Assembly: GCA_018266475.1 (NCBI GenBank)
Contig: JAFEAI010000262.1
Location: forward strand, 1-33,910
Origin: Bacteroidota bacterium
Lineage (GTDB): Bacteria > Bacteroidota > Bacteroidia > Flavobacteriales_F > PHOS-HE28
Direction: 5' to 3'
Length of the DNA stretch: 33,910 bases
Shown: positions 1 through 33,910 of the stretch, piece by piece
Layout: the number at the start of each line of letters is the position of its first letter
Numbering within the stretch: the stretch's first letter is position 1
The notes under the pieces: generated by a model
The model's input: only the letters and a program-made list of their open reading frames with translations
Databases searched by the model: none
Told to the model about the DNA's origin: nothing
Translations under genes and position numbers: made by a program

Positions 1-322
1 CCCAAAACGGCCTCGTTGTGCCCCCGTCATTGCGAGGACCCGTGCGTTTAACGGGTCCGAAGCAATCTCTAATTCAAACCCGATATGCACGTGAGGATCT
101 CCGGAGGGAATCAAAGATTGCTTCGGCCCAGGGCGGCCTCGCAATGACGCACGGGCTTCGGCCCAAGGCGGCCTCGTTGTGCCCCCGTCATTGCGAGGGC
201 CCGTGCGCTTAACGGGTCCGAAGCAATCTCTAATTCAAACCCGATATGCACGTGAGGATCTCCGGAGGGAATCAAAGATTGCTTCGGCCCAGGGCGGCCT
301 CGCAATGACGCACAGGCTTCGG
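1..322. repeat. Two tandem 161-bp units with nested inverted repeats
   Basis: The sequence from 1 to 161 is repeated almost exactly at 162-322, and a third partial start follows. Each unit holds an outer inverted pair (CGTCATTGCGAGG at 25-37 and CCTCGCAATGACG at 137-149) and an inner pair (GAAGCAATCT near 59-68 and AGATTGCTTC near 115-124), so each can fold into a long stem. The same outer and inner words occur in a shorter form at 12289-12342. No gene is supported before 355; open frames here are by-products of the repeat. Confidence 0.9.
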
Positions 323-354
323 CCCAAGGTGGCCACGCGATGAAGAAGAACACC

Positions 355-1287
355 CTACCGCCGTTTCAAATACCCCAGCGCCTCCAGCGTATCCGCCAAC
401 TGCTCCGTGAAAATGCGCGCACCGGTGGTGTTCAGGTGGCTATTGTCCTCAAACCAGTTGCGGTCGTCGATGCCGGGGGCATCCGTGAAGTCCAAATAGG
501 AAACACCGGTGCTGCGGGAGATATGGGCAAGGTAACGGACCAACGTCTCGTGTGCGCTGCCCCGGCGGTCGCGCCGGGCATAGTGGCTGCTGATTACCAC
601 GGGGATGCCACGCTCGCGGCACAATGCCAAGGTTTGCTCAAGAAAGTCCTGCATGCAAGGGGCCAGCAACACGGGTTTTTGAGGTGGAGCCGGGGCATCG
701 GTCTTCACGCTGTCCGGGTTGGAAACAAACCCTAGGCCCGCATAGGCCGTATCTGTGTAAAACGGGGTGGAATTTTGTGCCAGCAGCCGCAAGGCAACCA
801 TGTTCATGCCACGCAGGTCGTGCAGGCTCCACGCCATGCCTGCTGCAGCGGCATCGCTGGGCTGGTTCTGGGTTAAGTCGGCGGTGCTTTCCAGGGCCGT
901 TCCTTGCATTACGCCCTCATAGGTGTCAAAGATCAGCAGCCCCGTATTGGCGGAATCAAGGAATTCCTTTACCAGCCAGTAAGTGTTCAAAGGGGCTTGT
1001 GCGCTACTGCCCAGGTTGAAGGCCGCCAGGCCCCGCCCGGTGAAGACAAAAGGGTTGTAACCCCGGTAAGCATGGGAGGATCCGATGATCACCACATCAT
1101 AGTGCTGGTTTGGATTGAACTCCCTGTACCGTACCCAGCTATCGCCCCCGGGCCAGTTGTAGTAGTCCGCCGTTCTGTAGATCAGTGGCTTGCCTTTTGG
1201 AAACCGGCCCAAGAATGCCACAGCTCCGGCATAGAGCACCAAAGCGGAGCACAAGAAAACAGCGCTTCGTTTCAGGAAATTCAGCAT
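355..1287 (-). CDS. SGNH/GDSL-like acyl-transfer protein, copy 1
   Basis: A 310-residue protein with one N-terminal membrane segment (about residues 9-27), so it is probably anchored in the inner membrane with its domain in the periplasm. A block I motif IIGSSHAYRGY (Ser71 as likely nucleophile, by analogy with GDS) and a late DNSHLN (D-x-x-H type) fit the SGNH hydrolase fold used by DltD/AlgJ-like partners of MBOAT acyltransferases. It is the last gene of the leftward block and lies 91 bp after a close paralogue (1379-2317). Their C-terminal 40 residues are nearly identical, which points to tandem duplication. Expected role: receiving or transferring acetyl groups on exported polysaccharide. 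Family assignment is by motif only; the acceptor is unknown. Confidence 0.75.
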   Translation of the reverse strand: MLNFLKRSAVFLCSALVLYAGAVAFLGRFPKGKPLIYRTADYYNWPGGDSWVRYREFNPNQHYDVVIIGSSHAYRGYNPFVFTGRGLAAFNLGSSAQAPLNTYWLVKEFLDSANTGLLIFDTYEGVMQGTALESTADLTQNQPSDAAAAGMAWSLHDLRGMNMVALRLLAQNSTPFYTDTAYAGLGFVSNPDSVKTDAPAPPQKPVLLAPCMQDFLEQTLALCRERGIPVVISSHYARRDRRGSAHETLVRYLAHISRSTGVSYLDFTDAPGIDDRNWFEDNSHLNTTGARIFTEQLADTLEALGYLKRR

Positions 1288-1378
1288 CAGAGTTCCAAAT
1301 GGATCGGATGAACAATGCTGCCAAGGTGATGCTGCCTATCCATCAGCAGGGTAGTGGGAACAAGGGAATGGCCTGCGT

Positions 1379-2317
1379 TCATTTCAGGGAGTGCAAATAC
1401 CCCAGCGCTTCCAGCGTATCCACAAGCTGTTCGGTGAAGATCCGCGCTCCGGTGGCGTTCAGGTGGTTGTTGTCCTCAAACCAGTTGCGGTCGTCGATGC
1501 CGGGGGCATTGGTGAAGTCCAGGTAGGGTATGCCTGACCCGGCCAAGGCTTTCGGCAGGTACCGGAGCATTCCCTCATGTGCGCGGCCCCGCTTATCCCG
1601 GCGTTCAAAGTGGCTGCTCAGCACCAGCTTGATGCCGCGCTCACTGCACAGGCGGATGATCTGTTCCGTAAAGTGTTTTTGGTCGGCCCGCAGGGGCATC
1701 GGGTCAGCAGGGGGCGGGCCGGCCTCGGTCTTTATGCTGTCCCCGGTGGTGCAGAAGCCAAGCCCCTTGTACAGCGGGGATCCATAGAGCGGACGCTCCG
1801 GGCGGGCCAGTAGCCGTAGGGCCAGCATGTTCATGCCCCGCAGGTCGTGCAGGCTCCAGGCGATGCCCGCCGCAGCGGCATCGCTGGGCTGGTTCTGGAT
1901 AAGGTCGGAGGCGCCTTCCAGGGCCTCGCCTTGTAAGATCTCATCGAAGAGGTCCATGATCAGCAGCGGCGTGTTCACGCTGTCCAGATAGGCCTTCACC
2001 AACCAATAGGTACACAGCGGTGATTGCGCATCCGACCCCAGGTTGAAGGCGCGGTAGCCGCGTTCCGCGACCACGTAAGGGTCATAGCCGAGGTAGGCGT
2101 GCGAGGAGCCGATGATCACCGCATCGTACCTCCCCTTGGGGTCGAACTCCCGGTAGCGGGTCCACGTGGAGCCGCCGGGCCTGATGAAGTAGTCATTGGC
2201 ACGGTAAATGGCGGGTTCGCCCAGCACGGGCACATGCACCATCAGCGCCATTGCAGCCACGTACAGCATCGTGGTGGCCGCAAGAAACACCCCGCCGCGC
2301 TTCAGGAACCGCCCCAT
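1379..2317 (-). CDS. SGNH/GDSL-like acyl-transfer protein, copy 2
   Basis: A 312-residue paralogue of the next gene downstream, with an N-terminal membrane segment, IIGSSHAYLGYDP (SGNH block I) and DNNHLNATG (D-x-x-H). The frame stays open upstream to 3175, but that part only shadows the MBOAT gene. The ATG at 2315-2317 overlaps the MBOAT stop by one base (TGATG), so translational coupling to the acyltransferase is likely and fixes the start. MBOAT plus SGNH pairs such as AlgI/AlgJ O-acetylate extracellular polysaccharides; here the MBOAT is followed by two SGNH copies. Whether both are active cannot be told, but both keep the Ser and His motifs. Confidence 0.8.
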   Translation of the reverse strand: MGRFLKRGGVFLAATTMLYVAAMALMVHVPVLGEPAIYRANDYFIRPGGSTWTRYREFDPKGRYDAVIIGSSHAYLGYDPYVVAERGYRAFNLGSDAQSPLCTYWLVKAYLDSVNTPLLIMDLFDEILQGEALEGASDLIQNQPSDAAAAGIAWSLHDLRGMNMLALRLLARPERPLYGSPLYKGLGFCTTGDSIKTEAGPPPADPMPLRADQKHFTEQIIRLCSERGIKLVLSSHFERRDKRGRAHEGMLRYLPKALAGSGIPYLDFTNAPGIDDRNWFEDNNHLNATGARIFTEQLVDTLEALGYLHSLK

Positions 2318-3786
2318 CAGAACTGGAAGTAGATGAAGCTGGTGGCCCCGAAGTAGCCGAAGAGCAGGATGCCCACCAGCAGCGCGGCGTAGGCCATGGT
2401 GCCCCACAGCCCCCGGGGAGCGGCTTTCTCGCGCTTCACCCAGGCGTCCACCACCGGGTCCATGGCCATGAACAGCAGGGTGAGCAGCACTGTGACGTCC
2501 AGCATGCCGCGGGGCAGCTCCTTGTACAGGGCGCGCAAGTCGTCTAGCGTGGCCGCCGTGCCGAACAGGCGGTGGATCAGCGTGGAGGCATCGTGGATGT
2601 TGGCCGCCCGGAAGAAGATCCATGCGAAGCTCGCCAGCTGCACGGTGATGAAGATGTTCAGCCAGCGCTTGGCCTTGGGCAGCGCATCCAGGCCGATGCC
2701 CTTGGTGATGCGCGCCAGCAAGGGTGCGAACACGATCGCCAGGATCAAGTAGCTGCCGTGCAGCCCCCCCCAGATCACGTACGTCCAGTCCGCGCCGTGC
2801 CACAGGCCGCTCACTAAGAACACCACCAGCAGGTTGTAGTACCAGCGCCACTTCACCACGCGGTTGCCGCCCAAGGGGATGTACAGGTAGTCGCGGAACC
2901 AGCTGCTGAGGCTGATGTGCCAGCGGCTCCAGAACTCGCTGATGTTCCTGCTGAGGTACGGCGTGCGGAAGTTCACCATCAGGTTGAAGCCCATCACCCG
3001 GGCGGCCCCCAGCGCAATGTCCGTGTAGCCGCTGAAGTCGCAGTAGATCTGCACGGCGAACAGATAGGTGGCCAGGGCGATGGAGAGCGCACCGTAGTGG
3101 TCGGGGGCGTTGTACACCTGGTCCACCACCACGGCGCAGCGGTCGGCGATCACCAGCTTCTTGAAAAAGCCCCACAGCATCTGCTTCAGGCCCTCTATCA
3201 CGCGGTCCGCATCAAAGCGGGCGCGCATGCCCGTGCCTTCGGTGCGGGAGTTGATCTGGTTCAGCAGGTTGGCCGGCCGCTCAATGGGCCCGGCCACCAG
3301 CTGCGGGTAGAACATCACGTACAGGGCGAAGATGCCCGGGCGGCGCTCGGCCTGCTGGTGGCCGCGATACACCTCTATGGTGTAGCTCAGGCTCTGGAAG
3401 GTGTGGAAACTCAGGCCGATGGGCAGCAGGATGCCCAGGTCCGGCACACCGTAATTGAACCCCAGCCCGCGCACCAGGGCCGCGATGCTCTCATTGAGGA
3501 AGTTGAAGTACTTGAAGAAGGCCAGCACCCCTACGTTGGCCACAATGCTGGCCGTGAGCAGCAGCTTTCTCCTGCGGCCTTCGCTGCGTTCGATCCACAG
3601 CCCCGCAAAGTAGTCCACCAAAATGGTGAAGGCCAGGATGAGGATGTACACCGGCACGAACGTCATGTAGAACCAGCAGCTGGCCACTAACAGCAGCAGC
3701 CAGCGCCAGCGGTGCGGCAGCACGAAGTACAGCCCCGTTACCAACGGGAAAAAGATGCAGATGAACTCGAAGGAGTTGAAGAGCAT
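2317..3786 (-). CDS. MBOAT family O-acyltransferase (AlgI-like)
   Basis: A 489-residue polytopic membrane protein with the MBOAT core: QIYCDFSGYTDIALG (about 246-260), SEFWSRWHISLSSWFRDYLY (283-302, His290), IPLGGNR (303-309) and SGLWHGADW (326-334, His330 the likely catalytic residue). Length and motif order match AlgI/PatA-type enzymes. These move an acetyl group from the cytoplasm to a periplasmic partner that modifies polysaccharide. The ATG is 6 bp after the stop of the upstream glycosyltransferase, and its stop overlaps the start of an SGNH gene, so the three form one transcription unit. Substrate is inferred only from the polysaccharide context. Confidence 0.93.
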   Translation of the reverse strand: MLFNSFEFICIFFPLVTGLYFVLPHRWRWLLLLVASCWFYMTFVPVYILILAFTILVDYFAGLWIERSEGRRRKLLLTASIVANVGVLAFFKYFNFLNESIAALVRGLGFNYGVPDLGILLPIGLSFHTFQSLSYTIEVYRGHQQAERRPGIFALYVMFYPQLVAGPIERPANLLNQINSRTEGTGMRARFDADRVIEGLKQMLWGFFKKLVIADRCAVVVDQVYNAPDHYGALSIALATYLFAVQIYCDFSGYTDIALGAARVMGFNLMVNFRTPYLSRNISEFWSRWHISLSSWFRDYLYIPLGGNRVVKWRWYYNLLVVFLVSGLWHGADWTYVIWGGLHGSYLILAIVFAPLLARITKGIGLDALPKAKRWLNIFITVQLASFAWIFFRAANIHDASTLIHRLFGTAATLDDLRALYKELPRGMLDVTVLLTLLFMAMDPVVDAWVKREKAAPRGLWGTMAYAALLVGILLFGYFGATSFIYFQF

Positions 3787-3792
3787 GGGGGG

Positions 3793-5016
3793 TTACTGCC
3801 TCAGCAGCTTTTGCATCAGGTCGCCATAGACCATGCGGGCCTCGAACTTGCCTTGCCAAAATGCGCGCACCCTGTGCCTGGCCTCGGGGGCGTACCAAGT
3901 GGATCCCTTGAATTTCCCGAGCACGTCACCCAGCTCGGCGCCGGTGAGCTGGTTCGGCAGTAAAATGCCGCTTTCCGGAGTTACCACTTCGGCTACGCCG
4001 CCGGCATCAGCCGCCACCAAGGGAATACCGAAACTGGCCGCTTCCTGAATTGCCACAGGTAACCCTTCAGTGCGGCTGGCATGCACGAATACGTCAACAG
4101 GATGCCGCTTGTACCATGAGATCACCTCAGCATTGGGAATTCGACCGTGTAAATTCACCTGTGCTGTTGGGGGCAGCGTCTTTACCACGTCCATGATGCG
4201 CCCTAGCTCCGGCCCATCTCCAAAATGGTCCCATTGTACAGGCCCATTGACGTGATGCAATGCCTCGGCAATGAGGTGAACCCGCTTTAGTTCCACCAAG
4301 TTGGAGCAGGAAACAATACGAAGCGCGCTTGCAGGTTCCCACGCAACGGTTCCATGATCGCTGGTAGCCAAGTAGGAAAGGCTGAAGCGGTCTTTGAGTT
4401 GTGGAAATCGTTTTTGGATGTGCCGAAGCCCTGCATTGCCATTTACGTACACGTGCTCAACCATCCGGACATGGAATGCTTGAAATCTATGCCACCCTTC
4501 AACGGCCCGATGGTCGAACAGGTCAAAGCCCAACATGCGGCTCACGAACTTCACAGAGCTGTCCCGCAGTTTCCAGAACCCCAGCACGGTGGCCCAATCG
4601 GCAGTCCAAAACGAATAGAGCACCACGCTTGCGGCATCGTAGGACGCACCTTTCCTCTTATGGAAGAGGCGTTCCCGCTCCATGGCTTGGCGAAGCTGGC
4701 TGAAATACTCCTTGCGGTGCTTGAGAAACACGGCCTTGGATGGTGCGGAAGTTCGGCCCGACCGGTAAACTTTCCATGCCTTGGGCAAATTCAGGAGCAA
4801 CCGCCATGCGGCAATGGGGCGGAATGCTTCCATCCGGTTGAAGACATCCTCCACCATTACGCCCGGTGGCAACGGGCGCGGGGTGCCGCCTGAGAACATG
4901 GGGAACAGACGAATGCGGCTGAATCCTTCCACCAGCACAGGCAGCTCGTTCTCCAGAAAAGTTTCGCCGGCCCCGTATGGAAATTCTTGCGTGAAGAGCC
5001 AAAGTTCCTTGGGCAT
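3793..5016 (-). CDS. GT4-family glycosyltransferase
   Basis: A 407-residue GT-B protein. The N-terminal part opens with LWLFTQEFPYGAGETFLENE, typical of GT4 enzymes (glycine-rich acceptor side). The C-terminal donor domain has HGRIPNAEVISWYK and then RTEGLPVAIQEAASFGIP, whose E-x7-E spacing binds the nucleotide sugar. It should add one sugar to the growing surface glycan at the cytoplasmic face. It lies directly before the MBOAT gene (6 bp). The 282 bp between it and the ABC ATPase gene upstream hold no gene or clear promoter that I can see. The sugar specificity cannot be read from the sequence. Confidence 0.9.
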   Translation of the reverse strand: MPKELWLFTQEFPYGAGETFLENELPVLVEGFSRIRLFPMFSGGTPRPLPPGVMVEDVFNRMEAFRPIAAWRLLLNLPKAWKVYRSGRTSAPSKAVFLKHRKEYFSQLRQAMERERLFHKRKGASYDAASVVLYSFWTADWATVLGFWKLRDSSVKFVSRMLGFDLFDHRAVEGWHRFQAFHVRMVEHVYVNGNAGLRHIQKRFPQLKDRFSLSYLATSDHGTVAWEPASALRIVSCSNLVELKRVHLIAEALHHVNGPVQWDHFGDGPELGRIMDVVKTLPPTAQVNLHGRIPNAEVISWYKRHPVDVFVHASRTEGLPVAIQEAASFGIPLVAADAGGVAEVVTPESGILLPNQLTGAELGDVLGKFKGSTWYAPEARHRVRAFWQGKFEARMVYGDLMQKLLRQ

Positions 5017-5298
5017 TGCTAGGACAGAAGACAGGTGGGATGGGCAAAAAGATTGATCGCTGATTCGGTGAATACCTGCATCCGAGCGGTTGGGAGGTTA
5101 TGGCAATGGCACGCCTCGGTGCCAGGATGGGTGAGTGCAAGGCGCGTTGCACCTTTATGGAAGTTCGCGAAAATAGAACAAGCGGGCTTCTGCACCAGGG
5201 TATTGCAAAAGCGAAGTGTGTTCCAGCACTGCGCGCTGCGTTCCCCACCCTGCGGAAGGGCAATGGGGCAAACCGGTCCAGCGGGAATTCGTGTACAC

Positions 5299-6558
5299 CT
5301 ACGCCTTCACTTCCCACGGTATGTTCATCCGCACCACGCCTTTGCGGCGCCCGTGCCAGGCACTGGTGCGGGGCGGCTCCGTGATGGTGAAGGAGACGGC
5401 GTTCTCCACCTGGAACTGTTGGCGGTCCATGCGCCACACGGTGAGGGTAAGCCGAAGGTCGTCTGCATTGAAAAGATGGGCGGGGAAGCGGCAGGCCAGC
5501 AGGTGGCGGCCCTTGCCGATCACGCGCTGGGGCAGTGCTTCCAGCGCGTGGGTGGTGAGGATCACCTGGTCGTCGCTGTTCACCACGTCAATGGAGATGT
5601 CCAGCGGGCTGGCGCCCTGGTTGCGCAGTTCAACTTCCACCAGCACCTCGTCGCCCCAGTTGAACACATCGCCGCCGGCACCGGGGCTTACCCGCACCCG
5701 GCGCAGTTGTATTTCCTCGTTGCCCGGCGCATTGTGCTCGCCCCAAGTTACTTCGCTGGTGCCGTGCGAGTACTGCCCGAGGTAGGCGTTCACCACCTCC
5801 TCGGTGGGGCCCAGCATGCGCACACGCCCGTTCTCCAGCCACAGCACGCGGGAGCAAAGCGCGCGTACCGCCGTCATGTTGTGGCTTACAAAGAGCACGG
5901 TGCGGCCGCTCACCGCACTGCTCTTCATCTTGCCCATGCTCTTGCGCTGGAACTCGGCATCACCCACCGAGAGCACCTCGTCCACGATCAGCACTTCGGG
6001 CTCCAGGTGTGCCGCAATGGCAAAGCCCAGGCGGACGCGCATGCCGCTGCTGTAACGCTTCACCGGGGTGTCCAAGTGGTGGGTGATCCCGCTGAAGGCC
6101 ACGATCTCGTCCAGCTTGGCGCTCACCTCCGCCTTGCGCATCCCCAGGATGGAGCCGTTGAGGAAGATGTTCTCCCTGCCGGTGAGCTCGGGATGGAAGC
6201 CGGTGCCCACCTCCAGCAAGCTGGATACCTTGCCCCGCATGCGGATGGTGCCTTCCGTGGGCAGGGTGATCCGCGAAAGCAATTTCAGCAACGTGCTTTT
6301 ACCCGCGCCATTGCGGCCCACCACGCCCAGCACCTCCCCGTGGCGCACATCGAAATTGATGTCGCGCAGCACCCAGAAATGCTGGCCGATGCGTTGCTGG
6401 TCCGCCTGCCGACCAAGGGGAATGGTGGGATCCGGCCGGCCAAGGATGCGCGCTGTCAACGCCTTTACCTCGTCGGCCAACTGGCGGTGGTCGGTAACGC
6501 CCAATCGGTAGCGCTTGCCGAGGCCTTCCACTTGTACCAATAAGTCCGAAGTTGACAT
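5299..6558 (-). CDS. wzt: Polysaccharide ABC exporter ATPase, Wzt type
   Basis: A 419-residue protein. Residues about 1-260 are an ABC ATPase: Walker A GRNGAGKST (81-89), signature YSSGM (169-173), Walker B VLIVDE (189-194) and switch His226. The segment around 20-60, before the core strand, is the extended N-terminus seen in the KpsT/Wzt/TagH group. Residues about 265-419 form an extra beta-rich domain like the Wzt C-terminal domain, which in O9a-type systems recognises the capped end of the glycan. It pairs with the permease gene at 6882-7745 and powers export of a lipid-linked polysaccharide across the inner membrane. It is separated from that gene by a repeat array, which is unusual for a Wzm/Wzt pair. 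Confidence 0.93.
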   Translation of the reverse strand: MSTSDLLVQVEGLGKRYRLGVTDHRQLADEVKALTARILGRPDPTIPLGRQADQQRIGQHFWVLRDINFDVRHGEVLGVVGRNGAGKSTLLKLLSRITLPTEGTIRMRGKVSSLLEVGTGFHPELTGRENIFLNGSILGMRKAEVSAKLDEIVAFSGITHHLDTPVKRYSSGMRVRLGFAIAAHLEPEVLIVDEVLSVGDAEFQRKSMGKMKSSAVSGRTVLFVSHNMTAVRALCSRVLWLENGRVRMLGPTEEVVNAYLGQYSHGTSEVTWGEHNAPGNEEIQLRRVRVSPGAGGDVFNWGDEVLVEVELRNQGASPLDISIDVVNSDDQVILTTHALEALPQRVIGKGRHLLACRFPAHLFNADDLRLTLTVWRMDRQQFQVENAVSFTITEPPRTSAWHGRRKGVVRMNIPWEVKA

Positions 6559-6663
6559 GGTAGTTTGACAATGAAGTATTTTACCAATGAATCACCTTGA
6601 CAAGGTAGCAAAACATACCTTGGTGTGCCCGAAGAACCATCGTTTTGTACTTTGCTTAATTAA

Positions 6664-6805
6664 CCTAATCAATCGGTGCAATCGGTGTAATCGGTGGATG
6701 CCTTTCCATGGACCTAATCAATCGGTGCAATCGGTGTAATCGGTGGATGACTTTCCATGGACCTAATCAATCGGTGCAATCGGTGTAATCGGTGGATGAC
6801 TTTCA
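6664..6805. repeat. 49-bp tandem array (about 2.9 copies) made of 9-bp words
   Basis: Units start at 6664, 6713 and 6762, exactly 49 bp apart; the third diverges after about 6804. Inside each unit the word (C/T)AATCGGTG is itself repeated about three times (CAATCGGTG, CAATCGGTG, TAATCGGTG). The array fills the 323-bp space between the two ABC exporter genes (6559-6881), in which I see no gene. On the minus strand, TATGTTTTG at 6609-6617 is a near match to a Bacteroidota -7 element for the ATPase gene. Related word runs occur at 20222-20500 and 20690-20720. Confidence 0.92.
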
Positions 6806-6881
6806 AATCAGTGGATGATGTTGAATCAGCAGGTTTTATCCACGAAATCGTCAACCATGCTTAGCCAGATCAATCATTCCC

Positions 6882-7745
6882 TCAGATCACATCCGCAAAA
6901 TTCCGTTGTGCCCGCTGGAACAACGCCAAGCTGGCCAGCAGCACTATAACCGAAACCGCCGAAGCGTACCAGAGGGTGCCCCAGTTCATGTCGGTGCCCA
7001 GGAGCGCGCCGCGAAAGCCTTCAATGATCGGCGTTACCGGATTGGCCTCCAGCCAGAAGCGCACCTTGCTGTCCGGGGCCACCTTGCTCAGCGGAATGAT
7101 CACCGGGCTCATGTACATCAGCAGCTGCACGCCGAAGGCGATCAGGAAGCTGAGGTCGCGGTAGCGGGTGGTGAGGGCCGCCACAATGAGGCCGCAGCCT
7201 ACGGAAAGCGCGATCACCTGCAGGATCAGCACCGGCAACCACAGCAGTTCGGGGCCGGGGCTCCAGGCGTAGCTGCCGCTGATGCGGTAGATGATCGCAA
7301 ACACAAAGAACAGGACGAGCTGCACCAGGAAGGTGAACCCGTTGGAAGCGGTGGTGGCCAATGCCGGGATCACCCGGGGGAAGTAGACCTTGGTGGTCAT
7401 GGAGGCGTTGAACTGCAGGGTGATGGCCGTTTTGGTGATCACCGCCGCGAAATAGGTCCAAGGCACTATGGCGGCCATGTAGAACAGCAGGCCCGGTATG
7501 CCGGGCTGTGACATGCGGGCCACTAAGCCGAAGATGATGGCAAACATGATGGAGGTGATCAACGGCTGCACCACCACCCATAGCGGGCCCAGGATGGTCT
7601 GCTTGTAGATGGCCGTCAGGTCCCGCATGGTCAGCTCCCGCAACAGGTCGCGGTAGCGCCAGATCTCCCCGAACTCCAGGTCCCACCACGGCTTCGCCGG
7701 CGTTACCACCACGTCCCAATCCTCGTTTTTCCGATGTGCCATCAA
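6882..7745 (-). CDS. wzm: Polysaccharide ABC exporter permease, Wzm type
   Basis: A 287-residue ABC-2 type permease with about six hydrophobic segments. An N-terminal cytoplasmic stretch reads LLRELTMRDLTAIYKQTILG, and PLWVVVQPLI and a late NPVTPIIEGFRGALLG follow, all typical of Wzm/RfbA/KpsM proteins. It forms the membrane channel for glycan export together with the Wzt-type ATPase at 5299-6558. The start is ambiguous between two adjacent ATG codons at 7745 and 7742. It lies 24 bp downstream of the BY-kinase gene, so the two are probably co-transcribed. Family assignment is firm; the exported substrate is inferred. Confidence 0.93.
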   Translation of the reverse strand: MMAHRKNEDWDVVVTPAKPWWDLEFGEIWRYRDLLRELTMRDLTAIYKQTILGPLWVVVQPLITSIMFAIIFGLVARMSQPGIPGLLFYMAAIVPWTYFAAVITKTAITLQFNASMTTKVYFPRVIPALATTASNGFTFLVQLVLFFVFAIIYRISGSYAWSPGPELLWLPVLILQVIALSVGCGLIVAALTTRYRDLSFLIAFGVQLLMYMSPVIIPLSKVAPDSKVRFWLEANPVTPIIEGFRGALLGTDMNWGTLWYASAVSVIVLLASLALFQRAQRNFADVI

Positions 7746-7769
7746 TCCTGCATGCGCCGCTGTGTCCGC

Positions 7770-10205
7770 TCAGCCAGCCTGTTCGGGTCCGTTGCCCTGG
7801 CCGGGAGGCTGCTTGCCCCGGGCGTCCTTGCCGCCCCGCTTGCGTCCTTGGCCGTAGCCGTAGCCATAGCCGCCGTACCCGTAGGCATAGCGGTAGCCAT
7901 AGCCGTAGTTGCTGTTGTAGTAGTACTTGCTCTTTTTCATCCTTACGCCATTGAGGATGAAGCCGAAGTTCCTGGCCGCGTTGGCGTCATGCACGTCCAT
8001 GGCGTTGCGCACATGGTCGCGGTTGGCAAAGCGGGTGTTGATGACGAAGAGCGTGGCGTCCGCCTGGCGCATCATCAGCAGCGCATCGGTGATCAGGCCC
8101 ACGGGCGGGGTGTCCACCATCACATAGTCGTAGTGCTGGCGGCCGTAGGCGAAGATGTCCGCGAGCTTGGGGCTCAGGATCAGTTCCGAGGCGTTGGGCG
8201 GGCTGCTGCCGGCCAGGATCACGTCGAAGTGCTCGATGGAGGTGTGCATCACGCATTCTTCAATGCCCGCACGCCCGGCGAGGATGGCGCTGATGCCCAC
8301 CTTGTTCTTCATGCCCAAGCCCGTGCCCACCTTGGGCTTGTGCAGGTCCAGTTCCAGCAGCAGCACCCGCTTGCCGGCCTTGGCCAGGATGGCGCTCAGG
8401 TTCACCGAGCAGAACGTTTTGCCTTCGCTGGGGCGGTAGCTGGTGAGCATCACCATGCGGCCGCCCTCGGTGGCGGGCAGGTATTCCAGGTTGGTGCGGA
8501 TGGTGCGGAAGCTCTCGGTGATGGCCGCCTTGGGGTCGCTGTCCACCACCACGTAGTGTTCCTCGGCCTTTTCGCTGGCGATCACTTCGCCGTACACCGG
8601 CACCTTGGTGGTGGCGCGCAGTTGCTCGGCATTGTCCACGCGGTCGTAGAACAGCACCCGCACGAACACCAGCAGCATGGCGATCAGGCCGCCGCCCACC
8701 AAAAAGCTGTACAGGATCTTGGTCTTGTTGGGCCGGATGACCCCCAGGGCGCGCGCCATCTCGATCACCTTGGTCTGCGGCATGATGCCCGCCCGTGCGA
8801 TCACCGTGCTGGCGCGCTTTTCCAGCAGGAACTCATACAGCTTTTCATTCACGCCCACCTTGCGCTGGAAGGTCTCCAGGTCGTGCTGGTTGCCGGGCAC
8901 GGCCCGGATCAGGCCGGTGTACTCGTTGGCCTGCTTTTCCACGTCGGAGATCTTCTGCTCAATGGCTGCGCGCGTGTTCTTCAGGTAGATCAGCAGGTTG
9001 GCCTTGGTGAGCTGGATCGTCTTCTTGTTCTCCTGGATCAGCGGATTGTCCGGCTCCATGGAATAGCTCAGCCGGTTGATGTCCATCTGCATGCTGTACA
9101 GCTGGGTGAGCGTGGCCTTCAGGAACTCATCGTCGTTCAGGATGTAGAAGGAGGGGGGGAGCAGCTTGCCCTCGCCCAGGGTGGATACGTACTGGTTCAG
9201 GGCATCCACGCTTTCCACCATCAGCTGGTACTGGCGCTTCTGCGCGTCCAGGTTCACCAGCTGGTCGAAGTACATGGTGCTTTCCTTGTCCAGGTCCAAA
9301 ATGTCCTTGCTCTGCAGGAAGCTCTGCAGGTCGGTTTCGTACTGGGTGAGGATCCCCGATACTTCGGCCAGCTGCTTGTCGATGTACCGCAGGGTGTTTT
9401 CATTCACCTCCACGTCCCCCTGCAAGGTGTACTTGATGTATTCGCTGCACAGGGTGTCCAAAAAGAGCTTGGCCCGCTCGGAGACCTCATCCTCCACGGT
9501 CACCTTCAGCACCGAGGTGTACTGGATGTCGTCCACCTTCAGTGCATCGGAGTACTTGGCCACCTGGCGCTCCCGCGCGTGCCGGATGAAGCGGTAGTCC
9601 GTGGCGGTGTATTTGCTGATGGTGGAGGGCGTAAGGTCCACATTGGGCGTTACCCGCAGCGTGAAATCGGCATCGGCCACGTCCTTGTTGAAGGTGAATT
9701 GCTTGGTGACCACGCCCTGCCCGGGATCGTAGCTGATCGAGTAGGTCTTCGGGTCGATGATGTGCAGGTCGATCGGCCGCTCGTACAACTTGGGGTTCAG
9801 CACCTGCATGTCCACCGCAAAGGGCAGCCCGCTGTACACTTCCGTGGTCTTGAAGCGCCCGATGATGTAGTACGATACCTCGAAATCCAGCTTTTCAAGC
9901 GTGCGGTCGATCAGGTCGTAGCTGGTGAGCACGCGCTTTTGATTGATCACGTCGCCGTACGGATTGATGTACCCGATGTTGCGGAACATCTGGTTCTGGT
10001 AGTCGTAGGCGGTAACGTCCTTCAGCAGGATCTGGGCACTTGCCCCGTACACGTTCGGGATCTTGTAGGAATAGAGATAGGAGAGCACCGCGGAAAGCAC
10101 CAAGGCGATCACCACGAAGTACCAGTTCTTGGAAACGATGCGGCCTACCGTCCGCAGGTCGTTCACCTCGATGATGCCGCCTTTGGGGCCGGGAACTGCT
10201 GCCAT
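7770..10205 (-). CDS. wzc: Polysaccharide co-polymerase with BY-kinase domain (Wzc-like)
   Basis: An 811-residue protein. A Wzz-type region is bounded by membrane segments at about 28-46 and 497-520, with a long periplasmic coiled-coil part between them (about 270-470). The cytoplasmic tyrosine kinase domain has Walker A SYRPSEGKT (589-597), Walker A' LLLELDLHKP (615-624) and Walker B YVMVDTPP (694-701). The C-terminal tail holds 12 tyrosines between 761 and 784, mostly alternating with glycine, followed by a basic Gly/Lys/Arg stretch. In the Wzc family, cycles of tail phosphorylation control chain length and export. Neither a Wzb-type phosphatase nor Wza is in the window. It heads the leftward export operon. 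Its presence beside Wzm/Wzt is notable because Wzc normally serves Wzy-dependent systems. Confidence 0.95.
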   Translation of the reverse strand: MAAVPGPKGGIIEVNDLRTVGRIVSKNWYFVVIALVLSAVLSYLYSYKIPNVYGASAQILLKDVTAYDYQNQMFRNIGYINPYGDVINQKRVLTSYDLIDRTLEKLDFEVSYYIIGRFKTTEVYSGLPFAVDMQVLNPKLYERPIDLHIIDPKTYSISYDPGQGVVTKQFTFNKDVADADFTLRVTPNVDLTPSTISKYTATDYRFIRHARERQVAKYSDALKVDDIQYTSVLKVTVEDEVSERAKLFLDTLCSEYIKYTLQGDVEVNENTLRYIDKQLAEVSGILTQYETDLQSFLQSKDILDLDKESTMYFDQLVNLDAQKRQYQLMVESVDALNQYVSTLGEGKLLPPSFYILNDDEFLKATLTQLYSMQMDINRLSYSMEPDNPLIQENKKTIQLTKANLLIYLKNTRAAIEQKISDVEKQANEYTGLIRAVPGNQHDLETFQRKVGVNEKLYEFLLEKRASTVIARAGIMPQTKVIEMARALGVIRPNKTKILYSFLVGGGLIAMLLVFVRVLFYDRVDNAEQLRATTKVPVYGEVIASEKAEEHYVVVDSDPKAAITESFRTIRTNLEYLPATEGGRMVMLTSYRPSEGKTFCSVNLSAILAKAGKRVLLLELDLHKPKVGTGLGMKNKVGISAILAGRAGIEECVMHTSIEHFDVILAGSSPPNASELILSPKLADIFAYGRQHYDYVMVDTPPVGLITDALLMMRQADATLFVINTRFANRDHVRNAMDVHDANAARNFGFILNGVRMKKSKYYYNSNYGYGYRYAYGYGGYGYGYGQGRKRGGKDARGKQPPGQGNGPEQAG

Positions 10206-10258
10206 GGTGCTTCAAGGAGCCGCCCGTTCCGTGGAAGAGGCGGATTTTGCAAGGGCGG

Positions 10259-10266
10259 CAAATATA
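10259..10266 (-). promoter_or_regulatory. Candidate -7 promoter element for the kinase gene
   Basis: On the minus strand the sequence is TATATTTG, an exact match to the Bacteroidota -7 consensus TAnnTTTG, 53 bases before the kinase ATG at 10205. I see no convincing TTG -33 box 18-21 bases further upstream, so this is a candidate only. Confidence 0.45.
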
Positions 10267-10310
10267 GCCAAGGGTGGCCGTGGCGGGGTGGGAGAGTTCA
10301 TTGGTCCCCG

Positions 10311-10384
10311 TTCGTAGTTGGCAGGGGGTAGTTCGTGGTTCGAAGTTCGTTGGGCGGGGAGCGGTGGTAGTTGTTGGTTGTCAG
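10311..10384. repeat. Degenerate GTTCGTGGTTCG-type word run
   Basis: A stretch of imperfect short words of the form GTAGTTGG / GTAGTTCGTGGTTCGAAGTTCG / GTAGTTGTTGGTTG. It has no coding potential and lies between the kinase promoter and the larger array at 10508-10890. Together they fill the 826-bp gap 10206-11031, which contains no gene I can support. Confidence 0.6.
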
Positions 10385-10507
10385 GCCGCAAGGTGGGGGC
10401 ATATCCACGTTGCCGCCAGGGTGCCCGCTTTTACCGCCACCAACGGAGCCCCGGAGCCTGTATTTGCCTGTAGCCAACGCCACGCCGTATCCCTTCGCGT
10501 GATGCAT

Positions 10508-10890
10508 TTCTTGGCGCCCTTCGCGTCTTGGCGGTAAAATCCTCCCATCCCCCGCATTCTTGGCGCTCTTTGCGTCTTGGCGGTTCCTCCTTGGGCCATG
10601 TCATTCTTCGCGCCTTCGCGTCTTCGCGTGAGGCCCCCTTCCCGTGAGGCATTCCACGCCCCCTTCCCGTCTTGGCGGTAAAATCCTCCCATCCCCCGCA
10701 TTCTTGGCGCTCTTTGCGTCTTGGCGGTAAAAATCCTCCCATCCCCCGCATTTCTTGGCGCCCTTCGCGCCTTGGCGGTTCCTCCTTGCCGCATGCCATT
10801 CTTCGCGCCTTCGCGTCTTCGCGTGAGACCCCCTTCCCGTGAGGCATTCCACGCCCCCTTCGCGCCTTTGCGGTAAAAATCCTCCCAACG
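10508..10890. repeat. Higher-order array of CTTGGCGCCCTTCGCGTCTTGGCGG-type units
   Basis: A short unit, C-TTGGCG-(C/T)-(C/T)CTT-(C/T)GCG-(T/C)CTTGGCGG, recurs at about 10510, 10558, 10702 and 10754, usually followed by TAAAATCCTCCCATCCCCCGC. A longer block of about 110 bp, containing CTTCGCGCCTTCGCGTCTTC and GTGAGGCATTCCACGCCCCC, occurs at about 10582-10695 and again at about 10777-10887, 195-196 bp apart. Reverse-strand open frames across it encode only repeat-derived peptides (KTRRREE-type) and are not genes. No CRISPR-like constant spacer size is present. Confidence 0.9.
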
Positions 10891-10985
10891 GCTAAGACAC
10901 CTGTCCCATGCATGCCCCCATCACCCAAACCGGGGGCAAAAGATCAACGCCAGGCAAGTGGAAAACTCAATTAAGCAAATCCTTC

Positions 10986-10993
10986 TACATTTG
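10986..10993 (+). promoter_or_regulatory. Candidate -7 element for the exosortase cassette
   Basis: TACATTTG matches TAnnTTTG exactly and lies 38 bases before the ATG at 11032, in an otherwise empty stretch after the repeat array. No clear -33 TTG is found at the expected distance. Confidence 0.45.
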
Positions 10994-11031
10994 GCCGTTC
11001 GCGATTTCATTCCTTCCTTGTGATCGATGCC

Positions 11032-11250
11032 ATGAACAGATTCCTACGCTTCGCCCTGCTGGCCGTGCTGCTGGCGGCACCACTGGCTGGAGCCTTGTTT
11101 GCCCAACCCGGCCCCGGGGGACCGCCTCCCTGCTGGCCGCCGCCCTGCATTCCCATTGACGGTGGGCTTTCCCTGCTGATCGGTGCCGGCGCATTGCTGG
11201 GCGGAAAGAAGGCACTGGACGCCCGAAAGGTCCGCAAGACGCAACTGTAA
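11032..11250 (+). CDS. Small secreted protein with PID-type C-terminal sorting tail
   Basis: A 72-residue protein. I prefer the ATG at 11032 over 11020 because the signal peptide then begins properly (MNRFLRF, then a hydrophobic core ending ALFAQ, about residue 25). What remains is a very short Pro/Gly/Cys body (about residues 25-40, two cysteines in PPCWPPPC), then PIDGG (41-45), a hydrophobic stretch SLLIGAGALLG (47-57) and a basic end from KK (59-60). This tripartite tail (short motif, hydrophobic segment, basic residues) is the layout of exosortase substrates. It resembles the Bacteroidota tails named PID-CTERM. Its stop TAA overlaps the exosortase ATG by one base, so it is very likely the cognate substrate. 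The function of the mature peptide is unknown. Confidence 0.75.
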   Translation: MNRFLRFALLAVLLAAPLAGALFAQPGPGGPPPCWPPPCIPIDGGLSLLIGAGALLGGKKALDARKVRKTQL

Positions 11251-11810
11251 TGCGGGCGGGCTTGCCGCTCACCCGCGCGGGCCGCGATCCCCTGTACCGC
11301 TTCCTGCTTACCGCCGCCCTGCTTTACTTGGGGTGGTATCTGCTGTATGCTTTTGTGCTCCACCCCTGGGGCGTGTTGGACCATGCCGTGATCGGCTCCC
11401 TGATCAGCGTGGCAGGCACCATCCTCACCCTGCTTGGCTATGACCTGATCCCCGAGCCGGTAAACGCCGACAACATCCGCACCATCGGCGTGGAAGGCGG
11501 CCATCTGCTGTGGATCGGGGATCCCTGCAACGGCGTGGGGCTGTTCGCCGTGTTCCTCATCTTCTTAGTGGCCTACGGCGGGCCCTGGAGGCACAAGCTC
11601 TGGTTCGGTGCCTTGGGCATAGCCTCCATCCACCTGATCAATGCCTTGCGCGTGGCGGCGCTGTGCATCGTGGTGAGCATCAACTATGAGTGGCTCAACT
11701 TCAACCACGACTACACGTTCTATGTGATCGTGTACGGCTGGGTGTTTTTCCTGTGGTACATCTGGGTGAGGCGCTTCGCCACCCGGAAAGTTGCCGCTGA
11801 AGCGGAATGA
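11250..11810 (+). CDS. xrtF: Exosortase family protein, XrtF-like
   Basis: A 186-residue polytopic membrane protein with the three exosortase/archaeosortase catalytic residues in their usual contexts: Cys93 in DPCNGVG, Arg134 in NALRVA and His153 in FNHDYTFY. Exosortases are thought to cut tripartite C-terminal tails and pass the protein to a surface anchor, usually in exopolysaccharide-producing bacteria. The short length and the following associated gene fit the XrtF type of Bacteroidota. It overlaps the upstream substrate candidate by 1 base and the downstream gene by 4 bases (ATGA), so all three are translationally coupled. The XrtF sub-type is inferred from context and length; the superfamily call is firm. 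Confidence 0.88.
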   Translation: MRAGLPLTRAGRDPLYRFLLTAALLYLGWYLLYAFVLHPWGVLDHAVIGSLISVAGTILTLLGYDLIPEPVNADNIRTIGVEGGHLLWIGDPCNGVGLFAVFLIFLVAYGGPWRHKLWFGALGIASIHLINALRVAALCIVVSINYEWLNFNHDYTFYVIVYGWVFFLWYIWVRRFATRKVAAEAE

Positions 11811-12283
11811 AAGGGCGCGGGATCCGGTGGGACCGCCGCGTGGAGGTGGCCTTGGTGCTGGCGGCGGCAATCGCCTACGGCAGTTGGCGCGAGTTCACCT
11901 TCATCAACCTCAACTACCAGATCGACCACCTGGCCCACCATACGCCCTTCTCCTACGCGCACTCCATGGTGCAGGGCTGGCTGCGCGGCTGGGGCCTGCA
12001 GGCGGTGCTCGCCCTCAAATGGTTCCTGGCGTTCTTCTCCATGGCCGTGATGGCAGCCCTGTGCGCCGTGCTGGCCCGCATCCTGCTGGGCACCTGGCGC
12101 CATGCCGGCCCCATCTTCATGGCCTTCACCGGGTTTGCCCTGCTTTCGCTTGCCTTGCACTTCCTGGCCCGCCAGGTACCGCCGTTCGAGCTGGTGGCCG
12201 TGCAGCTGTCGCACATGCTGCAGTACCCCGTGCCTTTGGTGTTTGTCCTGATCGCCGCTTCCTTGGCCCAAGGCAAGGATTAG
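11807..12283 (+). CDS. Exosortase F system-associated membrane protein
   Basis: A 158-residue protein with about four hydrophobic segments (roughly 15-30, 62-85, 95-120 and 135-155). Position, size and topology match the small integral membrane protein that accompanies XrtF in Bacteroidota. The N-terminal loop NLNYQIDHLAHHTPF lies after the first segment. Its biochemical role is unknown even in the family; it may help present the substrate. Its ATG overlaps the exosortase stop (ATGA), and it ends directly before an inverted repeat that could act as a transcription end. I recognise it mainly by context. Confidence 0.7.
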   Translation: MKGRGIRWDRRVEVALVLAAAIAYGSWREFTFINLNYQIDHLAHHTPFSYAHSMVQGWLRGWGLQAVLALKWFLAFFSMAVMAALCAVLARILLGTWRHAGPIFMAFTGFALLSLALHFLARQVPPFELVAVQLSHMLQYPVPLVFVLIAASLAQGKD

Positions 12284-12288
12284 CCCCC

Positions 12289-12342
12289 CGTCATTGCGAG
12301 GACCCGTGGTCCGAAGCAATCCAGGGCGGCCTCGCAATGACG
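12289..12342. repeat. Short inverted repeat, family of 1-322
   Basis: CGTCATTGCGAGG (12289-12301) pairs with CCTCGCAATGACG (12330-12342), with CCGAAGCAATCC between. It begins six bases after the stop of the exosortase cassette, and the perfect 13-bp arms could form a hairpin that ends that transcript. It is a compact version of the two 161-bp units at the left end of the window. Confidence 0.88.
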
Positions 12343-12394
12343 AACAGGCTTCGGCCCGCTGCCGCTACATTCGCGCGGCCCCGGGAAACAAGGA

Positions 12395-13510
12395 ATGAAC
12401 AAGGGCGCATGTGGAATGGCGAGGATCAAGAAGCTCATGGTCGTAGTGGGCACACGCCCCAACTTCATCAAGGTGACGCGCTTCAAGCAAGTGGCGGCTG
12501 ACCATGGCATGGAGGTGTGCCTGGTACACACCGGCCAGCACTATGACGACAAAATGAGCACCGTGTTCTTCGATCAGTTCGGCCTGCGGCCGGACCGCTT
12601 CCTGGACACCCCGCCCACCACCCCGGCCGCGCAGATGGGCCACATCATGATCGCCCTGGAGGCCGAAGCCAAGCAGTGGAAGCCCCACCTGATGGTGGTC
12701 CCCGGTGATGTGAACAGCACCCTGGCCGGGGCGCTCGTGGCCAACAAGATGGGCATTCCCTTGGCGCACTTGGAGAGCGGCCTTCGCAGCGGCGACATGC
12801 ACATGCCCGAGGAGATCAACCGCATCCTCACCGACCGCATTACCGACCAATTCTTCGTCACCGAGCAGAGCGGCATCGATCATTTGCTCGCCGAGGGCAG
12901 GCCCAAGCAAGCCATCCACTTCACGGGCAACACCATGATCGATACCCTGGTGGCTTTTGATGCGCAGGTGCAGGCCGCCACCGTGCTGCAGGACCTCGCA
13001 CTCGGCAGCGGCGGGCATGTGCTGATGACCATCCACCGGCCCGCCACCACCGACAATGCCGCCGAGCTGGCCAAGCTGGTGGGGCTGATCGCCTTTGTGG
13101 CCAAGGACCGCCCCGTGGTGTTCCCCGTACACCCGCGCACCACCGCCAAGCTGGAGGCCACCGGCCTGATGCCCAAGCTCAACGCATTGAAAAACCTGCG
13201 CCTCACCGGGCCCATGGACTACTTCAGTTTCCAAAAGCTCATCGCCACCTGCGCCTTTGTGGTCACCGACAGCGGCGGCATCCAGGAGGAGACCACCTTC
13301 CGCCAAGTGCCCTGCCTTACCCTGCGCCCCAACACGGAGCGGCCGATCACCGTAACCATGGGCACCAACGAGCTGATCACCTTCGACCTGGAGGCGCTGC
13401 GCGATGCCATCCTGCGCATTGGGAACGGCACATTTAAGAAAGGGCAGGTGCCGCCATACTGGGACGGCCATGCCACCGAGCGCGTGTTCGACGTACTTGA
13501 AAAGCTGTGA
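12395..13510 (+). CDS. wecB: UDP-N-acetylglucosamine 2-epimerase (non-hydrolysing), WecB-like
   Basis: A 371-residue enzyme of the usual family length that interconverts UDP-GlcNAc and UDP-ManNAc or a relative. Motifs: VVVGTRPNFIK near the N-terminus, VHTGQHYDDKMS, GDVNSTLAGA, HLESGLRSGD followed by PEEINR, and DSGGIQEE near 290. An alternative start at 12416 (MARIKK) would remove seven residues and fits the family alignment slightly better. TACATTCG at 12366-12373 is a one-mismatch -7 element. It shares a GTGA overlap with the next gene. It probably supplies ManNAc-type precursor for the amidated or acetylated sugars inferred from the neighbouring genes. Confidence 0.92.
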   Translation: MNKGACGMARIKKLMVVVGTRPNFIKVTRFKQVAADHGMEVCLVHTGQHYDDKMSTVFFDQFGLRPDRFLDTPPTTPAAQMGHIMIALEAEAKQWKPHLMVVPGDVNSTLAGALVANKMGIPLAHLESGLRSGDMHMPEEINRILTDRITDQFFVTEQSGIDHLLAEGRPKQAIHFTGNTMIDTLVAFDAQVQAATVLQDLALGSGGHVLMTIHRPATTDNAAELAKLVGLIAFVAKDRPVVFPVHPRTTAKLEATGLMPKLNALKNLRLTGPMDYFSFQKLIATCAFVVTDSGGIQEETTFRQVPCLTLRPNTERPITVTMGTNELITFDLEALRDAILRIGNGTFKKGQVPPYWDGHATERVFDVLEKL

Positions 13511-14640
13511 TCCTCTTCCTTACATACAACGACCAGCCCACTGGGGTGTACTGGAGCCAGGTGACCGACGTGGTGGCGCACATGAACACGCTGGGCGGGC
13601 CGCGCGTGCGGCTGCTGGCCTTGGTGAGCGCACGGGATTACTTCGGCATCCGCAAAAAGATCAGGGCGCACAGCCCCGATGCGCTGGTGCTGCCCATGGT
13701 GCCGCAGATGAAGCGCTGGCGCGCCAATGCGTTCATGGTGAAAGCGGCTTCCCGCTGGCTGCGGCCATCGGGCATCATGGCGCGCGGCGCATTGGCCACC
13801 TGGATGGCCTTGCGGGCCCGGGAGAAAGGCCTTGTGGGCAAAGTTTGCTTCGATGCACGAGGTGCCTATGCCGCCGAATGGGAGGAATACCGGATTATTG
13901 ATGATGAGGCGCTGATCCGGCAGTTCCGCGAAGTGGAGAAGCAGGCCGTGCAGCAAAGCGACCTGCGCCTGGCCGTGAGCCATGCCTTGGCGGCGCACTG
14001 GAAGGAGCGCTACGGTTATACCGGTGATGCCCACGTGGTGATCCCCTGCACGCTGGGCAAGGTACACCTGCAAAGCAGCGATGAAGTGGAACGCATCCGG
14101 CAAGGGTTCGGCTTTTCTCCGGAGGATGTGGTGCTCGTGTACTCGGGTTCCTCCGCGGGCTGGCAGTCCTTTGCGCTTCTGGAACGGTTCCTTGCGCTGG
14201 TGCTCACCGCACGCTCCTGCGTGAAGGTGCTTTTCCTGTGCCCGCCCGATGCGGCCATTGATGCGTTGGTGGCCAATTGGCTGGGCCGCGCTGTACGTGC
14301 CTGGGTGGTGCCGGCCGAGGTGCCCGCTGTACTGGCGGGCTGCGATCATGCCCTGTTGATCCGCGAGGATGCCATCACCAACCGCGTGGCCTCGCCCACC
14401 AAGTTCGCCGAATACCTCGCGTGCGGCCTGCCCGTGGTGATCAGCCCTCACATAGGTGATTTCTCCGGGGAAGTGGACCGCGAACGGTTGGGGACCGTGT
14501 ACAGGGAAGGGGATGCGGTACCGCTGTTCGAGCGGCCAAGCCCGGCGGAGCGAACGCGCTTGCGGGATCATGCCATGGCGAATTACACCAAGGCCGCCCA
14601 CGATAAGGACTACGCGGTCATATTACGCCGGCTATCCTGA
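13507..14640 (+). CDS. Glycosyltransferase-like protein, GT-B fold
   Basis: A 377-residue protein beginning with GTG at 13507, which overlaps the TGA of the WecB gene (GTGA), so the two are coupled. The C-terminal half shows VLVYSGSSAGW and then SPTKFAEYLACGLPVVIS, a common donor-site region of GT4-type enzymes. The strict E-x7-E is not evident, and the N-terminal half is less conserved to my eye. It likely adds a sugar to the surface glycan. Its TGA abuts the convergent stop of the formyltransferase, forming the palindrome TGATCA at 14638-14643. Confident as a glycosyltransferase-like protein, less so as to family. Confidence 0.72.
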   Translation: MILFLTYNDQPTGVYWSQVTDVVAHMNTLGGPRVRLLALVSARDYFGIRKKIRAHSPDALVLPMVPQMKRWRANAFMVKAASRWLRPSGIMARGALATWMALRAREKGLVGKVCFDARGAYAAEWEEYRIIDDEALIRQFREVEKQAVQQSDLRLAVSHALAAHWKERYGYTGDAHVVIPCTLGKVHLQSSDEVERIRQGFGFSPEDVVLVYSGSSAGWQSFALLERFLALVLTARSCVKVLFLCPPDAAIDALVANWLGRAVRAWVVPAEVPAVLAGCDHALLIREDAITNRVASPTKFAEYLACGLPVVISPHIGDFSGEVDRERLGTVYREGDAVPLFERPSPAERTRLRDHAMANYTKAAHDKDYAVILRRLS

Positions 14641-15426
14641 TCACTTTGCGCGGATCCCTTCCAGGCCAGCCAACAGCCGGTGGTTCCGGCGGATCTTGAG
14701 GAATTGCCATAGGCTTGGCGTGGTATAGGACTTGCCGGGGCCTTGGGGTTCGGCTTGGTTGAAATAGCCGGAAAAGTTGCACAGTACCTGCACCAGTCCC
14801 TTGGAGGAAGCTTCCAGCAACGCGCGCATGGACCCCTTCACGGTTTCCTTCAAGCAGGACCCAAATTGAACGGGCATCCGTTCTTGCAGCAGGATCTCCC
14901 CGGTGTCTATCCGCTTGTCGATCTTGTGGATGGTGTAGCCCGTGATGGCGGACCCGTTGTACAACTGCCAGATCACAGCGGGGGCGTTCTGGTAGTCCGG
15001 CAGCAGCTCATGGTGGATGTTGATCATCCCGAATGTGGGGATGGAGAACACGCTCGGCGCGATGTACCCGTTGCCCAAGCTGATGCCCAGGTCCGCAGCG
15101 GCCATGCGGAATAGTGCCCGTGTGCGGTCCGTGTTGATGCCGGGCGTCACATGGAAGGGGATGTGGTGCGCCGCGCACAAGGCATCCAATGCCGGGCCGC
15201 CCGTATGGGTGCGGTACCAGCTGCGCATGCGCATGCCGTTGAGGGTGCCGAACGGGCCGATGGAAAACAGCTTCCGCAATTTTCGGCGATAGTGCCGGCG
15301 CTTGTTGGCGGGCCTGCCTTCGCTCAGCACCACCATGGCCACCTCGCAGCAACCGCTGGACAGCAGTGCCGGCAAATGGTGCGCCGCAGTGCCGTGCAGG
15401 GAACTGGCCAGCAGCACTACCCGCAT
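14641..15426 (-). CDS. Formyltransferase-fold enzyme, probably sugar N-formylation
   Basis: A 261-residue protein. The ATG at 15426 is preferred over an upstream extension to 15540 because MRVVLLASS opens the fold and the extension overlaps the deacetylase. The catalytic triad of formyl_trans_N enzymes is present with the usual spacing: Asn136 and His138 in INIHHELLPDYQ and Asp174 in KRIDTGEIL. Known relatives transfer formyl from N10-formyl-THF to glycinamide, Met-tRNA or amino sugars such as dTDP-4-amino-4,6-dideoxyhexose. The gene context makes amino-sugar formylation the likeliest, but the acceptor is inferred. The NAP motif replacing the usual glycine after LLP is a small variation. It overlaps the deacetylase gene upstream by 10 bp. 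Confidence 0.82.
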   Translation of the reverse strand: MRVVLLASSLHGTAAHHLPALLSSGCCEVAMVVLSEGRPANKRRHYRRKLRKLFSIGPFGTLNGMRMRSWYRTHTGGPALDALCAAHHIPFHVTPGINTDRTRALFRMAAADLGISLGNGYIAPSVFSIPTFGMINIHHELLPDYQNAPAVIWQLYNGSAITGYTIHKIDKRIDTGEILLQERMPVQFGSCLKETVKGSMRALLEASSKGLVQVLCNFSGYFNQAEPQGPGKSYTTPSLWQFLKIRRNHRLLAGLEGIRAK

Positions 15427-16319
15427 TGCGCGTAGGGGAACAGGTTGCCGGAAATGCCCGCGTTCCGTGCGTTCTTGGCCAGGAAGTGGAGGATGTGGCC
15501 CAATTTCCAATCGAGCCCCACATGGTCGCGGCGCAGGCACAGTTCATCGTTGCGCAAGGGCCGCCCATGGGGGATGTGGCAGCCGCGCTCCGCCGAGGCG
15601 CAGGAAATGAAGCCGGCCTTGAACACGGTCTGCCGCGCGGTGTCATTGAAGTTGACAAACCGCCCGTAGGGAAAGGCGAAGTGCCGCACACCGCCACATC
15701 GGCGCGTGATCACCTCGATGCACTGCCCGCAATCCTCCTCAAACTCCGCCTGCCCCATGGTGGCCACGTCCGAGTGCCCCATCGTGTGCGAGCCGATCTC
15801 GTGGCCCAGCTTCATCAACCGGTCCACGTCGCGCCAATCCATGAATTCCACCAAGGGGAAATGGATCCGGTCCCGGCAGAAGCGCTCCACCTCTTCGCGC
15901 GTGCCGGCGTTGATGATGGCCGGATTGATGAAGAAGCAGCCCGAGGCGCCGTGTTCCGTGAGGATCTCCGCCGCGCGCACGTTGTTCTTCAGGCCGTCGT
16001 CCGAGCTGATGCAGGCATACGCCCGGTCGATGTTCCCGCCCAACACGCGCTCCACGCCTTCGGAGTAGGGGATGAACCGGTGCGTTTCACCCAAGGTTTT
16101 CAGCAGTGCTGCCAACGGCTTTTCCTCGTCCTTGAACACATGGTGGATGTAGATGAACTGCACCCTGGGCTTGCCCAGGTCCTTGCCGATGCCCTTGGCC
16201 CGGTCCGCCATGGCCAGCGCATCCAGCACGGCAGCGCGTGCAATGCCGCGTATCCCCGCAGGCTTCAGCCGTTTGATCTCCTTGTACTGGGTATGGAAGT
16301 CCATAGTGTGTGCAGGCAT
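15417..16319 (-). CDS. Polysaccharide deacetylase (NodB-like)
   Basis: A 300-residue protein (ATG at 16319; 16304 is also possible) with the NodB fold. Asp107-Asp108 in SSDDGLKN gives the base and metal ligand; His178 and His182 in GSHTMGHSD give the metal-binding histidines; FPYG (216-219) is motif 3. It should remove an N- or O-acetyl group from a sugar, either at the lipid-linked stage or in the polymer. I see no signal peptide, so it may act in the cytoplasm on a nucleotide- or lipid-linked sugar. Its 3' end overlaps the formyltransferase start by 10 bp. A deacetylase followed by an N-formyltransferase could exchange N-acetyl for N-formyl (inference). Confidence 0.9.
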   Translation of the reverse strand: MPAHTMDFHTQYKEIKRLKPAGIRGIARAAVLDALAMADRAKGIGKDLGKPRVQFIYIHHVFKDEEKPLAALLKTLGETHRFIPYSEGVERVLGGNIDRAYACISSDDGLKNNVRAAEILTEHGASGCFFINPAIINAGTREEVERFCRDRIHFPLVEFMDWRDVDRLMKLGHEIGSHTMGHSDVATMGQAEFEEDCGQCIEVITRRCGGVRHFAFPYGRFVNFNDTARQTVFKAGFISCASAERGCHIPHGRPLRNDELCLRRDHVGLDWKLGHILHFLAKNARNAGISGNLFPYAQCG

Positions 16320-16406
16320 GTGGATGGAGTGCAGGCCGCCAAAGGTGGGGCGGAAAGTGGCTTCCTAAATCGCAGGTTCCCAAAGCGGAGGCCCGGCGCA
16401 GGGAGC

Positions 16407-16664
16407 TCATGCCAGCACCTCCGCGATCAGGCGGTCCGTTACGTTGGGCAGCAGGTACGCGCTGTGGTCGGCGTGCTTGTCCACTTCGATCACACGCTCC
16501 CCGCGGATGATCTTCGGAAGCTCCGCCTCCACCTCCTCCACGCGGATGGAGGCGCCCATGCGCCGCACCAGCTCCTTGGCGAACTTCGCCCAACGCCCCC
16601 CGCCGATGCCCCGTACCGTCGGAAAGCCATTGCAGATCAACAAGATCGGCTCTCCGGCTTTCAT
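16407..16664 (-). pseudogene. Truncated, chimeric glycosyltransferase-like ORF
   Basis: An 85-residue frame. Residues 7-35 (ILLICNGFPTVRGIGGGRWA and following KFAKELVRR) look like the start of the next gene upstream, whose N-terminus reads TIVSYTFPPSNGIGGRRWAK. After residue 36 there is no glycosyltransferase body; instead a charged stretch ends YLLPNVTDRLIAEVLA, which I do not recognise. GC is high (about 60%), unlike the gene upstream, which ends 8 bp before it. I read it as the 5' end of a resident glycosyltransferase fused to the 3' end of another gene by deletion or recombination at the island edge. A small real protein cannot be excluded. Confidence 0.5.
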
Positions 16665-16671
16665 CCGGATT

Positions 16672-17889
16672 TTAATTATTTCTTCTTCGCCGATTTATTT
16701 CGGACACAAATTTTTCCGTAACAGAGGAAAACGTATATTGGCTTACATCAAAAAAGCCTTCTTCAAAAGGTACCTTTCCATTTAGGTACTGTGGCAGATC
16801 TCGCTCGATGTTTTCAGGAAGTATATGTATTCCAGCCCTGGATTTTCTAATGAATTTACCAACTTCTCCTTCTTCACCTATGTATAGTATAGGTGTTTTG
16901 CTGTGAATTATTTCAAAAAATTTAGTTGAAACTAAATCCTTATCTGCCGGAGGATATATAGCCAAATACGCAGCAGAATTTCCGATTTTTTGAAATAATT
17001 GCTCTTCCGGAATGAAAGTATGCTTTTTAATGCCGGTTTGTTCTATATCTGATTCTAATAATGGGGAATTTGCCCCGGTGTATATGTCCCATTTAAACCC
17101 TGATTTTGGATTTAATCTTACAACTTTAAGTAACTTTTCCATGTACTCTTCAATACCTGCGTATAATGTACCTCCATAAATAAATCCTTCCCTTTTTACT
17201 TCTGTTGAAACCGGAGGAAATTTTTCCGGGTTGTATGCGTGGGAAAGCACATAAAGCTTAGATTTACAATCAGGATACTTTCCTTTTAAAAAATCCCCCA
17301 TGTGGTCGGTTGGAACGCAAACTAGATTACTGAATAGCATGGCCTCATTTTCTGAGGTCTCTTGATGTTTTCGCTTACAATTAGATAGTGCCGGTATCCC
17401 ATAATAGCTTCCCCATGTCCAAGGATCACGAAAATCAGTTACATAAAACACTTCTTTATGTCGTCTTTTAAATTCAGCACCATAATAAAGCAGGGAAAAA
17501 GGCGCGCCGGTAACTATAAGTACATCAATCATTTTTTGTTTATGAATACCTTCCAGCACATTTAACATAGGTTTTCTCCATCCAATTCCACCGTCGAATA
17601 TGTTTTCCTTTGTTAAATGGCTAATAACTTTTATCGTAACCAAATAACATATTTTTTCTAAAATCGATTTAGTGTATCCACGTAGCCAGCCTGGATAAAA
17701 CTTGGGCAATAATTTGAAATCAATTCCTCCATAGTCCTTTTCATACCAATTCTTTGGAACGGATTTGTTCGCGCACACTACGGTAACTTCATGCCCTAAT
17801 TTACTTAGTTCCTGACTAAACTTCGCCCAACGTCTTCCTCCTATTCCATTGGATGGAGGAAAAGTGTAAGAAACAATGGTGATGTGCAT
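16672..17889 (-). CDS. Glycosyltransferase, GT4-like, on the AT-rich island
   Basis: A 405-residue GT-B protein. The N-terminal HITIVSYTFPPSNGIGGRRW is the acceptor-side glycine loop typical of Bacteroidota GT4-like enzymes. FIYGGTLYAGIEEY begins the donor domain, and STKFFEIIHSKTPILYIG is the equivalent of the donor-binding region. A strict E-x7-E is absent. Base composition is near 37% GC, and codon use is strikingly A/T ending compared with both flanks, so the gene was probably acquired recently together with the amidotransferase (4-bp spacing to 17894). It likely transfers the amidated sugar made by its neighbour (inference). Confidence 0.85.
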   Translation of the reverse strand: MHITIVSYTFPPSNGIGGRRWAKFSQELSKLGHEVTVVCANKSVPKNWYEKDYGGIDFKLLPKFYPGWLRGYTKSILEKICYLVTIKVISHLTKENIFDGGIGWRKPMLNVLEGIHKQKMIDVLIVTGAPFSLLYYGAEFKRRHKEVFYVTDFRDPWTWGSYYGIPALSNCKRKHQETSENEAMLFSNLVCVPTDHMGDFLKGKYPDCKSKLYVLSHAYNPEKFPPVSTEVKREGFIYGGTLYAGIEEYMEKLLKVVRLNPKSGFKWDIYTGANSPLLESDIEQTGIKKHTFIPEEQLFQKIGNSAAYLAIYPPADKDLVSTKFFEIIHSKTPILYIGEEGEVGKFIRKSRAGIHILPENIERDLPQYLNGKVPFEEGFFDVSQYTFSSVTEKFVSEINRRRRNN

Positions 17890-17893
17890 GTGT

Positions 17894-19720
17894 TTATATA
17901 TTGTACAATTTTGGAATGGAATTTACTATTTCAATAACTCTTTCAAAATCCATCCCTAATGTATCGAGATACCAACGGATGTTTTGATAACGAGGGCGGT
18001 TTTCCTCTTCCACCAACTCCAATGCACGCTCCCGCGTGATTTGTCCTTCACGAATTTGGTTGCTTCGAAACGTATCGTGCTCTGTGAATCCGGCAACGGT
18101 GTAGTAAACATAGTTGTAAAATGCGGCTGTGCCATCACCTATCCGCCATGTCGTTTTCGTATCTGGTGCCAACTCCCAATCATACCCGTTGATGAGTGTA
18201 TCATTCACCAAGTCTTCATCCCATCTCCAGTAGTCAAACACGTGATAATAGTCTTTCTTCTCCGTAAAGCTGCGATAATATTCTCCTGACAAGGTATCCC
18301 ACAGGGACGAGTTGAAATAACCCATACTTTTCGTCATCGCAGCAAACCGCTTAATGTGATACCTGAGCTGCTTCAGCGCACCATGACTATATACGCGCAC
18401 TTCTTCAAAGTCCGGTTTGATATTCAAAAAACCTGTTTTGAAATGTGTGATCTCAAGTGGGTTAACTCCCCATAGATTAAGTTGGACACCCGTTTGCTTC
18501 TTCACATCTTCAACATGCCTAAAGAAATGTTTGTCACCGGCAGTAAGCATGGCCATCATCCCTAAGTGGGGAGCCTTTAACCATGCTTCAAGATTCATTC
18601 TGATGTTTTTCCTTTTCAATGAAATGTCCGCGGCGACAATGATATTCTCCACTCCCAATTGCGCACACATGCGGCTGATATTCCTTCTGCCTAAATCCGT
18701 AACCATGCCCCAGTCATACGTATAGGTGACAGGACGGAGATTTAGTTCATTCACAATCAGATGCAAGCTGTAGCAACTGTCCCTTCCACCAGAAAACGGG
18801 ACAATACATTCTAAGCCACTGTTTCGTCTGTACGGATCAACCAATTTGAATAGTTCCTCTTTCGGCTTTGGATTGTTTCGTAATTTATAGCTGCGACAAT
18901 AATTGCAAACCCCATTTTCATCAAAGTGAATATATGGCATAGTTTCTGGCAAGATGCATTTTGTGCATCTTTTTAAGCGTGGTTGTGCAAATGCTAATAA
19001 TTTCTCCTGCTCTTTGTTATACTTGAATTCAGGAATTAAATTTTCTTTACGTATATTGAAGTCATTAAGAATGTAATTGTTATTACTCGCAACAGGAATA
19101 TCTATGATTTTATATGATCGGCAAATATGGGAGATGTGCTCGCATCCGATTTCTGTCAAGGGATAATTTTCTGAAGCGAAATAAGACGTCTTTCCCTTTG
19201 TGCCGATATACAAGCTGCCATTATTAGAAATTAGGATAAGTTTGCCTATGTTTTGGATCAGAATGGCGCAAGATACTATCCCTTTACATCTTGCCATTAT
19301 GACATCTGCCAAGGAGTCAAGTGAAGCATTATTCTTCAAATGCTCAATGGTGATAGCGGCCAAAGCCTCGGAATCAATTACGTACTTTCTTTTTACTGAA
19401 AGGCTTTTCCACACATCATCTTCATTTACTATTATTCCATTGTGAAGAACAAACACATTGTCGCGTATAACGGGTTGATTATCTGAAAGGCCATTTGTAA
19501 TCAACCTGCTGTGACCTAATGCAATAGATGAATCATATAGATTGGTTTGGTTTAGTAGTTTTTCTATACTGTAGTCAGCTCTGAAAATTTGATAGGTGCC
19601 ATCTTTAATATATATTAAACCGGAAGAGTCTTTTCCTCGCTGTTCGGCGTGTTTCACCAACAGATTTAGTTCATTATGGTTTACTGTACCATTAGAAACT
19701 ATTCCAAAAATGCCACACAT
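17894..19720 (-). CDS. Class II glutamine amidotransferase fused to N-acetyl sugar amidotransferase (WbpG-like)
   Basis: A 608-residue protein. The frame can be opened from a TTG at 19729, but the true start must be the ATG at 19720, because processing then exposes Cys2 (MCGIFG) as the class II glutaminase nucleophile. Residues 1 to about 200 carry GHSRL (69-73), HNG (93-95) and DSEAL (116-120), the glutamine site of PurF/GlmS/AsnB enzymes. Residues about 250-608 carry a zinc-type pair CTKC and CNYC (Cys252, 255, 272, 275) and the PP-loop PFSGGRDS (308-315) of the WbpG/WbuX family, which uses ammonia and ATP to make acetamidino sugars. The classical systems take ammonia from separate HisH/HisF-like proteins, none of which is here; the fusion supplies its own glutaminase. 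AT-rich like its neighbour. Confidence 0.9.
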   Translation of the reverse strand: MCGIFGIVSNGTVNHNELNLLVKHAEQRGKDSSGLIYIKDGTYQIFRADYSIEKLLNQTNLYDSSIALGHSRLITNGLSDNQPVIRDNVFVLHNGIIVNEDDVWKSLSVKRKYVIDSEALAAITIEHLKNNASLDSLADVIMARCKGIVSCAILIQNIGKLILISNNGSLYIGTKGKTSYFASENYPLTEIGCEHISHICRSYKIIDIPVASNNNYILNDFNIRKENLIPEFKYNKEQEKLLAFAQPRLKRCTKCILPETMPYIHFDENGVCNYCRSYKLRNNPKPKEELFKLVDPYRRNSGLECIVPFSGGRDSCYSLHLIVNELNLRPVTYTYDWGMVTDLGRRNISRMCAQLGVENIIVAADISLKRKNIRMNLEAWLKAPHLGMMAMLTAGDKHFFRHVEDVKKQTGVQLNLWGVNPLEITHFKTGFLNIKPDFEEVRVYSHGALKQLRYHIKRFAAMTKSMGYFNSSLWDTLSGEYYRSFTEKKDYYHVFDYWRWDEDLVNDTLINGYDWELAPDTKTTWRIGDGTAAFYNYVYYTVAGFTEHDTFRSNQIREGQITRERALELVEEENRPRYQNIRWYLDTLGMDFERVIEIVNSIPKLYNI

Positions 19721-19769
19721 TTTATGCAATTAATGTAAGGTGACCGAAAAGTTTCGTTTTAATGAGGCA

Positions 19770-19958
19770 CTAAAACCAGGACGCAGATTTCGCGTTAGCG
19801 GCTATTTGTGCGGGTTTTACAAAGCATTTGCCATGAAACTGGCACCAAGTGTCGAGTGCATCCATGAGGTTGTGAATGCCTTGCATACAGCGCGGGCTGA
19901 CGTAGGTGTAAATCTCGGCAGGCTTTGTGTCGGTTATCTCGTGCGAAGCGGGTTCCAA
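19770..19958 (-). pseudogene. Possible tyrosine recombinase C-terminal stub
   Basis: A 62-residue open stretch contains DTKPAEIYTYVSPRCMQGIH followed by NLMDAL. This resembles the last 30 residues of XerD-like Bacteroidota integrases (pattern TTEIYTHVS...I.NP.D.L), in which the Tyr of IYT is the nucleophile. No Arg-His-x-x-Arg box or upstream catalytic domain is readable in any frame, so it is at most a decayed end of a gene. It lies just outside the AT-rich island. The match is by eye and modest. Confidence 0.42.
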
Positions 19959-20029
19959 AAGGGTTTGGATGAACCGGAAGATGGAGCCTTACAACAAGAG
20001 GACGGCAAGCGAGAATGCGGCGCAAGATA

Positions 20030-20188
20030 GGCACGCTGGCAGTTTCCAGTTGCATTGCTGGACAAAAGCGACCTGCATGGTATGTTCTTCGCTGTCTGCC
20101 GAATACAAGCACCTCACACTTGTGTGAGCATCCACGTACGAATGTCGCTTTTGGGCCGACGTGGGCATGAGCGGAAGGCGCTCGTGCC
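20030..20188. repeat. Nested imperfect inverted repeat (attC- or REP-like)
   Basis: Outer arms GGCACG (20030-20035) and CGTGCC (20183-20188), middle arms AAAAGCGAC (20064-20072) and GTCGCTTTT (20144-20152), and an inner palindrome CTCACAC-TT-GTGTGAG (20113-20128). The three pairs are roughly concentric, so the strand could fold into one long interrupted stem of about 160 bases. It lies beside the recombinase stub. Its identity is open. Confidence 0.6.
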
Positions 20189-20199
20189 AAAGTGTGCGT

Positions 20200-20500
20200 C
20201 CTGGCCCCGCCCCAACAAGTCCCATCTGCGTGCATCGGCGTTCATCCGCGGTTCAACTTCATCGCCGACTTGGTCGAGCAGGTCAAAAAACCAACAATCC
20301 CCAATCTGCGCGCATCCGCGTTCATCCGCGGTTCACACCCCTCCGCATCTGGCGGGCGTCCATGCGCGTGTGTTCCTGGCCCCGCCCCAACAATCCCCAT
20401 CTGCGTTCATCCGCGGTTCAGCTTCATCGCCGACTTGGTCGAGCAGGTCAAAAAACCAACAATCCTCATCTGCGTGCATCGGCGTTCATCTGCGGTTCAA
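20200..20500. repeat. Direct repeat block of about 170 bp with ATCNGCG words
   Basis: CCTGGCCCCGCCCCAACA occurs at 20200-20217 and 20375-20392. A 44-bp segment beginning CTTCATCGCCGACTTGGTCG occurs at 20257-20300 and 20422-20465. Between and after them are runs of 9-10 base words such as ATCTGCGTGC, ATCGGCGTTC and ATCCGCGGTT. With the stub, the stem and the next element it fills the gene-free 19721-20817 interval. Confidence 0.88.
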
Positions 20501-20634
20501 CAACGCCAAGCCCGCGTTCACTCAGCGCCCAAGATGCGATGGCAGGGCCGCGATCCAGGGCTATCGGGCCTTATCCATGCGTCTGGCGGCGCATTCACAC
20601 ACTGCCTTGAACCACGCCCCGGTGGATACCGGGG

Positions 20635-20720
20635 CCACACGGATGCACACGGATAGGGAATGTTGTTTTGCTTGGTAGGTGGGTCCGGGATCCGTGTTCA
20701 TCCGTGTCCATCCGTGGTTT
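20635..20720. repeat. Inverted ATCCGTGT word repeat
   Basis: CCACACGGATGCACACGGAT (20635-20654) is nearly the reverse complement of the run ATCCGTGTTCATCCGTGT (20690-20707), which continues CCATCCGTGG. A 35-base loop separates the arms. The words belong to the same loose family as 6664-6805 and 20222-20500. It precedes the epimerase gene by about 100 bp. Confidence 0.82.
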
Positions 20721-20817
20721 GAATTCCATTGGAAGCCGCGCCCGCAGGGTGCGTTAGACCCGATGGCCCTGGGCAGAGATCGCCCGTTCTTCGCCCATTG
20801 CGTAGTTTAGCCCCGGT

Positions 20818-21837
20818 TTGAAGGGTATACAGCGGCACGCGATCATTACGGGAGGGGCGGGGTTCATCGGCAGCCACTTGGTGGACCGGCTCCTGGGGGA
20901 AGGCGGATGGCAAGTGACCGTGGTGGACAACTTCCACCCCTTGTACCCGAGGGCGGTAAAGGAATCCAACATCGCCAAGCACGCAGGCGATCCGCATTTC
21001 ACCTTCATCGAGGGAAGCATCCTGGAGGACGGCCTGCTTGAACCGGCCCTGCGGAAAGCACCCGGCAGCCACACCGTGCTCGTCCACTTAGCCGCGCGGG
21101 TAGGGGTGCGGCCCAGCATAACGGACCCCATTGCCTACCACCAGGTAAACGTTACCGGCACGCTGAAACTGCTTGAGCTGGCCCGCCTGCACCAGGTGGC
21201 CCATTTCATACTGGCCAGCAGCAGCAGCGTGTACGGCGAACATCCCGGCACCCCGTGGAAGGAAACCATTGACCACCTGCAGCCCATCAGCCCTTATGCG
21301 GCTTCCAAGCTGGCCGCCGAAGCATACGTGAAGGTGTATGCCCGCCTGCACGGCATGGATGCCACCGTGCTGCGCTTCTTCACGGTGTACGGCCCCCGGC
21401 AGCGGCCCGACCTGGCCATTCATTCCTTCTTCCGCAAGGTCAGCGAGGGCGTGCCCATCTCGCAGTTTGGCGATGGCACCACGCAACGGGACTACACCTA
21501 CGTGGGTGATATCATCAATGGGGTGCGCGCCGCCATGGACCGCCCCATGCAGCGCAGGCCGGGCCAAGGCGCCTATGAGGTGTTCAACCTCGGCAACTCG
21601 GAAACCATCGCCCTGCGCGACCTGATCGCCGTGGTCGAGGAGGCCGCCGGGCGCAAGGCGGTCATAGAACGAAGGCCCGCACAGCCCGGCGACGTGCCCC
21701 GCACGTATGCCGACATTGCAAAAGCCCGTACACTGCTGGGTTATTCCCCCCAAACCCGGTTGATCGAGGGCATGCAATGGTTTGCCGATTGGTACCGCAC
21801 ACAAGTTGGGGAATGCCGGGCCGTGCCCGGTACCTAA
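20818..21837 (+). CDS. NAD-dependent sugar-nucleotide epimerase (UDP-glucuronate/UDP-GlcNAc 4-epimerase-like)
   Basis: A 339-residue extended SDR enzyme starting with TTG at 20818. Rossmann motif GGAGFIGS near residue 12, HLAARVGVRPSI, SSSSVYGE, the catalytic YAASK, RFFTVYGPRQRPD, TQRDYTYVGDI and the late GDVPRTYADIAKARTLLGY. The last motif and RPS in the third are typical of UDP-glucuronate 4-epimerases and WbpP-like relatives. It probably makes UDP-GalA or a similar sugar for the glycan. TAGTTTAG at 20802-20809 is a poor -7 match. The next gene follows after 15 bp. The enzyme class is firm; the substrate is inferred. Confidence 0.9.
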   Translation: MKGIQRHAIITGGAGFIGSHLVDRLLGEGGWQVTVVDNFHPLYPRAVKESNIAKHAGDPHFTFIEGSILEDGLLEPALRKAPGSHTVLVHLAARVGVRPSITDPIAYHQVNVTGTLKLLELARLHQVAHFILASSSSVYGEHPGTPWKETIDHLQPISPYAASKLAAEAYVKVYARLHGMDATVLRFFTVYGPRQRPDLAIHSFFRKVSEGVPISQFGDGTTQRDYTYVGDIINGVRAAMDRPMQRRPGQGAYEVFNLGNSETIALRDLIAVVEEAAGRKAVIERRPAQPGDVPRTYADIAKARTLLGYSPQTRLIEGMQWFADWYRTQVGECRAVPGT

Positions 21838-21852
21838 CTTGCGGCGTTGGCC

Positions 21853-22884
21853 ATGCGCACCATCGGAATCAGCCACAAGACCCGCTACTGGCAGCATTAC
21901 AGCTTCAGCAATCCGCCCGAAGGGTACAGGTGCGTGCGGGGTATCGATATCCCTTGGCATCTGGTGGGCATCCTGACCGAGGAACTGGTGAACACAAAGT
22001 TCTTTCTTCCCTTGCGGCACGTGGACATCTACCATACCTACAACGGCGTGGTGGCCAATGCCAAGCCCTGGGTGGTGGAAGTGGAAAGCTACCTGCCCCG
22101 CTATCACCGGATGCACCCCAAGGCCCCGCTTTACCAATGGGCCCTGCGCAAGTTGGCGGGCCGGTACTGCAAGGCGCTGGTCTTTACCAGCCAATGGGCC
22201 ATGCAGCGCAACTTGCGGCACCTGCAAGCCGCCGGCGTGGACCCGGGGAAGATGCAGGTGATCTACCGTGCCGTGGAGCAGTTTGCGCCGCAAGGCCGCG
22301 ATCCGCAGGTATTCACCGTGCTCATCGCAGGCAATGGCTTTTACCGCAAGGGTGGCGCGGAACTGCTGCGGGCATTCCTGCAATTGGGCCGCCCCGAGAT
22401 GCGGCTGAAGATCATCAGCACCATGAAAACGGACTGGGGACTGTGCCCCATGCCCTGGGAAAAGGCATGGGTGGAAAATGCCATCGCCAAGGACCCCCGC
22501 ATCACCGTGTACGGGCAAATGCCCCATGAAGAAGTGATCCGCCACATGCGGGCTGCGGACCTGTTCGTGAATGCCACCTACCTGGACCCCTTCAACAACA
22601 CGGTGCTGGAGGCCATGGGCTGCGGCCTGCCCGTGATCTGCTCCGATACAGGCGCGCTGCCGGAGGTGGCCCGCGACGGCGTGAATGGATGGATGCTCCG
22701 CGTGGACGGGAGAAGTAGCGAGGATATCACCGAGGAGGTCGCCATGCGCATGCGCCAGCTGATGGACGATGCGGCCCTGCGCAGCCGAATGGGCGCAGCC
22801 AACGATGCCATCATCCGCGACCGGTTTTCGCTCCAAGTGCGCAATGCGGCGCTTTTGAAAATCTATGAAGCTGCGCTGGAGTGA
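21853..22884 (+). CDS. GT4-family glycosyltransferase
   Basis: A 343-residue protein from ATG 21853 (a TTG at 21847 would add two residues). The donor domain begins VLIAGNGFYRKGGAELLRAF. RITVYGQMPHEEVIRHMRAA and DPFNNTVLEAMGCGLPVI follow, the latter with acidic-x7-Glu spacing (D in place of the first E). Length is normal for GT4. It is probably co-transcribed with the epimerase 15 bp upstream. Its last 22 bases overlap the convergent gene 22863-24041. Specificity unknown. Confidence 0.9.
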   Translation: MRTIGISHKTRYWQHYSFSNPPEGYRCVRGIDIPWHLVGILTEELVNTKFFLPLRHVDIYHTYNGVVANAKPWVVEVESYLPRYHRMHPKAPLYQWALRKLAGRYCKALVFTSQWAMQRNLRHLQAAGVDPGKMQVIYRAVEQFAPQGRDPQVFTVLIAGNGFYRKGGAELLRAFLQLGRPEMRLKIISTMKTDWGLCPMPWEKAWVENAIAKDPRITVYGQMPHEEVIRHMRAADLFVNATYLDPFNNTVLEAMGCGLPVICSDTGALPEVARDGVNGWMLRVDGRSSEDITEEVAMRMRQLMDDAALRSRMGAANDAIIRDRFSLQVRNAALLKIYEAALE

Positions 22885-24041
22885 ACCGCGCCATTTCCAC
22901 GCGCGGCGTGGGTGCTGAGCGAGGACAACGCCTCCGCGTGCAGCTTTGCCACCACGGGCCAGGCAAACCGTGCTTTGGCGCACCGGTAGCCCTCCAGCCC
23001 CATGTCACGGCGTTGCCCGGGATCCATTTCGGCAAACCGGCGGATGGCCATGTACAATGCTTCGGAGTTGCCGGCCGGCAGCAGGAATCCGCTCTTTCCA
23101 TCGGCTACCAGATCGCCCGTGGCGCCCACATTGCTCACCAGCACGGGCCTGGCCCGGGCCATCGCTTCCAGCACTACCGTGGGCATCCCCTCAAACCGGG
23201 TGGGCAGCACAAAGGCATGGCATTCGGTGTATAGCCGGTGCAGTTGTTCATCATCCACGCGGCCCAGCAGCGAAACGTTCGGCGGCAGGCCCCGTGCCTT
23301 GTAATGCGCCAGCAGCGGACCGCCACCGGCCAGGTTGAAGCGGACCCGTTGGCCCCAGCTTTCGTCCTGTAACCGGTGGGCCACCTCCATCAATAGGTCA
23401 ATGCCCTTGTTGGAGGCAAAGCGGCCAACGAACAGCAATTGCAGCGAACCCGCACCAGGGGGGTAAGGCGCAGCGGCAACGGGCACCTCCACGGCATTGG
23501 GCAACACCACCACCCCGGAGGGCGAGCCGGCCACCAATTGCTCCAAGATGGGCGTGAGCTTGCCGCCCAAGGAGACCACGGCGGCACTGTTCCTGGCCAC
23601 GTGCCGCACCAGCCTCCTGAACGGCCATCCCATGGCCCGCTCCTTCATGGTCAACCCTTGGAACATTTCCAGCCCGTGGGGATGTACCATCAGCCGCCTG
23701 CTGAACCGGTGGATCCCCTGCCAGATGCTGAAGCCTTGGGAAAGGATGACCGTAGGACCGTCCGGCTTGGCCATTTCAGCGGATAGCGCAGCACCCATGC
23801 GCCCGCTGTAGTTCCACAATTCACGTAAATAGAGGCGTTCAGTGCTGATTTCAGCAACTTGTACTTCGCGGATGTGCAGTGCCGGATCAAACAACCTCTC
23901 CGTATGCGGATGAAAAACCGTGAGCCGGATACCGTCCAGTTGGCAAAGGTGCTCCGCCAAGAGGCGGGAGTGGCGCTGCATGCCGCCTACGGCCAACGGG
24001 AAAATGCCGTCCGTGCATAGCGCGATGTGCAAGTTTGGCAT
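22863..24041 (-). CDS. GT4-family glycosyltransferase
   Basis: A 392-residue GT-B protein. IALCTDGIFPLAVGGMQRHS is the N-terminal acceptor loop, LLFVGRFASNKGIDLLMEVA opens the donor domain, and EGMPTVVLEAMARARPVLVS carries the E-x7-E motif. Its 3' end overlaps the convergent glycosyltransferase by 22 bp. It lies 47 bp downstream of the SDR gene 24089-25024, in the same direction, so the two probably form one unit. Likely adds a hexose or related sugar to the surface glycan; the acceptor is not evident. Confidence 0.93.
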   Translation of the reverse strand: MPNLHIALCTDGIFPLAVGGMQRHSRLLAEHLCQLDGIRLTVFHPHTERLFDPALHIREVQVAEISTERLYLRELWNYSGRMGAALSAEMAKPDGPTVILSQGFSIWQGIHRFSRRLMVHPHGLEMFQGLTMKERAMGWPFRRLVRHVARNSAAVVSLGGKLTPILEQLVAGSPSGVVVLPNAVEVPVAAAPYPPGAGSLQLLFVGRFASNKGIDLLMEVAHRLQDESWGQRVRFNLAGGGPLLAHYKARGLPPNVSLLGRVDDEQLHRLYTECHAFVLPTRFEGMPTVVLEAMARARPVLVSNVGATGDLVADGKSGFLLPAGNSEALYMAIRRFAEMDPGQRRDMGLEGYRCAKARFAWPVVAKLHAEALSSLSTHAARGNGAVHSSAAS

Positions 24042-24088
24042 GGGGGAATGAAGCCTTGCCCGTCCGGCAAGCCGTGCGGAGTATGAAT

Positions 24089-25024
24089 TCAGGCAAAGAC
24101 CGGGCGGTCGCTCCTCAGCAGGGTGGCCACGCCCTCATCAATGTCCCAGCGGGGTGCCCAGCCAGTACGTGCCTTCAGTTTGGAAACATCGGCCAGCAGG
24201 TGCATGCGTTCCACCTTGCGAACGCGCGCGGGGTCCACCTCAATGGCCAGCGGCTCCCCAAGTTGGCGCGCAAAGGCCTCCACGATCTCGCGCACCGAGT
24301 ATTCGATGCCGCGCCCGATGTTGAACGTGTCAAACCCGTTGACCCCTGCTTCCAACAGGGCTTCCATGGCACGGCCCATGTCCTCGGTGTGGATGAAGTC
24401 GCGCTTGGGGTCCAAGTTGCCCAGCCGCAGCGTGCGTGCCCCGGCCAATACCTGCCGCTGGATCTCGGGGATCAGGTGCGGGTTGGTCTCGTTGGGCCCG
24501 AAGGCATTGAAGAACCGCCCCACGATGGTCGGCTTGCCGGTGGTTCCATGGAAGTCACGGGCAATGCGCTCACAGGCCAATTTGGTGGTGCCGTAAATAT
24601 CCAGCGGGCCGGTGGGGTGCGCCTCGCCCAATGCTCCGCCAGCTATGGGATACACGGCTGCGGTGCTGGCCACGAACACCTGCTCCACCGATGCATTTGC
24701 GGCTGCCGCATCCAGCACGCTGATGGTGCCGTTGATGTTGATGTCCGCAGCCAGTGCGGGATGCTGGTTGCAGTATGGGATGAAATGGACCGCCGCCAAG
24801 TGCAATACCCATTGCGGGCGGATAGCATCAAATGCACGCTGCATGCCCGCACTGTCGCGAATGTCCATCCGCAGGAACCATTCGTCCGCTACGGCGGCCA
24901 ACTCCCTGCGACCGAAGGAGAGGTCGTCCACTACATACACCTGATGACCCTTTTCGGCCAGGAACTTGACCAAGGCCGAACCGATGAAGCCGGCCCCGCC
25001 AGTGATGAGAACTCGCTTTTTCAC
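24089..25024 (-). CDS. NAD-dependent epimerase/dehydratase (UDP-glucose 4-epimerase-like)
   Basis: A 311-residue extended SDR enzyme. VLITGGAGFIGSALVKFLAE binds NAD, VLHLAAVHFIPYCN is the second strand motif, and STAAVYPI and the catalytic Tyr/Lys in YGTTK follow. RFFNAFGPNETNPHLIPEI and RDFIHTEDMGRAM complete the family pattern. Length is standard. It is expected to epimerise or dehydrate a nucleotide sugar for the locus. TACCTTCG on the minus strand at 25029-25036 is a one-mismatch -7 element, only a few bases before the ATG. Confidence 0.9.
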   Translation of the reverse strand: MKKRVLITGGAGFIGSALVKFLAEKGHQVYVVDDLSFGRRELAAVADEWFLRMDIRDSAGMQRAFDAIRPQWVLHLAAVHFIPYCNQHPALAADININGTISVLDAAAANASVEQVFVASTAAVYPIAGGALGEAHPTGPLDIYGTTKLACERIARDFHGTTGKPTIVGRFFNAFGPNETNPHLIPEIQRQVLAGARTLRLGNLDPKRDFIHTEDMGRAMEALLEAGVNGFDTFNIGRGIEYSVREIVEAFARQLGEPLAIEVDPARVRKVERMHLLADVSKLKARTGWAPRWDIDEGVATLLRSDRPVFA

Positions 25025-25146
25025 TGCGCGAAGGTAGTGCTCCGAACCTCCTGCCCACCGGTAGGGGACCGGGCAAACGCATCAAGGTGCAAACACCCGC
25101 AACTTCCAGTTGAAGCCCATGGATTTGAAGTTGGCCCTTCGGCTCC

Positions 25147-25200
25147 GCTCAGGGCAGTTCATGTTTATCATCCAGTCACTAACGATACTTTGCCCTGAGC
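25147..25200. repeat. Inverted repeat GCTCAGGGCA ... TGCCCTGAGC
   Basis: Perfect 10-bp arms at 25147-25156 and 25191-25200 with a 34-base loop, extended by imperfect CTCCGCTC/GAGCGTAG pairing. It lies in the 365-bp gene-free interval 25025-25389 between divergent genes. The rest of the interval shows only the two -7-like elements near its ends. Confidence 0.75.
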
Positions 25201-25351
25201 GTAGCCGCTCTTCGGCCTTGCTCGGTGGGCAAACAAGGTACGGCATCGGTGGTTTTACAGGCGGGTTGAACGCTTATGTGGGTGATGCTGCCCTGGCTTG
25301 GCCGATTTGATGCGGGTGCCCAGCGGATCCACAACGCCTGCTGCGCCGGGC

Positions 25352-25359
25352 TACCTTTG
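25352..25359 (+). promoter_or_regulatory. Candidate -7 element for the Wzy/WaaL-like gene
   Basis: TACCTTTG matches TAnnTTTG exactly, 30 bases before the ATG at 25390. No TTG is found at the -33 distance. Confidence 0.45.
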
Positions 25360-25389
25360 CCGCATTGCGCGGATGGACCGCCGTAAGCC

Positions 25390-26766
25390 ATGAGGCAGTT
25401 TCTCCGGGAGCATTATCAACTATTGGCCTTCATCCTGCTTTGGGTGCTGGTGGCGCGCTTCGCAGCGGTGTTGATGTATGCCGTGCTGCCCATCGGCGTG
25501 TTCCTGTTCCGTCGGGCCGGCCGCTGGCAGGACATCCTCTTCGGGTTCATCGCCTGCTTAGTCTTCTCAGATATGATCAAAGGCCTTCCGGGCATGGATG
25601 TGATGAAGTCGGCGAAATCCGCTTACCTGTTGGCTATGCTGATGGTGCTGCTGGCGGACCAGGCCCAAATGAAGCCCTTGGCCAAGCTGTTCACCATCTT
25701 CCTGCCATTTTTTGCCTACGCCTTTCTTCCCATCATCGTTTCTCCCGTGCCGTTGGTCTCCATTGAGAAAACGGTTTCCTACGCCCTGCTTTTCCTTGTG
25801 GTGCCCAACTATGTGCTCCATGCGTTCCGGCTTTATGGCTGGGGTTTCTTCAAAAACCTGATCTGGTTTCTCGTGTTTCTGTTGCTGGCCCAGCAATTGA
25901 TGCGGCTTGCCCCGGACAGTAATTTCTACCTTATGGCGGACCGCTTCCGCGGCTTTTTCGGCAATCCGAACGGCATGGCCATCTTCGTCTATCTCTCCTT
26001 GGTGCTCTTTATGGTGGTGAATGAAGTACACCCCGGGCTCTTCTCGCGTTCGTCATCCTTGTTCATCTATGCGGTGCTGGTGTATTACCTGATCACTTGC
26101 GGCGCACGTACGGCCCTGATGGCCAGCCTGATGTTCGTGCTCTTTATCCAGTTCTTCCGCATCTCGGTGTTCCTCGGCATCATCTCCTTCATCGCTTTCA
26201 TCGGCATTTCCGAGCTGATCTCCAACAATTTACCGGCCATCATTACCGCCATGGGCCTGCAGGAGTACCTCCGCGTGGATACCATCAGCGACGGTTCGGG
26301 CCGGTACATTGCCTGGAACTATGCCTGGGGGTTGATCAACAACGATGGGTATTTTCTGTTCGGCGCGGGCTTCGAGAATGAATACTACCTGATGTACAAG
26401 GCCTATCGCTACCTCTCCAGCCTGGGGCACCAAGGTGGCGTCCACAACAGCTACTTGGCCTTCTGGCTCAATGTGGGCATTGTGGGACTGGTCATTTATT
26501 TGCGCAGCTTTGTGCTGGTGTTCATCAAGGCGGGCAAGAATACACCGGTTGCAATGGCGGTGTTGTTCTCGGTGCTTTTTTCGATCCTCTATGAAAGCTG
26601 GCTGGCCGGGTCGCTCAATCCCTATACCATCTTGCTGCTGGTGATCCTCACCGTGATGTCGGAAGGGGAGGTGATCGGTTCCATCGCCCAGGCCGCTGGG
26701 GATCCACCGGACCGGGAACTGCCGGAACCCGCCGCTCCGCCGCCCCTGATCCTGCCCGCGCGTTAA
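25390..26766 (+). CDS. O-antigen ligase/polymerase-like membrane protein
   Basis: A 458-residue protein with about ten to twelve hydrophobic segments. FRGFFGNPNGMAIFVYLS (about 189-206) is the segment typical of Wzy_C/WaaL proteins. The large loop after it includes FGAGFENEY and HQGGVHNSYLAFWLNVGIVG, the latter resembling the conserved G-x-x-H-N/S-x-Y-L motif before the last helices. Such proteins either polymerise repeat units in the periplasm or ligate glycan to an anchor. The tail after about 430 is proline-rich and looks disordered. It starts a rightward unit with the SDR gene 35 bp downstream. Confidence 0.85.
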   Translation: MRQFLREHYQLLAFILLWVLVARFAAVLMYAVLPIGVFLFRRAGRWQDILFGFIACLVFSDMIKGLPGMDVMKSAKSAYLLAMLMVLLADQAQMKPLAKLFTIFLPFFAYAFLPIIVSPVPLVSIEKTVSYALLFLVVPNYVLHAFRLYGWGFFKNLIWFLVFLLLAQQLMRLAPDSNFYLMADRFRGFFGNPNGMAIFVYLSLVLFMVVNEVHPGLFSRSSSLFIYAVLVYYLITCGARTALMASLMFVLFIQFFRISVFLGIISFIAFIGISELISNNLPAIITAMGLQEYLRVDTISDGSGRYIAWNYAWGLINNDGYFLFGAGFENEYYLMYKAYRYLSSLGHQGGVHNSYLAFWLNVGIVGLVIYLRSFVLVFIKAGKNTPVAMAVLFSVLFSILYESWLAGSLNPYTILLLVILTVMSEGEVIGSIAQAAGDPPDRELPEPAAPPPLILPAR

Positions 26767-26801
26767 ACTTGCCCGCCCGTACCGAATTTCCAACGTTCAC
26801 C

Positions 26802-27740
26802 ATGACACGCATCCTTGTTACCGGCGCTGCCGGCTTTGTTCCAAGCGCCTTGGCCATCCGCCTGGCACAGCTGCCTGCTACCGAGGTGGTGGCCGTGGAC
26901 AACCTTAGCACCGGCGACCTGCGCAAGCTGGAACCGGGGCGCCACCCGGCGATCCAGTTCATCAAGTGCGATGTCAACCGCTTTGAGGACATCAGCAGCG
27001 TGTTCTATGCCTACCGCCCGGATTATGTGTTCCACTATGCCGCCGTGGTGGGGGTGAAGCGCACCACCGACCATCCGGTGGACGTGCTGCACGACATTGA
27101 GGGCATCCGCAATGTGCTGGACCTGGGCAAGAACACCGGGGTGAAGCGCGTCTTCTTCAGCAGCAGCAGCGAGGTGTACGGGGAGCCGGTGGAGTTTCCC
27201 CAGAATGAGCACACCACCCCCCTCAACAGCAAGCTGCCGTACGCCATCGTGAAGAACGTGGGCGAGGCCTTCCTGCGCAGCTACCAGCGCGAATACGGGC
27301 TGAACTATACGGTGTTCCGCTTCTTCAACACCTACGGACCCAAGCAAAGCAAGGATTTCGTGGTCAGCAAGTTCATCCGCGCCGCCCTCAAGGGGGAGGA
27401 CATCACCATCTATGGCGACGGCAGCCAAACGCGGACCTTCTGCTACATCGACGACAACATTGAGGCCACCGTGAATGCCTTCCGCCGCAACGAGGTGGTG
27501 AACGATGTGGCCAATATCGGCAACGACCGCGAGACCACCATCCTGGAGCTGGCCGCACTGGTGGTGAAGCTCACCGGAAGCAGCTCCAGGCTGCACCACC
27601 TGCCGCCGCTGAAGGAAGGCGACATGACGCGCCGCATGCCGGACATTGCACGCATGCGCGCCTTGCTGGGCCGCGAGCTGCTGCCCTTGGAGAAAGGGCT
27701 GGAGCGCATCCTGGCGGATACGGCCTATATCCTGGATTGA
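26802..27740 (+). CDS. NAD-dependent epimerase/dehydratase with altered Rossmann glycine motif
   Basis: A 312-residue extended SDR enzyme. The ATG at 26802 (MTRILVTG) is preferred over a longer frame from 26769. VTGAAGFVPSALA is the NAD loop, but the third glycine of G-x-x-G-x-x-G is Pro14. Other motifs are ordinary: VFHYAAVVGVKR, SSSSEVYGE, the catalytic pair in PYAIVK, RFFNTYGPKQSKD and IYGDGSQTRTFCYIDD, close to UDP-glucuronate decarboxylase/UDP-glucose epimerase relatives. TAAACTTG at 26763-26770 is a one-mismatch -7 element. It lies 35 bp after the Wzy/WaaL-like gene. Confidence 0.88.
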   Translation: MTRILVTGAAGFVPSALAIRLAQLPATEVVAVDNLSTGDLRKLEPGRHPAIQFIKCDVNRFEDISSVFYAYRPDYVFHYAAVVGVKRTTDHPVDVLHDIEGIRNVLDLGKNTGVKRVFFSSSSEVYGEPVEFPQNEHTTPLNSKLPYAIVKNVGEAFLRSYQREYGLNYTVFRFFNTYGPKQSKDFVVSKFIRAALKGEDITIYGDGSQTRTFCYIDDNIEATVNAFRRNEVVNDVANIGNDRETTILELAALVVKLTGSSSRLHHLPPLKEGDMTRRMPDIARMRALLGRELLPLEKGLERILADTAYILD

Positions 27741-27824
27741 ACACGGGGCCACTCCCGATGCGGTGGACCTCGCCAACCAACGGTTGGCCACAGGTGCTTG
27801 CCCAGTCCGGAAGTCACCTTGGCA

Positions 27825-28013
27825 TCAGTTGCCCGCTATGTGGATGTTCCACCAATGGGCAAGCACAACATGCGGCCACAGCGCATGGCCGGTCACCCGC
27901 CCGGCAGCAAGTTCTTTCCGGAAGCCGGCCGAATAGAGGTCCAGCGCGTCATCCATTGCCAGCACCAGGTCGCGCTGCTGCACTGCTTCCTTGGCGTTCA
28001 GCACCTCGTTCAT
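27825..28013 (-). pseudogene. Small ORF, possible AsnB C-terminal remnant
   Basis: A 62-residue frame from ATG 28013 with sound composition. LDLYSAGFRKELAAGRVTGH followed by ALWPHVVLAHWW resembles the last 40 residues of asparagine synthase-type proteins (pattern LW.L.VLELW). No other part of such an enzyme is readable upstream. The 511-bp interval 27741-28251 holds only this and the terminator below. It could be a free-standing small gene of unknown function. Confidence 0.35.
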
Positions 28014-28208
28014 GGGGGGGTAAACCCCTTTGATAAACAATGGGGATCAATCAGCTTCTCACCATTCCGACCATGACATGTGCCAGGGTAGACAGGATCG
28101 TCCCTTGGACTGATCTGAATGGCACATGGGTATACTTGGACAAGTCGGGAAGGCGCACAAGCGTTGCAGCATGCACATATTGCCGTGCATTTTTCGGTAA
28201 AAATGGAA

Positions 28209-28230
28209 AAAGGGGGCCGCAGCCCCCTTT
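28209..28230 (-). terminator. Rho-independent terminator of the DUF6089-like gene
   Basis: Arms AAAGGGGGC (28209-28217) and GCCCCCTTT (28222-28230) with a 4-base loop. Read on the minus strand, the stem is followed by a T-rich run (TTCCATTTTT). It lies 22 bp after the stop of the gene at 28252-29199. Confidence 0.8.
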
Positions 28231-28251
28231 CCCCGTACAAGGCGTGTATTG

Positions 28252-29199
28252 TTAGAACTTCGCGCGGCTCTTGCGGCCGATGCGGGCTTTTCCGCGCATC
28301 CAGTTGTAGCGCTGGCGGTAGAAATTGGACTGGCCCTTCAGCACGTAGCTGTAGGTGAAGGTCATCGTCAGGTAGCTGTCGTTGTGGGTGGAATCGCCGC
28401 GCTTGAGGCCCTTGGTGTACTGCACCAGTTCCACGGGGTTGGGGTGGGTGCCGTTGGGGCCGTAGATGTAGCTGGACTGGTCGGCCAGTTGGGCGGCGGT
28501 GCCGTTGGGGCCGCCGGGCAGGGCGTTGGGGTCCGCGTACACGGTGCTGGCATCATCCAAGTAATCGCTGAAGGTGGTGCGCCAGCCGAAATCCCAGCCC
28601 ACGCGGTGGCGGCGCTTGAAGGTGAAGTGGAAGCCCATGCCTGCGGGGATGGCGAAGCCTAATGGCGAATAGCCTGCCATTTCGGTGTCCATTTCGCGCA
28701 GGTTGTAGAAGTCGCCCGTGTGGTTGATCTGCCCCTTGGGGTTGCTGTAATACACGGCGGCGCCCACGTATGCGAACAGGCGGAAATCCGTGCGGTAGCG
28801 GCCGCGCCCGCCCAGGTCATTGTCCTGGAAGAGCGTGAATTCCGGCCGTGCGTACAGCTCCAGCATGTCGTTGCGGAAATTCAGGTTGCGGCCCACGCGC
28901 GCCATGTTGGTGCTCAAGTAGTCCGCGCCTTGGATGCGCAGGTACATCAGCCCGAAGTTCACCGAGAAGCTGCGGTTGAGCTTGCGCCGGGCAAAGGCGC
29001 CCACGGCCCAGCGGGTTTGGCTCATCTTCATGTCCCAGATGAAATCCTGGCGGGTTTTTTCCTTGCCGCCCATTTCACCGAGGTAGTTGGCGCCGCCGAG
29101 GTGGCCGCCGATGTCCCAATCGTACTGGGCGCGGGCCTCACCGGCCATCGCGAGCCCCAGGACCACCAGCATGGCCAAGGGTATTCTGTTCAACTGCAT
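28252..29199 (-). CDS. Outer-membrane beta-barrel protein, DUF6089-like
   Basis: A 315-residue protein from ATG 29199, which gives a clear signal peptide (MQLNRIPLAMLVVLGLAMAG, then EARAQ). A longer frame to 29250 would begin upstream of the predicted transcript start. After cleavage, DIGGHLGGANYLGEMGGK and AVGAFARRKLNRSFSVNFG are typical of the Bacteroidota family DUF6089. LFAYVGAAVYY and many alternating aromatic residues suggest barrel strands. The protein ends in a basic tail (RKSRAKF). It has its own promoter, ribosome site AGGAGA at 29211-29216 and terminator, so it is monocistronic and probably not part of the glycan system. Function unknown. Confidence 0.83.
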   Translation of the reverse strand: MQLNRIPLAMLVVLGLAMAGEARAQYDWDIGGHLGGANYLGEMGGKEKTRQDFIWDMKMSQTRWAVGAFARRKLNRSFSVNFGLMYLRIQGADYLSTNMARVGRNLNFRNDMLELYARPEFTLFQDNDLGGRGRYRTDFRLFAYVGAAVYYSNPKGQINHTGDFYNLREMDTEMAGYSPLGFAIPAGMGFHFTFKRRHRVGWDFGWRTTFSDYLDDASTVYADPNALPGGPNGTAAQLADQSSYIYGPNGTHPNPVELVQYTKGLKRGDSTHNDSYLTMTFTYSYVLKGQSNFYRQRYNWMRGKARIGRKSRAKF

Positions 29200-29225
29200 G
29201 CGAATTCGGTTCTCCTGTTGAAGGG

Positions 29226-29254
29226 CAAACATAATTACAAGAAGCCACATTCAA
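29226..29254 (-). promoter_or_regulatory. Bacteroidota-type promoter
   Basis: On the minus strand: TTG at 29254-29252, 18 bases, then TATGTTTG at 29233-29226, matching -33 TTTG-like and -7 TAnnTTTG boxes. Transcription would begin near 29219, 20 bases before ATG 29199. This supports the shorter start. Confidence 0.7.
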
Positions 29255-29344
29255 CGCGATCCAGGGAAATAGGATATCAACGATCGGCTGCGGGGGCTGC
29301 GGGGCCTACCTTCGCGCCCCGGTGCCACCAAGCTCCCCAAGCCT

Positions 29345-30298
29345 GTGCAAAACCGTATTACCACCCTTTTCGGCATCCGCTTTCCGCTGGTGCAGGCGGG
29401 CATGATCTGGAATTCCGGCTGGCGCTTGGCCTCGGCGGTGAGCAATGCGGGCGGCTTGGGCATCATCGGGTCAGGTTCCATGTACCCCAACGTGCTGCTG
29501 GAGCATGTGCGCAAGTGCAAGGCGGCCACCAACAAGCCCTTTGCGGTGAACATCCCCATGCTGTACCCCGCCGTGGAGGAGCATGTGGCCACGGTGATCG
29601 CCGAGCGGGTGCCCATTGTGTTCACCAGTGCCGGCAATCCCGCCACATGGACGGCCAAGCTGAAGGACGCGGGGATCACCGTGGTGCATGTAACGGCCAG
29701 CGTAAAGTTTGCGCTGAAGGCCGAAAAGGCAGGCGTGGACGCGGTGGTGGCCGAGGGCTTTGAGGCCGGCGGCCACAATGGGCGCGAGGAGACCACCACG
29801 CTGGTGCTGGTGCCCTTGGTGCGCGATGCGGTGCAAGTGCCCGTGATCGCCGCCGGCGGCATTGCCGATGGCCGCGCGATGCTGGCCGCCATGGCCTTGG
29901 GCGCCGATGGCGTGCAGATGGGCTCCCGCTTCGCCTGTTCGGTGGAAAGCAGTGCCCACCCGGCCTTCAAGCAGCATGTGGTGGAGAGCCGGGAAGGGGA
30001 TACGCTGCTCACCCTGAAGGAATTGGCCCCGGTGCGGCTGATGCGCAACAAGTTCTTCGACGAGGTGCAGGCCGCCTATGCCCGCTGCGCCACCCCGGAG
30101 GAGCTTAAGCAGGTGCTCGGCAGGGCACGTGCCAAGCGGGGCATGTTCGAGGGTGACCTTGAAGAGGGGGAGCTGGAGATCGGCCAGGTGGCGGCAGGCA
30201 TCCGCGAGGTGCTGCCGGCCGCCGTGATCGTGGAGCAGGTGATGAAGGAATTTGAGGGGGAACAACGGCGGATCGCCGCCATGGGCACGGCTTGGTAA
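29345..30298 (+). CDS. Nitronate monooxygenase/FabK-like FMN flavoprotein
   Basis: A 317-residue TIM-barrel protein starting with GTG at 29345. PLVQAGMIWNSGWRLASAVS begins the fold, SNAGGLGIIGSGS is the flavin loop, GFEAGGHNG holds the conserved His, and VIAAGGIADGRAMLAAMALG with ADGVQMGSRF is the phosphate-binding end. Relatives oxidise alkyl nitronates or act as enoyl-ACP reductases (FabK). The sequence alone does not decide between these; annotation by default is nitronate monooxygenase. TACCTTCG at 29307-29314 is a one-mismatch -7 element. Not part of the glycan locus by function. Confidence 0.9.
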   Translation: MQNRITTLFGIRFPLVQAGMIWNSGWRLASAVSNAGGLGIIGSGSMYPNVLLEHVRKCKAATNKPFAVNIPMLYPAVEEHVATVIAERVPIVFTSAGNPATWTAKLKDAGITVVHVTASVKFALKAEKAGVDAVVAEGFEAGGHNGREETTTLVLVPLVRDAVQVPVIAAGGIADGRAMLAAMALGADGVQMGSRFACSVESSAHPAFKQHVVESREGDTLLTLKELAPVRLMRNKFFDEVQAAYARCATPEELKQVLGRARAKRGMFEGDLEEGELEIGQVAAGIREVLPAAVIVEQVMKEFEGEQRRIAAMGTAW

Positions 30299-30348
30299 AC
30301 CCCGGTGCGGAAGGAAACGTCCTTATGTGGATACCGATCGGACCTGAA

Positions 30349-32427
30349 ATGCGTTGCTGGAACGTGCGCATCCCCGCTTTAGTCCTGTGCAACCTGCTTG
30401 TTGCCCTGGTGGGCCGGGCGGCAGTATTGGACCCGCCCAGCCTGCGCTGCGCCTCCGTGGGGCCGGGCGGGGCCGCCGTCCTTTCATGGGTGCCCCCGGC
30501 CGATCCCGGCGGGGATTTCCTGCGCTATGAGATCTTCCATGCCTCCAGTCCGGCGGGGCCCTTCGCCTGGGTGGGCCAGGTAACCAGCATCGGCACCACC
30601 ACCTTCACCCACGGCGCGGCCGGCACCAATGCGGCGCCCCAGTACTACTACCTCACCACGGTCTCCTCATCGGGCCCGCCCAACACCTCCGCCAACAGCG
30701 ATACGCTGGCCACCATTTTCGTGCAGGTGACCCAAAGCGTGCCCCTGGGCGGCTCCGTGGTGGACTGGAACCTCCCGCACACCCCGCCGCTGCCCACGGC
30801 GGCCCCGTACACCGGCATCTTCATGGAGCACCCCATCGGCACATGGGTGCTTACGGATTCCGTGGCGGACGCCGTACACCATTGGCAGCGCACGGTGTCC
30901 ATCTGCCAGGATTCGCTCGCCTTCCGCGTGCGCATTCCCGATGCCAGCGGCTGTGCTTCGCTCAGCAGCGCCAGCGGTGCCCAGTTCCAGGACATCACGC
31001 CACCCACCGTGCCGGTGATCGTAAGCGCCACGGTGGATACCGCCACCAACCATGCGGTACTGCACTGGAACCCCAGCCCCGAGGGGGACACGCAAGGCTA
31101 CATCATCGTGTTGTCGGCCGGCGGCGTCAATACCATCCTGGACACCATCTACGGGCGGTTGAACACCACCTATACCTGGCCGCTGGGCAATGCCGGGGCC
31201 GGCGCGGAATCGTACACCGTGGCCGCCATCGACAGCTGCTGGAAAGGCACCCCGCCCAGCCCCAACACCAGCGCGGCCTCCGCACCGCACACCACGGTGT
31301 ACACAAGCACCCGCTACGACCGCTGCGCCGCCACCATCCAGGTGAGCCGCACCAACTATGCGGGCTGGCCCGTGGACCACTACGAGCTCTACCTGCAGAT
31401 GGACCATACCGGGCCGCTCGTCCTGCTTTCCCTGATACCGCCCGGCACGCTGCAATTCACCGTGCAGAACGTGGAGCCCCAGCGCCAGTACTGCTTTGTG
31501 GTGAAGGCCATCGGCCAGCAGCCCGGGCAGTGGGTGCTCAGCAACCTTACCTGCCGGGCCACGGCCTACCCGCCGGTGCCGCAGTGGAACTACCTGCGCA
31601 CGGCCACCGTGGCGGCGCCGGACCAGGTGGTGGTAACCGACAGCTTGGACCCCGTGGGCTTCACCAAGCGCCTGGTGCTGGAGCGCAGCTACAACGGATT
31701 GCCCTGGCAAACCGTGGCCTCGGCCATTCCGGGCGCCGCCACGGTGCTCTCCTTTACCGATGCCAATGTGGCGACCGCCGAGCGCAGCTACACCTACCGC
31801 GTGCTGGCCGAGGACAGTTGCGGCACCGTAACCGCCACCAGTAACAAGGGCACCTCCATCCTGCTGCAGGCCGACCCCGCACCCGACGGCATCAACCACC
31901 TGCGCTGGGCCGGCTATGTGCAGTGGGCCGGCAATGTGGCCGCATACAACATATACCGCAGTGTGGCCGGAGGCCCCTTCCTGCCGGTGGGCAGCACCGG
32001 CGGCATGCAATGGAGCTTTGACGACAATGTGCAGGGCCTGTGGGAATCCCCCGGCAGGTTCTGCTATTATGTGGAGGCCGTGGAGGCCGGGAATCCCGCA
32101 GGCATCGATGCCATCAGCACCAGCAATGTGGTGTGCGCCGTGCAGCAGGAGGAGGTGTGGGTGCCCAATGCGTTCATCGAGGGCGGCTACAACAACACCT
32201 TCAAGCCCGTGCTGGCCTTCGCCGATGTGTCGCGCTACCGCTTTGCCATCTTCAACCGCTGGAGCCAGCTGATCTGGGAAACAACCAACCCGGACCAGGC
32301 CTGGGACGGGCGGGTGAACGACACCGTGGTGCCCCAGGGCGTGTATGCCTGGTATTGCACCTTCACCAACGGGGCCGGCAAGACCGTGGAGCGCAAGGGC
32401 ACAGTGACCTTCCTGCCGGGGAGGTAG
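30349..32427 (+). CDS. Secreted protein with T9SS type B (gliding motility-type) C-terminal domain
   Basis: A 692-residue protein from ATG 30349 (30325 also possible; a TTG at 30292 would overlap the previous gene). A signal peptide reads MRCWNVRIPALVLCNLLVAL and then VGRAA. Residues about 30 to 600 are a series of fibronectin III-like segments, each with a W/Y core and T-x-x-Y-x-Y-x-V endings (for example TTYTWPLGNAG, ERSYTYRVLAED). The last 90 residues, VWVPNAFIEGGYNNTFKPVL through FAIFNRWSQLIWET and AWDGRVNDTVVPQGVYAWYC, are the CHU_C/type B sorting domain, which directs export through the type IX system. Substrate or partner unknown; probably a surface or released protein. Confidence 0.9.
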   Translation: MRCWNVRIPALVLCNLLVALVGRAAVLDPPSLRCASVGPGGAAVLSWVPPADPGGDFLRYEIFHASSPAGPFAWVGQVTSIGTTTFTHGAAGTNAAPQYYYLTTVSSSGPPNTSANSDTLATIFVQVTQSVPLGGSVVDWNLPHTPPLPTAAPYTGIFMEHPIGTWVLTDSVADAVHHWQRTVSICQDSLAFRVRIPDASGCASLSSASGAQFQDITPPTVPVIVSATVDTATNHAVLHWNPSPEGDTQGYIIVLSAGGVNTILDTIYGRLNTTYTWPLGNAGAGAESYTVAAIDSCWKGTPPSPNTSAASAPHTTVYTSTRYDRCAATIQVSRTNYAGWPVDHYELYLQMDHTGPLVLLSLIPPGTLQFTVQNVEPQRQYCFVVKAIGQQPGQWVLSNLTCRATAYPPVPQWNYLRTATVAAPDQVVVTDSLDPVGFTKRLVLERSYNGLPWQTVASAIPGAATVLSFTDANVATAERSYTYRVLAEDSCGTVTATSNKGTSILLQADPAPDGINHLRWAGYVQWAGNVAAYNIYRSVAGGPFLPVGSTGGMQWSFDDNVQGLWESPGRFCYYVEAVEAGNPAGIDAISTSNVVCAVQQEEVWVPNAFIEGGYNNTFKPVLAFADVSRYRFAIFNRWSQLIWETTNPDQAWDGRVNDTVVPQGVYAWYCTFTNGAGKTVERKGTVTFLPGR

Positions 32428-32448
32428 GACGGCGCAGCGGTCCTCCGC

Positions 32449-33555
32449 TTACGAATCCAAGTGCTCGAACACGTGCTGGAGCGGCTGGTCGTGCGCGTTC
32501 ATCCGCAGCAGCCGGTAATGCTTGCCCAGCGCGGTGAGCAGCGGGATGCGCTTGTAGGGCAGGTTCTTTTCCCGGGCGAACGCCTCCAACTCCTCGGTGA
32601 TCTCCTTGTAGTAAGGGTAGCTGTACATGGGGAAGAGGTGGTGTACCACGTGGAAATTGAAGTTGCCCAGGACGTTCCGGATGAACCAATTGTTCTCCCG
32701 CAGGTCGTTGGTCACCGCCAGTTGGTGTACAAGCCAGCTGTAGGGCAGCAGGTGGTGCTCATCCGGCAGCGGGAAGGCATTGTCCGGCAACGGATGCAAC
32801 GGCAGCAGGACGAACAGGGCGAAAATGCTGGCCACCAGCACCTGCAGCGCCCAAGCACCGAGGGCCAGGCCGAAGGGCACCTGGAAGAAGAGCACCGGCA
32901 CGGCGATCTGGTAGAAGAAATAGAAGGCCTTGAACAGGACCATCTTCACCTTCTCCCGGCCAGGGATGGGGCCATGCACCTTGTAAATGATGCGCTTCTT
33001 GGAGAAGACGTCGCGGAAATCGCGCAGCAGCATCCAGTTGAAGAGGTACAACGGGTACACGAAGAAGATGAACTTGTCCTGGTACTTCTGGATGCCCTTG
33101 GCCTTGCCGTGCGGGTACACCTTGATGGGGCCGCTCTGGTCCATGTCGGTGTCCCAGCCGTCCACGTTGGCAAAGTTGTGGTGGCTCTCGATGTGCCGCT
33201 TGCCCCAGATGTAGCTGTTTGCGCCCACCAGGTCGAACAGGTGCATCACCCACGCATTGTACTTCTTGGTCTTGAAGATGCTGCCATGGGCGGCCTCATG
33301 GATCAGGTTGAGGTAGATGAGCACCAGCGTAAGGCCCATCACGATGAACAGCCCGGTGTACAACCAGGGGCGGTCGCCTTGGAACAAGGCCATGAAGTAG
33401 CAGCCGAAGTAGATGGCGGGTAAGATCACCGCCTTGGCTTTCAGGTAGCGTGTGCGGTCCTCGGGGATGGCCTTCATCCGCTTGCCCACCCGGGCATTGA
33501 TCTCCCGGAAGAGCGTGGTTTCCTGCTGGTATTTCGGAAAGTCACTGTGGTCCAT
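32449..33555 (-). CDS. Membrane fatty acid desaturase
   Basis: A 368-residue membrane protein with three histidine boxes of di-iron desaturases: HEAAH (86-90), HIESHH (121-126) and HVVHH (302-306). Hydrophobic pairs lie at about 43-57 and 66-84, and at about 161-178, 208-226 and 230-252. The final box is of the front-end/acyl-lipid (delta-5/6-like) type, HxxHH. It introduces a double bond into membrane fatty acyl chains. The 3' end is 21 bp from the convergent T9SS-sorted gene. The position of the double bond cannot be read. Confidence 0.92.
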   Translation of the reverse strand: MDHSDFPKYQQETTLFREINARVGKRMKAIPEDRTRYLKAKAVILPAIYFGCYFMALFQGDRPWLYTGLFIVMGLTLVLIYLNLIHEAAHGSIFKTKKYNAWVMHLFDLVGANSYIWGKRHIESHHNFANVDGWDTDMDQSGPIKVYPHGKAKGIQKYQDKFIFFVYPLYLFNWMLLRDFRDVFSKKRIIYKVHGPIPGREKVKMVLFKAFYFFYQIAVPVLFFQVPFGLALGAWALQVLVASIFALFVLLPLHPLPDNAFPLPDEHHLLPYSWLVHQLAVTNDLRENNWFIRNVLGNFNFHVVHHLFPMYSYPYYKEITEELEAFAREKNLPYKRIPLLTALGKHYRLLRMNAHDQPLQHVFEHLDS

Positions 33556-33614
33556 GCCCGTTGCTGGTTTTCCGTGGAGCAGCCTATGGTGGGTTGGTGC
33601 GTGGAGGAGTTCCG

Positions 33615-33622
33615 CAAAGTTA
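33615..33622 (-). promoter_or_regulatory. Candidate -7 element for the desaturase
   Basis: Minus-strand TAACTTTG matches TAnnTTTG exactly, 59 bases before the ATG at 33555. No -33 TTG at the expected distance. Confidence 0.4.
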
Positions 33623-33771
33623 TTCCCGCTTCCCGAAGAAGCGAATACCGGAACCAGGGCGATCGGGTCTTGATTCCTTTCCTTGCGCGGGGTCTTGCAC
33701 CGCCACCCCGGATAACACGGAAGAGATTCCGGAGCAGGGGCAGGCTGCCACTAGGGCCAAAGGCCCGGCAT

Positions 33772-33807
33772 TATCCCTGCCCTACACATGAGCGTAGGGC
33801 AGGGATA
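33772..33807. repeat. Perfect 14-bp hairpin in a repeat-like end region
   Basis: TATCCCTGCCCTAC (33772-33785) and GTAGGGCAGGGATA (33794-33807) are exact reverse complements around an 8-base loop. The surrounding 33735-33890 contains further GGGC(C/T)(A/G)AAGGCCCGGC-type words on both strands. The 355-bp interval 33556-33910 holds no gene I can support. Confidence 0.8.
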
Positions 33808-33910
33808 CCAAATACGTGATCGCCAGGGCTGAAGGCCCGGCCTCATCGCCAGGTGGGGTAAGGTCGGGCCTACAGCCCTCCCCGATGACATGGTGCATCG
33901 CTGCCCAACG

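Follow-up and report, generated by a model that had tools for sequence, protein, structure and literature searches.

To our knowledge, exosortases have become known almost entirely through their sequences, and for Bacteroidota the question is what they attach and why. The question takes a reduced form in the window (the whole stretch of 33,910 nucleotides analysed here, contig JAFEAI010000262.1 of a Bacteroidota bacterium), where a three-gene cassette at positions 11032-12283 encodes, as read from its frames, a protein with a PID tail, an exosortase and a small membrane protein: what would an exosortase do with one dedicated substrate that has almost no body? The reading favoured here, with a probability of roughly 0.38, sees in the cassette an exosortase X system that serves a single dedicated micro-substrate, whose two-cysteine peptide would be a docking partner, anchor or organiser for RemA-like adhesins of the type 9 secretion system (T9SS).

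Organisation and family assignment of the cassette

The first gene (11032..11250, + strand) starts with an ATG at 11032, ends with a TAA at 11250 and encodes a PID-CTERM micro-substrate of 72 amino acids (MNRFLRFALLAVLLAAPLAGALFAQPGPGGPPPCWPPPCIPIDGGLSLLIGAGALLGGKKALDARKVRKTQL). The exosortase gene (11250..11810, + strand, 186 amino acids) opens with an ATG at 11250, the TAATG forming a 1-base overlap with the PID gene, and the third gene (11807..12283, + strand, 158 amino acids) starts at 11807 within an ATGA, a 4-base overlap with the exosortase gene. The trio of frames with overlaps of 1 and 4 bases, on which the original prediction was built, is borne out by these coordinates (11032-11250, 11250-11810 and 11807-12283). 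Between wzc and the PID gene (10514-10878) lie imperfect direct repeats with units of 71 and 127 nt (for example CTTCGCGTCTTGGCGGTAAAATCCTCC), and 3' of the cassette (12290-12350) a palindromic repeat-like element (GTCATTGCGAGGA...TCCGAAGCAATCC ... CCTCGCAATGAC), whose exact pattern occurs once in the genome.

The enzyme belongs to the exosortase/archaeosortase superfamily (TIGR04178, 47 bits, cut-off 23; Cys, Arg and His present), and its residues Cys93, Arg134 and His153, which had been picked out beforehand, are at the positions given then and invariant in 81 XrtX homologues. It had been labelled XrtF; this identity was ruled out, the XrtF model (TIGR04128) giving 76.2 bits against a cut-off of 90 and the best match being to exosortase X (NF046081, 166.4 bits). 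The latter score is 3.6 bits under the cut-off of 170, and full-length exosortases of the same genus score 156-182 on this model, about two thirds of them above 170. Because the window enzyme is below the cut-off and the genus members straddle it, the term XrtX-type is used rather than strict XrtX. XrtX matches were found in 40 of the 45 genus genomes searched (the window's own included) and in 133 of 197 relatives. A plasmid search for the exosortase gave no match.

The third protein scores far under the cut-off of the XrtX-associated model (NF046082, 24.2 bits against 75). It was considered a divergent XrtX-associated membrane protein because it directly follows XrtX and has common conserved residues (R28, F32, N36, K71 and P141, invariant in 16 sequences including class members). 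Its helical model is good (pLDDT 89.6), with no fold match in the PDB.

The micro-substrate and its two cysteines

The 72-residue protein begins with a predicted signal peptide (residues 1-24; 11032..11103, + strand), read from the sequence with a cut between ALFA and Q, an AQ junction that recurs in relatives. This is followed by the presumed mature peptide, QPGPGGPPPCWPPPCI, of 16 residues (11104..11151, + strand, with predicted ends), which contains the two-cysteine core CWPPPC (11131..11148, + strand). The remainder is the PID-CTERM sorting tail (11152..11247, + strand), made of PIDGG (residues 41-45), a hydrophobic stretch and a basic end, and matched at the C-terminus by NF046080 over residues 41-62 (27.7 bits, curated cut-off 26). 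A PID-tailed protein of this length, with about 16 residues before PIDGG, is what had been described at the outset.

In every genus genome with a long enough contig (39 of 39, the window and 38 others), the small PID frame lies ahead of the exosortase gene; in the 40th genome (G040), outside this count, the contig end cuts the locus. A search of the window genome with NF046080 returned one PID tail over the cut-off, the cassette's own, and no larger PID-tailed protein over the cut-off. The original proposal of a dedicated substrate with hardly any body, coupled to its enzyme, is thus supported, both by the conservation of the frame next to the exosortase and by the scan for other PID tails. 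CWPPPC is encoded in all 39 genomes with codons that vary synonymously (Pro, Cys, Ile, Asp and Gly codons), which argues for selection on the peptide and not on the DNA. PIDGG is present in all but three of them, and those three have PVDGG.

Class-wide, PID-CTERM matches are nearly all on short frames, and the PID proteins of about 200 relatives are essentially all tiny, with Pro/Gly-rich bodies of a few to about 30 residues when inspected one by one. Two long PID-tailed frames (1128 aa in G026 and 337 aa in G007) were rejected as genus orthologues in which the frame happens to be open upstream, and a frame of 702 aa in G187 is a weak match below the cut-off. In one family (L081:3911-4090, L091:3911-4090 and L103:3983-4207) the mature part has only about 6 residues, and the PID genes lie 100-170 bases downstream of a gene grouped by clustering with membrane acyltransferase-like proteins, not directly behind a T9SS cargo gene. 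A small protein with the tail LPIDSNAVYLG... (L169:7713-7958), missed by the PID model, is encoded beside a weak XrtX-like enzyme (69 bits); from this tail, the substrate class may be wider than the PID model.

Among 121 PID proteins, the 16 residues before PID contain two cysteines in 81 cases, none in 40, and one or three in no case. In a second set of 36 XrtX-adjacent PID proteins, separate from the first and fetched afterwards from named Flavobacteriales/Bacteroidota genomes new to the analysis, a tiny PID frame again precedes XrtX and exactly two cysteines are present in 36 of 36. Two body layouts recur, CWPPPC-[IV]-PIDGG and a broader one in which C-x6/7-C abuts PIDGG, the spacing of the pair varying from C-x4-C to C-x7-C. 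This pattern of a pair or none is what a disulfide loop predicts and probably reflects one, other paired roles being possible. The second cysteine is 1-2 residues before PID (0-2 over all classes), a position that would also suit lipid attachment sites, as proposed for MYXO-CTERM, where conserved cysteines are needed for cleavage (PMC11980579); the product would then be a tiny surface lipopeptide. We consider this improbable, since a pair of cysteines or their absence is better fitted by a disulfide, and since the exosortase, which has no relation to myxosortase, brings a catalytic cysteine of its own. One genome (G100; L086-L089 and L122) carries five PID proteins, all without body cysteines, together with an XrtX match that ranks second among all those seen (248 bits); the cysteine pair is therefore not needed for XrtX as such.

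Glycan genes around the cassette

Upstream of the cassette, on the - strand, are genes for a Wzt-like ABC polysaccharide exporter ATPase (5299..6558; NF010065 and NF050108 below cut-off), a Wzm-like ABC polysaccharide exporter permease (6882..7745; weak NF050109 and NF050053 matches) and a Wzc-type polysaccharide co-polymerase/tyrosine kinase (7770..10205; TIGR01007, 153.8 bits, cut-off 108). A Wzc-type gene accompanies XrtX in 24 of 40 genus loci and 22 of 41 class loci, and Wzm/Wzt-like export genes in 13-15 and 12-14 of the same loci, respectively. An exported glycan or glycolipid is therefore a plausible acceptor for the exosortase. The WecB-type UDP-GlcNAc 2-epimerase on the other side (12395..13510, + strand; TIGR00236, 265.3 bits, cut-off 210) had been read as a meaningful neighbour; its adjacency is poorly conserved, and it is regarded as incidental because a WecB-type gene is present in only 7 of the 40 genus XrtX loci.

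Elsewhere in the window, at 355-3786, an MBOAT-type acyltransferase-like gene precedes a pair of genes for similar secreted or membrane proteins that look by eye like the SGNH kind, an arrangement that suggests that the glycan of the locus is acetylated. The protein encoded at 17894-19729 has amidotransferase glutaminase matches in its N-terminal part and a WbuX N-acetyl sugar amidotransferase match in its C-terminal part, and is apparently a fused amidotransferase.

A glycan locus of this kind, and the known tie of exosortases to exopolysaccharide loci (PMC1569441), would fit the role first proposed for the peptide, that of a tag, linker or decoration on the locus's polysaccharide with no specific adhesin partner. 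The genes found next to PID genes in other genomes, and the distribution of XrtX, bear on this proposal.

Large T9SS cargo proteins with an A2 domain

For PID genes located away from XrtX, and for many of its direct neighbours, the start lies no more than about 100 bases after the end of a same-strand gene for a large protein (roughly 600-2000 aa). The nearest same-strand upstream gene has a T9SS type A sorting domain for 49 of 73 class-level PIDs, although this class of protein makes up only a few per cent of the gene complement (102 to at least 150 matches per genome in seven genomes). Many of the upstream proteins have in common a domain of some 440 residues that adjoins the T9SS tail on its N-terminal side and is here called A2; it is encoded immediately upstream of 45 of 87 class PIDs. 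The PF11999 ice-binding domain was tried as the common feature of PID-upstream proteins and given up for A2, being present in 1 of 6 scanned proteins and in 24 of 197 genomes.

A2 has no match in Pfam but has homologues in F. johnsoniae, in the corresponding regions of the T9SS cargo proteins RemA and RemZ (PDB 8gl6 and 8gl8; E 9e-25 and 2e-24). Its model is confident and beta-rich (pLDDT 83.9), with no PDB match under E 0.001 by Foldseek; with VIA-align, Z was 5 or less and only to generic beta-sandwich parts of glycosidases, giving no clear fold relative. A2 could be a new domain family.

PID, XrtX and A2 proteins are all present in the window genome, where two A2 proteins with PKD domains are encoded in tandem on another contig (G000:C279; L189:391-6771 and 6917-12100), their T9SS type A tails scoring 21.8 and 29.0 bits (cut-off 23). 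Within the window's genus, an A2 gene is beside the PID gene in 0 of 38 cases; the PID gene is kept next to the exosortase gene and the adhesin genes are at other sites, which counts against the favoured reading. PID bodies without cysteines likewise adjoin A2 proteins, and CWPPPC therefore cannot be the universal contact. No clear pattern of covariation was seen between the PID cysteines and the cysteine content of the adjacent large protein.

The precursor consists almost only of two hydrophobic segments and a conserved loop, and is translationally coupled to the enzyme. It could on these grounds be imagined to stay uncut and form a membrane hairpin of two helices, its short periplasmic loop serving the XrtX complex as a fixed subunit, with XrtX acting on other targets, for example the T9SS cargo or its anchor. 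The PID tail is nevertheless recognised as a sorting signal, and many PID genes are far from XrtX, beside cargo genes and in several copies per genome, as expected of substrates; we therefore regard an uncut subunit as distinctly unlikely.

Co-inheritance of XrtX and A2

The first sample comprised 191 genomes carrying the T9SS core protein SprA, in which XrtX and A2 occur together in 126, XrtX only in 6, A2 only in 7 and neither in 52 (Fisher p = 4e-32, phi 0.84); Fisher values here and below ignore shared ancestry, genomes of one family not being independent, and are to be read as a strong association and not as exact probabilities. With families uniform for XrtX as units, the corresponding counts are 29/1/1/22 (p = 1e-12). 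Nine families are mixed for XrtX, and in seven of them A2 changes exactly with XrtX; of the other two, family 4 has one departing genome out of five, and in family 6 the three departing genomes are only 65-85% complete. XrtX-negative genomes have at best A2 fragments of about 60-100 residues with at most 32 bits, against 200-550 bits for most positives. In a second sample of 246 other genomes the counts are 117/15/16/98 (p = 1.5e-34, phi 0.75), the number with A2 being a lower bound as few candidates were scored per genome. PF11999, taken as an unrelated adhesin-type control family, is weakly associated with XrtX (p = 0.036). The A2 domain was not detected in 3 of 61 strict XrtX genomes, and 22 class genomes with an XrtX match had no PID match at E 0.01, so some of the links may be lost or undetected.

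In these distributions the enzyme and giant secreted adhesins are inherited jointly, which suggests that the peptide may help to mount or organise the adhesins on the cell surface. Along with the two-cysteine core, they suggest a specific partner rather than a generic tag. If the peptide were only a decoration of the polysaccharide, neither the joint gain and loss of XrtX and A2 T9SS proteins nor the PID genes that follow A2 genes would be explained, and that role is judged unlikely.

In F. johnsoniae, deletion of xrtF or of its partner gene leads to the same loss of biofilm and colonisation as in T9SS mutants (PMC10936215), which is consistent with exosortase and T9SS surface pathways meeting, the enzyme there being XrtF. 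The same phenotype, and a product that is short, Pro/Gly-rich and conserved, might also be expected if the peptide were released to act as a secreted signal or as a small component of the matrix, its association with T9SS adhesins then reflecting a shared lifestyle such as biofilm growth. Against this stand the operon-level coupling of PID genes to A2 genes and the weak association of the independent T9SS/adhesin-type family PF11999, which make a free peptide very improbable.

Proposed mechanism and significance

From the sequences we infer a pathway of cleavage, disulfide formation, transfer to an acceptor and binding to an adhesin. The 72-aa protein would be exported by Sec and lose residues 1-24 to signal peptidase, the PID tail keeping the precursor in the inner membrane. 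XrtX, with Cys93 as nucleophile, and its partner protein would then cut the precursor at PID to give the predicted product QPGPGGPPPCWPPPC(I/IP), and the new C-terminus would be transferred to an acceptor, the likeliest candidate being a glycan or glycolipid that leaves the cell through the Wzc/ABC exporters encoded nearby. The cysteine residues would probably close CWPPPC into a small ring. Alternatively, they could form a mixed disulfide to a partner, an option raised by the precedent of SprF, in which twin cysteines tie a surface motility protein to another part of the envelope by disulfides (PMC12635249). The displayed peptide would finally act as the docking partner, anchor or organiser of T9SS-delivered RemA-like adhesins, in the window genome the G000:C279 pair. 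A narrower version, which we hold to be rather doubtful, is that XrtX makes a glycan- or lipid-bound two-cysteine micro-peptide as the dedicated surface dock or anchor of these giant adhesins, the peptide and not the adhesin carrying the attachment; this would be a division of labour in which the sorting enzyme anchors just a peptide of 10-20 residues.

A single near-fixed substrate of about 16 residues represents the simplest exosortase reaction, with a product open to chemical synthesis, detection by mass and mutation of each residue in turn. Should the co-inheritance with RemA-like cargo reflect function, it would join two separately studied surface pathways (exosortase and type 9 secretion), give a concrete and testable partner for the colonisation and biofilm phenotype of Bacteroidota exosortases, and explain the failure to find large PID-tailed proteins.

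Comparison with known systems

PID-CTERM, XrtX and the XrtX-associated protein are already named in NCBIfam (NF046080, NF046081 and NF046082), and the window cassette has the identical three families, gene order and enzyme residues; it belongs to a named kind and is therefore not categorically new. VPEID-CTERM with exosortase E may be another case of a short dedicated substrate beside its exosortase. In the open-access literature, nothing substantive was found on PID-CTERM, XrtX or VPEID-CTERM, and no description of the two-cysteine body or of a T9SS partner, NCBIfam curator notes aside. The micro-substrate rule, the paired-cysteine core and the co-inheritance of XrtX with RemA-like T9SS proteins go beyond the published descriptions found there.

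RemA and RemZ of F. johnsoniae resemble the system through the region homologous to A2, outside the window (E about 1e-24). RemA interacts with galactose-containing EPS (PMC8481357), and the papers searched gave no link between it and an exosortase peptide. XrtF (TIGR04128; Fjoh_1448) is, like the window enzyme, a Bacteroidota exosortase with a small membrane partner; it differs in that a strict-XrtF locus (L165, 214 bits) has no adjacent PID gene and its genome has no A2 domain. MYXO-CTERM, a tripartite tail at the C-terminus, likewise has conserved cysteine(s) adjoining its cut site (PMC11980579), whereas myxosortase is an unrelated protease acting on full proteins, and the PID cysteines are paired or absent. 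PEP-CTERM and EpsH (XrtA) are alike in combining a sorting tail with a Cys/Arg/His membrane enzyme near exopolysaccharide genes (PMC1569441); their substrates are many, diverse and mostly in single-gene operons, whereas the window has one tiny, near-fixed peptide in the operon of its enzyme.
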